Origin: Hyphomicrobiales bacterium | GTDB lineage: Bacteria; Pseudomonadota; Alphaproteobacteria; Rhizobiales; Rhizobiaceae | Direction of reading: 5' to 3' | DNA: 64,000 nucleotides | NCBI GenBank assembly: GCA_900473175.1 | Contig: UCKM01000004.1 | Span: 1-64,000, forward strand | Part shown: positions 1 through 64,000 of the stretch, piece after piece | Layout: the number at the start of each line of letters is the position of its first letter | Position numbering within the stretch: the stretch's first letter is position 1 | Notes under the pieces: generated by a model | The model's database searches: none | Told to the model about the DNA's origin: nothing | Seen by the model: the letters and a program-made list of their open reading frames with translations, nothing else | Program-made: the position numbers and the translations under genes

Positions 1-49
1 GGCGAGGCGATCACACGCCGGTTCTTTGACAATTAACTTGGGCCGCTTG

Positions 50-1447
50 CTAAATGTGAAGAGCGTGACCAAGTGCCTTGAGCGAAGCTTCGTGGAAACC
101 CTCGCTCTGTGTCGGATGAGCGTGGATCGTTCCGGCGATGTCTTCGAGGCGCGCACCCATCTCAAGCGCAAGCGCAAATGAAGCAGACAGCTCCGACACA
201 CCGCGCCCAACGGCCTGGATACCGAGGATCAGGTGATTGCCGGCAGCCGCGACGACCCGCACGAACCCCTCCTCGCCTTCCTGCGTCATGGCCCGGCCAT
301 TGGCCACAAATGGGAACAGCCCGATTTTAACCTCGTGCCCTGCCGCTTTTGCTTCGTCAGGAGAAAGGCCAACGGAAACGATTTCGGGATCGGTGAAGCA
401 CACCGCGGCAATGGCGCGTTTGTCCCAGCTGCGGTTTTCTCCAGCAATGATCTCCGCAACCATCTCGCCCTGCGCCATGGCGCGATGTGCCAGCATGGGC
501 TCGCCCGTCACATCACCGATCGCGTAGACGCCGCGCATCGACGTGCGGCACTTGTCATCGATACGCACGAAGCGGCCATCCATATCGAGGTCGATCTCCT
601 CGAGCCCCCAACCGTTTGTGACCGGCTTGCGGCCGACAGTGACCAGTACCTTGTCGGCTGGGACCTTGTCGTCATTGCCATCCGCCGTTTCAATCAGGAG
701 CGCATCGCCCTTGGCGCTCATGCCCTTTGCTTTGGCGCCGGTCAGGACCATGATGCCGAACTCGGAAAGACTGCGCGAGACGGGGCGGGTCAACTCCGCA
801 TCATATTGCGGCAGGATCTTCGGCAGAGCCTCGACCACCGTGACCTTCGAGCCGAGCTTGGCGTAAGCCGTGCCAAGCTCAAGGCCGATATAGCCGCCGC
901 CGACGACAACCAGTTTCTCCGGAACCTCGCGCAAAGCGAGTGCGTCCGTCGACGAAATGACATTGCCACCGAACGGCAGGGACGGGATTTCGACCGGGGC
1001 CGAACCAGTAGCTATGACAATATTCTCCGCCCGGATGATCTGTTGGCCGGTCAGGGTCTCCACCTCGACAGTCTTGCCGTCGCGGAACTTCGCCTTACCT
1101 GTAACAATCTTGACATTGGCCTTCTTCAAAAGGCCCGCGACGCCATTGTTCAGGCGGCTGACGATCCCGTCCTTCCAGGCAATGGTCTTGGTGAAATCGA
1201 TGCCCGGTTCACTCACCGAAATGCCAAGCGGGGTCTGTTTCGCCGCAAAATGCGCGACCTTTGCAAACTCGTCAGCGGCGTGGATCAATGCTTTTGAAGG
1301 AATGCAGCCGACCAGCAGGCAGGTTCCACCCACCTTGACCGCCTCGACGATGACAGTGTCGACATTGAGCTGGCCCGCCCGGATGGCGCAGACATAGCCG
1401 CCAGGACCAGCGCCGATGACAAGCAATTTGCACGAAATATCTTTCAT
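50..1447 (-). CDS. lpdA: Dihydrolipoyl dehydrogenase (E3) of the branched-chain 2-oxoacid dehydrogenase complex
   Basis: This 465-residue cytoplasmic flavoprotein reoxidises the dihydrolipoyl group of the E2 subunit, passing electrons through FAD to NAD+. The N-terminal FAD motif GAGPGGY (about residue 12) is followed by a redox-active disulfide, GGTCLLVGC, with cysteines 43 and 48. Most E3 proteins have Asn where this one has Leu (CLNVGC). A second dinucleotide motif, VGGGYIGLE, lies near residue 180. The C-terminal catalytic HAHPTQSE pair is present. The ATG at 1447 has a GGAGGG ribosome site overlapping the E2 stop. It is the last gene of a four-gene operon, so it most likely serves that complex and not the pyruvate dehydrogenase complex. 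Confidence 0.95.
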
Positions 1448-1450
1448 CGG

Positions 1451-2746
1451 TCAGCCCTCCACGAAAATCAGCGCAGGTGTTTCGAGCAACGTCTTGATCC
1501 GCTGGATGAACACGGCAGCATCCCAGCCATCGATAACGCGGTGGTCGAAGCTCGAGGAAAGGTTCATCATCTTGCGCGGAATGAAGCTGGTTCCGTCCCA
1601 GACCGGACGCACCATGATCTTGTTGACGCCGATGATCGCAACTTCGGGATAGTTGATAACCGGTGTCGTCACCACCCCGCCCATGCTTCCGAGCGATGTG
1701 ATGGTGATCGTCGATCCGCTGAGCTGTTCACGCGTGGCCGATCCGGTTTTGGCTGCGTCCGCAAGCAGGTTTACCTCTGCGGCGCAATCCCAGAGCGTGC
1801 GTGCCTCCGCATGCTTGACCACGGGAACAACGAGGCCGTTGGGCGTTTGCGCCGCTATGCCGATATGAACGCCGCCGTGCTGGTGGATGATGTTGGCATC
1901 GTCATCATAGAGTGCGTTGAGCTGCGGCTGATCGGCGATGGCCTTTACCATGGCACGCATGAGGAACGGCAAGACGGTCAGTTTCGGCTGATCGGCACGC
2001 TTCTTGGCATTGAGCGTCGCCCGCAAGTCCTCAAGCGCGGTGACGTCGATTTCCTCGACATAGGTGATATGCGGGATATGCGCCTTGGCAATCGCCATCT
2101 TCTCGGCGATCTTGCGGCGCAGGCCGACGACCTTGATCTCCTTGACTGAATTGTCAGGGGCAAGCGCCGCTATGCCCGGCTTCTGCGATCCGCGGGCAAA
2201 GAACGCTTCAAGGTCTTCATGGGTGATCCGTCCGGCCGGACCCGTGCCACTGACCTGTCGCAGGTCAACACCAGCTTCCTTGGCGCGCAGGCGAACTGCC
2301 GGAGAGGCCAATGGCTTCTCGCCCTCGCCGCGTGGGGCCGCGCCGCCGAACGGCTGGGATGGGGCACGCGCAGTCTCAGCTACCGCAGCCGGCTTCGGCT
2401 TCTCGGGTTCAGCCTTTAGAGGTTCAGATTCTTTCTCGACCTCTGGTGCAGTAGGTTCAGTTTTTGTTGGCTTTACCGGCGCGGGCTGCGGTGCATGCCC
2501 CTCGCCTTCGACCTTGAGGCGAACGAGCGGCGACCCGATGGCGAGTACCTGGCCAATTTCGCCGCCCAGCCAGAGGATTTCACCATCGACGGGCGAAGGT
2601 ATCTCGACCGTCGCCTTGTCGGTCATCACGGCCGCAAGGACAGTGTCTTCGCGCACCAGGTCGCCGATCTTCACATTCCATTCAACGAGTTCGGCTTCAG
2701 CGACGCCTTCACCGACATCCGGCAGTTTGATGACATATTCGCCCAT
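1451..2746 (-). CDS. bkdB: Lipoamide acyltransferase (E2) of the branched-chain 2-oxoacid dehydrogenase complex
   Basis: This 431-residue protein forms the core of the complex and transfers the branched acyl group from lipoate to CoA. An N-terminal lipoyl domain (about residues 1-80) carries the lipoylated lysine in DKATVEIPS (Lys44). A Pro/Ala/Glu-rich linker is followed by an E1/E3-binding domain near residues 146-183 (LASPAVRLRAKEAG, then GPAGRITHEDL). The C-terminal catalytic domain ends with the acetyltransferase signature SFDHRVIDG. The start has AGGAG seven bases upstream. It sits 3 bp before lpdA and 9 bp after the E1beta gene. A single lipoyl domain and the pairing with a two-subunit E1 fit the branched-chain complex better than pyruvate dehydrogenase. 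Confidence 0.93.
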   Translation of the reverse strand: MGEYVIKLPDVGEGVAEAELVEWNVKIGDLVREDTVLAAVMTDKATVEIPSPVDGEILWLGGEIGQVLAIGSPLVRLKVEGEGHAPQPAPVKPTKTEPTAPEVEKESEPLKAEPEKPKPAAVAETARAPSQPFGGAAPRGEGEKPLASPAVRLRAKEAGVDLRQVSGTGPAGRITHEDLEAFFARGSQKPGIAALAPDNSVKEIKVVGLRRKIAEKMAIAKAHIPHITYVEEIDVTALEDLRATLNAKKRADQPKLTVLPFLMRAMVKAIADQPQLNALYDDDANIIHQHGGVHIGIAAQTPNGLVVPVVKHAEARTLWDCAAEVNLLADAAKTGSATREQLSGSTITITSLGSMGGVVTTPVINYPEVAIIGVNKIMVRPVWDGTSFIPRKMMNLSSSFDHRVIDGWDAAVFIQRIKTLLETPALIFVEG

Positions 2747-2755
2747 CGTCGGCTC

Positions 2756-3769
2756 CTATCCTTCCAGTGCTTCTGCAAGAGCCCGTCCGACACGGGCCGG
2801 CCCCGGGAAATAATCCCACTCCTGCGCATGCGGGTAAGGCGTATCCCAGCCGGTGACGCGCGCGACGGGGGCTTCCAGCTTGTAGAAACAATGCTCCTGA
2901 ACCAAAGCCGCAAGTTCAGCGCCAAATCCGGAGGTCAGCGTCGCTTCGTGCACGATGACACAGCGTCCGGTCTTGCTGACGGATTCGACGATGGTTTCGA
3001 GATCGAGCGGCAACAACGTACGCAGATCGATGATCTCCGCGTCAATTCCGTGCTCCTCCGCAGCGGCCTCCGCCACATAAACCATTGTGCCGTAAGCCAG
3101 GATGGTGAGTTGCTTGCCCTCGCGACGCTTGATCGCCTTGCCAAGCGGCACGGTGTAATGGCCGTCCGGTACCTCCCCGAGATCATGCTTAGACCACGGC
3201 GTTACGGGCCGGTCGTGGTGACCGTCGAACGGGCCGTTATAGAGGCGCTTGGGTTCAAGGAAGATAACCGGATCCGGATCTTCGATCGCTGCGATCAGCA
3301 GACCCTTGGCATCGTGCGGATTGGACGGAACGACGACCTTCAGGCCCGAGACATGCGTGAACAACGCTTCCGGGCTCTGGCTGTGGGTCTGTCCGCCGAA
3401 GATGCCGCCGCCGGTCGGCATGCGGACCACGATCGGACAGGTGAAACCGCCGTTGGAGCGGTAGCGCAGGCGCGCGGCTTCCGAAACGATCTGGTCATAG
3501 GCCGGATAGACGTAATCGGCGAACTGGATTTCCACGCACGGCTTCAAACCATAGGCCGCCATGCCGATCGCCGCGCCGACAATGCCGGCCTCGCTGATCG
3601 GCGCATCGAAGCAGCGGGTCTTGCCGTATTTCGCCTGCAGCCCCTGCGTGCAGCGGAAGACCCCACCGAAGAAGCCGACGTCCTCGCCGAAAACGACGAC
3701 GTCACCGTCGCGTTCCATCATGATGTCCATCGCGTCGCGAATGGCTTCGATCATTGTCTTGCGAGCCAT
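2756..3769 (-). CDS. bkdA2: Branched-chain 2-oxoacid dehydrogenase E1 component, beta subunit
   Basis: This 337-residue subunit pairs with E1alpha to make the thiamine-diphosphate-dependent decarboxylase that acts on the 2-oxo acids of Val, Leu and Ile. The N-terminal transketolase-like pyrimidine domain shows VFGEDVGFFGGVFRCTQGL, and the C-terminal domain follows after about residue 200. An upstream TTG at 3775 could extend it by two residues. I chose ATG 3769 because AGGAG lies seven bases before it. It begins two bases after the E1alpha stop, so the subunits are probably translationally coupled. The E1 type could in principle also be acetoin or pyruvate dehydrogenase, but FFGGVF, with the neighbouring E1alpha, favours the branched-chain family. 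Confidence 0.93.
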   Translation of the reverse strand: MARKTMIEAIRDAMDIMMERDGDVVVFGEDVGFFGGVFRCTQGLQAKYGKTRCFDAPISEAGIVGAAIGMAAYGLKPCVEIQFADYVYPAYDQIVSEAARLRYRSNGGFTCPIVVRMPTGGGIFGGQTHSQSPEALFTHVSGLKVVVPSNPHDAKGLLIAAIEDPDPVIFLEPKRLYNGPFDGHHDRPVTPWSKHDLGEVPDGHYTVPLGKAIKRREGKQLTILAYGTMVYVAEAAAEEHGIDAEIIDLRTLLPLDLETIVESVSKTGRCVIVHEATLTSGFGAELAALVQEHCFYKLEAPVARVTGWDTPYPHAQEWDYFPGPARVGRALAEALEG

Positions 3770-3771
3770 TA

Positions 3772-5307
<1,536 letters not shown>

Positions 5308-6456
5308 TCAGGCGGCAGCAATCGCCAATGCCTGCTCACGCGTACTTTCCCGAATGGCTTCGAGCTGGATTCGCTTAAGCAGCGACAGCATGTCGTCATT
5401 GGCCGGAGCATGAACCGGCGCAACACTCCTGTTGTCCGGCACAACTTGTTCGATCATCTTACGAACGACGTCCCTCTGTCCAATGGTGATCCTGCCGCCC
5501 GCAATGCCGCGCCATGCCTCAAGTGCCGCCGCAAGTGGGCGATGGGTGCTCTCGGGCAGGCCGGCAGCATTGAACAAAGCGGCAAGCGCCGTACGGCGAC
5601 CATCGATCAACAGGCTGCGCACCCGCGGAAGACCATATCCTGAAAGAGCGACAAGAATGGCCCCGAAAAAGTCAATCCTGCCAGCCGCGACGATCCGGAT
5701 GACAAAAGCTGTGGTGAGGTCGCCGCGAAGCTGCAAATGCTCGATAAGGGCAGGATAGGCGTCAATCGGCGTTGCCGCGACGAGGTTGATCGATGCCTTT
5801 ACGCAAGCTTCCTGCGTCACGCGTTTTGCCCGCCGCTCGCCCATCAACGCCATGACCATATCCATCTGGCAAAGCGCTTCGGCGATGCGTATCGCCAGGG
5901 CATGCCGGCAACCTGCAGGCAGCCGTGCGTCATCTACAAGGAGCGCCCGAACTTCGGCGTCGTGCCCCAGCCGTTCGATGAGCTTGTGGAAACTGATGTC
6001 GGCGATTTGCGCTTGGCCATTGGCCAGAAGCTCGAGGATGGCGGCGGTTTCACCGATCTCGATCAGCGCGGCGCTGACGGCGAACGAGACCTTGGCTCTT
6101 GCCGCAATAATCTTCTGCGCCTCACCGCTTCCCGCCGCGATGCAGTCGATCAGGTCGGTGTCGCATAAAAGCGTGGACCGGCCGAGTATATAGGTGGCGA
6201 CCTCGATCTGATCGCGTGCGAGGCTTGCAACGATGTGGACAGGCGCATGGGCGCTCGTGGAAAAAGCCTCGGCCAGCGCAAGCCTCACCTTTGGCGATGG
6301 ATCGTCGAGAAGGAGCGTCAACACGGCTTCAGTCGAAGACCTTTCGTCAATCTCAAGATCGGTCTGGAGGTAAATGTGCGCCAGAGCCGCCGCCGCGTGA
6401 CAGCGCTGCGCTACAGATGCATTGTCGATCATCTTCAGATAGTGCTGAATTGACAT
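5308..6456 (-). CDS. DUF2336 domain-containing protein
   Basis: This 382-residue protein is predicted to be cytoplasmic and helix-rich. It has HEAT-like repeated segments, for example LLLDDPSPKVRLALAEAFS near residues 48-66, which is typical of the alphaproteobacterial DUF2336 family. It has no signal peptide and no membrane helix. DUF2336 proteins are common in Rhizobiales, and some have been linked to cell-cycle or general stress networks, but no biochemical role is established from the sequence. It is transcribed alone, away from the divergent maoC-like gene. Three GGTTTAC-like repeats precede it at 6505-6535. Confidence 0.85.
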   Translation of the reverse strand: MSIQHYLKMIDNASVAQRCHAAAALAHIYLQTDLEIDERSSTEAVLTLLLDDPSPKVRLALAEAFSTSAHAPVHIVASLARDQIEVATYILGRSTLLCDTDLIDCIAAGSGEAQKIIAARAKVSFAVSAALIEIGETAAILELLANGQAQIADISFHKLIERLGHDAEVRALLVDDARLPAGCRHALAIRIAEALCQMDMVMALMGERRAKRVTQEACVKASINLVAATPIDAYPALIEHLQLRGDLTTAFVIRIVAAGRIDFFGAILVALSGYGLPRVRSLLIDGRRTALAALFNAAGLPESTHRPLAAALEAWRGIAGGRITIGQRDVVRKMIEQVVPDNRSVAPVHAPANDDMLSLLKRIQLEAIRESTREQALAIAAA

Positions 6457-6504
6457 GTTTTTTCGCCCCCGAGTCCCTGCTTGCTTTCAACTTTACGGCG
6501 AAAA

Positions 6505-6535
6505 GGTTTACGCTCGGTTTACCATATCGGTTAAC
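6505..6535. repeat. Three phased GGTTTAC-like repeats between DUF2336 and maoC-like genes
   Basis: GGTTTAC occurs at 6505-6511 and 6516-6522, and the variant GGTTAAC at 6529-6535. The steps are 11 and 13 bp, close to one helical turn, so a protein binding along one face of the DNA is possible. They lie in the divergent promoter region, 49-79 bp from the DUF2336 start. Confidence 0.35.
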
Positions 6536-6605
6536 CATCCGGTGGTTGCGATCGAAGCGAAGGGCCCGTAGTCTTCGCCAAATCATCAAGGAGATGCGGT
6601 ACGCC

Positions 6606-7061
6606 ATGGCCGGCCTATATCTGGAAGACTTCGAAATCGGGCATGTATTTCAGCATGCGCTGCGCAAGACCGTCACTGAAAGCGACAACATGTTGTTTTC
6701 GGTCATGACGCTCAATCCCCAGCCGCTGCATATCGATTTCGACTTTGCCGCCAAGACGGAATGGGGCAAACCCCTGGTCAATTCGCTGTTCACGCTCGGG
6801 TTGATGATCGGTATTTCCGTCAACGATACGACCGTCGGCACCACGATCGCCAATCTCGGCATGACTGACGTCACCTTCCCTGCCCCGCTTTTTCACGGCG
6901 ATACGGTGCGAGTCGAGACCCAAGTGCTCGCGGCAAGACGATCGAAATCGAAGCCGGATCGCGGCATCGTCGAATTCGAGCATCGGGCATTCAACCAGTA
7001 CGGTGTCCTGGTGGCGAAATGCACGCGACAGGCCATGATGAAATCGAAGAGTGCAGTCTGA
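6606..7061 (+). CDS. MaoC-like hot-dog hydratase
   Basis: This 151-residue single hot-dog domain protein has the MaoC signature: an N-terminal YLEDFEIGHVF, then FSVMTLNPQPLHIDFDFA carrying the Asp/His hydratase pair. The family hydrates enoyl-CoA thioesters. I chose ATG 6606; an in-frame ATG at 6594 directly abuts the AAGGAG ribosome site, whereas 6606 is 12 bases from it. The stop overlaps the next gene start (TGATG at 7059-7063), so the product is translationally coupled to the CitE-like lyase. This suggests a hydratase/lyase pair acting on C4-C5 acyl-CoA thioesters such as mesaconyl-CoA. The substrate is inferred only from the pairing. Confidence 0.88.
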   Translation: MAGLYLEDFEIGHVFQHALRKTVTESDNMLFSVMTLNPQPLHIDFDFAAKTEWGKPLVNSLFTLGLMIGISVNDTTVGTTIANLGMTDVTFPAPLFHGDTVRVETQVLAARRSKSKPDRGIVEFEHRAFNQYGVLVAKCTRQAMMKSKSAV

Positions 7062-7933
7062 TGCGATCGCTGCTCTTTGTTCCGGGCGACTCCGCAAAGA
7101 AACTTGAAAAGGGTCTGGCAAGCGGGGCCGATATCCTGCTGATTGATCTTGAGGACTCAGTCAGCGCGGACCGCAAGGAAGCTGCCCGAAAGATTGCCGC
7201 CGATTTTTTGCTGGCTCACCGGGATCACGCCTCGCCGCGCTTGTTTGTGCGCATCAATGATCTGGCGAGTGGACTTGCGGACGCAGACCTCGCGGCCGTC
7301 ATGCCGGCTCTACCCGAAGGCATTCTCCTGCCAAAGTCAAACAGCGGCAAGGATGTGACGCGTCTCTCTGTCAAACTGAGCGTCCATGAGGCGCGTGCAG
7401 GCGTTACGGAAGGACAGACTCAAATCCTCGCCCTTATTACGGAAACGGCGGTCGGGACGCTCTCGGCTGCGTCTTACCCCGATGCTTCGAAACGGCTGAT
7501 TGGCCTGAGTTGGGGGGCCGAGGACCTTTCCGCCGCGATTGGTGCCAGCACGGCGCGAGATGAGAACGGCCGCTATACGGATGTATTCCGCCTGGCTCGC
7601 GCCCTCACTATTCTTGGCGCATCGGCGGCGGAGGTTGCCGCAATCGATACGGTCTATATCAACTATCGTGACGATGCGGGACTGGCACAAGAATGCAGGC
7701 AAGCCGAGCGCGACGGCTTCGCCGCCAAGCTCGCAATCCATCCGGCCCAGATACCGATCATCAATGAGGTCTTCACCCCGTCAGTCGAAGCGGTCAGGCA
7801 CGCTCAGGCCATTGTCGACGCTTTTGCAGCAGATCCGACGGCGGGGGTCATAGGTGTTGAGGGACAGATGTTTGACCGGCCGCATCTGCGGCGCGCCGAG
7901 CGGCTCATTGCCCGCGCTGCATCAATTGCCTGA
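7061..7933 (+). CDS. CitE-like HpcH/HpaI family CoA-ester lyase
   Basis: This 290-residue protein is a TIM-barrel CoA-ester lyase of the citrate-lyase beta family. It starts RSLLFVPGDSAKK and carries the metal-binding acidic motif DLEDSV near residue 33. LITETAVG lies mid-barrel and AIHPAQIPIIN near residue 230. Relatives cleave citramalyl-CoA, malyl-CoA or beta-methylmalyl-CoA. The one-base overlap with the MaoC-like gene supports a joint pathway. ATG 7061 was chosen because it begins the conserved N-terminus and abuts the upstream stop. The last 12 bp overlap the convergent flavin reductase gene. No citrate lyase alpha or gamma subunits are nearby, so it is not classical citrate lyase. Confidence 0.87.
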   Translation: MRSLLFVPGDSAKKLEKGLASGADILLIDLEDSVSADRKEAARKIAADFLLAHRDHASPRLFVRINDLASGLADADLAAVMPALPEGILLPKSNSGKDVTRLSVKLSVHEARAGVTEGQTQILALITETAVGTLSAASYPDASKRLIGLSWGAEDLSAAIGASTARDENGRYTDVFRLARALTILGASAAEVAAIDTVYINYRDDAGLAQECRQAERDGFAAKLAIHPAQIPIINEVFTPSVEAVRHAQAIVDAFAADPTAGVIGVEGQMFDRPHLRRAERLIARAASIA

Positions 7934-8536
7934 TTCTTGCCATTTGGGCCGGAACATCTGGAACGTCTCGGACACAGACGCGAAATCCATGTAGCCGAGG
8001 CGGGAAACCGGCTGCGCCTTCGTCATGTCCACCAGACCGTTGGTGAGGATCGCCTCGTCGATGTGAACGCCGACGACTTCGCCAATGACCATGAAGGCCG
8101 CTACCGGATTGCCGTGCCGGTCCTTGGGGTTCTGGATATCGGTCACGACGCACTCAAGCGTTGCAAACGCTTCCGCCACACGCGGCGCCCCAATCAGCGT
8201 ACAGTCAGCGGGCGTCAGGCCCGAATACTCGAACTCGCTGACACCGCGCGGGGCATTGACCGAAGTTGCGTTCATCGCAACTGATAAATTTGCGCTGACC
8301 AGGTTGGCAGCGAACTCGCCGCTTTCTTCAATGAAAGCAACGCTGTCCTTGTATCCTTCGGATGAGAACATGAGCAGGCAAGGTCTCGTACTGATCATGT
8401 TGAAGAATGAATAAGGAGCAAGATTGATCCTCCCGTCCTTGGATCGGCTGGATATCCAGCCGATTGGACGCGGCGCAACAATCGCCTTCAACGGATCGTG
8501 CGGCAGACCATGCCCGTCCTCGTATTTGTAGAACAT
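7922..8536 (-). CDS. Flavin reductase family (FMN-binding split barrel) protein
   Basis: This 204-residue protein has a flavin reductase-like split-barrel fold. The N-terminus has the APRPIGWISS motif, followed by NLAPYSFFNMIS, which binds FMN in this family, and a long C-terminal segment ends in RLGYMDFASV. Members reduce flavin with NAD(P)H or act as FMN-binding oxidoreductases; the substrate cannot be told. It overlaps the convergent CitE-like gene by 12 bp. It lies 6 bp after the nitroreductase gene on the same strand, so the two flavin enzymes probably form an operon. Confidence 0.87.
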   Translation of the reverse strand: MFYKYEDGHGLPHDPLKAIVAPRPIGWISSRSKDGRINLAPYSFFNMISTRPCLLMFSSEGYKDSVAFIEESGEFAANLVSANLSVAMNATSVNAPRGVSEFEYSGLTPADCTLIGAPRVAEAFATLECVVTDIQNPKDRHGNPVAAFMVIGEVVGVHIDEAILTNGLVDMTKAQPVSRLGYMDFASVSETFQMFRPKWQESGN

Positions 8537-8542
8537 TTTCCG

Positions 8543-9136
8543 TCAGCCTTCCCAAGGACCGGAATATTCCGAAAGGATATCCTGGACGTCCGGCCGCGGG
8601 CGCTCCGGGACCTTTTGCGCGCAACTGCCAATATGAACAAATCCGGCAACCCGCTCGTGCGGGGCCAATCCGAGCAGCGCACGCCCCTTCTCGTCCGAGG
8701 AGTACCAGTTGCTGATCCAGTTGGTGGCATAACCAAGCGCATTGGCCGCCAGAGACAGGTTCATTGCTGCGGCGCCCGAAGACAAGAACTGTTCCCATTC
8801 CGGGATGTGATGTTCAACCGGCGAAAAGATGACACCGATGACTAGGGGGGCGCGGGCGAAACGCTTCAGTTCCTGTTCGCGGCGCTGCTCGGTCAATGGG
8901 CCTTCGCGTTCTTCGGCAAGGTCCGCCAGGAATTTTCCAACCTGTTCGCGCGCTTCCCCACGATAAATAATGAAGCGCCAGGGCGTCAGCCGGCCATGGT
9001 CCGGCACACGCGAGGCAATGCGTACCATCGTTTCGATTTCGTCATCCGACGGCGCAGGAAGGCCAATGGCTGAGATGGGGGTCGAGCTGCGTGTCGACAG
9101 GAATTCAATGACGGAAGGAGGAACAGATGTGTCCAT
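8543..9136 (-). CDS. Nitroreductase family protein
   Basis: This 197-residue FMN-dependent oxidoreductase has the nitroreductase N-terminus LSTRSSTPISAIG, followed by RVPDHGRLTPWRFIIYRG, and ends with a PRPDVQDILS region. It resembles the short YdjA-type branch. The reading frame is open to 9271. ATG 9136 gives the normal family length, and a longer start would add about 45 residues unlike any nitroreductase. Together with the flavin reductase 6 bp downstream it forms a two-gene unit. It is divergent from the secreted protein at 9258, leaving a 121-bp promoter region. Confidence 0.85.
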   Translation of the reverse strand: MDTSVPPSVIEFLSTRSSTPISAIGLPAPSDDEIETMVRIASRVPDHGRLTPWRFIIYRGEAREQVGKFLADLAEEREGPLTEQRREQELKRFARAPLVIGVIFSPVEHHIPEWEQFLSSGAAAMNLSLAANALGYATNWISNWYSSDEKGRALLGLAPHERVAGFVHIGSCAQKVPERPRPDVQDILSEYSGPWEG

Positions 9137-9257
9137 GGAATATGCGGTCGTCCTGTTTTTTACAATGCCGGACAATGTGGTGGTTTCTCCGCCCAAGTAA
9201 AGGTATGGCACGGAGAAAAGCCTTGAAATTGCCATCGGCTTCGGATCAAACCCTATC

Positions 9258-10292
9258 ATGGGTGTCATCACAACTTACTCTGCGAACGAAGCAAGACGCG
9301 GGCCAACGCTTGCTTTGCTGGTATTTGCCGGCATGCTTGCGGGCACCACCAGTGGTTGGGCACAAGCACTAGCGCCCGACATGCCACAGGCACCGGCCGT
9401 GGAACTGCCTACTATTCCCAACCTCAACAAATACGCCAACCCCAAGGCGCCCGAAAACAGCCCACTTGCCCATGAACCCGAGCTGGTGCTTTCGGCCAAG
9501 CTGTCTGATGACGGCAATCCAATCGGACGCGGGCTCGTCTGGAGGGTATTTTCTCCCGAACCCGGCAATGACGGCAAGCTTGCGCTACTGGCAACTGCCA
9601 AGGGAGGCACCACCTCATTCAACCTGGCGCCGGGCAGCTATCTCGTTCACGTGGCTTTCGGACGGGCCGGCGCAACCAAGCGCATCACCATGACCCGCGC
9701 CAAGCGCTCGGAAACGATGATTCTGGATGCGGGCGGCGTGAAGCTCAATGCGGTTCTTTCGGGCGGTGCACGCATTCCGCCGGATCAGCTGCGGTTCTCG
9801 ATTTATGAGAATCACGAAGACGCCAATGGTGAGCGCGCCCTCATTATACCGGATGTGAAGCCGGACACCGTCGTGCGCCTCAATACCGGCACCTACCAGA
9901 TCGTCTCCAATTACGGCACAGCCAATGCCGTAATCCGCGCCGATATTCGGGTGGAAGCAGGAAAGATCACCGAAGCGAATGTAGAGCATCGGGCGGCGCA
10001 ATTAACACTGAAACTGGTGCGCGAGACCGGCGGCGAAGCCCTCGCCGATACCGCGTGGTCGGTTCTGACCACATCCGGCGATATCGTCAGGGAAAGCGTC
10101 GGTGCCTTCGCGTCAATCGTTCTTGCGGAAGGCGAATATGTGATCATCGCCAAAAACAAGGACAAGATTTACCAGCGCGATTTCAAGGTTGTCGCCGGCC
10201 GCAATCAAGATGTGGAAGTCGTGGCAACCGAAGGCGCGGCCACAGCGACAAGCGCAAGCCAGCCCGCCGAAGGCGAAGAACCGCTGGACTGA
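9258..10292 (+). CDS. Secreted protein of unknown function with beta-rich repeats
   Basis: This 344-residue protein begins with a short charged segment and a hydrophobic stretch (LALLVFAGMLAG) ending at a likely signal-peptidase I site, GWAQA (about residue 36). The mature part is rich in beta-strand-like segments that recur: APGSYLVHVAFG, NTGTYQIVSNYG and AEGEYVIIAKNKDK each follow a Gly-x-Tyr turn. This suggests three or four tandem carboxypeptidase-regulatory or Ig-like domains. No catalytic motif is seen. No clear ribosome site precedes the ATG, and a later start within the signal region is possible. It may be periplasmic or outer-membrane-associated. Confidence 0.75.
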   Translation: MGVITTYSANEARRGPTLALLVFAGMLAGTTSGWAQALAPDMPQAPAVELPTIPNLNKYANPKAPENSPLAHEPELVLSAKLSDDGNPIGRGLVWRVFSPEPGNDGKLALLATAKGGTTSFNLAPGSYLVHVAFGRAGATKRITMTRAKRSETMILDAGGVKLNAVLSGGARIPPDQLRFSIYENHEDANGERALIIPDVKPDTVVRLNTGTYQIVSNYGTANAVIRADIRVEAGKITEANVEHRAAQLTLKLVRETGGEALADTAWSVLTTSGDIVRESVGAFASIVLAEGEYVIIAKNKDKIYQRDFKVVAGRNQDVEVVATEGAATATSASQPAEGEEPLD

Positions 10293-10298
10293 CCTTGC

Positions 10299-11159
10299 CT
10301 AGCGGGCCTTGGGCTCGAGCGAGAAGACGGCGTCGTAGAGATATTCAAGCAGGCGCTTGCGATCTGCCAGCGGCTTGAGTTCGTCCCAGCCGATCACCCT
10401 GCCGATGCGCACTTCGATTGCCTTGCCCGACAACCGCCGAAACTCACGAATCAGCAAGGAAATGCGCAACGTCATCGACACTTTGCTGGCGAGGTGGAAG
10501 ACGCGGCCATTCTGACCGCCGAAATAGACCGGTATGACCGACGCCTTTGCCTGCTGCACCAACTTTGCCGGAAAAATCTTCCACGGAAGATCCTCGGCTC
10601 GGCCAAAGCCCTTCGGCGCAGTTGCGACGCCGCCGGCCGGAAAGACGACGATTGTCACCCCTTCCTTCAAGAGGCGCACAGCCTCATGGCGCGTCGCCAT
10701 GTTCATCGCCATCGCCTCTTTGGTCTCGTCAAAGCAGACGGGCAGCGCATAGGGGCGGATTTCGGGTACTTTCAGCAGATCATTGTTGATGAGGACGCGG
10801 AACGGACGCCCGAGTTGTTCAGCCAACGCCAGAGCCGCAATGCCGTCGCCAATGCCAAAGGGATGGTTGGCGATGAGGACCAGAGGCGTATCGGGAAGCT
10901 CGCGTGGAGGCCATTGATCATGGACGTCCAGGCGAACATTGATGAGGTCCATCATACGGCAGAATACATCAATACCAGCCGGTACGATGTCGCTGCGCCA
11001 TATGTTGTAGAGCCGGGCATAGTGATTGCGGCCCGACAGGCCTTCTATCGACCGGATGAGCCACTGGGTCAGCCGCGTTTGCGTATCATTCGCGTAGGAA
11101 AGTTCTGGGAAGTGCACGGTAGGCCTTGGGTAAAACAAATCTCGACAATTTTCTCGCAT
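10299..11159 (-). CDS. Lysophospholipid acyltransferase (PlsC-like) family protein
   Basis: This 286-residue protein is predicted to transfer an acyl chain to a glycerophospholipid or related acceptor at the inner membrane. The acyltransferase block 1 appears as ANHPFGIGDG, that is His-x5-Asp rather than the usual His-x4-Asp. Block 3 appears as VVFPAGGVATAP, in place of the classical FPEGTR. This variant is seen in a subgroup of the superfamily. The ATG at 11159 has no good ribosome site. A GTG at 11117 with AAGG six bases upstream is a credible alternative start. A 14-bp hairpin lies just upstream, separating it from thrS. Confidence 0.78.
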   Translation of the reverse strand: MRENCRDLFYPRPTVHFPELSYANDTQTRLTQWLIRSIEGLSGRNHYARLYNIWRSDIVPAGIDVFCRMMDLINVRLDVHDQWPPRELPDTPLVLIANHPFGIGDGIAALALAEQLGRPFRVLINNDLLKVPEIRPYALPVCFDETKEAMAMNMATRHEAVRLLKEGVTIVVFPAGGVATAPKGFGRAEDLPWKIFPAKLVQQAKASVIPVYFGGQNGRVFHLASKVSMTLRISLLIREFRRLSGKAIEVRIGRVIGWDELKPLADRKRLLEYLYDAVFSLEPKAR

Positions 11160-11164
11160 GCGTG

Positions 11165-11195
11165 TGACAGCGCGATGACGATCATCGCGCTGTCA
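11165..11195. terminator. Strong palindromic hairpin between thrS and the acyltransferase gene
   Basis: A perfect 14-bp inverted repeat (TGACAGCGCGATGA and its complement) closes a 3-base loop. It lies 21 bp after the thrS stop, as expected of a terminator. On the minus strand no run of T follows, so intrinsic termination would be atypical. On the plus strand it is followed by TTATT. It could instead stabilise the thrS mRNA 3' end. Confidence 0.5.
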
Positions 11196-11215
11196 TTATT
11201 CTCAGTAATTCAAGA

Positions 11216-13204
11216 TCATTCCGCCGCCAGCCGCACAAGATCCGGTGGTGTCGCCTCGCTCGCCAGTTGCTGGATCGCGTCATCCAGTTTGAGTGACGTT
11301 TGATTTTGCGAACCCAGGCGACGCATGTTCACCGATCTTTCCTCGGCCTCACGCATGCCGCAGACGAGAATCACCGGCACTTTCTGCAAGGAGTGCTCGC
11401 GCACCTTGTAGTTGATCTTCTCGTTGCGGAAGTCGGTCGTGACCTGAAGCCCGGCAGCCTTCAGTTCCTTGGCAACCTGCATGCCGTATTCGTCGGCTTC
11501 GGAGGTGATGGTGGCAACAACCACTTGTACCGGCGCGAACCAGAGCGGCATGTGTCCCGAGTAGTTCTCGATAAGAATGCCGAGGAACCGCTCCATCGAA
11601 CCGCAAATGGCACGGTGGATCATCACCGGCTGCTTCTTTTCCGAGGTCGAGTCGATATAGAAGGCACCAAAACGCTCGGGTAGGTTGAAATCGACCTGTG
11701 TCGTGCCGCATTGCCAATCGCGACCGATCGCGTCACGCAGCACATATTCGAACTTCGGACCGTAGAAGGCACCCTCGCCCGGATTGATCGCCGTCTTGAT
11801 CTTGCCGCCCGACTGCGCCTCGATGGTATTGAGCACCTTGCTCATCACCGCTTCTGCTCGGTCCCACAGCTCGTCCGAGCCGACGCGCTTGTCAGGACGC
11901 GTCGATAGCTTCACCGTGATGCCTTCAAAGCCGAAGTCGGCATAGGTCGTAAGGATCAAATCGTTGATGCGCAGGCACTCGGCCTCCATCTGTTCGTCGG
12001 TGCAGAATATGTGTGCATCATCCTGCGTGAAGCCGCGCACGCGCATCAGCCCATGCAAGGCGCCGGAAGGTTCATAGCGATGCACATTGCCGAATTCTGC
12101 AAGCTTTACAGGTAGGTCGCGATATGACTTCAAGCCGTGCTTGAATATCTGAACGTGCCCAGGACAGTTCATCGGCTTCAGTGCGAAAACACGTTCATCA
12201 TCGGTCTCGTCACCTGCGACCGTGACCTTGAACATGTTGTCGCGGTACCAGCCCCAATGCCCCGATGTCTCCCAGAGCGACTTGTCGAGAACCTGCGGCG
12301 CATTGACCTCGCTGTAGCCATGGCTGTCCAGCCTGCGCCGCATGTAACTGACAAGGCTCTGGAACATGCGCCAGCCCTTCGGATGCCAGAACACAACGCC
12401 CGGGCCCTCTTCCTGGAAATGGAACAGATCCATTTCCCGGCCAAGACGGCGGTGATCCCGCTTCTCCGCCTCCTCCAGCATGTGCAGATAAGCATTGAGG
12501 TCCGCATCATTGGCAAATGCTGTGCCATAGATACGGCTCAGCATCGGATTGTTGCTGTCGCCGCGCCAGTACGCGCCCGCCACCTTCATCAGCTTGAACG
12601 AGGTACCGATCTGTCCTGTCGAGGCCATATGCGGCCCACGGCAAAGATCGTACCAGTCACCTTGCGCATAGATCTTCAGATCCTGCCCTTCGGGAATGGC
12701 ATCGACCAGTTCGACCTTATAGGCTTCGCCCTTATCGGCAAAAATCTTGCGTGCTTTTTCACGCGGCCAGATTTCCTTGGTGAACGGCTTGTTGCGGGCG
12801 ACGATCTCCCGCATCTTTTTCTCGATCACGGGAAGGTCGTCTGGCGTGAATGGCTCGTTCTTGGCAAAATCGTAATAGAAGCCGTTTTCGATGACCGGTC
12901 CGATGGTGACCTGAGTTCCCGGAAACAGCTCTTGTACGGCCTCGGCGAGAACGTGGGCACAGTCATGCCGGATCAGTTCGAGCGCACGCGCGTCATCACG
13001 GGTCAGGATTTCAATTTTGCCGGAGTTGTGCAGCGGATCGGACAAATCGCGCACAGTACCGTCGATCGCGTAGGCTACGGCCTTCTTGGCAAGCGACTTG
13101 GAAATGGATTCTGCAAGTTCAGCACCGGTTAAGGCAGCGTCGTATTCTCGCTTCGAGCCATCCGGGAATTGCATGGATACAGTTTTTGCAACTGTCTGTG
13201 ACAT
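11216..13204 (-). CDS. thrS: Threonine--tRNA ligase
   Basis: This 662-residue class II aminoacyl-tRNA synthetase charges tRNA-Thr. Domains in order are an N-terminal TGS domain (about residues 1-65), the editing domain with [12 protein letters not shown] near residue 80, the catalytic core with the zinc-ligand region [10 protein letters not shown] and motif 2 around [10 protein letters not shown], and a C-terminal anticodon-binding domain ([10 protein letters not shown] onwards). The frame opens at 13231. ATG 13204 ([16 protein letters not shown]) was chosen as the normal start. A short leader with GC-rich hairpins precedes it, but I recognise no T-box. Confidence 0.97.
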
Positions 13205-13361
13205 CAAATTGCTCCTATCCAGTCCCGCCAACGATTGCGGGTGGTGTCAAACGACCGGACCTTTTCCGGCGTGCGGATTTCTAAATGCTGTTTTGCCCGC
13301 CGTAAAGTACCGACGCATAAAAGGTTTGAGCTACGCAGGAATGAGATGCGGAGGACCGAGG

Positions 13362-13727
13362 TCAATCGATTTTCGATGCAATCCGCCAATAGCGCCACGG
13401 CATGTACCATACCAACCGCTCATCCAGCACAGTCGGCACCGGATCAAAGCCTTGTGTGCCGCCTGGACCGCAGCGGGCAAAGCGAAACAAACCCATCCAG
13501 CCTCCCGCCCACAGGCCATAGCGAGCAATCGATTCATAGGCATATTCCGAACAGGTTGGCAGATGGCGGCAGGAATTGCCGATGAAGCCCGACAAGGTGA
13601 GCTGATAGAGTCGCACCAGTGCCGTTCCCAACAGCCGTCCGGGCGTTTTCGGCCAAGGTCCGCGCCAGTTGCGGGAATATTTGCTGGAAATATTGGGGGC
13701 GTGATTGTGTGCTGGTTGGTCGCACAT
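13362..13727 (-). CDS. yidD: Membrane protein insertion efficiency factor YidD
   Basis: This small 121-residue protein contains the YidD core: LVRLYQLTLSGFIGNSCRH, then PTCSEYAYESI with the conserved cysteines, then GGWMGLFRFARCGP. YidD assists YidC-dependent insertion of inner-membrane proteins. The frame is open to 13793. ATG 13727 was chosen because it follows the upstream scaffold-protein stop by 7 bp and gives a normal length. The usual rpmH-rnpA-yidC neighbours are absent, and in this order yidD is commonly found beside this scaffold gene and thrS. Confidence 0.92.
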   Translation of the reverse strand: MCDQPAHNHAPNISSKYSRNWRGPWPKTPGRLLGTALVRLYQLTLSGFIGNSCRHLPTCSEYAYESIARYGLWAGGWMGLFRFARCGPGGTQGFDPVPTVLDERLVWYMPWRYWRIASKID

Positions 13728-13734
13728 GGTGGAT

Positions 13735-14181
13735 TCAGGCAGCCGCTTCGGCGGTTTTCTTCTCGATCTGGTTGAGGCAGTCGACGACGGCATCGAATGT
13801 CAGCATCGTTGAATTGTGCCGCGCCTTGTAATCGCGTACCGGCTCAAGAAACTTCAGATCTTCAAACCGGCCTTCAGGCGGAGCGCCATTTTCCTTCAGC
13901 ATCTTGAACATGGTCTCCCGCACTTCGCGCAATTCTTGCGCTGTCGAGCCGATCACATGCCGTGCCATGATCGAGGACGATGCCTGTCCCAGGGCGCAGG
14001 CCTTTACGTCATGGGCAAAGTCCGAGACGACGCCGCCTTGCATCTTGAGATCGACCGTGACGGTCGAGCCGCACAGCTTGGAATGGGCCGTGGCCGAGGC
14101 ATCCGGGTTCTCCAGACGGCCAAGCCGCTGAATATTGCCGGCGAATTCCAGAATGCGCGCATTATATACGTCGTTGATCAT
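13735..14181 (-). CDS. IscU/SufU-type iron-sulfur cluster assembly scaffold protein
   Basis: This 148-residue NifU-N-like protein is predicted to hold nascent Fe-S clusters. It keeps the three scaffold cysteines in the SufU-like pattern: KLCGST near residue 36, KACALGQASSS near residue 60, and a third Cys in DCLNQ near the C-terminus (usual consensus LxCxxLP). The third site is displaced and less canonical, so a donor or transfer role is also possible. It ends 7 bp before yidD and is divergent from folE. The organism probably has a SUF system elsewhere; none is in the window. Confidence 0.82.
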   Translation of the reverse strand: MINDVYNARILEFAGNIQRLGRLENPDASATAHSKLCGSTVTVDLKMQGGVVSDFAHDVKACALGQASSSIMARHVIGSTAQELREVRETMFKMLKENGAPPEGRFEDLKFLEPVRDYKARHNSTMLTFDAVVDCLNQIEKKTAEAAA

Positions 14182-14451
14182 GATAGATGCTGTTCCTCGA
14201 CACAGTGTTCATCGTAAATGCGTCACCCAGGATCGCTTTGACCCTATGAATCCTGTATGCGGTATCTATATAATATGTGAGCAGGCTAGCACAAAGTCGC
14301 ATAGATTAAATTATCCAATGCGGTATTGTGTGTGTGTCGTGGACACATGGTCCGCGGCAGCTTCAATACACCGTCCGTTCTTTCGCGGAGCGACTATCGT
14401 GTATTGCCGTTTAACTCGTCGCTCCTTTGAGGGCGGCTACGGGAGATCGCG
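14182..14451 (+). promoter_or_regulatory. Divergent promoter region of the scaffold gene and folE
   Basis: This AT-rich gap of 270 bp contains the only near-consensus elements between the two divergent genes: TTGACC near 14238 and TATAAT-like sequence near 14262-14270, both reading towards folE. Their spacing is longer than optimal. No small gene or known riboswitch was recognised. Confidence 0.3.
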
Positions 14452-15078
14452 ATGGATGCGGTAATCAAGAACTTGCAGTCGGCGACTGTTAAGCAGAACA
14501 ACACTCGGCGCCCCACCCAGGAAGAAGCAGAAGCTGCGGTTCGCACGCTTTTGCTTTGGGCCGGCGACAATCCGGACCGGGAAGGCCTCCTCGACACGCC
14601 GGAACGGGTGGCAAAAGCCTATAAGGAGCTATTCTCCGGCTATGCGCAGGATCCGGCTGACGTCCTCGGCCGCACGTTTGAAGAGATTGCCGGATATGAC
14701 GACATCGTCCTGATCCAGGATATTCCGTTCTTCTCGCACTGCGAACATCATATGGTGCCGATCATCGGAAAGGCGCATGTCGCCTATCTGCCAGATGGCG
14801 AGAAGGTTGTCGGGCTGTCGAAGATTGCCCGCGTGGTCGATATTTATGCGCATCGCTTGCAGACCCAGGAAAGCATGACATCGCAGATCGCCAATGCCAT
14901 TCAGGATTCGCTCCAGCCGCGAGGCGTCGCGGTCATGATCGAGGCTGAACATATGTGCATGTCGATGCGCGGCATTCGCAAATCCGGTTCGACGACGACG
15001 ACGACAACGTTCACCGGCACCTACAAGACCGATGTCAACGAGCAGGTCCGGTTCATGACCCTTGTCAAAGGTCGGTAG
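14452..15078 (+). CDS. folE: GTP cyclohydrolase I
   Basis: This 208-residue enzyme converts GTP to dihydroneopterin triphosphate, the first step of tetrahydrofolate synthesis. The zinc and catalytic residues are visible in [17 protein letters not shown] near residue 95 and in [17 protein letters not shown] near residue 165. The N-terminal helical part carries [18 protein letters not shown]. Length is standard for the bacterial type IA enzyme. The ATG at 14452 follows a purine-rich GGGAG. hisI begins 18 bp after its stop, so the two are probably co-transcribed, an arrangement common in Rhizobiales. Confidence 0.97.
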
Positions 15079-15096
15079 GGTACAGATTTGGCGTTG

Positions 15097-15513
15097 ATGA
15101 ATTCATTCTCAGATACCCTCAGCGACAAGCACGAAATCGAAGAAGGCGCGGTGTTCGCTCCGCGTTTCGATGCGTCCGGCCTTATCACGGCAATCGTCAC
15201 TGATGCGAGTGACGGGCAACTGCTCATGGTCGCGCATATGAACGCCGAAGCTCTGCGTCTGACCTTGGAAACCGGAATTGCCCATTACTGGTCGCGCTCA
15301 CGCAACGCGCTTTGGAAAAAGGGCGGAACATCCGGAAATCTGCAAACGATTGTCGAAATGCGCACGGATTGCGATCAGGACGCACTCTGGCTGAAAGTCG
15401 AAGTCGCCGGCAATGGCCCAACCTGTCATACTGGCCGCAGGTCCTGTTTTTATCGCCAAGTGGTCACCAAGGATGGAACATCATCATTGGTAATGCAGTT
15501 AGAGACAAAGTAG
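15097..15513 (+). CDS. hisI: Phosphoribosyl-AMP cyclohydrolase
   Basis: This 138-residue monofunctional HisI catalyses the third step of histidine synthesis, opening the purine ring of phosphoribosyl-AMP. The signature is complete: [25 protein letters not shown], then the metal ligands in [10 protein letters not shown] and [13 protein letters not shown]. An in-frame TTG at 15088 would add three residues; the ATG at 15097 is preferred. The HisE phosphohydrolase domain is absent, so hisE must be a separate gene outside the window. Confidence 0.96.
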
Positions 15514-15692
15514 AGCTTGCCTTATCCCTAGGGCGAATAAGACGCGGAATGTCCAAATGCGCCGTAACCGCCATTGTCGACATTTTAATCCTATTTCATT
15601 GGTTGGCTAAGCGGTCACAAAATCGCAATATTTATCCTTTGGATACCAATCCAGACGGATAATGGAACAGTACGACTTCAGGAGTGTGTGCC

Positions 15693-16664
15693 ATGCTCGA
15701 ATGGGCATCGCGCCGGTTGCGCGCAGCAGAATCGATCGGCATCAGTGATGGTCCGGACGTGCCATTGATCACGCCGGAGCAGCCTCGCGACAAAAGGGCC
15801 CCTATTGCATTGGCGCTGGGCGGCGGCGCGGCGCGTGGCTGGGCCCACATCGGCGTTCTGCGCGCCCTCGACGAGGCAGGCATCGAGATTTCCATGATTG
15901 CCGGCACGTCCATCGGCGCTCTCGTCGGCGGCTGCTATCTAGGCGGCAAGCTCGATCAGTTGGAAGAATTTGCCCGCAGCCTGACAAAACGCGGTATTTT
16001 CAGCCTGCTTGATCTGCGTTTCGGCGGCAACGGTCTGTTTGGTGGCATGAAACTTGACCGGCGCCTGCGCGACCATCTCGAAGAACTTTCGATCGAAACC
16101 CTGGCAAAGCCGTTCATTGCGGTGTGCACAGAAATCAATACCGGGCATGAAATCTGGCTGACACGTGGCAGCCTGATCACGGCGATGCGCGCCTCCTACG
16201 CATTGCCCGGTGTATTCGAACCAGTCGAATGCAATGGCCGGACATTGGTCGATGGTGCCCTCGTCAATCCGGTTCCGGTCTCCGTCTGCCGATCGTACGA
16301 GCAGCCTTTGGTTGTCGCGGTCAATCTCCACTACGATCAGTTTGGCCGTGCTGCGGTCATCAAGCACGGGGCAGAGCCGCCGCATTTCCAAGCAAGCGAA
16401 GGCGAGCAAGGTTCGCGCTCCGGTACATCTTACTCAAAGCGACTCGGAATCACTGGCGTCATGATGGAAGCGTTCAACATTATCCAGGATCGGATTTCGC
16501 GTGCTCGGATGGCAGGTGATCCACCAGACATCGCCTTGCTGCCGAAAATCGGCCATGTCGGTCTAGCCGAGTTCCACCGCGCAGATGAAGCGATCAAACT
16601 CGGCTATGAGGAGACCATGGCACGCCTTGGCGAACTGGAACGCATGCAGAAACTCGTGTTCTAG
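15693..16664 (+). CDS. Patatin-like phospholipase family protein
   Basis: This 323-residue protein is a predicted serine lipid hydrolase. It shows the oxyanion loop GGGAARGWAHIGVL (about residue 47), the nucleophile elbow GTSIGAL (about residue 75) and the catalytic Asp in VDGALVNPVPVSV (about residue 190), as in the RssA/YchK group. AGGAG lies eight bases before the ATG at 15693, whereas the upstream GTG at 15684 abuts it. It has no signal peptide, so it probably acts in the cytoplasm or at the inner membrane. The convergent CBS gene follows. Confidence 0.88.
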   Translation: MLEWASRRLRAAESIGISDGPDVPLITPEQPRDKRAPIALALGGGAARGWAHIGVLRALDEAGIEISMIAGTSIGALVGGCYLGGKLDQLEEFARSLTKRGIFSLLDLRFGGNGLFGGMKLDRRLRDHLEELSIETLAKPFIAVCTEINTGHEIWLTRGSLITAMRASYALPGVFEPVECNGRTLVDGALVNPVPVSVCRSYEQPLVVAVNLHYDQFGRAAVIKHGAEPPHFQASEGEQGSRSGTSYSKRLGITGVMMEAFNIIQDRISRARMAGDPPDIALLPKIGHVGLAEFHRADEAIKLGYEETMARLGELERMQKLVF

Positions 16665-16691
16665 CACGGCATAAACCTATAGCGGGGCCCG

Positions 16692-17123
16692 TCAGGCAGT
16701 TGCAATATAGCTGCGGATTTCCTCGGATTCGCGTTCAACTTCTTCAATGCGAAGCTTCACGACGTCACCAATCGACACGATCCCATGCAAATGCCCGTCC
16801 TTTTCCACCGGAAGATGACGAAACCGTCCGCGCGTCATCATTTCCATGACCTGATTGATGGTGTGTCGCTCACTGCACACGCTCACCTTGACTGTCATGG
16901 TCTCCGAAATCGGCTTTCTTAGTGCGTCAGCACCTTCAGCTGCAATCGCCCTGACGACGTCGCGTTCGGACAAAATGCCCTTGACGGCTTTCTTGTCATT
17001 GCAAACAACGATCGCGCCAATCTTGTGCTGCGCCAGCATGGCAATAGCATCGCCAAGTGTGGTGTCCGGCAAGGTGCTGAATACGTCGTAGCCTTTGCGT
17101 TCGAGTATTTTTTTGACTGTCAT
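16692..17123 (-). CDS. Two-CBS-domain protein
   Basis: This 143-residue protein consists of a tandem pair of CBS domains, a Bateman module that senses adenine nucleotides or S-adenosylmethionine. Domain 1 spans about residues 5-65 (TLGDAIAMLAQHKIGAIVV, then GILSERDVVRAI). Domain 2 spans about 72-130 (INQVMEMMTRGRFRHLPV, then GIVSIGDVVKLRI). ATG 17123 has AAGGAG seven bases upstream; the ATG at 17129 is too close to it. No enzyme domain is attached, so it probably acts by binding a partner, which the context does not identify. Confidence 0.88.
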   Translation of the reverse strand: MTVKKILERKGYDVFSTLPDTTLGDAIAMLAQHKIGAIVVCNDKKAVKGILSERDVVRAIAAEGADALRKPISETMTVKVSVCSERHTINQVMEMMTRGRFRHLPVEKDGHLHGIVSIGDVVKLRIEEVERESEEIRSYIATA

Positions 17124-17236
17124 GTACATCCTCCTTGCACAAGGGGTCGCGTGACCTTCGAACAATCCTCCAATACATCCGACGGTCTAGACCAACATGG
17201 TGCGCGTAAGTTGCTCCCAAAGCAACCGCTTTGCAA

Positions 17237-17971
17237 TTATACTAACAGATCAGCATCGGTTCGACCGTTATCGCGCCTGTCGAACAGGGAAATGCCGAAA
17301 AAACCCACAAAAAAACCGCCAATATGCGCTTCCCAGGCAATTGTTGCCGAGCTGTCCACACCGACCGACAGAAGTCCGGTAAGGATGTTGGTCACGAACC
17401 AGACGCCCAAAAACACCAAGACCGTCCGCATCCGCAGGGCGACGGCAATTGGCAGGATATCGCCGACGAATGCAGCGGAATTGCGCAGGGGCGAGCGCCG
17501 GAAGCCGAAGCGTGCGGCGGCCCCCATCATACCGGAAACTGCGCCGGAAGCACCAACGAGCGGGGTCAGGCTATCCGGATAGACGGCGAAATGCGTCATG
17601 ACGGCCGCCACAGACGTCACGATCCAGAACAATGCCGTGCGCAGCGGACCAATGCGCGCAGCCAGCGGCGAACCGAACGCCGCCAGCCAGATCATGTTGA
17701 GAGCGATATGGGCAAGGCTGCCGTGCATGAAGGAATATGTGACGGTGGTCAGCCACGCAGCCGGCGAATAGAAGCCGCCATACAATGAGAATCGCGCCGG
17801 GACAAAAGCGAAATCCATGAGGAATTGGGCGCCATGCTCCTCATCGAGGATGTAGGCTTCCAGCACATAGATGACGGCACAAAGGGCCATGATCACCAGT
17901 ATGACGCCCGGGATGTTGAAGATCGGCTCGCGGCTGGAAGGTTTGGTACGGACGTCCGCTCGGTCGCTCAT
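17237..17971 (-). CDS. Rhomboid family intramembrane serine protease
   Basis: This 244-residue inner-membrane protein has about six predicted helices. It has the rhomboid features: the loop-1 sequence followed by TYSFMHGSLAHIALNMIWL, the catalytic serine in GASGAVSGMMGAA (about residue 143) and the catalytic histidine in WEAHIGGFFVGFFG (about residue 217). The Ser-His dyad appears intact, so an active protease is likely. Its substrate is unknown. It stands alone, reading away from the PAS-domain gene. Confidence 0.88.
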   Translation of the reverse strand: MSDRADVRTKPSSREPIFNIPGVILVIMALCAVIYVLEAYILDEEHGAQFLMDFAFVPARFSLYGGFYSPAAWLTTVTYSFMHGSLAHIALNMIWLAAFGSPLAARIGPLRTALFWIVTSVAAVMTHFAVYPDSLTPLVGASGAVSGMMGAAARFGFRRSPLRNSAAFVGDILPIAVALRMRTVLVFLGVWFVTNILTGLLSVGVDSSATIAWEAHIGGFFVGFFGISLFDRRDNGRTDADLLV

Positions 17972-18226
17972 TCAAGGCCTCATCGTTACTGGTGAAGGAA
18001 GGCTATCCGGTTCCAAAGGTCTCGCCAAGGCGCGAACGACCCAAACAGAAAGAAGACCGCTCAATGGGATTTGAGCGGCCTCAAGTTCAGGATAGTTGAT
18101 CATGCAAACTCTAATGAAGTCCTTGTCTCACAATGCGACGGCGGGCTCAATCGAAACCAATTGTTAACCTTAACCGGGTGCGGCAGTGGACCTGATCACA
18201 TCCTTGGTGGCTTCGATCCTCCGCCG

Positions 18227-18907
18227 ATGCAAAAATCAGGGGAACAGAGTCGCTTTGACATCCGGAAACAGATCACTCCCATGCAGCTTGATGGAACTGG
18301 CGAGCTTTTCGCCTATTGGAACAGGTTGCGCGGACCGCGCGCTGCGCCCGAACGACGGGAAATTGCGCCGGCCTCGATCGGCTCGCGACTTCCAGATACC
18401 TTCATTCTCCAGGCGACGGGGGGATGCGAGCCGCGTTTCCGGCTGGCAGGCACGCGGATCTGCTCGATTTACGGGAGAGAATTGAAGGCCGCATCCTTTA
18501 CTCCGCTGTGGCAGGCACGAGACAGGAACCATATCGGCCGGCTGGTAAAAAACTGCATGACGAACAAGGCGGTGGTGCAACTCAATTTCGAAGGCAGGAG
18601 CCTTAGGGGCCGCAAGGCGCTGTTCAGATTGCTTCTGCTGCCGCTTGCGAATGAAGCCAGCGAGCGACATCTGGTCGGAATGGTGACCACGCTCGGCCGT
18701 CCATTCTGGTTGGAATCAGATGCGATTATCGAAAATAGCATCCAGTCCGTCGCCACCATCGACCCGAATCATCCTCCCCATGGTGCAGATATCGCCAACC
18801 CCGGGCTGGAGACGGCGAATCCGGTGGCCTTGCCCGTCGCCCGAACCCTTGTGAGTCGCAAGGTTCGCCATCTACGGGTGTTCGAGGGCGGAAAAATCAT
18901 TGATTAG
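18227..18907 (+). CDS. PAS domain-containing protein (PAS_5 family)
   Basis: This 226-residue protein (from the chosen start) contains the PAS_5 pattern seen in many alphaproteobacteria: GELFAYWNRLRGPRAAPERR, then LPDTFILQATGGCEPRFRLA, then GTRICSIYGREL. No kinase, cyclase or DNA-binding domain follows, so it may be a ligand-sensing partner protein. The frame is open from 18071, but only with TTG. ATG 18227 and ATG 18281 (giving MQLDGTGELF) are both possible, and neither has a strong ribosome site. It is followed after 90 bp by a PilZ gene. Confidence 0.75.
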   Translation: MQKSGEQSRFDIRKQITPMQLDGTGELFAYWNRLRGPRAAPERREIAPASIGSRLPDTFILQATGGCEPRFRLAGTRICSIYGRELKAASFTPLWQARDRNHIGRLVKNCMTNKAVVQLNFEGRSLRGRKALFRLLLLPLANEASERHLVGMVTTLGRPFWLESDAIIENSIQSVATIDPNHPPHGADIANPGLETANPVALPVARTLVSRKVRHLRVFEGGKIID

Positions 18908-18997
18908 GTTAACAACCAGCAGTTGCTGTTACCTTGGCATTAAGACTTGTGACCTAGGGTGGGGCTATCAAACATTTCCGACACTTGGACAGGCTTC

Positions 18998-19606
18998 ATG
19001 CTTTTACACCGTGACGTTACGAGCCCCAATCCTGCCGCCACGGGCAAATATTATAGCGTGAAGGTGCAGCTTTACGGCCGCTTCATGCTCGAGGACCGCA
19101 CGGAGCATGTCTGCCAGATCGAAGAGATGTCGCCTGGCGACGTTGTTCTAAACACGGAAGTGATGGCGAACAATGGCGAGCGCATCATTGCCTATATCGA
19201 TCACATCGGCCGCGTCGAAGGCACGGTGGAGCGGGTGGTGCGAGGCGGATTTCTGCTTTCCCTGGTCGCTTCCGATCGCAAGAAGAACAAGATTGCCGCG
19301 CAACTGACGTGGCTTGCCAACAAGCACGAGCTCGATATGCCGGAGGACCGGCGCCACCAGCGCATCGCGCCGCGCAATCCCATCAGCACCCTTGCGATGG
19401 CCGACGGGCGTCAATATCCGTGCCGCATCATCGACCTCTCGATCTCGGGCGCGGCCGTTGAAATCCGTATGCGCCCTGCCCTGAACAGCCAGGTCATCCT
19501 CGGTACAATGCGGGGGCGTGTCGTCCGGCATTTCGAGGAAGGCATCGCGATCGAGTTCGCGACCGTGCAGAGCCGCGAAGCGATCGACATCGCTTTCGAG
19601 CACTGA
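18998..19606 (+). CDS. Tandem PilZ domain protein
   Basis: This 202-residue cytoplasmic protein has two PilZ-like halves. The first (about residues 15-95) contains GRFMLEDRTEHVCQIEEMSPG and lacks a clear RxxxR motif. The second (about residues 110-200) has the complete c-di-GMP signature: RRHQRIAPR (RxxxR) followed by CRIIDLSISGAAVEI (the D/N-x-S-x-x-G motif). It is therefore predicted to bind c-di-GMP through the C-terminal domain. A diguanylate cyclase, pleD, is also in the window, though not adjacent. ATG 18998 was chosen over GTG 18959 because it begins the family N-terminus. Confidence 0.85.
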   Translation: MLLHRDVTSPNPAATGKYYSVKVQLYGRFMLEDRTEHVCQIEEMSPGDVVLNTEVMANNGERIIAYIDHIGRVEGTVERVVRGGFLLSLVASDRKKNKIAAQLTWLANKHELDMPEDRRHQRIAPRNPISTLAMADGRQYPCRIIDLSISGAAVEIRMRPALNSQVILGTMRGRVVRHFEEGIAIEFATVQSREAIDIAFEH

Positions 19607-19996
19607 AAGGCTTCAACCCAAGCTCGATCGTGCGATTGACGCGTTGCGATGTGGCTGTCGCTGACCGTCAGCTTAGTCACGCCTACCGACACACTCCGGT
19701 CGTGTTCCGCCAATTATTATCGACATGGTTCATCGTCCGTGAATTTCTTTGGCTGAAACGTGCCGAGATCGGGGGCGAACTCCAGCATGGCATTAAGCGA
19801 TCATAAATCATGTAGCATTCTGCATAACTGATGTTTAATTCTCTTTTACTCTGCCAAACTCAATTATATTTGCATTTAAATAAAATAATAATAGAACTTA
19901 ATACGTGGTTATAGTCTAATTCGTTTATTTTTTGCTACCGATTTGATTCATATTTACTCATAGACATTTCCGCTCGCTCAAACTCTCTCTGTCATT
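19607..19996. other. AT-rich intergenic stretch before the BTLCP gene
   Basis: About 390 bp without a supported gene. The first third is ordinary GC content and the part from about 19790 to 19980 is strongly AT-rich, typical of a promoter and leader. I saw no tRNA, repeat family or credible small ORF. The final bases run into the start-site hairpin of the next gene. Confidence 0.6.
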
Positions 19997-20018
19997 GTCG
20001 TCTCAACCGGGAGACGAC
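19997..20018 (+). promoter_or_regulatory. Hairpin sequestering the ribosome site of the BTLCP gene
   Basis: GTCGTCTC (19997-20004) and GAGACGAC (20011-20018) form a perfect 8-bp stem with a 6-base loop. The Shine-Dalgarno-like GGGAG at 20009-20013 is half in the loop and half in the stem, and the ATG follows four bases after the hairpin at 20023. Folding would hide the ribosome site, which suggests translational control. Confidence 0.5.
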
Positions 20019-20022
20019 GGGA

Positions 20023-20634
20023 ATGATAAAAAAGACAATCTTGCTTGGGGCAGCGTTTTTGATGATGTGCTTGACGGCACAGGCTGATCCTAGCCTGTCA
20101 AGCGCGGCATTCATGAAGACCGCTGGACGTACCTCGCAGCCGATCGGACATTATGAGTTCTGCCAGACCTATAAAAGCGAATGCAACATAAAGAGCAGTG
20201 ACGACCGTCCGGCCTCCCTGACCTCGAAGGTCTGGACCCTGCTCGTACAGGTCAACAGCAGCGTCAACACCAAAATCCAGCCCGCAACGGATATGGACAT
20301 CTGGGGCAAGGCGGAAGTGTGGTCCTATCCCACTACCGTCGGCGACTGCGAAGACTACGTGCTGCTGAAGCGGAAACTTCTCAACGAAGCCGGCATTCCG
20401 ATCAGCGACCTCCTGATCACGGTCGTGCGTCAAATGAACGGCGAAGGACATGCGGTCCTGACTGTCCGCACCGATCGCGGCGACTATGTGCTCGACAATC
20501 TCGAGCCACGCATCAAGCCGTGGAACGAGACGAATTATGACTACCTTAAGCGCCAGGCGACGAACAATACCGGCGCATGGGTCTCAATCAATGACGACCG
20601 TCAGGTTCTGGTTGGCAGTATCGAAACGCAGTAA
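20023..20634 (+). CDS. Bacterial transglutaminase-like cysteine peptidase (BTLCP)
   Basis: This 203-residue exported protein has a signal peptide (MIKKTILLGAAFLMMCLTAQA, cleavage about residue 22) and the BTLCP catalytic triad: Cys in VGDCEDYVLLKR, His in GEGHAVLTVRTD, and Asp in DYVLDNLEPRI. LapG of this family cleaves the periplasmic N-terminus of LapA-type adhesins under c-di-GMP control. Rhizobial paralogs often lack a LapD partner, and none is seen here. Its role is therefore a periplasmic proteolysis candidate, with the target unknown. A hairpin covers its ribosome site. Confidence 0.88.
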   Translation: MIKKTILLGAAFLMMCLTAQADPSLSSAAFMKTAGRTSQPIGHYEFCQTYKSECNIKSSDDRPASLTSKVWTLLVQVNSSVNTKIQPATDMDIWGKAEVWSYPTTVGDCEDYVLLKRKLLNEAGIPISDLLITVVRQMNGEGHAVLTVRTDRGDYVLDNLEPRIKPWNETNYDYLKRQATNNTGAWVSINDDRQVLVGSIETQ

Positions 20635-20656
20635 GTGCCGAACGCACAGACGTTGG

Positions 20657-20686
20657 GAGCCAGTTCCCTCAGGCTTGGACTGGCTC
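20657..20686. terminator. Bidirectional hairpin between convergent genes
   Basis: GAGCCAGT at 20657-20664 and ACTGGCTC at 20679-20686 form a perfect 8-bp stem, extended by CC/GG after a one-base bulge. It sits between the convergent BTLCP and gamma-carbonic anhydrase genes. No clear T-run follows on either strand. Confidence 0.45.
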
Positions 20687-20693
20687 TCGCGCT

Positions 20694-21221
20694 TCAATCG
20701 ATCTCCATACCCCGCATGAAACGCCGGCCATTTTCGACATAGTGCGCAGCGGACAGCCGAAGCTGTTCGATTGCCACGTCATCCAACGTCCGCACGACTT
20801 TCGCCGGCGATCCGACGATCAACGAATTATCCGGGAATTCCTTACGCTCCGTCACGAGCGCGCCAGCGCCGACGAGCGAATTTTTGCCGATGCGGGCGCC
20901 ATTGAGTACAATCGCGCCAATACCAATCAGCGAGTTCTCACCGATAGTGCAGCCGTGGAGCACAGCGCGGTGACCGATTGTGCAACCCTCTCCAATTGTC
21001 AGCGGATACCCCATGTCTGTGTGCATTACCGCATGTTCCTGGACATTGGAGTTGCGGCCAATATGGATCAGCTCATTATCGCCGCGCAGAACTGCCCCGA
21101 ACCAGATGCCGGCATTCGCACCCAGGAAGATCTTGCCGATCAGGGTCGCGTCCGGCGCGATCCAGTTCGATTCGCGATGCTCGAATTGCGGTGCGTGTCC
21201 ATCTAGTATGAATATCGGCAT
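20694..21221 (-). CDS. Gamma-carbonic anhydrase family hexapeptide-repeat protein
   Basis: This 175-residue left-handed beta-helix protein of the gamma-carbonic anhydrase/YrdA family is built of hexapeptide repeats, for example [20 protein letters not shown]. Metal-ligand-type histidines are present in [10 protein letters not shown] and [13 protein letters not shown]. Such proteins hydrate CO2 or bind other small ligands; many family members have low or no measured activity. It is transcribed alone and converges on the BTLCP gene. Confidence 0.88.
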
Positions 21222-21364
21222 GAACTCTCCTCACGTTTCAGACGGGAAACCTTAGCGAACGGACGAATGGTTGGCGAGGTGCCGGAACGCCACCTTCAGA
21301 ATCGATTAACCATCATTAGGCTAGGTTGGATCGATATTATCGAACATCGTGGGTGGAATTTGCC

Positions 21365-22090
21365 ATGCATGCTTCGACACTCAGGATAGAGCCGATTGCC
21401 ACGCATACCGTTCTGAAATGCATCTTTCATGGTGCAGCAGGACTCACGGCCTTGTCGCTTGGCCTGGCTGTTGCCGGCCATTATTTCGGCCGCGACATCG
21501 CGCTCGGCGGACATTCGGAAGACGCGACGCTCCAGGAGATTGTCATCGGCAACGATGTCCTCGATTTGCCCGCCAACATGATCCGTTTCAGAAAGCAGCG
21601 GCAAAGCGGTGTTGCCGGGCGCGTGGATATCTATCTGCGCTGGCCCGACATGCAGGGGTACGAGCCAAAGTTCTGGGCCGACTTCAATAGCGCAGAAGCC
21701 GAAAAACGCATCCTGTTTGCTGCTTTCGAGCCGCGGGTCGATGCCTATGACATGTCTGGTCGTTACGGCCCGGTCTATAGCAGGCTCACGAGCGGACCTG
21801 GGGCCAAGGGCCCGGCGGGCTTGACCATTCAGCCATTTCTGACCGAAAGCGAATTTGTCAACGAAGAGCTTGTTGTCGGGCCGGAACAAGCGGGAAAGGC
21901 GCCATTTGTAGCGCGATGTCTCGACGCAGCGACGTCAAGGAACAATCGTGCCTCATGCCAGCGGGACGTGTTTGTCGGGAAAACTCTACAGCTAACCTAT
22001 CGCTTTCCACGGGAAATGCTGAAAGATTGGCGAGAGATCGATGCACAGATGCAGGATTTCGCTTCAACCCATATCAAGAGCGCGGAGTGA
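21365..22090 (+). CDS. Conserved hypothetical membrane-anchored protein
   Basis: This 241-residue protein of unknown function has an N-terminal hydrophobic segment at about residues 20-40 (HGAAGLTALSLGLAVAGHYF) that could be a signal anchor. The rest is predicted to be periplasmic and contains NMIRFRKQRQSG, RVDIYLRWPDMQGYEP, and a cysteine pair near the C-terminus (VARCLDA, RASCQRD) that could form a disulfide. No enzyme motif was recognised. ATG 21365 was chosen over the upstream GTG/ATG options because it begins directly before the membrane segment. It stands alone. Confidence 0.7.
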   Translation: MHASTLRIEPIATHTVLKCIFHGAAGLTALSLGLAVAGHYFGRDIALGGHSEDATLQEIVIGNDVLDLPANMIRFRKQRQSGVAGRVDIYLRWPDMQGYEPKFWADFNSAEAEKRILFAAFEPRVDAYDMSGRYGPVYSRLTSGPGAKGPAGLTIQPFLTESEFVNEELVVGPEQAGKAPFVARCLDAATSRNNRASCQRDVFVGKTLQLTYRFPREMLKDWREIDAQMQDFASTHIKSAE

Positions 22091-22121
22091 CGCCTCGGAC
22101 GGCGCCACCAAATATCTTTGG

Positions 22122-22328
22122 TCAGAGATCCATCTCGAGAATAGCCATCGAGAAATTGTAGGAGAGTTCGCCCTCGTCCTCATCCTTGTAGATCAGACCG
22201 AGGAACTCATCGCCAAGATAGAGCTCCGCAGAATCGTCCTTGCGCGGGCGAGCCTTCACAGTGAGTTCCGTGTTTCTGAACGTGCGCTTGAAATAGCTGT
22301 CCAGTTTTTTCAGTTCTTCGGGTTTCAC
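22122..22328 (-). CDS. DUF3126 family protein
   Basis: This 68-residue protein begins with GTG. The ribosome site AGGAG is seven bases upstream, and the sequence starts KPEELKKLDSYFKRTF, the hallmark of DUF3126. It is small, acidic at the C-terminus and has no membrane helix. Its function is unknown, but it is widely conserved in Rhizobiales beside cysE. It lies 107 bp downstream of cysE on the same strand, with a hairpin between them. Confidence 0.85.
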   Translation of the reverse strand: MKPEELKKLDSYFKRTFRNTELTVKARPRKDDSAELYLGDEFLGLIYKDEDEGELSYNFSMAILEMDL

Positions 22329-22375
22329 TTGGGTCTCCTGTCTAATCCATTTAGCAGGCTTTTGGCACGCAGAAG

Positions 22376-22395
22376 TCAGCCCTGTAAAGGGCTGA
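22376..22395. terminator. Hairpin between cysE and the DUF3126 gene
   Basis: TCAGCCCT (22376-22383) and AGGGCTGA (22388-22395) form a perfect 8-bp stem with a 4-base loop, 40 bp after the cysE stop. No T-run follows on the minus strand, so it may be a processing or attenuation element and not a strong terminator. Confidence 0.4.
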
Positions 22396-22435
22396 TTGCA
22401 ACCGTGCGCATTAACACAGACCCAGCCGACTGGCC

Positions 22436-23260
22436 TTACTCGAAATTGGTGACCAGCTGATCCATGGCGCGAGAGGGCTCCGCGCAACCGGTTTCACCCA
22501 CCACGCGAGCGGGAACACCAGCGACTGTTACATTATGGGGAACGGGCTTCAGAACCACGGAACCTGAAGCGACTTTCGAGCAATGACCGATTTCGATATT
22601 GCCGAGAATCTTGGCGCCCGCGCCAATCAGCACACCATGGCGGATTTTCGGATGACGATCGCCGGATTCCTTGCCGGTGCCACCAAGGGTAACGCCCTGC
22701 AAAATCGATACATTGTCTTCAATGACGGCCGTCATACCAATGACGATGCCGGTCGCATGGTCGAAGAACACACCTTGGCCCATCGGAACTTGCGGATGGA
22801 TATCGGTCTGGAAGACAGAGGATGAGCGGCTCTGCAGGTAGAGCGCGAAATCCTTGCGGCCTTCATTCCACAGCCAATGTGCGAGGCGGTGGGTCTGGAT
22901 CGCCTGGAAGCCTTTGAAATAGAGAATTGGCTCGATAAAGCGCGTGCAGGCTGGATCGCGGTCGTAAACGGCCTGGATATCGACGCGCAAAACCTGCGAC
23001 CAGACGGGATTAGCCTCGAACATGGCGGTAAAGGTCTGCCGAAGCAGTTCCGATTCCATATCCGGATGATCGAGCCGCTGGGAAATACGGTGTATGACTG
23101 CCTCTTCCAGCGATTGATGGTTGAGGATCGTCGTATACAGGAACGTCGCCAGGAGCGGTTCGCTCCGGATCGTCTCTTCGGCTTCGGCGCGGATGGCGTG
23201 CCAGATCGGATCCATCTGCTGGATCGACCCGGTCATCTTTATCGGGCTGCTTGAAGGCAT
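22436..23260 (-). CDS. cysE: Serine O-acetyltransferase
   Basis: This 274-residue enzyme makes O-acetylserine from serine and acetyl-CoA, the carbon skeleton for cysteine synthesis. The N-terminal helical SATase domain (DPIWHAIRAEAEETI, about residue 17) is followed by FKGFQAIQTHRLAHWLW and a C-terminal left-handed beta-helix: GQGVFFDHATGIVIG, DNVSILQGVTLGGTG, and KIRHGVLIGAGAKILG. The C-terminus may allow feedback inhibition by cysteine and docking of CysK. cysK is not in the window. Confidence 0.95.
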   Translation of the reverse strand: MPSSSPIKMTGSIQQMDPIWHAIRAEAEETIRSEPLLATFLYTTILNHQSLEEAVIHRISQRLDHPDMESELLRQTFTAMFEANPVWSQVLRVDIQAVYDRDPACTRFIEPILYFKGFQAIQTHRLAHWLWNEGRKDFALYLQSRSSSVFQTDIHPQVPMGQGVFFDHATGIVIGMTAVIEDNVSILQGVTLGGTGKESGDRHPKIRHGVLIGAGAKILGNIEIGHCSKVASGSVVLKPVPHNVTVAGVPARVVGETGCAEPSRAMDQLVTNFE

Positions 23261-23491
23261 TTCCTAACTCCAGGCTTGCGGCCAATATTATTGCTCTGGC
23301 ATCGAGCATAAGGCAAAAATGATCTCTTGACACTTGAATTTCCAGAGCGCGCGGCCAAGAAATTTTGATGCTTTGATCGATTTGACTGAAGATTACGCGT
23401 GCATTGAGCGCGTGCAATAACGCATGCGCCATCGTCTCGCAAGGAACGAAGAGGCGGCTGGCTATATTTCATGGCCTTCGCCGCAGAACAT

Positions 23492-24247
23492 TTAGATCGG
23501 ATGGCGTTTGAGAAACTCAATGACGGCTTGCTTGTAGACCTTGTCGCCGACCGCGAGCATGTGATCGCGATTGGGAATGTCGATCGCCTCGCCATGCGGC
23601 ATGAGTGCAGCCAGCCGGTGTGGGTCGCCGCCAATATCGTCCCTCGTGCCCACGGCGACGAGCGCCGGCTGCGTTATCCCCGCCATGCTCTGCGCGCTGA
23701 TTTCCTCCTTGGAGGTGATCACGCAGGCGGCGAGCGCGATCTTGTCGCTCTTGGTCTTGTCGGCAAACATGCGGAACATCCGGCCGCGCGGGTGTGTTAT
23801 TGCTTCGGGATCATCGGCCATGAGTGCTTCCGCGATGGGCGACCAGTCACCGGCGCCTTCCACCATGCCGATGCCAAGTCCGCCGAACACCAGATCATGG
23901 ACGCGTTCGGGACGCTCCAAGGCCAGAAATGCGCTGATCCGGGCGCCCATCGAATAGCCCATTACATGAGCCATGGGAATGTCGAGATGATCGAGGAGGG
24001 CTGCCGCATCGCCGGCCATGAGCGTCGGCGTATAAAGCGACATATCATGCGGCTTGTCCGAAGCACCATGGCCGCGGTTGTCGATGGCAATCGCCCGGTA
24101 TCCCGCCGCAGTCAGGGTTTGCATCCAGCCCGGCTGGATCCAATTGTAGAGCGATGACGAGGCAAATCCATGGATGAGCAGGATCGGTTCTCCGTCGCCT
24201 TCATCCACATAGGCGAACTTCAATCCGTCATTTTCAAAGAATTGCAT
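23492..24247 (-). CDS. Alpha/beta hydrolase
   Basis: This 251-residue protein has a canonical alpha/beta-hydrolase fold: oxyanion region LLIHGFASS, strand IAIDNRGHGASD, nucleophile elbow GYSMGARIS (Ser about residue 97), and the catalytic His in NRDHMLAV near the C-terminus. It resembles esterases and haloperoxidase-like hydrolases, and the substrate is not predictable. It lies 12 bp after the DUF192 gene, which itself follows the twin cold-shock gene, so the three probably form an operon. Confidence 0.88.
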   Translation of the reverse strand: MQFFENDGLKFAYVDEGDGEPILLIHGFASSSLYNWIQPGWMQTLTAAGYRAIAIDNRGHGASDKPHDMSLYTPTLMAGDAAALLDHLDIPMAHVMGYSMGARISAFLALERPERVHDLVFGGLGIGMVEGAGDWSPIAEALMADDPEAITHPRGRMFRMFADKTKSDKIALAACVITSKEEISAQSMAGITQPALVAVGTRDDIGGDPHRLAALMPHGEAIDIPNRDHMLAVGDKVYKQAVIEFLKRHPI

Positions 24248-24259
24248 CGCTGGTGTCCG

Positions 24260-24745
24260 TCAATGACCAATGGCATTGATAGCGGGATGCCGCACCTTGT
24301 CACCAATTGTCAAGCCGAGGCGGCGTGCCGTTCCCGCCTTCACCTCGACAACGAAACGCACCGACCCACCGGAGGAAATGATGTCGCGGGAAAAGGGTAC
24401 GGCATTTTCGCGGATTGCCGTGATACGCCCTTCCTCATCGAGAAACAGCATATCGAGCGCCGAAGGCGTATTCTCCATCCACATGGTGACCAGGCGCGAT
24501 TTATCAAAGACGAAGAGCATCGCACTATCGTCCTTGAGGTCAGTGCGGAACATCAGGCCCCGCTCGCGCTCTTCATCGGTATCGGCGATCTCGACACGAA
24601 ACGGCACATCGCCCTTGGCGGTGTTGACGGTCAATGGCGCGGCATCGATCGGGAGATGCATTGGCGCCTGATCGAGGGCCAACACCGAAAATGTCGAGAA
24701 CACGAAAAGAATCAGTCCGGCCAAAAGTGAGGTCACGCGGGACAT
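24260..24745 (-). CDS. Exported DUF192 family protein
   Basis: This 161-residue protein has a signal peptide (LLAGLILFVFSTFSVLALDQ) and a DUF192 beta-barrel domain with the conserved ADTDEERERGLMFRTDL, MLFVFDKSRLVTMWMENT and LDMLFLDEEGRI. The family is found in many bacteria and archaea, often exported, with no established activity. It begins 9 bp after the twin cold-shock gene stop. The pairing csp-DUF192 is frequent in Rhizobiales, but its meaning is unknown. Confidence 0.87.
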   Translation of the reverse strand: MSRVTSLLAGLILFVFSTFSVLALDQAPMHLPIDAAPLTVNTAKGDVPFRVEIADTDEERERGLMFRTDLKDDSAMLFVFDKSRLVTMWMENTPSALDMLFLDEEGRITAIRENAVPFSRDIISSGGSVRFVVEVKAGTARRLGLTIGDKVRHPAINAIGH

Positions 24746-24754
24746 GCGGGAACT

Positions 24755-25336
24755 TCAGTGCGAGGACGGCAACTGCGTGCCGATATCGGGGTGGATTTCC
24801 GACGCCATCAGGCCCTTTTCCCCATGACCGAAACGGATGAGCACGACCTGTCCAGGCCGAAGTTCAGTCAGGCCGAAATGGCGAAGCGTCTCCATGTGGA
24901 TGAAAATATCTTCGGTCCCCTCGCCACGGGTCAGAAATCCAAACCCTTTCGTCCGGTTGAACCACTTGACCAGCACCCGCTCGAGCCCGCTTGAAGGCGT
25001 GACGGTGACATGGGTGCGCACCGGCGGCATATCAGTCGGATGAACCGCGGTGGAGTTATCCATGGACTTGACGTGAAAGCATTGCATGCCACGATCGCCC
25101 TGCTTGACCTCGCAGACGACACGCGCGCCTTCGAGCGCTGTCTGAAAACCGTCACGGCGCAGACATGTGACATGGAGCAGGATGTCGGGAAGGTCGCCAC
25201 TGTCCGGGACGATGAAGCCGTATCCCTTGGCCACATCAAACCACTTTATCGCGCCCGAAACCTCGATGAGGTCCAAACTATCACTCAAACCTTCATCGTC
25301 TTGGGATTGCCGGGCTGATACTGGTCTGTCAGACAT
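24755..25336 (-). CDS. Twin cold-shock domain protein
   Basis: This 193-residue protein holds two cold-shock domains. Domain 1 (about residues 16-80) has AIKWFDVAKGYGFIVPD with the RNP1 motif KGYGFI, then DILLHVTCLRRDG. Domain 2 (about residues 115-180) has LVKWFNRTKGFGFLTRGEG and DIFIHMETLRHFG. Both keep aromatic nucleic-acid-binding residues. It probably binds single-stranded RNA or DNA, and the longer-than-usual size reflects domain duplication. ATG 25336 was preferred over an upstream start because it begins the polar N-terminus MSDRPVSARQ. Confidence 0.9.
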   Translation of the reverse strand: MSDRPVSARQSQDDEGLSDSLDLIEVSGAIKWFDVAKGYGFIVPDSGDLPDILLHVTCLRRDGFQTALEGARVVCEVKQGDRGMQCFHVKSMDNSTAVHPTDMPPVRTHVTVTPSSGLERVLVKWFNRTKGFGFLTRGEGTEDIFIHMETLRHFGLTELRPGQVVLIRFGHGEKGLMASEIHPDIGTQLPSSH

Positions 25337-25607
25337 GAAGCGAGCCCCTCCTCTCCTACAAGAAACCACTGATTCTCTTCTTTAAGAATAACACCTGACC
25401 AAGGCCAGAGAGCAAGTATCATCTGCCTGTTTTTGTTGAAAACCACAGGCAAAACTGTTGAATATTATCCACAACCGTGACCGGCATCGCCACAAATTTG
25501 TCGAGCTAATTATTAAGTGTTACGAATTCCCGCCGGTCCTCAACCTAAGTTACAAGTATGGTTGTGGACGCAATTCAATCACGACGAAAAGAAACCGAAG
25601 GCAAAAG

Positions 25608-26048
25608 ATGCGTTATCTTCACACAATGGTCCGTGTCCGCGACATCGACGAGTCGCTGGATTTCTATTGCAACAAATTCGGCCTGGAAGAAGTTCGCCGC
25701 ACCGAAAACGAGAGAGGCCGGTTCACGCTCATCTTTCTGGCGGCACCCGAAGACAAGGGCAGATCAGCGGCCGAACGCGCGCCCGAACTCGAATTGACCT
25801 ATAATTGGGATCCGGAAGAATATAAGGGTGGGCGCAATTTCGGTCACCTCGCCTATGTGGTCGACAATATCTACGAGACCTGCCAGCGGCTTCAGGACAA
25901 GGGTGTTACCATCAACCGGCCGCCACGTGACGGCAACATGGCCTTCGTTCGCTCGCCCGACGGCATCTCGATTGAATTGATCCAGAAGGGTTCACCCCTG
26001 CCGCAGCAGGAGCCGTGGCTGTCGATGCCAAACACCGGCACCTGGTAA
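25608..26048 (+). CDS. gloA: Lactoylglutathione lyase (glyoxalase I)
   Basis: This 146-residue metalloenzyme converts the hemithioacetal of methylglyoxal and glutathione to S-lactoylglutathione. The fold halves are visible: [18 protein letters not shown] (metal-ligand His at position 5) and [13 protein letters not shown] (second His), with metal Glu in ELELTYNW and SIELIQKG. Length matches the short, Ni-type bacterial enzyme. ATG 25608 follows a purine-rich stretch. It is upstream of the acyl-CoA carboxylase gene, with a separate promoter likely. Confidence 0.93.
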
Positions 26049-26166
26049 CACGTTGATTCATTGCTGCGGGATATGGGCGCCTCAACGCCCATATCTTCGT
26101 CGCCACAAACGCCTTCCAAGCGCCCTCCTCTCCTGATATCAAAAATGTCAGATTGAGGAGGATGCC

Positions 26167-27699
26167 ATGAAGGATGTGCTAATCGAGCTTGAGCGCCGTC
26201 GAACCATAGCGCGCGAAGGTGGCGGCGCGGCGCGCATCGCGGCGCAGCACAAGCGCGGCAAGCTTACCGCACGGGAGCGCATCGACATATTCCTCGATGA
26301 AGGTTCGTTCGAGGAGTTCGACATGTTTGTCGAACACCGATCCACTGATTTCGGCATGGAAGAGACCAAATTCGCCGGCGATGGTGTCGTCACCGGCTGG
26401 GGGACGATCAACGGTCGCACGGTCTTTGTGTTCGCCAAGGACTTTACCGTGTTCGGCGGATCGCTGTCAGAGGCACATGCGGAAAAGGTCCAGAAAATTC
26501 AGGACATGGCGCTGCGCAATCGCGCGCCTGTCATTGGTCTCTACGATGCGGGTGGAGCGCGCATCCAGGAAGGCGTGGCAGCGCTTGGGGGGTATGCAGA
26601 GATCTTCCAGCGCAATGTCCTGGCTTCCGGCGTCATCCCGCAGATTTCGGTAATCATGGGGCCGTGCGCAGGTGGCGACGTCTACTCGCCAGCGATGACC
26701 GATTTCATCTTCATGGTGCGCGATACCTCCTACATGTTCGTAACCGGACCAGACGTGGTTAAAACGGTAACGAACGAGACGGTGACGGCCGAACAGCTCG
26801 GCGGCGCCTCCATCCACACGACGAAATCGTCGATTGCGGACGGGGCTTATGACAATGATGTGGTCGCGCTCCTGCAGATGCGTCGATTGATCGATTTTCT
26901 GCCCGCCTCTAATACCGCCAGCATCCCGGAACTCGAATGCTATCAGTCGACCGAAGAACCCGACTATTCGCTCGACAGGCTCATACCCGACAATGCCAAC
27001 AAGCCTTATGACATAAAGGAATTGGTGCGCAAAACGGTCGATGAAGGCGATTTCTTCGAAATCCAGGAAAGTTTTGCGCGCAATATCGTCGTCGGATTTG
27101 GCCGCATCGAAGGGCGCACCGTCGGCATCGTCGGCAACCAGCCAATGGTCCTTGCCGGCGTTCTCGACAGTGACGCGTCACGCAAGGCGGCCCGGTTCGT
27201 CCGCTTCTGCGATTGCTTCAATATTCCGATCGTCACCTTCGTCGATGTTCCGGGCTTTCTGCCTGGCACAGCCCAGGAATATGGCGGGCTGATCAAGCAC
27301 GGCGCCAAGCTGCTTTTCGCCTACGCCGAAGCCACAGTACCAAAGATTACCGTGATCACGCGCAAAGCCTATGGCGGGGCCTACGATGTCATGGCGTCAA
27401 AGCACCTGCGCGGAGATATCAATTATGCGTGGCCGTCAGCCCAGATCGCCGTGATGGGTGCAAAGGGTGCGGTCGAGATCATCTATCGCAAGGATATTGG
27501 TGACGCCGACAAGATCGCGGCGCACACCAAACGCTATGAAGACCGGTTTCTGTCGCCATTCGTTGCCGCGGAGCGCGGCTATGTCGACGAAGTCATCATG
27601 CCCCACTCGACCCGCAAGCGGATATCAAGGGCACTGCGCATGTTGCGCAACAAGGATCTCGAAAATCCCTGGAAAAAGCACGACAACATTCCACTTTGA
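26167..27699 (+). CDS. pccB: Acyl-CoA carboxylase beta subunit (propionyl-CoA carboxylase type)
   Basis: This 510-residue carboxyltransferase subunit moves CO2 from biotin to propionyl-CoA or a related acyl-CoA. The N-terminal crotonase-like half has [20 protein letters not shown] and [19 protein letters not shown]. The C-terminal half has [20 protein letters not shown], with [14 protein letters not shown] near residue 400. A biotin carboxylase partner (pccA) is not within the window downstream, where two small genes and a convergent gene follow. GAGGA five bases before the ATG supports the start. Propionyl specificity is inferred from family resemblance. This would fit valine/isoleucine breakdown feeding from the bkd operon. 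Confidence 0.93.
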
Positions 27700-27736
27700 A
27701 AACATTGCCGGAATTTGGTCGTGACAGATTACTGCT

Positions 27737-27919
27737 TTAGCGACGGAAGCTGAAACCGCCGTTGGATTCCCTCAAGATCTGGGAAATCGTGCGCTTGTCG
27801 CAAGGTTCGGCCAGCTTCGTCTTGGCCTTGATCAAGGCGGACTTTGCTTTTGCGACGTTGGCAATTTTCATAACATTTGTTTCAGTCGAAGACGAATTGT
27901 CTTTACTTATTGTTATCAT
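27737..27919 (-). CDS. Small basic protein of unknown function (60 aa)
   Basis: This 60-residue reading frame begins at ATG 27919 with GAGAGG seven bases upstream. The product is hydrophilic and lysine-rich in the middle (KIANVAKAKSALIKAKTKL, likely an amphipathic helix) and ends SNGGFSFRR. It has no membrane helix and no recognisable domain. The good ribosome site supports it being real; codon use is more AT-rich than its neighbours. It converges on pccB, with 37 bp between the stops. Confidence 0.45.
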   Translation of the reverse strand: MITISKDNSSSTETNVMKIANVAKAKSALIKAKTKLAEPCDKRTISQILRESNGGFSFRR

Positions 27920-28265
27920 TCGGCGACCTCTCCACTTAAAATTACTCACAAACAAGAGTAACTTTTCCCGCTGCACACGTTTATATTTCGTTGCATGATA
28001 GTCATATACGCAAACTAAACCGATTTAACAAATCACTCTTTGTATCGAATTTTGACTTGTATTTGAACAAAACCAATAAATTACGAATAGGTTCCCCGCC
28101 AATGAATGCAGCTGGCGATTTATTTCAACGTGCAGCCCACACGGAAATTAAATTCCACGTTCAGCTGCTGAAACTTTCGTAAAATTACGTTACACGAGCA
28201 TTTTGCCGTGCTTCGTGCGGGTCCGAACTGCCGCGCCTGAACGGCGAACATGGCTCAAAGCGGGA
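27920..28265. other. AT-rich intergenic stretch
   Basis: About 346 bp with no supported gene. A hairpin TTACTC (27942-27947)/GAGTAA (27956-27961) followed on the minus strand by ATTTT could terminate minus-strand transcripts from the small gene upstream. A 26-codon plus-strand frame near 28102-28182 has no ribosome site and was not called. Confidence 0.5.
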
Positions 28266-28445
28266 CTAGCCGGCGCTGATACCGACCTTGCTCTGGATTT
28301 CGTCGATGGTTTCCTTGACGAAGAACGTCAGGCCTGCAGTCGTCGTCACGATATGCGTCCCGGTCCCGTAGGGGTTGAAAGAGACAACGTGATTGAAATT
28401 GAGTGTGATGTGATCGCCATTCACGTCCGTCAACTTGATCCACAT
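28266..28445 (-). CDS. Small FlbD-like protein (59 aa)
   Basis: This 59-residue protein begins MWIKLTDVNGDHITLNFN and ends VKETIDEIQSKVG. The layout (I/W-KLT-x-NG, then N-x-D/N, a beta-hairpin, then F/V-VKE-x-I/V-E/D-E-I) resembles the FlbD family, small proteins often placed in flagellar operons. No flagellar gene is near, so a flagellar role is not implied. GGGAGG lies seven bases before the ATG. It is downstream of the GFA gene on the same strand (77-bp gap). Confidence 0.6.
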   Translation of the reverse strand: MWIKLTDVNGDHITLNFNHVVSFNPYGTGTHIVTTTAGLTFFVKETIDEIQSKVGISAG

Positions 28446-28522
28446 GGCCCGACCTCCCTGTTTGAGCATTCTATGGTTCCAACGAAGCAGGATTCTCCCA
28501 ATCAGGCAATCGCTTGCCGGCG

Positions 28523-28888
28523 CTACCAGAGGTTTCTTCCATCGACAGTTTGTACGGGCAAAGTGGCGATGTCGAAATCGTCGAAAAGGCGCACATTGAC
28601 GCTGACGCGGGGATTCTCGAGGTCCGGCTTGTGGTCGGTCCAGGTTGGAACCTGGGAGAAGGTACCGCAGCCGCAGATGTTGCAATGATGGTGCTTGTTC
28701 ATGCCGTTGCGCGCGTAGACCGCGTCGGCTTCCGCTGTCACTGACAGTGTCACCTTGTCAGGCGTATAATAGGCCCAGAGCACGCCGCGTTTGGTGCAGA
28801 AAGTGCACGTACAGGCGGTAGCCACTGACGGTGCCTCGCTCACTTCAAACTTGATTGCGCCGCAATGGCAGCTTGCCAGAATTGCCAT
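28523..28888 (-). CDS. GFA (glutathione-dependent formaldehyde-activating) family protein
   Basis: This 121-residue zinc-binding protein of the GFA/CENP-V fold has the cysteine clusters SCHCGAIKFEV near residue 6, CTCTFCTKRG near residue 25, and HHHCNICGCG near residue 66. The family includes glutathione-dependent formaldehyde-activating enzyme and many proteins of unknown substrate. The two zinc-site groups appear complete. It is probably cytoplasmic. Its physical neighbour is the small FlbD-like gene, with no functional link visible. Confidence 0.88.
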   Translation of the reverse strand: MAILASCHCGAIKFEVSEAPSVATACTCTFCTKRGVLWAYYTPDKVTLSVTAEADAVYARNGMNKHHHCNICGCGTFSQVPTWTDHKPDLENPRVSVNVRLFDDFDIATLPVQTVDGRNLW

Positions 28889-28952
28889 GGATTCCTCCCA
28901 TGCCGCTGTTTCAACAATCTATCGGAAACGGAGAATTTCAGGTTCCGTGCGC

Positions 28953-30134
28953 TTATGCAACCTGCCCGGCGACCCACCCGGATGACCAGGCCCATTGGAA
29001 ATTATAACCGCCAAGCCAACCGGTTACGTCGACAACCTCACCAATGAAATACAATCCCTTTTCGGATTTCGCTTCCATCGTTTTTTGGTCGAGCCCGTCC
29101 GTGCTGACACCGCCAAGCGTGACTTCGGCAGTCCGATAGCCTTCAGAACCGGCGGGTTTCACCTGCCAGTCGTTGACGGCTTTTTCAACGGCGAGCAACT
29201 GCTTGTCAGAGAGATCTGCAAGATGCGTGTCGACCTTGCTATTCTCCGCGATCAATTGAGCAAGCCGCTTCGGCAGCAATTCGCCGAGTGCCGTCTGAAG
29301 GGCTTGGCGGCCATTGCGGGCACGCGCCGCGCGCAGAGCGTCGAAAACCTTGGTGCCGGGAAGCATCGCCACGGAAATCGTGTCGCCCTCTCGCCAATAG
29401 GAGGATATCTGCAATATGGACGGGCCACTAAGGCCGCGATGGGTGAACAGCATGGCTTCGGCAAACTTTGTTCGGCCGTGGCCTACCACGGCATCGACTG
29501 ACACGCCCGACAGGGATTTCAATGGTGCAAGTGTGTGTTCGTCGAAAGTGAGGGGAACAAGTGCTGGGCGCGTCTCGGTGACCAACAGTCCAAACTGGCG
29601 GGCGATGTCGTAGCCGAAACCGGTCGCGCCCATCTTCGGAATGGATTTCCCACCGCAGGCAACGACCAGCGACACGCATTGGACACGCTCTCCCGCCAGA
29701 TCGACAATAAAACCATCACCGGAACGCTCGATCGACGTGACAGCCGTGTGCAGCCGCAGCTCGACCCGGGCCTTGTTCATCTCGGTCACCAGCATTTGAA
29801 TGATCTGCTTTGATGACCCGTCACAAAACAGCTGACCGAGCGTCTTTTCGTGCCAGGCAATACCATGGCGATCGACCAAACCGATGAAGTCGCGCTGGTT
29901 ATAGCGGCGCAAGGCGGAAATGCAGAAGTGCGGATTGTTGCTGATGAAGTTCTGCGGTCCGGCGTTGAGATTGGTGAAATTGCAGCGGCCGCCGCCGGAT
30001 ATGCGGATCTTTTCTCCGGGCGCATCGGCATGATCGATGATCAGCACGGAGCGGCCGCGCTTTCCCGCTTCGATCGCACACATCATGCCTGCGGCACCGG
30101 CGCCAATGATGAGTACGTCGACCTGCCTGTTCAT
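28953..30134 (-). CDS. HI0933/BaiN-type flavoprotein (NAD(P)/FAD-dependent oxidoreductase)
   Basis: This 393-residue protein has an N-terminal FAD motif, VDVLIIGAGAAGMMCAIEAG, then the HI0933-family signature SGGGRCNFTNLN near residue 55. The C-terminal flavin site is GGYNFQWAWSSG. Relatives include BaiN and other flavoproteins, and the substrate is unknown. The frame opens at 30293, but ATG 30134 overlaps the ydcF stop in the usual ATGA arrangement, which makes it the coupled start. It is the last gene of the gatC-to-flavoprotein operon. Confidence 0.88.
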   Translation of the reverse strand: MNRQVDVLIIGAGAAGMMCAIEAGKRGRSVLIIDHADAPGEKIRISGGGRCNFTNLNAGPQNFISNNPHFCISALRRYNQRDFIGLVDRHGIAWHEKTLGQLFCDGSSKQIIQMLVTEMNKARVELRLHTAVTSIERSGDGFIVDLAGERVQCVSLVVACGGKSIPKMGATGFGYDIARQFGLLVTETRPALVPLTFDEHTLAPLKSLSGVSVDAVVGHGRTKFAEAMLFTHRGLSGPSILQISSYWREGDTISVAMLPGTKVFDALRAARARNGRQALQTALGELLPKRLAQLIAENSKVDTHLADLSDKQLLAVEKAVNDWQVKPAGSEGYRTAEVTLGGVSTDGLDQKTMEAKSEKGLYFIGEVVDVTGWLGGYNFQWAWSSGWVAGQVA

Positions 30135-30928
30135 GGCGCTGGCACCAGCTGGGCAATGCGTCCCGTCAGCCGGTACACGAAGAGTCCGATCCATTCCCGC
30201 ATGGCCATGGACATGTTCTGCAACGAGTCCTGCGGATTGTCCTGCGCAATGCCAAGCGCCTCCTTGCCGGACGTGCGGTAATCCGAGGGCCACGCCACGA
30301 CATCGAAACCCGCTTGGCGAAACAAGCCCATGGCGCGCGGCATATGAAAAGCCGACGTCACGAGCAGCCAGGTTTGGCCCGGCTTGGCGTTCACCATCTG
30401 CTTGGTAAAGACAGCATTTTCATAGGTGTTGCGGGACTTGCTTTCGAGGACGAGTCGTTCGGGAGCGATACCAAGCGCGTCAAGCAATCTTGGTGCGGTT
30501 ACAGCATCGGCTTCGCCATTGAGGATAAGATCGCCTGCGCCGCCCGTGACGACAACCTTCGCTTCCGGGTAGCGCCGGGCAAGAATCGCGGCCTCGACAA
30601 ATCGATCGCCGCTGGCATTCAGTTCATAGCCGCCGCGCACTAGATTGATGCCTGCCTCAAAGCCGCCGCCGAGGACGATGATCCCGGCGATCTTTTCAGG
30701 AAGAGGAGCCGGACGCTGAAAGCGATCCTCCAGGGGGTGCAGCAAGACCGCGCCTACCGACGTCCAAGCACCGATGCCAAGGATCAGAAAAGCAGCGCCC
30801 GCAGCGACGATTGCAAGCCGCCGTCGCGACAAGACTGACGCAGCGCATGCGATGGCCGTCAGCACAATGCTCAAATTGAGCGGCTGGATAAAAAACCAGA
30901 CGATTTTGGACAAAATGAAGAACATCAA
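30131..30928 (-). CDS. YdcF/ElyC-like DUF218 membrane protein
   Basis: This 265-residue protein has two N-terminal membrane helices (IVWFFIQPLNLSIVLTAIAC, and RLAIVAAGAAFLILGIGAW) followed by a DUF218 domain: GIIVLGGGFEAG, VVVTGGAGDLIL, ESKSRNTYENA and VTSAFHMPRAMGLF. ElyC in E. coli belongs to this family and affects envelope integrity. The domain is likely periplasmic or cytoplasmic-facing depending on topology. It overlaps the downstream flavoprotein start and the upstream GNAT stop by four bases on each side. Confidence 0.88.
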   Translation of the reverse strand: MMFFILSKIVWFFIQPLNLSIVLTAIACAASVLSRRRLAIVAAGAAFLILGIGAWTSVGAVLLHPLEDRFQRPAPLPEKIAGIIVLGGGFEAGINLVRGGYELNASGDRFVEAAILARRYPEAKVVVTGGAGDLILNGEADAVTAPRLLDALGIAPERLVLESKSRNTYENAVFTKQMVNAKPGQTWLLVTSAFHMPRAMGLFRQAGFDVVAWPSDYRTSGKEALGIAQDNPQDSLQNMSMAMREWIGLFVYRLTGRIAQLVPAP

Positions 30929-31404
30929 CCCAACTCCGCGACCATCTTGACCTTGTCGATCTCGCGCTCAAGGCTGGTCGACCACTCCGGCCCCGCTTCG
31001 ACGATCACGAAGCCTTCACGCTCGTAAAGTCTTATCGCTCCCAAATTGCGGGCATGGGTACCAATGCGCGCTTTCGGATAGCCGGCGTCAGCTATCGCGG
31101 ACTTGAGAGCCCGCAGAAGCGATGAACCGATCCCCTGCCCCTGGACAGCAGGATCGACCCAAAGATCCGAGATGTAGTCATTGTCTTCATCACGCGCGCC
31201 CCAGCCGATTACCACCTCGTCAACTTCTGCGACGAGCACATGACCAAAGGAGCTAATGGCAAATTCGAGAAATGTCTTCTCGACATGCACGCGCATGCCC
31301 GGCAATTCCGGTTCGAACGAAAAGACGTTGGACGCCCAGGCGCGCGAGCCGACTGCAGCAATGGCGGCAATGTCGGCTTCGGTCGCCTGCCTGATTACCA
31401 CCAT
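30925..31404 (-). CDS. GNAT family N-acetyltransferase
   Basis: This 159-residue GNAT-fold protein has acetyl-CoA-binding motif A as [18 protein letters not shown] (about residue 90) and motif B as [19 protein letters not shown]. The acceptor is unknown. Its start lies 10 bp inside the end of gatA and its stop overlaps ydcF, so it is part of one tight operon. It is distinct from the second GNAT gene, which sits on the other side of gatA. Confidence 0.87.
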
Positions 31405-32876
31405 TTCGGCGCGTTGAACTTTCCGGCAGCCTGCTCGATGACGTGGGCCGTCTGGAACAGCGTTTCCTCGTCGAACGGCCGTCCAATCAGCTGCAGGCCA
31501 AGCGGCAGGCCCCTCGCATCGAGACCGGCGGGAACGGCGATGCCTGGCAGTCCAGCCATGTTCACGGTTACCGTGAAGATGTCATTAAGGTACATCTTGA
31601 CCGGATCGGCTGCCATGTCCTGATCGGCGATACCGAACGCCGCGGAGGGCGTAGCAGGCGTCAGGATCGCATCGATACCGGCGTGGAAAACGTCTTCGAA
31701 ATCCTTCTTGATCAGCGTGCGCACTTTCTGCGCCTGCAGATAGTAGGCATCGTAGTAGCCTGCCGAAAGAACGTAGGTGCCAATCATGATGCGACGCTTG
31801 ACCTCCTCGCCAAATCCGGTGGCACGCGTTTTCTCATACATTTCAATGATGTCCTTGCCGGGCACGCGCAGGCCGTATCGTACGCCGTCATAGCGGGCAA
31901 GGTTGGAGGAAGCTTCCGCGGGCGCGACGATGTAGTAGGCAGGCAGGGCGTATTTCGTATGCGGCAGCGAGATATCGACGATCGACGCGCCGGCATCCTT
32001 CAGCCAGGCGATGCCCTGCTGCCAGAGCTTTTCGATGTCCTCGGGCATTCCAGCGACCCTGTACTCCTTCGGAATACCGATCTTGAGCCCGGCGAGCGGC
32101 CTGCCGATGGCGGCTTCGTAATCCGGCACAGGTACGTTGACCGAAGTCGTATCCTTCGCGTCAACCGAGGCCATCGATTTGAGCAGGATCGCAGCGTCCC
32201 GGACGTCGCGGGCGATCGGACCCGCCTGATCCAGCGACGATGCGAAAGCAACAATGCCCCAGCGCGAGCAGCGGCCATAGGTCGGCTTGATGCCGACGGT
32301 GCCCGTAAAGGCGGCGGGCTGGCGAATGGAACCGCCGGTATCGGTAGCCGTTGCGCCGGCGCAAAGCCGGGCCGCGACCGCAGCGGCAGAACCGCCTGAG
32401 GAGCCGCCGGGTACCAGATCGGCATTGGAGCCTCTGGCCCGCCACGGGTTTTTCACGGGACCATAGTAAGATTTTTCGTTTGAAGAACCCATGGCAAACT
32501 CGTCCATGTTGAGTTTGCCGAGCATGACAGCGCCGTCCGCCCACAGATTGGCGGTTACGGTGGATTCGTAGTGTGGCTTGAAGCCATCGAGAATATGCGA
32601 TGCCGCCTGCGTGTGGATCCCTTCTGTTCCGAAAAGGTCCTTGATGCCAAGCGGGATACCTTCAAGCGCGCCGGCATTGCCTGCCGCAATCCGGGTATCG
32701 GAAGCCTTTGCCATTTCCAGCGCCTTTTCCGGCGTGGTCACCACATAGGCGTTCAATGCCTCGTTTGCCTTCTCGATTGCCTGGATATAGGCACCAGTCA
32801 ACTCGGCGGCGGTGATCGCCTTGGCTTTCAACTGGTCGCGCGCCTCGGCAATGGTGAGAGCGGTCAGATCGGTCAT
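31395..32876 (-). CDS. gatA: Aspartyl/glutamyl-tRNA amidotransferase subunit A
   Basis: This 493-residue amidase is the glutaminase of the GatCAB complex, which makes Gln-tRNA-Gln (and Asn-tRNA-Asn) by transamidation of misacylated tRNA. The amidase-signature Ser-cisSer-Lys triad is visible: Lys in [13 protein letters not shown] (about residue 78), the Ser pair in [16 protein letters not shown] (about residue 155) and the nucleophile in [13 protein letters not shown] (about residue 178). gatC lies upstream with one gene between them. gatB is not in the window. Confidence 0.96.
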
Positions 32877-32894
32877 ATCAGAGACTAGTCCTGT

Positions 32895-33377
32895 CTATTG
32901 GGCCGGCGTCTGTGCCAGCCGCTTTTCGTAAAATGCACTATGTTCGGAATCCGGATAATCGAGTACCACGCCGCAACGGGTAAAGCCGGATCGTTCGTAG
33001 AGGCGCCACGCTGGATCAAAGCCCGGACCAACGCCGGTTTCCAGAACGAGCCGCGTTACGCCCTTCTGCTTCGCAAGCACTGTTATCGCATCGAGCAGCG
33101 CGGATCCCACGCGCTGACCACGAACGGTCGGCCGGGTAAACATGCGCTTGACCTCGCCAATGCCGTCCGCGTGCTCTTTCAGGGCACCGCAACCGACCGC
33201 GGCACCACTATCATCGCGTGCGACCAAGACAGTCGTATCATCACCTGCCATCTGTTCGACGGTCATCTTGAACTGAAATTCGATCGGCGAAAGCGGCAAC
33301 AGATGTTCATTGAGTTCAGCGACGAGCGCCCTGACATCGTCCTGCAGCGGTGTCTCAACGGCAACAGAAATGGCCAT
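32895..33377 (-). CDS. GNAT family N-acetyltransferase
   Basis: This 160-residue acetyltransferase has motif A as FTRPTVRGQRVGSALLDAI (about residue 88) followed by VLETGVGPGFDPAWRLYERSG. The pattern LVLETG-x-Y-R-x-x-GF resembles small GNATs acting on amino-acid or small amine acceptors. It is placed between gatC (8-bp gap) and gatA (18-bp gap), so it is co-transcribed with the tRNA amidotransferase genes. A functional tie to tRNA charging is only inferred from position. Confidence 0.86.
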   Translation of the reverse strand: MAISVAVETPLQDDVRALVAELNEHLLPLSPIEFQFKMTVEQMAGDDTTVLVARDDSGAAVGCGALKEHADGIGEVKRMFTRPTVRGQRVGSALLDAITVLAKQKGVTRLVLETGVGPGFDPAWRLYERSGFTRCGVVLDYPDSEHSAFYEKRLAQTPAQ

Positions 33378-33385
33378 TGCTGCCT

Positions 33386-33673
33386 CTACTCCACAACCTT
33401 CGGAACAACGAAAAAGTTCTCCTCGTGAATCGGCGCATTGGCAACGATATCCGCGGCCTTTCGGCCATCATCAACCAAATCCTCACGTTTCTTCATCGCC
33501 ATTGGCGTTACTGACGTCATCGGCTCCACGCCATCGACATTCACTTCGTTCAACTGCTCCACAAACCCGAGAATAGCATTCAACTGGCCGGTCATGCGTT
33601 CAGCATCGGCTTCGCTGACGGCAATCCGAGCGAGATGTGCGACGCGTTTGACGGTGGAGATATCGACAGACAT
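33386..33673 (-). CDS. gatC: Aspartyl/glutamyl-tRNA amidotransferase subunit C
   Basis: This 95-residue protein stabilises GatA within the GatCAB complex. It has the GatC pattern: [20 protein letters not shown], then [19 protein letters not shown], then [18 protein letters not shown]. Its start is the first of the gatC-GNAT-gatA-GNAT-ydcF-flavoprotein operon. The promoter upstream carries a 10-bp palindrome. Confidence 0.95.
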
Positions 33674-33707
33674 GCGGGCTTCCCAGAATTCAGGTTTTGA
33701 TCACAGA

Positions 33708-33741
33708 GCTATAGTGTCCGTTGCGACCGAGCGCAACGGAC
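33708..33741 (-). promoter_or_regulatory. gatC promoter with embedded 10-bp palindrome
   Basis: On the minus strand, TTGCGC (complement of 33731-33736) and TATAGC (complement of 33708-33713) stand 17 bp apart, a good sigma70-type promoter for gatC. A perfect 10-bp inverted repeat, GTCCGTTGCG/CGCAACGGAC (33716-33725 and 33732-33741), covers the -35 and most of the spacer. It could be a repressor operator, or a terminator hairpin for the upstream gene ending at 33762. Confidence 0.5.
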
Positions 33742-33761
33742 AAGAATCGACCAAATTGGCG

Positions 33762-35363
33762 CTATTGTTGCGGCGCCGTCTCGGTATTGTTGTCCTCTTC
33801 GTCGTCGGGCACGATGACATTGTCATCAAGTGCTGGATCGTCCAAAGCGTCATCGCTTCCAGTTCCGACAACAGGACCAGGCCCCTTCACCGGATTGCCG
33901 TTGACGTTGACCGAGCCGTCGGCATTCTGGTCGACCACCCATTGGATGTGGCCATTCGGCAATTGCGTGCCGAAATCCCTGGCAAGCTTGGCAAAGACAA
34001 CGTAGTTCTTGATTTCTGGCTCCTGCACAGACGCATTGTTCAGACGATCGAGCGCAGCATCAAAGCCAGCCATTTCCCATGTCGTGCGGCTTTGCGGCTT
34101 CATGCCAGCGAATGAAATCTCGCCCTCAACAGTGAGTTCCGTATCGGCAGTCCGTACCAGGCTCCTGTTGATGACCACCTTCGGCGGGTTGGTGACGAAC
34201 GCTGCAACAGCATTGGCTTCGAATTCATCGGAGAATGGCTTCTCTCGCTTCAAATCCATATCTGCGATTCCAGCCTTGATCACCGTATCGAGATCAATGC
34301 CAGCAATGCCGAAGCTCAATTCCACATCTGTCGGCAGGAACGGAACACTCCATTCGGGAATGGGCAGGGCCGGATATTTCAAGCCGTTCGTTCGAACAGC
34401 ATACTGGTAGCCACCGCTCTTGCTGACGCCGTCGAAATTGATTTCCTGTGCCACGTTCTTCGCGGCGAACAATCCAAGCGGTGTTTCAACGCCCAGATCT
34501 GCTAAATTGTAGGACAGCGCAATTTTGTCCCACAGCGGCAGCGCAGCCAGAAGTTTTGATTTGAGTTCCGCCTGCTCGGAGACACCCAACGTCTGCCCAT
34601 CCGGGTGCGCAACAATGAATGCCCACAGATCCAGCAGTTCAAGATTTCGCAGCCCCTTGCCTTCCGCATTGGCTCCAAGTTCACTGCTTCCAAATACAAC
34701 CTTGACCGGTTTGTCGAGGGCCAAAGGCGCAGCATCATCCGTCGTCGCCTGATCTTTGGGCGGCAACGACTTGATAGTGATTGTCTCGTTGAAATCAGCC
34801 ACCGACTGGACATTGATCAAATCGACACCGCCCGCTGCCGCTGCCGAGCCGATCATTTCGCTCCTCACCGCCCCTGTGCTGGCTTCGATATCCTGAGCAG
34901 GGCTCGTCGAATTCAGCTTGAACGATCCCCAGGTCCACGACGCCTTGGAGAAGGCACCGATCTTAGGATCGAAGATTCCATTGATATCGGCATTATCAGC
35001 GGACCAGCGAACCGATTGCGTTCCGGCAGGCGATTTCATTTCGACCGATCCGGCAGGTATCGACGCTGCTGAAACGTTCCAAGAACCATCGGCCGACGGC
35101 TTGGTCCGCAGGCTTAAATCATCGAGGTCAACCTTGAAATAATCCTGCTTGGGTAAAGACTCGAGCAGTTTCGCCATACTGAACACAATACGATAGCTGT
35201 CGCCTTCGGTTGTGATGTCGATGACCTTTTTGTCGGTCGCGGTCTTTCCAAGATATTTCGACAGGGTTTGAGCGAGAGCGCTCGCACCTTTGGCGTCTAC
35301 CGTTTGCGCGAGAGCGGGCGTCGCCGCTGCAATCAGGCAGGATGTCAGAATCACAATCCGCAT
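33762..35363 (-). CDS. Large secreted protein of unknown function
   Basis: This 533-residue protein has a clear signal peptide (MRIVILTSCLIAAATPALAQ, cleaved about residue 20). The mature part is rich in beta-strand segments (SVEMKSPAGTQSVRWSADNA, IINFDGVSKSGGYQYAVRT, LTVEGEISFAG) and ends with a disordered acidic tail (VPDDEEDNNTE). No catalytic motif was recognised. ATG 35363 was preferred to the in-frame ATG at 35375 because it starts the signal peptide. It may be an outer-membrane or periplasmic protein. I do not recognise a named family with confidence. Confidence 0.75.
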   Translation of the reverse strand: MRIVILTSCLIAAATPALAQTVDAKGASALAQTLSKYLGKTATDKKVIDITTEGDSYRIVFSMAKLLESLPKQDYFKVDLDDLSLRTKPSADGSWNVSAASIPAGSVEMKSPAGTQSVRWSADNADINGIFDPKIGAFSKASWTWGSFKLNSTSPAQDIEASTGAVRSEMIGSAAAAGGVDLINVQSVADFNETITIKSLPPKDQATTDDAAPLALDKPVKVVFGSSELGANAEGKGLRNLELLDLWAFIVAHPDGQTLGVSEQAELKSKLLAALPLWDKIALSYNLADLGVETPLGLFAAKNVAQEINFDGVSKSGGYQYAVRTNGLKYPALPIPEWSVPFLPTDVELSFGIAGIDLDTVIKAGIADMDLKREKPFSDEFEANAVAAFVTNPPKVVINRSLVRTADTELTVEGEISFAGMKPQSRTTWEMAGFDAALDRLNNASVQEPEIKNYVVFAKLARDFGTQLPNGHIQWVVDQNADGSVNVNGNPVKGPGPVVGTGSDDALDDPALDDNVIVPDDEEDNNTETAPQQ

Positions 35364-35433
35364 GGCGTGCTCCATGGCTCAAATTTCAGTGGTGATTAAA
35401 TCTGTCTTCGGACGAGGTCTTAGCAAAGCGGTG

Positions 35434-36138
35434 TCAAGCCATGAAACCTTCATTTGTCTTGGGCACAACCACCTCGCTCTCGCCCCCTTCCATCCCGGCT
35501 ACGAACTTGTCCGCGGTCTGGTCGATGATCGGAAACGAGCCATAGTGGCAGGGAATGACCTTGCTGAACTTGAAATAACGCCTTGCAGCCAATGCAGCAA
35601 CGGCACCGCCCATGGTAAATCGGTCGCCGATCGGAATTATCCCGATGTCCGGCTGATGCAATTCATTGATAAGGGCCATATCGGAGAAGATGTCCGTATC
35701 ACCCATATGATAAAGCGTCGGTTCGTCGTCAAAATGCAGCACAACGCCATTAGCGTTGCCCAGCGAATGGGACACCCCGTCGGTCGTCATGTGGGCGGAC
35801 GAGTGCAGCGCGTTTACATAGGTCACGGTGAAACCGTCATAAGTAACCGTGCCGCCGGTATTGGTGGGGTCGACGCGGGCGACACCGCGGGAAGCAAGCC
35901 AGGTCACTAGATCGGCATTGCCGGTGACAAGCGCCCCGGTATCCTTCGAAAGCTCGATCGTATCGCCGACATGATCGCCGTGCCCGTGCGTAAGAACGAT
36001 ATGATCCACACCCTTCGCTGCTTCCTTGATGTCGACGCCCTTCGCACCGGGATTTCCTTTCAGGAAAGGATCGATCAGGATGGTGTTCTTCGCCGACTCG
36101 ATGCGGAACGCCGAATGGCCGAGCCAGGTAATTTTCAT
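35434..36138 (-). CDS. Metallo-hydrolase of the UPF0173 / beta-lactamase-fold family
   Basis: This 234-residue protein is a metallo-beta-lactamase-fold hydrolase with the zinc motif [16 protein letters not shown] near residue 50 and a second His in HYGSFPIID near the C-terminus. The N-terminus [15 protein letters not shown] is characteristic of the UPF0173 group. Its substrate is unknown. It is transcribed from the same strand as the secreted gene, with a 70-bp gap, and diverges from ruvX. Confidence 0.88.
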
Positions 36139-36221
36139 ATCCTTGTTCCTTCTCTTGATACGTATGCTCGCAAAGTGGGCTTGAAACGGTTATGTGAAAT
36201 AAAGCGACCTAACCACCCCTA

Positions 36222-36746
36222 TTGCAAGTGCAGGATGCAATCAAATTGACGGTACTCGCGATTGAACAGTTGGAATCGCATGTTGCGGACGGCAAGACCT
36301 TGGCCGGTCTTGACCTCGGTACGAAAACGATCGGGATCGCCATTTCCGACCGCGGCTTTTCCTTTGCCAACCCCCGCGCGGTGTTGCGCCGGAGCAAGTT
36401 CACGCACGACGCGCAAGATCTCCTGAAAGCGCTGAGCACCGACAATGTCGGCGCCATCATTATTGGATTGCCGGTCAATATGGATGGCAGCGAGGGTCCC
36501 CGTGCGCAGGCAACGCGCGCCTTTGTCCGCAACATGGAAAAGTTGACGGATCTACCATTCGTATTCTGGGATGAACGCCTGTCGACGGTTGCGGCGGAAC
36601 GCGCGCTGATCGGCATGGATGTATCGCGGCAGAAGCGAGCCGAGCGTATCGATTCAGCTGCGGCCGCTTTCATCCTGCAAGGCGCGTTGGATCGCCTGCA
36701 AGGACTGCGTCAGGACGCCGATACCGAGGGCAAGTCCTTCACATAA
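36222..36746 (+). CDS. ruvX: Holliday junction resolvase-like protein (YqgF/RuvX)
   Basis: This 174-residue RNase H-fold protein has catalytic Asp in [17 protein letters not shown], then [15 protein letters not shown], then [13 protein letters not shown]. YqgF is essential in several bacteria and has been linked to 16S rRNA 5'-end maturation. No ATG precedes the conserved start; candidates are TTG 36222, GTG 36228 and TTG 36246, the last with AGGA upstream. The start is therefore uncertain by up to eight residues. Its 3' end overlaps the convergent DUF6105 gene by 37 bp. Confidence 0.88.
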
Positions 36747-37036
36747 GCAGCGGCACGCTGTGCGCGCCAGGCCTTGGCGTAGGCAATGATCTGCTTGCGC
36801 CGGCGGAAGGCAATGAGACACAGCACCAAGCCCGTATCGACGATGCAAGCTCGCGCAACTAGGGGTGGAATGCTCTCCGGCGCGATGCCAAGCATATTGC
36901 CATAAATCTGGAACACCAGGTCATGCATGTCCCGGCTGAAGAAATACATGCCCATGCTCAGGTCGTAATAGGAAAGAAAATACCATCCCCACAAGAAGCC
37001 CAGCGGTCCCGCCCAGAAAATCAGGAAGCTGCGCAT
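36710..37036 (-). CDS. DUF6105 family membrane protein
   Basis: This 108-residue protein begins with a hydrophobic segment ([20 protein letters not shown]), then a conserved [16 protein letters not shown] and a second hydrophobic segment ([20 protein letters not shown]). This matches the DUF6105 layout I recall for Rhizobiales, with two helices and a basic end. Function is unknown. The 3' end overlaps ruvX by 37 bp, tail to tail. Confidence 0.72.
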
Positions 37037-37338
37037 TCAATTTCTCCTCATCGGGGCTGACCTAATCATTTAGTCGTAACCCTGCGTTTTTGCAGTGCAT
37101 TTTCCAGTGACAGTGTTATCGTTTAAGAAAGTAACCGCAACGTAAACCGTTTGTTAAGGTTAATTTACAAAAATTTAATTCAAATTGAACCTATTAGCGA
37201 GCCCCCATGGGTCTCGCCGATGAATTTTTGCGGTTTCTCTCGATAGATTTTTGGCAAACTGGACGAAAATGGACGTTTGCACGCACTGCGTGCACTACGG
37301 GCCGATCAGATTTCTACGATCCGAGGCTTTCAGTCGAA
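37037..37338. other. Intergenic stretch between DUF6105 and aidB genes
   Basis: About 300 bp without a supported gene. The first half is AT-rich and includes GTTAAGGTTAATTTAC near 37150, partly like a CtrA half-site. A hairpin TGCACGC (37278-37284)/GCGTGCA (37288-37294) lies 45 bp after the aidB stop on the minus strand and may end its transcript, although no T-run follows. Confidence 0.45.
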
Positions 37339-38988
37339 TCAGTTCGGCGCTGGATAGAGCGAGGTGACGATATTCTTGGCGTTGTGACGGGCATCGAGCA
37401 TGCCATAGGTCGTGCGCCATTGACCACCCAACCGGGTCTCGATGAAGGCATCCGCAATGTCTTCGGAATGGAGATGGCGCAGTTCAGCCCCCGCCGCTGC
37501 CAGCGCCAACTGCTCGGTGAGTATCCGCGCGGCGCCTTCATCATTTTCGGCCACGCGCATTGCCGCGCGCAGGACGTCAACAGTGCCCTGGCCGCCACGC
37601 CCCAGTTGCGCGCCGATCCAGTTCAAGACTTCGTCGAAGAGTTGGGGTCCGCGTTTCAGGACGCGAAGAACATCAAGCGCCATGACATTGCCTGAGCCCT
37701 CCCAGATCGCGTTGACCGGAGCTTCCCGATAGAAGCGGGCAAGATTTCCCTCCTCTATATAGCCATTGCCGCCAAGACACTCCATTGTTTCGTAAAGCAT
37801 TGCGGGCGCGATCTTTGCGACCCAATATTTCACGACCGGCGTCATCACGCGAGCAAAAGCCGCCTCGCCCCGATCCTTGGCAGCATTGTCGAATGCGCGC
37901 GCCAGCCTCAGCGCCAACGCGGTGGCGCCCGCTACGTCGAGCGCCATATCTGCAAGCACCCTGAGCATCAACGGCTTGTCGATCAGCGGGCTTTCGAAGG
38001 CAACACGATGACGGGCATGGTGGACAGCTTCGGCAAGCCCGGCACGCATGAGGCCAGCAGACGCAATGGCACAGTCAAGGCGGGTCAAGGTGACCATGTC
38101 GATGATCGTCTTGACGCCGTCACCCGGATTGCCGACCATCTGGCCAAGCGCGTTGTCGAACTCGACTTCCGACGATGCGTTGGAGCGGTTGCCAAGCTTG
38201 TCCTTCAAGCGCTGGAAGCGGAAGCCATTCGAGGAGCCGTCCGGCAGGATGCGCGGCACAAGAAAGCACGACAATCCCTCCCGCGCCTGGGCAAGGACCA
38301 GGAATGCGTCGGACATCGGGGCGGACATGAACCATTTGTGGCCGGTCAGCCGGTAGAAGCCGCTGCCAGCGGCCTCGGCGCGCGTCGTGTTCGCATGAAC
38401 ATCCGTGCCTCCCTGCTTCTCTGTCATTCCCATGCCAAGTGTAAGGCCGCTCTTCTTCGCCGGCGATTTATTGCTGGAATCATATTTGCGAGGCAGAATG
38501 AGCGGCGACCACTCGCGATAGAGATTTGGGGCGGCCATCAGTGCTGCCAGAGACGCGCTGGTCATGGTAAGCGGGCAAAGATGGCCGCACTCGAGCTGCG
38601 ACGTGAGATAAAAGCGCGAGGCGCGCGCCTGGTGGCGAAGCCCTGATTCCGCTTTACCATCCTCCCAGATCGACGAGTGCAATCCCTGTGACACCGAACG
38701 GCGCATCAGCGCATGATAGGCAGGATGATAGTCTACAACGTCGATCCGGTTGCCCTGGCGATCATGCGTCCGCAGCTTCGGAACTTCTGTATTGGCCAGC
38801 CTTGCGAGGTCCTGCGCATCTCCGGACAGGACGAATCGCCCATGCTGCTCCAGCTCCGTGCGCACGCCTTGCGGAAACCGCTTTGTGATCTGCATCAGCA
38901 AGGGATCGCCGAGATAGGCATTGAGGCCGATCATCGGAGGCGTCTGGTTGAGAACGTCGTGGGTTTTCAAGAAACTGTCCTGATTCAA
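37339..38988 (-). CDS. aidB: AidB-like acyl-CoA dehydrogenase family flavoprotein
   Basis: This 549-residue protein matches the E. coli AidB family, whose members bind FAD and DNA and are induced in the adaptive (alkylation) response. Features are THDVLNQTPPMIGLNAYLGD at the N-terminus, FYLTSQLECGHLCPLTMTSA, then GMTEKQGGTDVHANTT and the acyl-CoA dehydrogenase core QYM-like region around HKWFMSAPMSD. The C-terminal part carries ETMECLGGNGYIEEGNLARF. No ada box or ada gene is adjacent, so regulation by the adaptive response is not shown. A housekeeping acyl-CoA dehydrogenase role is possible. Confidence 0.82.
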   Translation of the reverse strand: MNQDSFLKTHDVLNQTPPMIGLNAYLGDPLLMQITKRFPQGVRTELEQHGRFVLSGDAQDLARLANTEVPKLRTHDRQGNRIDVVDYHPAYHALMRRSVSQGLHSSIWEDGKAESGLRHQARASRFYLTSQLECGHLCPLTMTSASLAALMAAPNLYREWSPLILPRKYDSSNKSPAKKSGLTLGMGMTEKQGGTDVHANTTRAEAAGSGFYRLTGHKWFMSAPMSDAFLVLAQAREGLSCFLVPRILPDGSSNGFRFQRLKDKLGNRSNASSEVEFDNALGQMVGNPGDGVKTIIDMVTLTRLDCAIASAGLMRAGLAEAVHHARHRVAFESPLIDKPLMLRVLADMALDVAGATALALRLARAFDNAAKDRGEAAFARVMTPVVKYWVAKIAPAMLYETMECLGGNGYIEEGNLARFYREAPVNAIWEGSGNVMALDVLRVLKRGPQLFDEVLNWIGAQLGRGGQGTVDVLRAAMRVAENDEGAARILTEQLALAAAGAELRHLHSEDIADAFIETRLGGQWRTTYGMLDARHNAKNIVTSLYPAPN

Positions 38989-39228
38989 AGTGTCATGCCT
39001 GCGAATCGGCTGACCGCAAGGTCGGCCAACACCAAATCCCGTGCCTTACTCTTTATGGATCCAAGATTCTGACAAGCGGTTAATTACTCAATATATGTAT
39101 TCGGGGGCGATAGTCGATATTGGTGGCTCGCGACCGGCTATCCCGATCAATTATGTGGGGAACGAGCACTGATAGGTACGGCAGGTGCTTGCGGCGACCA
39201 GTCATCGAGCCTATAGGGAAATCTTGAT

Positions 39229-40194
39229 ATGACATCAGAAACGCCCCCCCTCCTGTTTCCGCATCGCCATCTGCTTGGCATCAAGGGTCTTTCACCCCAA
39301 GACATCATTCAACTTCTTGATCTTGCCGAAAGCGAGATCGCGGTTTCGCGCCAATCGGAAAAGAAAAAGAGTGTTTTGCGCGGCCGTACCCAGATCAACC
39401 TTTTCTTCGAGGCCTCGACCCGCACCCAATCCTCCTTCGAGCTTGCAGGCAAGCGGCTCGGCGCCGATGTCATGAACATGTCGGTGGGCAATTCCTCGGT
39501 CAAAAAAGGCGAAACGCTGATCGATACGGCGATGACGCTGAATGCCATGCGGCCCGATATCCTGATTATCCGCCATTCCTCAGCCGGGGCCGCGGCGCTG
39601 CTGGCGCAGAAGGTCGGCTGCTCGGTCGTCAACGCTGGCGATGGTGCGCACGAACACCCGACACAGGCGCTGCTGGATGCCCTGACAATCCGCCGCGCCA
39701 AGGGCCGGGTCGAACGGCTGACCGTCGCAATCTGCGGAGACGTCCTGCATTCGCGTGTGGCACGGTCGAACATCATCCTTCTCAACGCGCTCGGCGCGCG
39801 GGTTCGCGTGGTTGCCCCGTCGACGCTGCTTCCCTCAGGCATCGCCCACATGGGCGCCGAGGTGTTCCACAGGATGGAGGACGGGCTGAAGGACGCCGAT
39901 GTCGTCATGATGCTTCGCCTGCAGCGCGAGCGGATGGCAGGCTCGTTCGTTCCGTCTGTGCGCGAATACTTCCGCTATCACGGGCTTGACCGCGAAAAGC
40001 TGAAATTCGCTAAACCCGATGCGCTCGTCATGCATCCCGGGCCGATGAATCGCGGCGTCGAAATCGCCTCGGACGTGGCCGATGGCTCCCAGAGCGTCAT
40101 CCAGGAGCAAGTCGAAATGGGCGTGGCGGTGCGCATGGCAGTAATGGAAGCGCTGCTGGATCCGCGCCGCAATCCGGAAGGAGTCGCCGGATGA
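39229..40194 (+). CDS. pyrB: Aspartate carbamoyltransferase catalytic subunit
   Basis: This 321-residue enzyme makes carbamoyl-aspartate in pyrimidine synthesis. The carbamoyl-phosphate site is [16 protein letters not shown] (STRT motif), and [14 protein letters not shown] carries the second substrate site. Asp-binding LRLQRERM is near residue 230. The stop overlaps the pyrC-like start (ATGA at 40191-40194), so the two products are probably made in equal amounts. No pyrI regulatory subunit is present. In this family (class A-type dodecamers) the paired inactive dihydroorotase is needed for assembly. Confidence 0.96.
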
Positions 40195-41477
40195 GCACCA
40201 CCGTTCTGCAGGACGCCCGCATCGTCGATCCCTCACGGGCGCTCGATGAAACCGGGACAGTGATCATCAGGGATGACAGAATCGTTGCGAGTGGTGCCGG
40301 CGCCCGTAACCAGGGTGTGCCGGAAGGCGCAAAGGTCATCGATTGCAAGGGCAAGGCGGTGCTTCCGGGACTTGTGGATGCACGCGTCTTCATCGGTGAA
40401 CCGGGCGCTGAGCACCGCGAAACCATCGCCTCGGCAAGCCTCGCTGCAGCGGCAGGCGGCGTTACGTCCATGATCATGATGCCGGATACCGATCCCGTCA
40501 TCGACAATGTCGCGCTGGTTGAATTCGTCATGCGGACAGCGCGCGATACTGCTGTCGTCAATGTCTATCCCGCTGCTGCCGTTACCAAGGGCCTCCACGG
40601 CGAGGAGATGACCGAGATCGGTCTGCTGCGTGAGGCCGGTGCGGTCATGATCAGCGAGGGTCGCAACGCCATCGCCAACACCCAGCTGATGCGCCGGGCC
40701 CTCACTTATGCGCGCGATTTCGGCGTCGTGCTTGCCCATGAGGCCAGTGATCCTTACCTCGGCGCCACAGGCGTCATGAATGAAGGACTTTATGCGAGCT
40801 GGCTTGGGTTGTCGGGAACGCCGCGAGAAGCCGAAGTCATTCCGCTCGAACGCGACATGCGCCTCGCCGCTCTTACCCAGGGCGCTTATCATGCGGCGCA
40901 GATCTCCACCGCAATGTCGGCGGAGGTCATCGCCCGCGCAAAGCAGAATGCGCTCAATGTCACCTCGGCCGTATCGATCAACCATCTTTCGTTGAACGAG
41001 AACGATATCGGCGAATTCCGCACCTTCTTTCGCCTGCAACCACCATTGCGGCTCGAAGATGATCGCCTTGCGATGGTCGAAGCGCTGCGTGACGGGACGA
41101 TAGATATTATCGTCTCGGCACACGATCCGCAGGACGTGGACACCAAACGTCTGCCTTTCGCCGATGCTGCCGCAGGCGCGATAGGCCTTGAGACGCTGCT
41201 CGGTGCGGCCCTCAGGCTCTACCACAATGGCGACGTTTCGCTCTTGCGCATTGTAGAGGCAATGTCGAGCGCGCCTGCAAGGATCTTCGGATTGGAGGCC
41301 GGTTCTCTGCGCCCCGGTGCCAAAGCGGATGTGACCATAGTCGATCTTGACGAGCCCTGGGTTGTGAAGGAAGAAGATTTACGGTCGCGCTCCAAGAACA
41401 GTTGTTTTGAAGGAGCGCGTTTTCAGGGCCGCGTCGTCCAGACATTTGTTGCAGGAAAGTCAGTCTTCGCCATCTAA
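40191..41477 (+). CDS. pyrC: Dihydroorotase-like protein lacking catalytic residues (PyrC')
   Basis: This 428-residue protein has the class I dihydroorotase fold but has lost the catalytic site. The metal motif Asp-x-His-x-His is [10 protein letters not shown] here; the loop FSDDG is ISEGR; the HxxHxS motif is HAAQIS; and TDHAPH is SAHDPQ. It should be inactive. This resembles the PyrC' of Pseudomonas, which is needed to assemble aspartate carbamoyltransferase. A functional dihydroorotase gene must be elsewhere. It overlaps pyrB by four bases and plsY follows after 17 bp. Confidence 0.9.
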
Positions 41478-41494
41478 AACCAAGGGGACGATGC

Positions 41495-42109
41495 ATGTCG
41501 GATTTCTTCAGCGGGCCAGCAGGTGCGCCGCTCCTTATCTTCTCGCTCGCCTTTGGTTACCTGCTCGGCTCCATACCGTTTGGCCTGATCCTGACACGCA
41601 TGGCGGGGCTTGGTGACGTTCGCAGCATCGGGTCGGGCAACATCGGCGCGACCAACGTTCTGCGCACCGGCAACAAGAAGCTGGCGGCAGCCACGCTGCT
41701 GCTCGATATGTTGAAGGGCACCGCGGCGGTAGTCATTGCCGGAATCGTCAGCCCCGAAGCGGCGATCGCGGCCGGACTTGGCGCCTTTCTCGGTCACATC
41801 TTTCCGATCTGGCTCAAATTCAAGGGCGGCAAGGGAGTCGCCACCTATCTCGGCGTCCTCCTTGGCCTGTTTTGGCAGGCCGCGCTGATCTTTGCGGCCG
41901 TCTGGCTTTTCGTGGCCTACGCGACGCGCTATTCCTCGCTCGCCGCCCTTGTAGCGGCCGTCATTGTTCCTGTCGCACTCTATTTCATTGGGGTGCATCA
42001 GATCGCGGTGCTTTTTCTTGTGCTGACGATCATCGTTTTCATCAAACACCGCGCCAATATTCAGAGGCTGCTTGCCGGTACTGAGGGCAAGATCGGATCC
42101 AAGGGATGA
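41495..42109 (+). CDS. plsY: Glycerol-3-phosphate acyltransferase PlsY
   Basis: This 204-residue inner-membrane enzyme transfers acyl groups from acyl-phosphate to glycerol-3-phosphate, the first step of phospholipid synthesis. The three conserved loops are visible: [31 protein letters not shown], and [13 protein letters not shown]. About five membrane helices are predicted. It overlaps the dprA start by four bases (ATGA at 42106-42109), and follows the pyrC-like gene by 17 bp. Confidence 0.95.
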
Positions 42110-43239
42110 GCGATGAACGGAAGGGCATACGCCTTTCTGACAGCCAGCGGCTAAGCTGGCTGAGATTGATCCGCAGCGAGAATGTGGGTCCAGCCACGTT
42201 TCGCGAGCTGATCGCCCACTGCGGTTCTGCTGCCGACGCATTGGAGATGCTGCCGGAACTTGTTCGCCGCGGCGGGGCGCGTCGCCAGATCCGGATTGCA
42301 AGTCTTGACGATGCCGAGCGCGAGATGCAGGCCGCCGCGCGCTTGGGAGCGTTTTTCGTCGGGATCGGCGAACCGGACTATCCGCGATATTTGAGGCAGT
42401 GCGATAATCCACCACCATTGGTGGCGATCAAGGGCAATCCGGATGTGTTCCGGCTTCCGCCCGTCGCCATCGTTGGTGCCCGCAATGCTTCGCTCGTCGG
42501 CATCAAGTTCGCGCGCACACTTGCTCGCGAGCTTGGTGATGCGGGCTATGCCATTATCTCGGGCCTTGCCCGCGGCATCGATACGGCCGCACATGAAGCC
42601 AGCCTTGATCACGGCACTGTGGCCGTCATGGCTGGGGGCCTCGACCTACCCTACCCGCCCGAGAACATCGAACTCTACAAGGCGATAGCCAGCCGGAACG
42701 GCGCAGCTATCAGCGAAATGCCTTTTGGTTGGGAGCCACGCGCCAAGGATTTCCCCCGCCGCAATCGAATCATTGCCGCACTGTCGCTCGGCCTTGTGGT
42801 CGTCGAAGCTGCAGAGCGTTCGGGCTCGCTCATCAGCGCTCGGCTGGCCGGGGAACTCGGCCGTCTCGTCTTCGCGGTGCCCGGATCGCCGCTCGATCCC
42901 CGCGCAAAGGGCACCAATGATCTGCTGAAGAACGGGGCAATCGTGACCACGTGCTCTGAGGACATCATAGCGGGGCTGACACCGCTTGTTGAACGGCCGC
43001 ACTTTGAAGGTCCGGCTTTCCTGGCTCCAGAAACTGATTTCCCCTCGCTCCATCCTCCTGATGAGTCCGATCGGGACCGCATCGTCAATTTGCTCGGCCC
43101 CGTTCCCGTCGAAATCGACGATCTGATCCGAACGAGCGAACTCCATCCCTCGCTCGTAATGCTGATTCTGCTTGAACTCGACCTTGCGGGGCGTTTACAG
43201 CGTCATTCAGGCGGATACGTTTCGCTGCTTTACCCCTGA
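42106..43239 (+). CDS. dprA: DNA-processing protein DprA (Smf)
   Basis: This 377-residue protein protects incoming single-stranded DNA and loads RecA in transformation and recombination. The Rossmann-like core has [21 protein letters not shown], and [19 protein letters not shown], then [14 protein letters not shown]. The C-terminal winged-helix (DprA_WH) is in [19 protein letters not shown]. Competence genes are not nearby, and dprA is present in many non-competent bacteria. Its last 33 bp overlap a convergent small gene. Confidence 0.94.
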
Positions 43240-43407
43240 ACCAATGCCGATCTCCCTGCGCAACTGGTCGCTGCTCTCTATATAGGCAATCTCAATCAGA
43301 TAGGCCAACATCTCCAACTGACTGGTCTTGGCCATGGTGCGCAACTCGCCCAACATCTGCTGAATGAACCTGACGTTCTCAATTGGATTGATTTGACTTT
43401 CGCTCAT
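43207..43407 (-). CDS. Small conserved protein of unknown function (66 aa)
   Basis: This 66-residue protein begins MSESQINPIENVRFIQQMLG and continues LRTMAKTSQLEMLAYLIEIA. It is hydrophilic and helical, with no membrane segment. I recall a similar sequence in other Rhizobiales at the dprA-topA junction, which supports it being real, but this is not checked. The 3' end overlaps dprA by 33 bp. Possible binding partner or regulator; unknown. Confidence 0.65.
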   Translation of the reverse strand: MSESQINPIENVRFIQQMLGELRTMAKTSQLEMLAYLIEIAYIESSDQLRREIGIGSGVKQRNVSA

Positions 43408-43733
43408 AATCTCATCCTCAAAATTAATTTTATTGAAAATACGCGCTATACTCTGACCTGAAATTGCTTAATGCATACCTACTTAAGTGCTTGTTTTTTA
43501 TACTCTGTATACGTAAATAAGAAATGACCGCTATCGATTCGATCACACCCTTGCGCCCGACACAACAATACCATTAATTGCATTGGCTAGTTGAGCAACT
43601 TCAGGTTGCAAATCACGATTTTTGGTATGCAGACCTTGACGTTGTGCGGAACCCTGTTCATTTCACAGGCCTGTTCCGATGTGAAACTCGTACCTTTGTT
43701 TGTCTGACAAGGGCAGGAAAGCTCTAATCTGTA
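43408..43733. promoter_or_regulatory. Intergenic region upstream of topA and the small gene
   Basis: About 326 bp, AT-rich, between the divergent small gene and topA. It probably holds both promoters. I could not assign clear -35/-10 boxes. No SOS box of the GTTC-N7-GTTC type was found (GTTC occurs twice near 43650, but 13 bases apart). No RNA gene was recognised. Confidence 0.4.
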
Positions 43734-46346
43734 ATGAACGTTGTCATTGTTGAATCGCCCACGAAGGCCAAGTCGATAAATAAGTATCTCGGTTCAGGCT
43801 ACAAGGTCCTGGCCTCGTTCGGCCATATACGCGACCTGCCGGCCAAGGACGGATCGGTGCGTCCAGACGATGATTTCTCAATGTCGTGGGAAGTCGACGC
43901 CGCATCGGCGAAGCGTTTGAGCGACATCGTGAAGGCACTCAAGGACAGTGACGGACTCATTCTGGCGACCGACCCGGATCGCGAAGGCGAAGCCATCTCC
44001 TGGCACGTCCTTGAAGTCCTCAATCAGAAAAAGGCCATTGGCAAGAAACCGGTCCAGCGCGTCGCGTTCAATGCGATCACCAAGGACTCGGTATTGCAGG
44101 CAATGGCCAACCCGCGCGAAATCGATATGCCGTTGGTCGATGCCTATCTGGCGCGCCGGGCACTGGACTATCTGTTCGGCTTCACGCTGTCCCCCGTTCT
44201 TTGGCGCAAATTGCCAGGGGCACGCTCTGCCGGACGCGTTCAGTCGGTCACTTTGCGTCTCGTCGCGGATCGTGAAGCGGAGATCGAACGCTTCATCCGC
44301 GAGGAATACTGGAATATTGCGGCCCTGTTGAAGACACCGCGCGATGACAGTTTCGAGGCACGGCTCGTTTCGGTCGACGGCAAGAAGCTCGGTAAGCTCG
44401 ATATCAAGAATGGCGAACAGGCGAGCGAAATACGCGCCATGCTCGAGGGCGCATCCTTCAAGGCAGCAACCGTCGAAGCAAAGCCAATCAAGCGCAGCCC
44501 CGGACCTCCGTTCACGACCTCCACCTTGCAGCAGGCCGCCTCGGGACAGTTGGGCTTCTCGTCGTCGCGGACAATGCAGATCGCGCAGCGCCTCTACGAG
44601 GGCATGGACCTCGGCGGCGAAACCGCCGGTCTCATCACCTATATGCGAACGGACGGCGTTCAGATGGACCCCGAAGCCGTCCAAGCGGCGCGAAAGACCA
44701 TTGGGAGGGTATTTGGCGACAGATACGTCCCCGAGAAACCTCGCTTCTATTCGACGAAAGCCAAGAACGCCCAGGAAGCGCACGAAGCAATCCGTCCGAC
44801 TGATTTCAACAGGCATCCCAATGAGATGCGCAAGTTCCTTGATGCGGACCAGGCAAGACTTTACGAGCTGATCTGGAAGCGTGCGATCGCCAGCCAAATG
44901 CAGTCTGCCGATATCGAACGCACGACCGCCGAGATCGAAGCGCAGAACGGCACCCGCGTCGCACAGTTACGTGCCACCGGATCGGTCGTGCGGTTTGACG
45001 GTTTCCTTGGTGCCTATACGGACCACCGCGAGGAGGAGGACGTCGACGAGGACAGCGCCCGCCTTCCCGAAATACGCGCTGGTGAGGCTCTTGCACGGCA
45101 AAAGATCAACGCCACCCAGCATTCGACCGAACCGCCGCCCCGTTATTCGGAAGCGACGCTCATCAAGAAAATGGAAGAGCTCGGCATTGGTCGTCCATCA
45201 ACCTATGCCGCGACCGTGACCACCTTGCGCGATCGCGAATACATCACCGTGGATAAGCGAAAGCTTGTGCCGGAAGCCAAGGGCCGGCTTGTCACTGCTT
45301 TCCTTGAAAGCTTCTTCAAGCGCTATGTCGAGTATGATTTCACAGCCGATCTTGAAGAGAAGCTTGATGAAATTTCCGACGGCAAGCTCAAGTGGAAAGA
45401 CGTGCTGCGGGATTTTTGGACCGATTTCTTCGGGTCCGTCGATGGCATCAAGGAATTGCGTGTAACGAACGTACTCGACGCCCTGAATGATCAGCTGGGA
45501 CCCCTAGTCTTCCCGCCGCGTGAGGACGGCAGCGATCCGCGTATCTGCCAGGTTTGCGGTACCGGCAATCTGTCGTTGAAGCTTGGCAAATATGGCGCCT
45601 TTATCGGCTGTTCGAACTATCCGGAATGCAAGTTCACCCGCCAACTCGGCGGCAGTGAAGCTGCAAATGAGAACGGCAATGGCGGTGATGAACCAAAGCT
45701 GCTTGGCAAGGATCCGTACACCGACGAGGACATAACTGCGCGCAGCGGGCGCTTCGGTCCCTATGTCCAGCGTGGCGACGGCAAGGAAGCCAAGCGTGCA
45801 AGCTTGCCGAAAGGCTGGACGCTCGACACGATTGATCATGAGAAGGCGCTGGCGCTCCTCGCCCTGCCCCGGGATGTCGGTCAACACCCTGAATCTGGCA
45901 AGATGATATCCGCCTCGATCGGTCGCTATGGTCCCTATATCGCGCATGACGGAACCTACGCCAACCTCGAAAGCGCCGAAGACGTGTTCTCGATCGGTCT
46001 CAACCGCGCCGTAACGGTGCTGGCCGAAAAGCTGGCCAAGGGTCCCGGGCGCGGACGCAATTCAGCGGCCGCCCTCAAGGAACTGGGCGAACACCCGGAT
46101 GGCGGCGCCATCACGGTGCGCGACGGCAAATACGGGCCCTACGTCAATTGGGGAAAGGTCAACGCGACATTGCCGAAGGGCAAGGATCCTGTGGCCGTGA
46201 CTGTCGAGGAAGCGCTCGCTATGATCGCTGAAAAGGCCGGCGCCAAAGGCACCAAGAAAGCGCCTGCCAGAAAGGCGGCGGCAGCCAAGAAGCCAGCTGC
46301 TAAGAAGTCCGCAGTCAAGAAGCCGGCTGCGAAAAAAGCAAGTTAA
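43734..46346 (+). CDS. topA: DNA topoisomerase I
   Basis: This 870-residue type IA topoisomerase relaxes negative supercoils. The TOPRIM domain starts VVIVESPTKAKSINKYLG and carries ATDPDREGEAISWHV. The active-site tyrosine is in GLITYMRTDGVQMDPEA (about residue 305). C-terminal zinc-ribbon repeats include CQVCGTGNLSLKLGKYG and then CSNYPECKFTRQ, followed by three repeats of the GRYGPYV/GKYGPYV type. The last 40 residues are lysine/alanine/proline-rich. It probably starts the topA-rnr-DUF983-NUDIX-MFS operon; rnr follows after 11 bp. Confidence 0.97.
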   Translation: MNVVIVESPTKAKSINKYLGSGYKVLASFGHIRDLPAKDGSVRPDDDFSMSWEVDAASAKRLSDIVKALKDSDGLILATDPDREGEAISWHVLEVLNQKKAIGKKPVQRVAFNAITKDSVLQAMANPREIDMPLVDAYLARRALDYLFGFTLSPVLWRKLPGARSAGRVQSVTLRLVADREAEIERFIREEYWNIAALLKTPRDDSFEARLVSVDGKKLGKLDIKNGEQASEIRAMLEGASFKAATVEAKPIKRSPGPPFTTSTLQQAASGQLGFSSSRTMQIAQRLYEGMDLGGETAGLITYMRTDGVQMDPEAVQAARKTIGRVFGDRYVPEKPRFYSTKAKNAQEAHEAIRPTDFNRHPNEMRKFLDADQARLYELIWKRAIASQMQSADIERTTAEIEAQNGTRVAQLRATGSVVRFDGFLGAYTDHREEEDVDEDSARLPEIRAGEALARQKINATQHSTEPPPRYSEATLIKKMEELGIGRPSTYAATVTTLRDREYITVDKRKLVPEAKGRLVTAFLESFFKRYVEYDFTADLEEKLDEISDGKLKWKDVLRDFWTDFFGSVDGIKELRVTNVLDALNDQLGPLVFPPREDGSDPRICQVCGTGNLSLKLGKYGAFIGCSNYPECKFTRQLGGSEAANENGNGGDEPKLLGKDPYTDEDITARSGRFGPYVQRGDGKEAKRASLPKGWTLDTIDHEKALALLALPRDVGQHPESGKMISASIGRYGPYIAHDGTYANLESAEDVFSIGLNRAVTVLAEKLAKGPGRGRNSAAALKELGEHPDGGAITVRDGKYGPYVNWGKVNATLPKGKDPVAVTVEEALAMIAEKAGAKGTKKAPARKAAAAKKPAAKKSAVKKPAAKKAS

Positions 46347-46357
46347 GGACAAAGCGA

Positions 46358-48682
46358 TTGGCACGCCGTATCTCCCCACCCAGCGGAAAAAAGCGGTCTG
46401 CCGGTCCGGACAGCTTGAAACGCGATGCTCACATGCCGGGACGAGACGAGATTCTCCAATTCATCAAGGAGAACCCGGACCTTGCAGGCAAGCGCGACAT
46501 CGCGAAAGCGTTCAATCTGAAGGGCGACGCGCGCATTGCCTTGAAGGAAGTCCTGCGTGATCTCGCCGATGATGGTCTCGTCGAAAAACGTGCCAAGCGA
46601 CTTGCCATGCCCGGAAGCCTGCCAAGCATAGCCGTCCTCGATATCACGGGCCGCGACGGCGATGGCGGGCTCATCGCGAAACCCGCGGAATGGGATGCGA
46701 ACCATCAGGATCGCCCTCCCGTCGTGTTCATTCGCGCCTCGCGCACCCAAAAGGGCCCGACGCCGGGTGTGGGCGACCGCGTTCTCGCCCGTATTTTCCG
46801 CAGCTCAGACTCCTCCGGTCCTGCCTATACTGCCCGAGTCGTCAAACGTATCGAACATCGCAAGGACGCGGTCCTTGGCGTATTGCGCAAACTCGACAAT
46901 GGCGAATGGCGCCTTGAGCCGGTCGAACGCCGGCAGGTCGAACTCGCCATCGACGCAAATCAACTCAACAATGCCAAGGCCAACGATCTCGTCGAAGTCG
47001 GGGTCCTGAAGGTCAGCCGCTATGGGCTTGCCCTAGGACGCATCACCCAAGTGGTGGGCTCGGTGGCGAGCGAAAAAGCTCTTTCGATGATCGCGATCCA
47101 TGAGCACGAGATTCCCCACATATTCCCGGACACCGTGATCGCTGAAGCAGAGAAGGCAAAGCCTGCGACCATGGCGCATCGCGAAGACTGGCGGCAGGTT
47201 CCACTGGTGACGATCGATCCTGCCGATGCCAAGGATCACGATGATGCCGTCTATGCGGAGCCCGACACCGACGAAAAGAACCCCGGCGGCTTCGTCGCCA
47301 CCGTCGCGATCGCCGACGTAGCGGCCTATGTGACACCCGACTCTCAGCTCGACCGCGAGGCGCTGAAACGCGGCAATTCGGTCTACTTCCCCGACCGGGT
47401 CGTGCCGATGCTCCCGGAGCGCATCTCAAACGATCTCTGCTCCTTGAAAGAATTGGTCGACCGCCCCGCGCTTGCCGTCCGGATGATATTCGGCGCGGAT
47501 GGCCGGAAGATTTCGCACAGTTTCCACCGCATCATGATGCGCTCTCATGCGCGCCTTGCCTATCCTCAAGCGCAGGCGGCGATTGATGGCGCACCGGACG
47601 AGAAAACGGCGCCCATCCTGGAATCGATCCTCAAGCCCCTATGGGCTGCCTATGCTGCCCTAAAGCGAGGCCGGGATGCGCGCGAGCCGCTGGAACTCGA
47701 CCTGCCAGAAAAGAAGATATTGCTGACCCCGGAAGGCAAGGTCGACAGGGTCGTCGTTCCTCCACGGCTCGATGCACACAAGCTCATCGAAGAATTCATG
47801 ATCCAGGCCAACGTGGCCGCCGCCGAGACGCTCGAGCGCAAGAAACAGCCTTTGATTTTCCGCATCCACGATGCACCGTCGCTGGCCAAGCAGGAAACGC
47901 TGCGCGAGTTTCTGCGCACACTCGACATTTCTCTGGCGCGTGGGGCGGAGCTGCGCCCAAACCAGTTCAACAACATTCTGAAACGGGTTGAAGGCAGCGA
48001 TAGCCAGGAACTGGTCAATCAGGTCGTCCTACGGTCGCAATCGCAGGCGGAATACAATCCCGAAAACATTGGCCATTTTGGCCTCAACCTGCATCGCTAC
48101 GCGCACTTCACCTCTCCCATCCGCAGATATGCCGATCTGATCGTTCATCGCGCGCTGATCTCCGCACTCGGCTTGGGTCCCGATGGTATTACCCCGAAAG
48201 AGGAAGCGGCACTTCCGGAGATTGCAGCACTCATTTCAACCTCCGAGCGACGAGCCATGGCAGCCGAACGCGACACGGTGGATCGCCTGATCGCGCATTA
48301 TCTTGCTGACAAGGTCGGTAGCAGTTTTGAAGGCCGGGTGCAGGGCGTAACCAAGGCGGGTCTGTTCGTGTCGCTTGCGACATATGGTGCCGATGGGTTT
48401 ATTCCCATTTCAACTCTGGGTGATGATTACTATCTTTACGACGAAACAAACCATGCCCTCTCCGGCGAACGGAGCGGGAAAGGCTTCCGGCTGGGCGATG
48501 TCGTCGATGTTCGTCTTGTGGAGGCCCTTCCCGTAGCAGGCGCATTGCGATTTGAAATGCTCTCCGAGCCGCACCCTGTGCCGAGCGGGGTACGCTCACA
48601 TCACAAGGCCAAGCGTTTCATACGCGGAAACCAGAAACGTCCGTCAAGCGTATCGCGTGGAGGGCGAAGAGGCAGCAGATGA
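46358..48682 (+). CDS. rnr: Ribonuclease R
   Basis: This 774-residue processive 3'-5' exoribonuclease degrades structured RNA. It has an N-terminal winged-helix region (EILQFIKENPDLAGKRDIAK), two cold-shock domains, the RNB catalytic core with the acidic motif TIDPADAKDHDDAVYAEPD, and a C-terminal S1 domain (GSSFEGRVQGVTKAGLFVSL). The start is TTG, with AAGG upstream; an internal ATG at 46433 would shorten the N-terminus. A basic tail follows the S1 domain. Four bases overlap with the DUF983 gene. Confidence 0.95.
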   Translation: MARRISPPSGKKRSAGPDSLKRDAHMPGRDEILQFIKENPDLAGKRDIAKAFNLKGDARIALKEVLRDLADDGLVEKRAKRLAMPGSLPSIAVLDITGRDGDGGLIAKPAEWDANHQDRPPVVFIRASRTQKGPTPGVGDRVLARIFRSSDSSGPAYTARVVKRIEHRKDAVLGVLRKLDNGEWRLEPVERRQVELAIDANQLNNAKANDLVEVGVLKVSRYGLALGRITQVVGSVASEKALSMIAIHEHEIPHIFPDTVIAEAEKAKPATMAHREDWRQVPLVTIDPADAKDHDDAVYAEPDTDEKNPGGFVATVAIADVAAYVTPDSQLDREALKRGNSVYFPDRVVPMLPERISNDLCSLKELVDRPALAVRMIFGADGRKISHSFHRIMMRSHARLAYPQAQAAIDGAPDEKTAPILESILKPLWAAYAALKRGRDAREPLELDLPEKKILLTPEGKVDRVVVPPRLDAHKLIEEFMIQANVAAAETLERKKQPLIFRIHDAPSLAKQETLREFLRTLDISLARGAELRPNQFNNILKRVEGSDSQELVNQVVLRSQSQAEYNPENIGHFGLNLHRYAHFTSPIRRYADLIVHRALISALGLGPDGITPKEEAALPEIAALISTSERRAMAAERDTVDRLIAHYLADKVGSSFEGRVQGVTKAGLFVSLATYGADGFIPISTLGDDYYLYDETNHALSGERSGKGFRLGDVVDVRLVEALPVAGALRFEMLSEPHPVPSGVRSHHKAKRFIRGNQKRPSSVSRGGRRGSR

Positions 48683-49113
48683 CGACAGTACAGATTTTTG
48701 GCGAAGGCAACGCGCCTGCACGACCAGTGCGCTCCGTTGGCAGGGCCATGTGGCGCGGCTTTCGCTGTCGTTGCCCGAACTGCGGCGAAGGCAAGCTCTT
48801 TCGCGCATTCGTCAAGTCAGTTGATCACTGCGCCGCTTGCGGCGAGGACTACACTCACCAGCAAGCCGATGATTTCCCCGCCTATATAACCATCACGATC
48901 GTCGGTCACGTTGTTCTCGGCGGTTTTCTGGCAGTGGAGACACTGTTCTTGCTGTCAAATTGGGTGCATCTGGCGATATGGGTACCGTTGACGATCATTA
49001 TGTCGATCGCGCTGCTACAGCCGGTGAAGGGTGCGATTATCGGATTGCAATGGGCGAATTACATGCACGGATTTGGCGGTGAGCACGACGAACCGGAGCC
49101 GTCGGGCCAGTGA
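48679..49113 (+). CDS. DUF983 family membrane protein
   Basis: This 144-residue protein has a zinc-ribbon-like motif, RCPNCGEGKLFRAFVKSVDHC-AACGEDY, with two CxxC pairs, then two membrane helices (ITITIVGHVVLGGFLAVETL and LAIWVPLTIIMSIALLQPV). The cysteine pairs probably bind zinc. Function is unknown, but the gene is widely conserved beside rnr in Rhizobiales. It overlaps the rnr stop by four bases and the NUDIX gene starts 4 bp after it. Confidence 0.87.
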   Translation: MTTVQIFGEGNAPARPVRSVGRAMWRGFRCRCPNCGEGKLFRAFVKSVDHCAACGEDYTHQQADDFPAYITITIVGHVVLGGFLAVETLFLLSNWVHLAIWVPLTIIMSIALLQPVKGAIIGLQWANYMHGFGGEHDEPEPSGQ

Positions 49114-49117
49114 TCTC

Positions 49118-49861
49118 ATGGCTTTAAACGATCAAGGAAAATCTCCTCTGTCTCCTGCAAACAAGCCGACCCGTCGTGTCCGGCCGCGTGACGCGGCATC
49201 GCTGCTGCTGGTTGACCGGTCGAACGGTCCGATGCGCATTCTCATGGGCAAACGGCATATGAGGCATGTTTTCATGCCCGGAAAGTTTGTCTTTCCTGGC
49301 GGGCGGACCGAAGCCGCTGACGGGCGCATTCCGGCAATCGCGGAGCTTGCCGAAGCGGACCAGACCAAGCTGCTCGGGGGCATGGGCAGCCGCTCCAGCC
49401 TCCAGCGCTGTCGGGCACTCGCCCTTTCGGCGATCCGCGAGACCTACGAGGAAGCAGGGTTGTTCCTTGGTCGCAAGCATATCTCGGTTCCGTCGATAGC
49501 CCACCCTGACTGGACCGCCTTCGTGGAGCGGAACATTGTTCCTGACCTATCCGCGCTGCGCTACTTCGCAAGGGCGACAACCCCGCCCGGCGGTTCACGC
49601 CGGTTCGATACGAGGTTCTTCCTTGCCTTTCGTGATTCGGTCGCAGATTCACTGCCTGAAGCTACGGGGCCATCGCAGGAACTTGAAGAACTGTGCTGGC
49701 TCCCCTTCACCGAAGCAACGCAGCTCGACATTCCTGAAATTACAAGGTTGATCATAAGGGAAGCGGAGGCCGTTCTTGCGGCCAATCCTTCGCTCGCCCC
49801 CGGAAATTCAGTCATTCAATACCGTATGAAATATGGGCGATTCGTCCGAGAGGTTATTTGA
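49118..49861 (+). CDS. NUDIX hydrolase family protein
   Basis: This 247-residue protein has a split Nudix box: GRTEAADG near residue 65, then about 30 residues later ALSAIRETYEEAGLFLG (RExxEExG), resembling the longer NUDT19-like group. Such enzymes hydrolyse nucleoside-diphosphate-linked compounds or CoA derivatives; the substrate is unknown. The chosen start, ATG 49118, lies 4 bp after the DUF983 stop. Frames open further upstream are not consistent with the spacing of the operon. The next gene begins 3 bp after its stop. Confidence 0.87.
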   Translation: MALNDQGKSPLSPANKPTRRVRPRDAASLLLVDRSNGPMRILMGKRHMRHVFMPGKFVFPGGRTEAADGRIPAIAELAEADQTKLLGGMGSRSSLQRCRALALSAIRETYEEAGLFLGRKHISVPSIAHPDWTAFVERNIVPDLSALRYFARATTPPGGSRRFDTRFFLAFRDSVADSLPEATGPSQELEELCWLPFTEATQLDIPEITRLIIREAEAVLAANPSLAPGNSVIQYRMKYGRFVREVI

Positions 49862-49864
49862 TTC

Positions 49865-51040
49865 ATGGATGCAATGCAGACGTCTGACCAGACGCAAGTC
49901 CGGTCTTCCTGGCGCGCGCTTGTCGCAGCCATCGCCACGATCAGTTCCGTTGGTGTAGCGATTGGTCTAGGGATCCCGCTCCTGAGTGTCATCCTGGAAA
50001 GCCGCGGCCATTCGGCCTCGATGATTGGCCTCAACGCTGCCGTGGCGGGTATAGCATCCATCATCGCCGCCCCCTTCGCTGCTCCAATTGCCGCGCGATT
50101 CGGCGTCGTACCTACATTGATCGCCATGCTGCTGATGGGCGGATTCTCATTCGTCGGATTCCACTTTTTCACCGACTTCTGGATGTGGGTGGTGCTGCGC
50201 GTCTTCCTGCATTTCGCTCTGACCATGCTGTTCATCCTGTCCGAATACTGGATTAACGCGGCGGCTCCGCCGGAGAAACGCGGACTGGTGCTAGGCATCT
50301 ACGCAACCGTGCTTTCCATGGGCTTTGCCCTTGGACCATGGTTGTTCTCACGCATCGGCAGCGTTGGCATCATGCCGTTCGCGGTTGGCTTCGGCATTAT
50401 CCTGCTTGCCATGATCCCGGTGCTCCTTGCCTGGAACGAGAGCCCGGATTTCCACGAGGAAGAGCACGTGCCGTTTGCGCCGTTCATTTGGGCAGTGCCC
50501 ACGGCGACAGCGGCGGTGTTTGTGTTCGGGGCCGTCGAGACCGGCGGCTTTGCACTTTTCCCCGTCTTTGGTTCACGCATCGGCTACAGCGAAGCCAACT
50601 CGGCCCTCCTCCTGACGACGATCGGGCTTGGCAACGTCCTTTTGCAGATCCCGATCGGGCTCCTCAGCGACCACGTCAATGACCGGCGCAAGATATTGCT
50701 GGTGTGTGCCTTGATAGGTCTTGTCGGCATGTGCGTGCTGCCCTTCATCTATGCCAATTGGTACTTGGTGGCGGCATTGCTTTTCGTATGGGGCGGCGTT
50801 GTCGCCGGACTTTATACTGTTGGCCTTGCCCACCTCGGCTCGCAGCTCACGGGCCGCGAACTGGCCTCGGCCAATGCCGCGTTCGTGTTCTGCTATGCGG
50901 TTGGCATGCTGGTCGGACCGCAAGCGGTCGGCGTCGGCATGGACCTCATGGGACCACAAGGTTTTTCCGTGGCTTTGGCGGCCTTCTTTGCCGCCTATGC
51001 AATTCTTGTCGGGTCTCGGTTGATCAAGCGGAGGGCTTGA
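49865..51040 (+). CDS. Major facilitator superfamily transporter
   Basis: This 391-residue protein has about 12 predicted membrane helices, arranged in two halves. The N-terminal half includes SVGVAIGLGIPLLSVILESRG and FGVVPTLIAMLLMGGFSFVG; the second half has IGLLSDHVNDRRKILLVCA (loop 8-9 type motif, D-x-x-x-R-K). MFS proteins of this type export drugs or small metabolites; specificity is unknown. It starts 3 bp after the NUDIX stop, so is probably the last gene of the operon. A candidate sRNA follows it. Confidence 0.9.
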   Translation: MDAMQTSDQTQVRSSWRALVAAIATISSVGVAIGLGIPLLSVILESRGHSASMIGLNAAVAGIASIIAAPFAAPIAARFGVVPTLIAMLLMGGFSFVGFHFFTDFWMWVVLRVFLHFALTMLFILSEYWINAAAPPEKRGLVLGIYATVLSMGFALGPWLFSRIGSVGIMPFAVGFGIILLAMIPVLLAWNESPDFHEEEHVPFAPFIWAVPTATAAVFVFGAVETGGFALFPVFGSRIGYSEANSALLLTTIGLGNVLLQIPIGLLSDHVNDRRKILLVCALIGLVGMCVLPFIYANWYLVAALLFVWGGVVAGLYTVGLAHLGSQLTGRELASANAAFVFCYAVGMLVGPQAVGVGMDLMGPQGFSVALAAFFAAYAILVGSRLIKRRA

Positions 51041-51066
51041 GGGATCTATATGCAATCATTGCGTGC

Positions 51067-51096
51067 TTGGAATCATATCCTTTGCGATGCTATAGT
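51067..51096 (+). promoter_or_regulatory. Promoter of a candidate sRNA downstream of the MFS gene
   Basis: TTGGAA at 51067-51072 and TATAGT at 51091-51096 are separated by 18 bp, a near-consensus sigma70 promoter with no start codon close downstream. The inferred transcript would begin near 51103. Confidence 0.5.
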
Positions 51097-51102
51097 CTCC
51101 CT

Positions 51103-51190
51103 TGGAGTGAGAGACGAGCTTTCGCCCGCCTCTCTACAAGTTGAAATGAACCGGGATCGCTTGTCCAGCCTGTCCGGGTTCTTTTCATTG
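51103..51190 (+). ncRNA. Candidate small RNA (about 85 nt)
   Basis: Downstream of the promoter, two stem-loops are visible. Stem 1 pairs GAGAG (51109-51113) with CTCTC (51130-51134). Stem 2 pairs AACCGGGA (51149-51156) with TCCGGGTT (51173-51180), with one mismatch, extended by AATGA/TCATT and followed by CTTTTC. No coding frame with a ribosome site fits. Rhizobial sRNAs of the alpha-r families have this general shape, but I could not assign a family. Confidence 0.4.
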
Positions 51191-51514
51191 CAAGGGTGAC
51201 ACCAAACGGAACTCGCCGCATAGGTGCACATCCAAGTTCGAAGGCAAGGCTGTTGCCACAGTCGAAAGAGCCAATTCTCCCGATGCACCTACTGGCCGGC
51301 CACGAACCAACGGTTGAATAAATGACATGGGTTCAGGCCAAAGGGTTGTTTCTGAGGCGCTATACCCGTCGCCGAATTCCGATTATCCAAGTGAACGTAG
51401 TGAACGGGGTTGACTTTTCACCCTGTTCGGTTAAGTGTCCGGCCGAATTTCCGCTTATAGCCACGCTGCTGGATTTGAATAGCGGTCCTCAACAATCAGA
51501 ACAGGTAAACTGAA
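51191..51514 (+). promoter_or_regulatory. Upstream region of rpmG
   Basis: About 320 bp. A TTGACT (51410-51415) and TAAGTG (51432-51437), 16 bp apart, form a likely promoter for rpmG. No other gene was supported: an open frame at 51322-51513 has no ribosome site and unusual composition. No repeats or known riboswitch were seen. Confidence 0.4.
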
Positions 51515-51682
51515 ATGGCTAAGGCTGCGAATATCAAGATCAAGCTTCTGTCGACCGCTGACACCGGTTTCTTCTACGTTACGAGCAAGAACAGCCGTAC
51601 GAAGACCGAGAAGATGTCCTTCCGCAAGTACGACCCGGTCGTGCGCAAGCACGTTGAATTCAAGGAAACCAAAATCAAGTAA
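51515..51682 (+). CDS. rpmG: 50S ribosomal protein L33
   Basis: This 55-residue ribosomal protein begins [20 protein letters not shown] and ends VEFKETKIK. It lacks the two CxxC zinc motifs of the other L33 paralog, as in most alphaproteobacteria. It is a single-gene unit with its own promoter, and a strong intrinsic terminator follows within 25 bp. Its position between the MFS gene and pleD is conserved in Rhizobiales. Confidence 0.96.
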
Positions 51683-51706
51683 TCCTGGTTTTCTTAAGAA
51701 CACTGA

Positions 51707-51730
51707 ATGCCGCCTTCGGGCGGCATTTTT
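51707..51730 (+). terminator. rpmG intrinsic terminator
   Basis: ATGCCGCC (51707-51714) and GGCGGCAT (51719-51726) form a perfect 8-bp stem around the stable TTCG loop, followed by TTTT. It is placed 24 bp after the rpmG stop and 18 bp before the convergent pleD stop, so it may serve both strands. Confidence 0.9.
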
Positions 51731-51748
51731 GTTTGCAGGGAGCTGATG

Positions 51749-53128
51749 TCAGGCCGCCGCAGAAACGACGCGGTTGCGTCCGGAGGCCTTGGCCCCATAG
51801 AGCGCCTCATCGGCGCGTTTAAGGAGGTTCTGGACGCTGTCGTCCTTCGGCAAGACGCTGGCAATGCCAATGCTTATCGTCACCGGAACGCTTGTACCGC
51901 TTTGATTGACAGCAAATGGCGTCGATGCCACTTCCCGCCGGATACGTTCCGCCACGACCGCGGCAATCGTCGCATCCGTGTCAGGCATTACAATGAAGAA
52001 CTCTTCGCCGCCGTAGCGGCTTGCCAGATCGCTGCCGCGCACGTTTCGGCGCAGGCGCCGTGCGAACTCGCGCAGCACTTCATCACCGCCATCATGGCCG
52101 TAAGTATCGTTGATCAGCTTGAACCGGTCGATATCCGTCATCAGTACCGACAGGGGGCGCCGGCGTTCTACGGCGCGCTTGAACAGGGTGGCGAGATGGG
52201 TCTCGAGGTAGAGACGATTGTGCAGACCTGTCAGGCTGTCCGTCACCGCCATTTCATAGGTCTTGACTACACTCGCCCGCAGGCCGTCGTGATAGGCCTT
52301 GCGGCGGAGCTGCGTGCGCAGCCGTGCCTCCAACTCGTTCGGATTGAGCGGACGGACCACATAGTCGTTGACGCCAAGCTCCAGCGCTCGCCGGATCAAG
52401 CTCTCCTCACCCCGGTCCGCAAGGAGGATGATCGGGAGCGAACGCGTGATGTCGAGCGAACGGAGCTGTGCACAAATGCGCAGAGGATCAAACTCGGAAA
52501 AGTTCGAAGAGATCAGGAGGCAGTCATAATTGCCCTGTATAGCGTCAAAGAACCCCGTCTGGGGGTCGATCTGGACATCAACCACGGCCTGGTTCGCGAG
52601 AATCCGCTGGATTCGTTCCGCACTTTCAATCCGCTCGTCGATCAGCAGGATGCGGCCATTTTTTGCCGCACCCTCGCCGCCCGCCGGAAACCTCAAAATC
52701 GATTCGAGGCCGACATCGCGGGTCGTGGCCACGCGCAAACGAAGCTCATCCGTCAGATTTTTGAGCCGGACGAGGCTCTTGACGCGCGCGAGCAGCTGCA
52801 GATCGTTCACCGGCTTGGTCAGAAAATCGTCGGCGCCAAAGTTCAGCCCGGCGATTCGATCCGACTCTTGATCGAGTGCCGTGACGAGAATGATCGGAAT
52901 ATGCGCAGTCGAAGGTTTTGATTTCAGCCGCCGGCAAACCTCGAAACCATCCATGCCCGGCATCATGACGTCGAGCAAAATGACATCGACATTACTATTC
53001 TCGCATATCTCGAGCGCCGCATAGCCGTCCGCCGCAGTCACCACCTCATAATATTCGCCCGTGAGCCGCGCTTCCAGCAACTTCACATTGGCAGGAACAT
53101 CATCAACAACGAGTATGCGCGCCGTCAT
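51749..53128 (-). CDS. pleD: Response regulator / diguanylate cyclase PleD
   Basis: This 459-residue protein has REC1, REC2 and GGDEF domains, as in Caulobacter PleD, which makes c-di-GMP when phosphorylated and dimerised. The REC1 phosphoacceptor is Asp53 in ILLDVMMPGMDG. REC2 (about residues 155-275) has lost its acceptor (LLISSNF). The cyclase has RYGGEEFFIVMP, with the inhibitory I-site RGSD five residues before GGEEF. It lies downstream of divK on the same strand, so DivJ/PleC-type kinases, outside the window, probably phosphorylate both. Confidence 0.95.
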   Translation of the reverse strand: MTARILVVDDVPANVKLLEARLTGEYYEVVTAADGYAALEICENSNVDVILLDVMMPGMDGFEVCRRLKSKPSTAHIPIILVTALDQESDRIAGLNFGADDFLTKPVNDLQLLARVKSLVRLKNLTDELRLRVATTRDVGLESILRFPAGGEGAAKNGRILLIDERIESAERIQRILANQAVVDVQIDPQTGFFDAIQGNYDCLLISSNFSEFDPLRICAQLRSLDITRSLPIILLADRGEESLIRRALELGVNDYVVRPLNPNELEARLRTQLRRKAYHDGLRASVVKTYEMAVTDSLTGLHNRLYLETHLATLFKRAVERRRPLSVLMTDIDRFKLINDTYGHDGGDEVLREFARRLRRNVRGSDLASRYGGEEFFIVMPDTDATIAAVVAERIRREVASTPFAVNQSGTSVPVTISIGIASVLPKDDSVQNLLKRADEALYGAKASGRNRVVSAAA

Positions 53129-53156
53129 ATTTCACGTCTCCGGTAAAACTGACGGG

Positions 53157-53528
53157 TCAAGCGTCGCCAAGATAGGATTTGATGGTTTCGATGAATTTCG
53201 GCACCGAAATGGGTTTCGAAATATAGGCCTCGCATCCGCCCTGCCGGATACGCTCCTCGTCACCCTTCATCGCGAAAGCAGTAACGGCAATAATAGGAAT
53301 GACATGGAGATCGTCGTCAGCCTTAAGCCACTTGGTCACTTCAAGACCGGAAACCTCTGGCAGCTGGATATCCATGAGAATAAGATCCGGCCGATGTTCG
53401 CGGGCAAGATCAAGTGCTTCGAGCCCATTGCGTGTCCGGATGGTTTCATAACCGCTGGCTTCAATAAGATCGCGGAAGAGCTTCATGTTAAGCTCGTTAT
53501 CCTCGACGATCATGACTTTCTTCACCAT
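53157..53528 (-). CDS. divK: Single-domain response regulator DivK
   Basis: This 123-residue stand-alone receiver controls the cell cycle by regulating the DivJ/PleC/CckA-CtrA pathway. Phosphoacceptor Asp53 is in [13 protein letters not shown], with the acidic pocket in VEDNE (residues 9-11) and the signalling Lys in ISKPIS. ATG 53528 has AGGA eight bases upstream. It is followed by pleD, with a 28-bp gap. A CtrA-like site, TTAA-N7-TTTA, lies upstream at 53692-53706. Confidence 0.94.
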
Positions 53529-53691
53529 TGGTAGAATCCTGTTGACCATGCTCGATTGGCGCCTGCGACCCGACCGTTTCTATTGGACAAAGGCGGGCGG
53601 CGGCACCAACTGTATGGATGCATTTGATATGCTTTGATGATTGATGAAAAGGTAACTCTTCAGCTCAATCCAGAAATGCCGCTGATCATGT

Positions 53692-53706
53692 TTAACCAAG
53701 CATTTA
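53692..53706. promoter_or_regulatory. CtrA-like site upstream of divK
   Basis: TTAA at 53692-53695 and TTTA at 53703-53706, seven bases apart, match seven of eight positions of the CtrA consensus TTAA-N7-TTAA. It lies 164-178 bp before the divK start. CtrA is known to regulate divK in Caulobacter and to bind its region in Brucella; binding here is inferred. Confidence 0.35.
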
Positions 53707-53815
53707 TTGAACATCTTCTTTTGATGATATTCAACTGTCCGACAACCTTTGAGGCAAGTTTTGTCGCGCCCCAACAAATCCAAACCGGAATGGAACGTTA
53801 CTCGTGAAGAATCAG

Positions 53816-54091
53816 ATGAATTTGGAACATGCGCAGGCTTTGGCGATTAACGCCCTGGTATTCCTGGCAGAGGACAGCGAACTGCTGCCCCGTTTTCTCG
53901 ATTTGACCGGCATCCGTGCGGACCAGATTCGCAGCGCTGCCAGCGAACCGGGCTTTCTGGCGGGTGTTCTTCAATTCTACCTCGCCCACGAACCGACATT
54001 GATGCGCTATTGCGAATCGACCGAGACTGATCCCGCGATGTTCAGCCAGGCGCTGCAATTCCTTCCCGGCGGACGCCAAGAACACGAATGA
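53816..54091 (+). CDS. DUF3572 family protein
   Basis: This 91-residue protein begins MNLEHAQALAINALVFLAED and ends with FSQALQFLPGG. The helical, alanine/leucine-rich pattern matches DUF3572, found next to divK in Rhizobiales. It has no membrane segment or catalytic motif. A GTG at 53804 would add four residues, and both starts lack a strong ribosome site. The gene lies divergent to divK and just upstream of dinB. Confidence 0.8.
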   Translation: MNLEHAQALAINALVFLAEDSELLPRFLDLTGIRADQIRSAASEPGFLAGVLQFYLAHEPTLMRYCESTETDPAMFSQALQFLPGGRQEHE

Positions 54092-54115
54092 GCAGTTCAC
54101 ATCGAAGGAGTAATC

Positions 54116-54144
54116 TTGCACGGCTCTCATGCCTTGGATAAGCT
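54116..54144 (+). promoter_or_regulatory. dinB promoter
   Basis: TTGCAC (54116-54121) and TAAGCT (54139-54144) are separated by 17 bp. The predicted transcript start is about 54151, at the first base of the LexA-type box, so repressor binding would cover the start point. Confidence 0.55.
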
Positions 54145-54150
54145 CCAGAT

Positions 54151-54165
54151 GTTCCTTTTATGTTC
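54151..54165 (+). promoter_or_regulatory. LexA (SOS) box upstream of dinB
   Basis: GTTC-CTTTTAT-GTTC is a perfect match to the alphaproteobacterial LexA box GTTC-N7-GTTC. It lies at the predicted transcription start, and 15 bp before the chosen dinB ATG at 54181. dinB is a known SOS gene, so the position is as expected. Confidence 0.85.
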
Positions 54166-54180
54166 GCAGGGCCAGGACCG

Positions 54181-55497
54181 ATGGCGTCGCTCAATGATCC
54201 GAGATTTGGCTTCTGCCGCGACTGCCTGGCCGCCCAGAGGTCCGAACGCCGACGTTGCCAGGTTTGCGGCAGTCCACGCTTGGTTCGTCACGGGGAACTC
54301 TATCAGCTCAGCATCGCCCATGTGGACTGCGATGCCTTCTACGCGTCGGTCGAGAAGCGGGATAATCCCGAACTGCGCGACAAGCCGGTTATTATCGGTG
54401 GCGGCAAACGCGGCGTGGTTTCAACGGCTTGCTACGTAGCCCGCATCCACGGTGTGAAGTCGGCAATGCCGATGTTCAAGGCGCTGGAAGCGTGTCCCCA
54501 TGCTGTCGTCATCGCACCCGACATGGAAAAGTATGTACGCGTCGGTCGCGAAATCCGCCAGATGATGCGCGACCTGACGCCGCTGGTAGAGCCGCTGTCG
54601 ATCGACGAAGCTTTTCTCGATCTTTCAGGCACGCAGCGCCTGCACCACGATCCGCCCTCCCGCGTTATGGCGCAGTTCTCCAACCGCGTCGAAAGGGAAA
54701 TTGGGCTCTCCGTCTCCGTCGGCATTTCCTACTGCAAATTTCTCGCCAAGATCGCTTCGGATTTCGACAAGCCGCGGGGGTTTTCCATCATCGGCGAGGC
54801 CGAAGCCCTGAGCTTCCTCGCCGACAAACCGGTGACGCTCATCTGGGGCGTCGGCAAGGCATTTGCCGCCACTTTGGAGCGTGACGGCATCCGCACAATC
54901 GGTCAGTTGCAGACGATGGAGCTCGGGCCTCTGATGGCAGCCTATGGCTCCATGGGCCAGCGGCTCTACCGGCTGTCGCGAGGCCTCGATACGCGCCGCG
55001 TCGAGCCCGACAGCGAAAGCAAGAGCGTATCGGCCGAAACCACGTTCAACGAAGATATCGCCTCTCTGGACGAGCTGGTGCCGATCCTGCGCTCACTCTC
55101 GGAAAAGGTCTCACGCCGACTGAAGGCATCGGACATTGCGGGGCGCACGGTCGTCCTGAAGCTGAAATCGCGCGATTTCAAACTTCGCACCCGGAATCGC
55201 CAGCTCTCCGACCCGACGCAACTTGCTGACCGTATTTTCCGTACCGGCCGTTCCCTGCTCGAAAAGGAAGTGGATGGGACGCGGTTCCGGCTGCTCGGCA
55301 TCGGCGTCAGCGATCTAAGCGACGATGGCCGGGCCGATCCGCTTGATCTTGTCGATGTACATGCGACCAAAAGAGCGGTTGCGGAGGGCGCAATCGACAA
55401 GCTTCGTGGCAAATTCGGCAATGATGCAGTCGAGACAGGCTACACGTTCGGCAAGATCAAAGCCAAAGTCAGGCCGGCGCCGGATGAACTGGAGTAG
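54181..55497 (+). CDS. dinB: DNA polymerase IV with N-terminal four-cysteine motif
   Basis: This 438-residue Y-family polymerase copies damaged DNA. The catalytic Asp pair is present: [15 protein letters not shown] (Asp49) and SIDEAFLDL. The little-finger domain follows after about residue 280. The first 35 residues carry CRDC (Cys12, 15) and CQVC (Cys26, 29), a likely zinc ribbon not found in E. coli DinB. ATG 54181 was chosen because the next in-frame start upstream, 54160, lies inside the LexA box. A SOS box is 15 bp upstream. It ends 18 bp before the convergent dnaE stop. Confidence 0.93.
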
Positions 55498-55515
55498 CGG
55501 AAGCTCCAGCCGGCT

Positions 55516-58500
55516 CTAACCCATTTCGACTTCGACGATTCCCGCAATGGCTTTCATGGCGCTAGCGACCTGCGGCCCGACACGATAGCGGTTCGGGAGT
55601 TCAATCTCGACCTCAGTCGCACCATTCTCCTTGATCAGAACAAGACTGACCACCTGGCCATCATTCTGCGGCGCCAGATAGGGCGCTATCGAGCTCAAGG
55701 GTTCGCTGGAGCGCATGTAGAGGCGCAGCGCCTTCTGCATGCGTGTCGCCTCGTCTTCAAGCGATTGCGCCGTCTGGATGCGCAAGCTGATGCCTTCCGG
55801 CCGATCTTCGGCGCCGACGGTCACCACCACAGATTTACCAGGCTCGAGCAAATCGCGATATTGCGACAAGGCTTCAGAGAACAGTACCGCTTCGAACTGG
55901 CCTGACGCATCGGAGAACTGGATGATCCCCATCTTGTTTCCGGTTTTGGTTTTGCGTTCCTGCTTGGCGATGATCGTACCCGCCAACCGTCCGGCATTCG
56001 CGCCGCGCTTTACCGCCGCCTGGAACTCCAGCCATGTCTGCACCCGCAGCTTTTCAAGGATCGGCCGGTATTCGTCGAGCGGATGGGCGGAAAGGTAGAA
56101 TCCCGCAGCCTCGAATTCGCGCCGTAGCTTCTCGGCAGAAAGCCAGGGAGCTGCGGCTGGCAATTGCAATGTCTGCGCCCCGCTGGCAAGGCCTCCGAAT
56201 ATGTCGGCCTGACCGCTGACGCTGTCTTCCTGGGTTCGCTGCGCGTGACCGATGATGCGGTCGAGACCGGCAATCATCGCCGGGCGCTCGCGGCCGAAGC
56301 AATCGAAAGCTCCGGCATTGATCAGGCTTTCGAAGACCCGCCGGTTGACAACACGCGGATCGATGCGCTCGCAGAAGTCCTCAAGGCTCGCATAGGGAGT
56401 GGCCCCGCGCTTTTCGACAATATGGTCGACCGCAGCCTCCCCGACGCCCTTGATCGCGGCGAGCGAATAATAGATGCGGTTTTCGCCGACTTCGAAGAGG
56501 CGATAGGAGGTATTGACCGAGGGCGTCACCACTTCAATACCAAGCCGAACGGCCTCTCGGCGGAAATCGTTGAGCTTGTCGGTGTTCGACATATCGTATG
56601 TCATCGAAGCCGCGAGGAATTCGACCGGATAGTGCGCCTTCATATAGGCGGTCTGGAAAGACACTATGGCGTAGGCGGCGGCGTGCGATTTGTTGAAGCC
56701 GTAATCGGCAAACTTCGCCAAAAGATCGAAGATGAAGTTGGCCTGCGGCTTGGTCACGCCGCGTTCCACCGCGCCATCGACGAAACGCACGCGTTGCATG
56801 TCCATTTCCGCGCGAATCTTCTTGCCCATGGCGCGTCGCAAAAGATCGGCTTCGCCCAGCGTATAGCCGGACATTTCCTGCGCGATCTGCATCACCTGTT
56901 CCTGATAGATGATGACGCCTTGGGTTTCCTTGACGAGATGGTCGATCTTCGGATGGATCGACGCCATCTCCTCATCGCCGTTCTTGCGCGCATTGTAGGT
57001 CGGGATGTTTTCCATCGGGCCCGGCCGGTAGAGCGCGACGAGCGCAATGATATCTTCGATCCGGTCCGGCCGCATGCCGATCAGGGCCTTGCGCATGCCG
57101 GTGCTTTCCACCTGGAACACACCGACCGTCTCACCGCGGGAAAGCATCTCGTAGGTCAGCTTGTCATCGAATGGCAAATTGGAGAGATCGACGCTGATGC
57201 CGCGGCGTTTGACGAGATTGACGGCGGTCTGAAGCACGGTCAGCGTTTTCAGGCCGAGGAAGTCGAATTTGACCAGGCCGGCCTCTTCCACCATCTTCAT
57301 GTTGAACTGGGTTACCGGCATGTCCGAGCGCGGATCGCGGTACATCGGCACCAGCTCCGACAAAGGCCGGTCGCCGATGACAATACCTGCCGCGTGCGTG
57401 GAAGCGTGGCGATAAAGTCCTTCGAGCTTCAGCGATATATCAAGCAGTCGCTCGACGACCGGCTCCTTGTCGCGCTCCTCGCGCAAACGCGGCTCGTCTT
57501 CGATTGCCTTGGACAGGGTAACAGGGTTTGCCGGGTTCGCCGGAACCATCTTGGTCAGGCGGTCGACCTGGCCATAGGGCATTTCCAGGACACGACCGAC
57601 GTCGCGGAGCACTGCCCTCGCCTGCAAAGTTCCGAACGTAATAATCTGCGCTACCTGATCGCGGCCATACTTGCCCTGGACATAGCGAATAACCTCATCG
57701 CGCCGGTCCTGGCAGAAATCGATGTCGAAGTCGGGCATCGAGACACGGTCCGGATTAAGGAAGCGCTCGAACAGCAGCGAGAATCGCAAAGGATCGACGT
57801 CAGTGATGGTCAAGGCGTAGGCGACGAGGGACCCGGCGCCGGAGCCACGCCCCGGTCCAACTGGAATATCGTGGGCCTTCGCCCATTTGATGAAATCGGC
57901 AACGATGAGGAAGTAGCCCGGATATTTCATCCGGGTGATGATCGAAATCTCATATTCAAGCCGCTCGGCATACTGCTCCGGTGTGTGTCCCTCGGCGAGG
58001 CCCTGCATCTCGATGCGCTTGGCAAGTCCCTCCCGTGCCTGCCGTGCAAGCTCATCGGCCTCCGCTTGCAAGGCGGAATCGGGATCGTCGCTTTCGCCTG
58101 TGAAGCGCGGCAGGATGGGGGCGCGATTCTTCGGATAATATGAGCAGCGCAGCGCAATCTCGACGGTGTTTTCAACAGCCTCGGGCAAATCGGCGAACAA
58201 GGCCACCATCTCGTCTTCGCTCTTGAGATAATGATCCTGCGTCAGACGGCGGCGGTCATCTATCGACAGCAGCGATCCGGCTGCAATCGCCAGCAGCGCA
58301 TCATGCGCCTCATAGTCAGCGCTCTTGGAGAAAAAGACATCGTTGGTGGCAACGAGAGGCAGTTCAAGCTCATAGGCAAGTTCAACCTGCGCCGCTTCCA
58401 GCGCCCGATCAAAACCGGCATGCCGCTGCAGTTCGACATAGAGCCGATCCCCGAACAACGATCGAAGGTATACAAGGCGCTGCCGCGCCCGATCGACGCG

Positions 58501-59013
58501 ATCATCCTTGATCGCCTTGGCGATCGGGCCTTCCGGACCGCCCGACAGGACAATTATGCCGTTCGCCAGACCCGAGAGCCAGGACGAGGAAATGTGGACA
58601 GGATCACCGGCCGGCGTCTCAAGATAGGCGCGGCTGACGAGACGTACGAGATTGGCATAACCCGCCTCAGTTGCGGCTAACAAGACAAGCGGAGCAAGAC
58701 CAAGCGCCTCGCGTCGATTGGCACTCCGGCTTTCTTCCGCCTGATCATGAAATGCGACATCGAGCTGGCACCCGATGATCGGTTGCAACCCGGCTTTCGA
58801 TCCCTTCTGGGCAAATTCCAGCGCACCGAAGAGGTTATTGGTGTCGGTAATCGCAATTGCGGGAGCCTTGTTGGCTACCGCAAGGTCAATAACCTTCGGA
58901 ATCTGCAAGGCGCCTTCAAGCAGTGAATAGGCAGAATGCACCCTCAGATGGATGTATCGCAGCGCCTGCTTGCCCGAATTGCCATTGCCGCCGCTACCCT
59001 GCCCGTCTGCCAA
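55516..59013 (-). CDS. dnaE: DNA polymerase III subunit alpha
   Basis: This 1165-residue replicative polymerase has an N-terminal PHP domain (HLRVHSAYSLLEGALQ), the polymerase core with the catalytic acidic motif MPDFDIDFCQDRR near residue 420, helix-hairpin-helix segments and a C-terminal OB domain (LAGTIIAKQERKTKTGNKMG). The start is TTG: no ATG lies before the conserved PHP sequence, and GGAG lies eight bases upstream. A 28-residue membrane protein gene with a LexA box lies 165 bp upstream on the same strand, with no visible terminator between. Confidence 0.96.
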   Translation of the reverse strand: MADGQGSGGNGNSGKQALRYIHLRVHSAYSLLEGALQIPKVIDLAVANKAPAIAITDTNNLFGALEFAQKGSKAGLQPIIGCQLDVAFHDQAEESRSANRREALGLAPLVLLAATEAGYANLVRLVSRAYLETPAGDPVHISSSWLSGLANGIIVLSGGPEGPIAKAIKDDRVDRARQRLVYLRSLFGDRLYVELQRHAGFDRALEAAQVELAYELELPLVATNDVFFSKSADYEAHDALLAIAAGSLLSIDDRRRLTQDHYLKSEDEMVALFADLPEAVENTVEIALRCSYYPKNRAPILPRFTGESDDPDSALQAEADELARQAREGLAKRIEMQGLAEGHTPEQYAERLEYEISIITRMKYPGYFLIVADFIKWAKAHDIPVGPGRGSGAGSLVAYALTITDVDPLRFSLLFERFLNPDRVSMPDFDIDFCQDRRDEVIRYVQGKYGRDQVAQIITFGTLQARAVLRDVGRVLEMPYGQVDRLTKMVPANPANPVTLSKAIEDEPRLREERDKEPVVERLLDISLKLEGLYRHASTHAAGIVIGDRPLSELVPMYRDPRSDMPVTQFNMKMVEEAGLVKFDFLGLKTLTVLQTAVNLVKRRGISVDLSNLPFDDKLTYEMLSRGETVGVFQVESTGMRKALIGMRPDRIEDIIALVALYRPGPMENIPTYNARKNGDEEMASIHPKIDHLVKETQGVIIYQEQVMQIAQEMSGYTLGEADLLRRAMGKKIRAEMDMQRVRFVDGAVERGVTKPQANFIFDLLAKFADYGFNKSHAAAYAIVSFQTAYMKAHYPVEFLAASMTYDMSNTDKLNDFRREAVRLGIEVVTPSVNTSYRLFEVGENRIYYSLAAIKGVGEAAVDHIVEKRGATPYASLEDFCERIDPRVVNRRVFESLINAGAFDCFGRERPAMIAGLDRIIGHAQRTQEDSVSGQADIFGGLASGAQTLQLPAAAPWLSAEKLRREFEAAGFYLSAHPLDEYRPILEKLRVQTWLEFQAAVKRGANAGRLAGTIIAKQERKTKTGNKMGIIQFSDASGQFEAVLFSEALSQYRDLLEPGKSVVVTVGAEDRPEGISLRIQTAQSLEDEATRMQKALRLYMRSSEPLSSIAPYLAPQNDGQVVSLVLIKENGATEVEIELPNRYRVGPQVASAMKAIAGIVEVEMG

Positions 59014-59178
59014 TTGTCCGTCTCCGAGAATATGAACGGAGAAGCCGATTCACCGCACCTGCATAGTCCGACATGCGCCGTGCAGTGTCCACATGAATTG
59101 AAGACCAAGCCGCCCTCAACAGTGGATGAAGAGGGATCGCGGCGACCAGATGATACGATCGTCGCGATGCCGGCGCTT
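59014..59178. other. Gap between the microprotein gene and dnaE
   Basis: About 165 bp with no gene or clear terminator hairpin on the minus strand. This allows read-through from the SOS-controlled promoter of the small gene into dnaE. Confidence 0.5.
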
Positions 59179-59265
59179 TCAGATCACGCTAACCCACATG
59201 GCGAACGTCGCAATGAACAGGCTGACGGTAACGAATGACATAACGTCCTGGAAAAGTTCGCTCAT
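59179..59265 (-). CDS. 28-residue membrane microprotein under a LexA box (SidA-like candidate)
   Basis: This 28-residue frame begins MSELFQDVMS and ends FAMWVSVI. Residues 10-28 form one hydrophobic helix, preceded by a short polar, acidic segment. A ribosome-site-like AAGGG lies eight bases before the ATG. Its upstream promoter overlaps a perfect LexA box. SidA of Caulobacter crescentus is a 29-residue, SOS-induced inner-membrane inhibitor of division acting on FtsW/FtsN; size, predicted topology and control match. Homology was not tested, so the link is inferred. It is followed by dnaE. Confidence 0.65.
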   Translation of the reverse strand: MSELFQDVMSFVTVSLFIATFAMWVSVI

Positions 59266-59292
59266 CGGTAAAACCCTTCTTCGTTGTCTCTA

Positions 59293-59322
59293 TGTATATG
59301 TTTTGTTCTATTTTTGTTCCAA
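59293..59322 (-). promoter_or_regulatory. Promoter of the microprotein gene
   Basis: On the minus strand, TTGGAA (complement of 59317-59322) and TATACA (complement of 59293-59298) are 18 bp apart, a good sigma70-type promoter. The LexA box lies between and across the -35, so LexA binding would exclude polymerase. Confidence 0.6.
59305..59319. promoter_or_regulatory. LexA (SOS) box upstream of the microprotein gene
   Basis: GTTC-TATTTTT-GTTC is a perfect alphaproteobacterial LexA box, 40-54 bp before the microprotein ATG and overlapping its -35 element. It is the second such box in the window; the other precedes dinB. Confidence 0.85.
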
Positions 59323-59389
59323 AGTCAAGCACGCCAAAGCACCGATCGGCGCTATGGTTTGTGAAAACTTAACAGAGGGTAAAACCGGC

Positions 59390-60073
59390 TCAGAGGTTGG
59401 TGATCTTGCCGTCCTTAAGGGTCACGCGCCGATCCATCCGGCGTGCAAGCTCGAAATTGTGGGTTGCGATCATCGCCGACAGGCCCGATTGGCGCACGAG
59501 CGCTTCCAATGCCTCAAAGACATAGGACGACGTCACCGGGTCGAGATTGCCTGTCGGCTCGTCGGCAAGGAGGACGAGCGGAGCGTTGGCCACGGCGCGG
59601 GCGATTGCAACGCGCTGCTGTTCGCCGCCGGAAAGTTCGCTCGGCCTGTGCGACGCCCGCGCTCCGACTTTCATATAGTCGAGAAGTTGCTGGGCGCGCT
59701 CGGAAGCAACCGCCGGTTTCATGCCACGGATCATCTGCGGCATCATCACGTTCTCAAGTGCCGAGAACTCGGGCAGCAGATGATGAAACTGGTAGACGAA
59801 GCCGATATCGTTGCGGCGGATGGCGGTGCGCTCCTCGTCGGAAAGCGACCCGCACGACCGCCCGTCTAGAATCACATCACCGCTGTCGGGGCGTTCGAGC
59901 AGCCCCGCCGTATGCAGCAAGGTAGATTTGCCCGCACCTGACGGTGCGACGAGTGCAACCATCTCGCCCTTGCCCAGCGAGAAATTCGCATCATTAAGGA
60001 TGACCAATTCCCGGTCGATCTCATCGTACCGACGGCCGACGCTCGTCAGTTGCAAAATTGGGCCGGCCGCCAT
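59390..60073 (-). CDS. lolD: Lipoprotein-releasing system ATP-binding protein (LolD)
   Basis: This 227-residue ABC ATPase powers release of lipoproteins from the inner membrane to LolA. The Walker A motif is [12 protein letters not shown], the signature is [14 protein letters not shown], and Walker B is [12 protein letters not shown]. Similarity to MacB/FtsE-type ATPases is high; the LolD assignment follows from the adjoining permease. It starts directly after the permease stop (60073/60074). Confidence 0.9.
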
Positions 60074-61360
60074 TTATTCGTACCTCAGGGCTTCAACGGG
60101 ATCGAGCTTGGCGGCACGCCATGCGGGAAACAGCGTCGCAAGAAAAGACAGAACGAGGGCCATCAGGATGACCGAGAAGGTTTCGTTGAAATCCATCTTT
60201 GCCGGCAGCGTGCTGAGGAAATAGAGCTCAGGGTTGAACAGCGTCGTCCCCGAGAGCCAAGAGAAGAACTCCCTGATCCGCTCGACATTGAGACAGACAA
60301 CTACGCCAAGGACCACACCGGCAATCGTGCCAGTAACGCCGATGGCTGCGCCCGTCATCAGGAAGATACGCAGGATAGAATTTCGGGTCGCGCCCATGGT
60401 CCTCAGAATGGCTATGTCGTGGCCCTTGTCCTTCACCAGCATGATAAGGCCGGAAATGATGTTGAGCGCCGCAACCAGCACGATCAACGTCAAAATCATG
60501 AACATGACATTGCGCTCGACCTGCAGGGCCGAAAAGAACGTCTGGTTGCGCTGACGCCAGTCGGTCAGCATCAGGCCGCGCTGCGCTGCATCCTCGACCG
60601 GTTTTTTCAAAGCGTCCACGGTGTCCGGGTTGTCAGCGAAAATCTCGATCGACTGAACCTTGCCTTCCTGGTTGAAGTAGAGCTGCGCCTCATCAAGGGG
60701 CATGATCGCAATTGACGCATCATATTCCGACATGCCTATTTCGAAGATGGCGGTCACCGGATAGGATTTGACGCGGGGCGCCATGCCGAGCGGCGTCACA
60801 TCACCGTCGGGAGAGATCAGGGTTAGACGGTCACCAAGTCCAAGCCCCAGATTTTCGGCCATGCGCGTGCCAATGGCGACGCCTCCGGCCGTGTTGAACC
60901 CTTCAAAGGTACCCTGCCGCACATTGGTGGATACCAGCTTCAGCTTGGCAATATCTTCCTCGCGCAAGCCCCGCACCAGAGCGCCAGAGCCCGCCCCGAC
61001 ATTGCCCTTGGCGAGAACCTGCCCCTCGATTACCGGAATGGCAAAGGATACGCCCGGCAGCGCATCGATGCGCTTGATCACTGCGTCATAGTCGTCCAGC
61101 GGCCGATCGATTGGCTGCATGATCAGGTGACCGTTGATGCCGAGAATGCGGGTCAAAAGCTCGCTGCGAAAGCCGTTCATCACCGCCATGACGATTATCA
61201 AGGTCGCGACGCCAAGCATGATGCCGGTAAACGAGAACCCGGCAATCACCGAAATGAAAGTCTCTTTCCGCCTCGCGCGCAGATAGCGCCAGGCGATCAT
61301 CCGTTCATAGGCCGAGAACGGTTTGGAGCCGGACATCGCGGTGACTGCCTGATCGTTCAT
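60074..61360 (-). CDS. lolC: Lipoprotein-releasing system permease (LolC/LolE type)
   Basis: This 428-residue permease has four predicted membrane helices, one N-terminal ([20 protein letters not shown]) and three at the C-terminus, separated by a large periplasmic MacB_PCD domain. Alphaproteobacteria often have one such permease (LolF) that serves as a homodimer in place of LolC and LolE. It shares four bases with the proS stop (ATGA at 61357-61360). Confidence 0.9.
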
Positions 61361-62685
61361 TGGGGTCCTGCGAGCTTGTTGATCGCCGCTTCGACGCTAA
61401 GCGTCTCGCGGGCGCCGGTGGCGCGGTCCTTTATTTCGACTTCACCAGCAGCGACACCACGCGGACCGACAATGATCTGCGTCGGCAAGCCGATCAGGTC
61501 CATGGTGGCGAATTTCGCGCCCGGACGATCGTCGGTATCATCGAGCAGCGGATCGAGGCCGGCATTGGTCAAGGCCTCATAGAGCTTGCCCGCGACCGCG
61601 TCGCAGCCGGCGTCACCCGGCTTCATGTTGACAATGCCAGCGCCGAACGGGGCGACGGCCTTTGGCCAGATGATGCCGTTCTCATCGTGGGATGCTTCGA
61701 TGATCGCCGCGATGACGCGCGATGGCCCTATGCCGTAGGAGCCCATCGACACCGCATGATCCTTGCCGTCCGGGCCGGTAACCTTTGCCCCCATGGGTTC
61801 GGAGTACTTCGTCCCGAAATGAAAGATGTGCCCAACTTCAATGCCGCGGGCCGCAAGCTGGTCCGATGATGCCACCTTGTTCCACGCGGCCTCGTCGTGC
61901 ATCTCGTCCGTCGCTGCATAGGGCGTTGTCCAACGCGTCACGATATCGGCGATCTGCGCATCGTCATCGAAATTGGTGTCGGCGCTCGGCACCGGCAGAT
62001 CGAGATAGGCGCGATCGCAGAAGACCTGGCTTTCACCGGTATCGGCGAGGATGATGAATTCGTGACTGAGTTCACCGCCGATCGGTCCCGTATCCGCGCG
62101 CATGGGAATCACCTTGATACCGAGGCGTGAGAACGTGCGCAGATAAGCCACGAACATGCGATTATAGGCAGCCTTCGCACCTTCGAAGTCGAGGTCGAAG
62201 GAATAGGCATCCTTCATGAGGAACTCGCGCGAACGCATGACCCCGAATCGCGGGCGGCGCTCGTCCCGGAATTTCCATTGAATATGATAGAGATTAAGCG
62301 GCAGGTCCTTGTACGATTTCACATAGGCCCGGAAGATCTCTGTGATCATCTCTTCGTTGGTCGGCCCATAAAGCATATCGCGCTCGCCGCGATCCTTGAT
62401 TCGCAGCATCTCGTCGCCATAGGCATCGTAACGTCCGCTCTCGCGCCAAAGATCGGCGGATTGGAGTGTCGGCATAAGCAACTCTATCGCGCCGGATCGG
62501 TTCTGCTCCTCACGAATGATGTTGCTGACTTTGTTGAGAATTTTCAAACCCGCCGGCAGCCAGGCATAGATACCCGCCGATTCCTGACGAATGAGACCGG
62601 CGCGCAGCATCAGCCGATGCGAGACAATTTCGGCCTCTTTGGGGTTTTCTTTGAGGATGGGCAAAAAGTAACGGGAAAGCCGCAT
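61357..62685 (-). CDS. proS: Proline--tRNA ligase (short form)
   Basis: This 442-residue class II synthetase charges tRNA-Pro. It has motif 1 around [20 protein letters not shown], motif 2 in [19 protein letters not shown], motif 3 in [17 protein letters not shown] and a C-terminal anticodon-binding domain. The editing insertion domain (INS) of the longer bacterial form is absent, as usual for alphaproteobacteria. It is the first gene of proS-lolC-lolD. A hairpin lies in its leader at 62707-62734. Confidence 0.96.
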
Positions 62686-62706
62686 TGAGGATCACCAAAT
62701 TGAACA

Positions 62707-62734
62707 TTGCCTGAGTGCTTGAAGAATCAGGCAA
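62707..62734 (-). promoter_or_regulatory. Hairpin in the proS leader
   Basis: TTGCCTGA (62707-62714) and TCAGGCAA (62727-62734) form a perfect 8-bp stem with a 12-base loop, 22 bp before the proS ATG. It could affect translation or be a terminator for upstream reads; no T-run follows on the minus strand. Confidence 0.4.
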
Positions 62735-62806
62735 AACCAAGTGCAAAGTAACGCATAACCCCAAAAATCAACTTCAATTTTTAAGAGGAGCATGCGCAGG
62801 CAAATT
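62735..62806. other. Short intergenic stretch upstream of proS
   Basis: AT-rich sequence that probably includes the proS promoter. No other feature was recognised. Confidence 0.4.
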
Positions 62807-62914
62807 TCATACCGCGTCCTGTGTCCGTGCGCGAAGACACGCGGCGCAGTAACGTTTCTTACCGGCTTCGTAGTTGATTGGAAACCCGCAACCGCATCGG
62901 AAAAAGCCGTTCAT
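62807..62914 (-). CDS. Candidate 35-residue zinc-ribbon microprotein
   Basis: This 35-residue frame contains RCGCG (Cys7 and Cys9) and RYCAACLRAR (Cys23 and Cys26), with a basic end. Four cysteines in a CxC-x13-CxxC layout suggest a small zinc site, and the stretch is more GC-rich than the surrounding AT-rich DNA. The ribosome site is weak. It could be chance; conservation in related genomes is needed to decide. It lies upstream of proS on the same strand. Confidence 0.35.
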   Translation of the reverse strand: MNGFFRCGCGFPINYEAGKKRYCAACLRARTQDAV

Positions 62915-63011
62915 TTATCAAAAATTCAGGACCTTGCTGGATTTGTAAGCAAAAAGTGATGGCAGCGAATATTTTTCGTGACATTTCGAAGGCAGTCCGC
63001 TATTTTTTTAA
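62915..63011. other. AT-rich intergenic stretch
   Basis: About 100 bp with no gene. A possible plus-strand promoter GTGACA (62978-62983)/CTATTT (63000-63005), 16 bp apart, may start the candidate sRNA that follows. Confidence 0.35.
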
Positions 63012-63163
63012 TCATAAGGAGAAAGTAAGAAAAATTCTGCTTTCCTACGCGGTCAAAGTCTTGGGAGGATGTGACCTGTGGCGCGGTAATACGCAGCCGC
63101 CATGCAAATGGATCAGGTCAGACGCGATCTTAAAATGCAGGGCGAAAGCCTTGCATTTTTTTT
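63012..63163 (+). ncRNA. Candidate small RNA with a strong terminator
   Basis: The segment ends with a strong intrinsic terminator and holds an extended stem-loop in which TGACCTG (63072-63078) pairs with CAGGTCA (63114-63120), with an inner TGG-CGG/CCGCCA stem. No frame with a good ribosome site fits. The 5' end is uncertain (63012-63060). Such an sRNA next to proS is reminiscent of rhizobial alpha-r family sRNAs; the family was not confirmed. Confidence 0.5.
63132..63163 (+). terminator. Intrinsic terminator of the candidate sRNA
   Basis: A 12-bp stem (63132-63143 with 63148-63159, one G-U pair) closes a GAAA tetraloop and is followed by TTTT. It is a strong plus-strand intrinsic terminator with no annotated plus-strand gene upstream of it, which is the main evidence for the sRNA. 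Confidence 0.85.
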
Positions 63164-63518
63164 GCGCCAATTTTCAGAATCAAATAGTTATTTGACGTTC
63201 TTCATTCCGGATCTAAGTTTACATTTGACCGGCGCACCGTTCTTTCAGACTGCTTTGCATTTCGCAGTGGCGTGCGCCACAGGTCGGTTACGCCTTTTGC
63301 CATTAAAACGGTTCTTTAGCCGGATCACATTTCTGACGCGCGTTTCGGCGTTACGCAATTGTACACAGGCAAGTCGGCACACCGTTTTATTTACGGGCGA
63401 CTCATCCGGTTTTCCTCGGCAAATTATTTTGGGCGAGGTCCTAAAGTTCGGCGATTCCCCAACAGCGGTGGAACTTTTTGCCACCCGTAACAGTTATAGA
63501 ACCAAGCTGGAGACACCC
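63164..63518. other. Intergenic stretch before the small membrane genes
   Basis: About 355 bp without a supported gene. It probably contains the promoter of the small membrane genes. A plus-strand frame that spans most of it has no good ribosome site and reads through the terminator, so it was not called. No LexA box or repeat was found here. Confidence 0.5.
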
Positions 63519-63653
63519 ATGAACTTGCAAACGCTGTTGCTCGCGGCTCTCATCACTCTTCTCATCCTGGCTGGACTACTGGCCGTATTCCCGCTCCGCG
63601 GAACGAATGAACCCGGAACGCCCGCGCCTCACGCGCTTGATCAGACCAATTGA
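63519..63653 (+). CDS. Small membrane protein (44 aa)
   Basis: This 44-residue protein starts MNLQTLLLAALITLLILAG and has a single membrane helix, then a short polar tail rich in Pro/Gly (GTNEPGTPAPHALDQTN). GGAG lies seven bases before the ATG. Function is unknown. It precedes a second small membrane protein, with which it is probably co-transcribed. Confidence 0.65.
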   Translation: MNLQTLLLAALITLLILAGLLAVFPLRGTNEPGTPAPHALDQTN

Positions 63654-63663
63654 GCGAACAAGC

Positions 63664-63697
63664 CTCCTCATTCCAAACAACTCCTCATTCCAAACAA
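63664..63697. repeat. 17-bp perfect tandem duplication
   Basis: The sequence CTCCTCATTCCAAACAA occurs twice head to tail (63664-63680 and 63681-63697), just before the ribosome site of the next gene. Seventeen is not a multiple of three, which argues against translation starting upstream of it. Confidence 0.9.
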
Positions 63698-63709
63698 AAG
63701 GAAATCATT

Positions 63710-63856
63710 TTGAACCGTAATGGACTTTATCTGCTTGTCGGAGCTCTGCTCGTTGCCGTCATCGGCCTCGGAATCTATGCCTACAGGGAAGAAACGAAGC
63801 CCGCTGGTGTCGAACTGAAAATTGGCGAAGGCGGTGTCTCGATTCAGCAATATTGA
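63710..63856 (+). CDS. Small membrane protein (48 aa)
   Basis: This 48-residue protein begins at TTG 63710 with AAGGA eight bases upstream. It has one membrane helix (LYLLVGALLVAVIGLGIYAY), then a polar tail ending VELKIGEGGVSIQQY. I recall a similar GxExxIGxxGxSI tail in short proteins of other Rhizobiales. Function is unknown. A 17-bp duplication lies just upstream. Confidence 0.72.
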   Translation: MNRNGLYLLVGALLVAVIGLGIYAYREETKPAGVELKIGEGGVSIQQY

Positions 63857-63868
63857 CGGCGCTTAGCG

Positions 63869-64000
63869 CTATTTCAATTGCGGGAAAAATACCGGCAGGT
63901 CGTCGACGCCATATCCGAATTTCTGGTTCACGACATAGAAGATCGCGAAGATCACGGCCGATATGACAGTGGTCATCAGAAAAACGCGGCCCATGCGATG
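63869..64000 (-). CDS. DUF1467 family protein (C-terminal part)
   Basis: The window holds only the last 43 codons of a minus-strand gene that starts beyond the right edge. The visible part (MGRVFLMTTVISAVIFAIFY, then GVDDLPVFFPQLK) includes one membrane helix and matches the C-terminal layout I recall for DUF1467, a two-helix family found next to proS in Rhizobiales. Function is unknown. Confidence 0.75.
   Translation of the reverse strand, partial: HRMGRVFLMTTVISAVIFAIFYVVNQKFGYGVDDLPVFFPQLK

Follow-up and report, generated by a model that had tools for sequence, protein, structure and literature searches.

How cell division is coupled to DNA damage in rhizobia is the question raised by an unannotated frame of only 28 codons between lolD and dnaE in a Hyphomicrobiales bacterium of the Rhizobiaceae. 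A literature search found no named effector for this coupling in rhizobia and, with most subscription papers outside it, no report of a rhizobial SidA orthologue. SidA is the microprotein by which Caulobacter crescentus halts division after DNA damage, with Modell 2011 as its founding paper. It is a 29-residue inner-membrane protein that acts on FtsW (PMC4211646). A sequence-only reading of the window, as the whole stretch of 64,000 nt analysed here is called, had proposed that the frame encodes an SOS-controlled membrane microprotein of this type.

The 28-codon frame and its putative operator

The features of the locus, in the direction of transcription, are as follows.

60074 to 61360, minus strand: lolC-type lipoprotein-releasing permease, an open reading frame whose same-position gene in S. 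meliloti is annotated as a lipoprotein-releasing ABC permease
59390 to 60073, minus strand: lolD, ABC ATPase (PF00005), named from its position beside lolC and from similarity
59324 to 59328, minus strand: TTGAC, the likely -35 element, just upstream of the LexA box
59305 to 59319, minus strand: LexA box GAACAAAAATAGAAC, exact, GTTC-N7-GTTC on the plus strand
59274 to 59280, minus strand: AGAAGGG, a ribosome-binding site read from the sequence, 8 nt upstream of the ATG
59179 to 59265, minus strand: sidA candidate frame MSELFQDVMSFVTVSLFIATFAMWVSVI, 28 codons, ATG at 59265 to 59263 and stop at 59181 to 59179
55516 to 59013, minus strand: dnaE, replicative DNA polymerase III alpha subunit (PF07733, PF17657, PF02811, TIGR00594), start codon uncertain

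The minus-strand order is lolC, lolD, gap, dnaE, with the box, the ribosome site and the frame all contained in the gap; the box starts 54 nt before the ATG, and the frame lies 165 nt from that of dnaE on the same strand. The earlier claims of a 28-codon frame with a ribosome site and of a perfect LexA box are both borne out at these positions. The peptide has one predicted membrane helix, at about residues 9-28, with a hydropathy peak of 2.16 over 17 residues. A terminator-like site lies at 59352-59331, between lolD and the box (1 observed versus 0.5 in shuffles), and the same scan found none between the candidate and dnaE. The RNA of this second gap has a fold slightly more stable than that of shuffles (z -1.71). 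Transcription from the candidate's promoter may read through into dnaE in the window.

The promoter itself was not confirmed. It had been described as a good one with the box overlapping its -35 element, and a likely -35, the TTGAC, is present; among 16 leaders chosen for alignment the TTG just upstream of the box is invariant (16/16), and TTGAC was read there in 12. A sigma-70 consensus scan, which did not pick up the TTGAC, found no promoter. In the window this element ends 4 nt before the box, so that the box closely follows the likely -35 and does not plainly cover it.

The number of boxes is in itself uninformative. Exact boxes occur twice in the window against 1.97 expected, and the whole genome has 82 + 84 matches (166) against 84 + 80 (164) for a reversed control pattern, a density of about one per 59 kb per strand. 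At this measured density, about 0.4% of 220-nt leaders would carry a box by chance, so that the significance of the box comes through its conservation, with an exact copy at 28 of 30 closely related loci. The motif agrees with that published for Caulobacter LexA, GTTCN7GTTC (PMC12700426), and the single lexA match of this genome (TIGR00498) has the same motif, GAACACAACTGGAAC, 68 nt before its presumed start. Eight further boxes of the genome were inspected, and two of them precede apparent repair genes, a Y-family polymerase and a UvrD-like helicase (recognised by eye only).

The second exact GTTC-N7-GTTC of the window, at 54151-54165, straddles the start of a plus-strand frame that runs from 54142 onward and by eye resembles dinB (polymerase IV); it may be a LexA site or a coding coincidence. 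A DNA polymerase IV gene is also present in the corresponding neighbourhood of S. meliloti.

Conservation and probable translation among relatives

A search with the 28-mer matched 41 of 151 family genomes, the window's included, at E<=0.01. From the 44 places listed, 30 close loci (L009-L038, the window's among them) were examined, and every one has an ATG start and exactly 28 residues. Within 220 nt, an exact GAACN7GAAC box is found at 28 of these loci (27/29 when the window is set aside) and is absent from two; most of the boxes lie at -45 to -54 from the ATG, and some are in tandem. The comparison among relatives proposed by the sequence-only reading thus gives a frame that is conserved where the box is kept. 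Tandem boxes 11 nt apart, at about -48 and -37 from the ATG, were seen in L021-L026, L031, L037, L042-L045, L223 and L224, a hint of cooperative or tighter LexA control.

Judged from the pattern of substitutions, purifying selection on the amino-acid sequence is strong. Against its two nearest relatives the window frame differs by 9 synonymous and 0 nonsynonymous changes and by 10 synonymous changes and 1 nonsynonymous, and pairwise comparison of all of nine close loci gives a pN/pS of 0.18. Ungapped identity among the same nine is 0.76 within the frame, against 0.46 over the preceding 30 nt and 0.26 over the following 60 nt.

With about 1.5 kb examined on each side of the 30 close loci, the window included, a dnaE match was found in the flank of 11 and lolD in that of 21, with neither in six. 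Of the 19 loci without dnaE in the flank, 18 keep both the exact box and the 28-residue frame, which argues that the unit is box plus peptide and not a dnaE leader; a box acting only on dnaE, the outcome that the earlier reading had named as fatal to its proposal, is not what these loci show. The six loci with neither neighbour (L020, L024, L027, L030, L031 and L032) have exact box and frame, so that the box-peptide unit has moved on its own. By eye, L030 and L032 have a carB-like neighbour.

A profile search of 397 genomes of the order found a match in 55 of them at E<=0.05 and added weaker members. Among 28 further order loci, the box is exact in 21, near in three and missing in four; the 12 of these that come from other families include seven with an exact box, one with a near box and four with none, and a dnaE match lies close by in nine of the 12. 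Of the four matches that lack a box, three look false by eye, and the other, L064, lies between lolD and dnaE. The peptides of the order are mostly of 28-32 residues and share a common core of M, D/E at position 7 and F at position 17; W24 is lost in several members. Membership of a described protein family was considered and dropped, as searches with three such peptides each matched no family of NCBIfam or Pfam at E<=10 and none of PHROGs at E<=0.01.

Named rhizobia were reached through LolD, with four records inspected among the ten rows listed (28 records matched). Downstream of lolD, S. meliloti Ak57 (CP090106.1) and Sinorhizobium sp. K101 have MADFVRDLAAFASMSLFIVSISVIALGL and tandem boxes; in Shinella sp. 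PSBB067 the peptide is MTDFLRDLAAFTSVAMFVASFSVILFGI and the box single. In Paracoccus ferrooxidans, the fourth record and the one Paracoccus examined, lolC-lolD is present, and a test of the kind applied to the class below found no box-plus-helix frame. The order lolD, sidA, dnaE is common to the window, S. meliloti and Caulobacter sp. 602-1.

The S. meliloti locus probably offers evidence of translation as well. Its gene table, which is incomplete, lists no annotated gene in the lolD-dnaE gap. In Hadjeras et al. 2023, ribosome profiling of S. meliloti 2011 gives a translated novel sORF25 in the dnaE1 5'-UTR, published there without a function and named among 5'-UTR sORFs of which some are possibly uORFs (PMC10117765). 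Other same-strand frames are also present in the gap. The 28-residue frame, which in Ak57 stands upstream of dnaE with its tandem LexA boxes, is the one that has boxes and relatives, so that sORF25 is probably the sidA candidate frame. The earlier reading had held that a missing ribosome footprint would tell against it; to the extent that this identification is right, the profiling described in that source supplies one. The same paper describes S. meliloti SEP6, a protein of <30 aa with a predicted helix that is found in the P100 fraction and conserved in Hyphomicrobiales (PMC10117765); SEP6 might be the sidA candidate or another membrane microprotein.

Likeness to SidA and reach in the class

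The annotations that locate sidA in Caulobacter are those of sidA itself as CCNA_02004 (PMC11034885), of CCNA_02005 as an inosine-uridine nucleoside hydrolase (PMC3667746) and of dnaE as CC1926 (PMC1839093). Caulobacter genomes were reached via an S-layer protein, which gave six loci, and four records were used (two MAGs, Root343 and 602-1). Upstream of dnaE in all four stands GAACATCTTGTGAAC, then a 29-residue membrane frame or a near copy of it. In L196 the neighbouring frame is a PF01156 nucleoside hydrolase, just as CCNA_02005 stands beside CCNA_02004, and L197 has a nucleoside hydrolase-like frame that is clearly similar by eye; in 602-1, lolC-lolD lies upstream of the 29-residue frame, as in the window. 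The Caulobacter frame also has a longer in-frame ATG, 11 codons upstream (40 aa); the 29-residue start was chosen because SidA is published at that length and because GGAGG precedes that start. From its length, its box and its neighbours in these relatives of C. crescentus NA1000, the frame is taken to be SidA.

The likeness between the two peptides includes an upstream LexA box, 28 residues in the window and 29 in SidA, a single hydrophobic helix, and a place directly upstream of dnaE, with lolD upstream as well in 602-1. This shared slot in 4/4 Caulobacter genomes supports the SidA-type reading, which had been made with no test of homology. On a profile built from order members only, the Caulobacter frames score 11.0-12.9 bits, a level reached by 0-2 of 1000 shuffles. 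Aligned without gaps, the frames match at D/E7, V12, V14 and F17, and full shuffling matched or exceeded the ungapped profile score of the Caulobacter frame 31 times in 100,000, region-preserving shuffling 256 times in 100,000, so that the comparison with SidA called for earlier gives an alignment better than nearly all shuffles. Direct identity between the window peptide and the Caulobacter frame is low, at 4/28 with Met1 included (14/28 positions have a positive score), and the case for homology therefore rests on sequence, locus and control together; support for homology from the sequences themselves is moderate. The window peptide has no basic residue at all; close to the start of the Caulobacter frame stand two arginines, and topology could therefore differ.

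YneA, ChiZ and SosA, Gram-positive SOS division inhibitors from other phyla, are larger proteins than the window peptide. Their likeness to it, drawn from descriptions alone, is that of small membrane inhibitors that are induced by damage and have been linked to FtsW or modelled with it (PMC13396833). DidA of Caulobacter is likewise a small single-helix membrane inhibitor of division that is damage-induced, but it has 71 residues, is SOS-independent and acts on FtsN (PMC4211646), in contrast to a frame of 28 residues with a LexA box.

Beyond the order the profile search finds almost nothing (matches at E<=0.05 in 14 of 385 genomes, counting that of the window), and wider members were for that reason sought by position. 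Among 217 genomes of the class with a DnaE match, the DNA upstream of dnaE was examined in 69 besides the window, comprising the 29 best-scoring loci and 40 that were picked, mostly from large genomes, and hence not a random sample. A strict test, demanding an exact box and then, at 30-80 nt, an ATG frame of 26-50 residues with a strong helix, was passed by nine of the 69 regions. In control runs no region passed with any of 11 permuted motifs; of seven altered spacings, six gave 0 and the N11 spacing gave 1. The control motifs themselves occur only 0-5 times, compared with 11 for the LexA box.

The class members so found are not equally well tied to the order. In a second lineage, f56, the peptide is of a type with 32-34 residues, M-(x)-W-x-K/R-D, with an exact box at 29 of 30 loci and dnaE at all 30. 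For Caulobacter and f61 the likeness to the order profile is supported, and for f172 and one f56 peptide (L159) it is partly so. With f93, f133, f167 and two other peptides of f56, about 3-80% of shuffles reach the profile score, which leaves position and control as the only grounds for their homology.

Some SidA-like frames may lie in mobile DNA. The window 28-mer, run by tblastn against plasmid and phage collections, matched nothing at E<=1, but such a search has low power for 28 residues, since diverged copies do occur in records of the plasmid collection. Second SidA-like frames of 32 residues without an exact box were seen in L220 (9238-9336, plus strand; MRDLIEDALSFIAVSTFIATFAVWAAYLAEKV) and L221 (from about 13438, plus strand; MRDLLHDIASFVAVSTFIATFAVWAGYLAEKV). 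The L220 frame stands among repressor, exonuclease VIII, RecT and HNH genes (PHROGs) in the early region of a prophage, and a phage may there have captured a division inhibitor of its host. L222 (G050:C16:109106-109183, minus strand) has a less strongly SidA-like frame, beginning MIDLIHGALSVVSIGLFIATIAVWIGV, near an apparent mobile element by eye; no exact box was found within the stretch examined there.

A putative FtsW-directed brake and its alternatives

FtsW(A31K) suppresses SidA but not DidA, and F145L and A246T suppress both (PMC4211646); a 2026 paper reports a low-confidence prediction that SidA binds TM7 of FtsW (PMC13396833). With positions numbered from the start of Root343 FtsW, residues 31, 145 and 246 are A, F and A in the window's genome and in both Caulobacter proteins compared. 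Other genomes with box plus peptide differ, G105 having S31 and G541 having L31 and I145. With FtsW at 46% identity, conservation of the suppressor sites may reflect no more than the general conservation of the protein; A31, F145 and A246 are compatible with an FtsW target rather than proof of one.

Taken together, these results make it highly probable that the frame is an orthologue of Caulobacter sidA, encoding a LexA-repressed, FtsW-directed inhibitor that delays division after damage. In the proposed sequence of events, LexA on the box would block transcription of the candidate; DNA damage would activate RecA, LexA would be cleaved, and an mRNA with a short leader would be made. The 28-residue peptide would insert in the inner membrane as one helix and, by analogy with SidA, bind FtsW through that helix, holding the FtsW/FtsI/FtsN septal synthesis complex inactive and delaying division until repair. 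Support at the level of sequence extends to the operator, to the helix and to the FtsW sites that are conserved; that LexA binds, and that the peptide is induced, enters the membrane, contacts FtsW and arrests division, is presumed by analogy.

The alternative that survives best, while rather unlikely, keeps both the ancestry and the SOS induction and changes the target, so that a conserved membrane microprotein descended from SidA would now act on another part of the divisome or on an unrelated membrane complex. Low identity to SidA, the loss of W24 in several family members and a search that found no FtsW binding data for Rhizobiales are consistent with such a change, and polar-growing rhizobia have a different mode of envelope growth. 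The suppressor-site residues kept in the FtsW of the window's genome, the nearly constant length of the peptide and the retention of its D/E7-F17 core argue against it.

TisB and DinQ offer a different comparison. The features that mark these systems are the size of the peptide, a structured inactive leader and antisense RNA control of tisB and dinQ. A peptide of this kind, for which DinQ serves as the comparison system (PMC3567139), would be SOS-induced and would depolarise the inner membrane instead of binding the divisome. Size, predicted helix and LexA control fit it equally well, but the window frame shares its locus and a detectable sequence similarity with SidA, and folding the presumed leader together with the start of the frame showed no more structure than in shuffles (z 0.35), so that this explanation is improbable.

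A leader peptide regulating dnaE, that is, an upstream open reading frame, was rejected and has very little probability left. It would suit a frame 165 nt upstream of dnaE on the same strand with no terminator-like site between, the recurrence of the lolD-sidA-dnaE order, and the place of sORF25 among S. meliloti 5'-UTR sORFs, some possibly uORFs (PMC10117765). It is opposed by the 30 close loci, among which 19 showed no dnaE match within the flank of about 1.5 kb and all but one of these 19 keep exact box and frame, and by selection acting on the amino-acid sequence. Chance, with a small hydrophobic frame and a box that stand together by accident, agrees with box counts at chance level in window and genome and was nonetheless rejected as having almost no probability, given the conservation of frame, length and box in relatives and the pN/pS of 0.18.

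With the FtsW-directed inhibitor retained as the preferred reading, a broader proposal is about evenly balanced between true and false: that SidA, rather than being peculiar to Caulobacter, is an SOS division checkpoint ancestral in the Alphaproteobacteria and anchored at lolD-dnaE, that it has been overlooked as too short to annotate, and that some temperate phages have captured it. If this is true, prophage induction would also stop host division.

The rhizobial sidA candidate is rated here as a new relative of SidA, with the translated sORF25 partly known already. A SidA orthologue in Sinorhizobium, Shinella and many relatives would make the link between damage and division directly testable in a laboratory symbiont, and would probably explain what a translated sORF of S. 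meliloti, reported without a function, is for. A microprotein known from Caulobacter would thereby become a family, in which the conserved D/E7 and F17 can guide study of the contact with FtsW.
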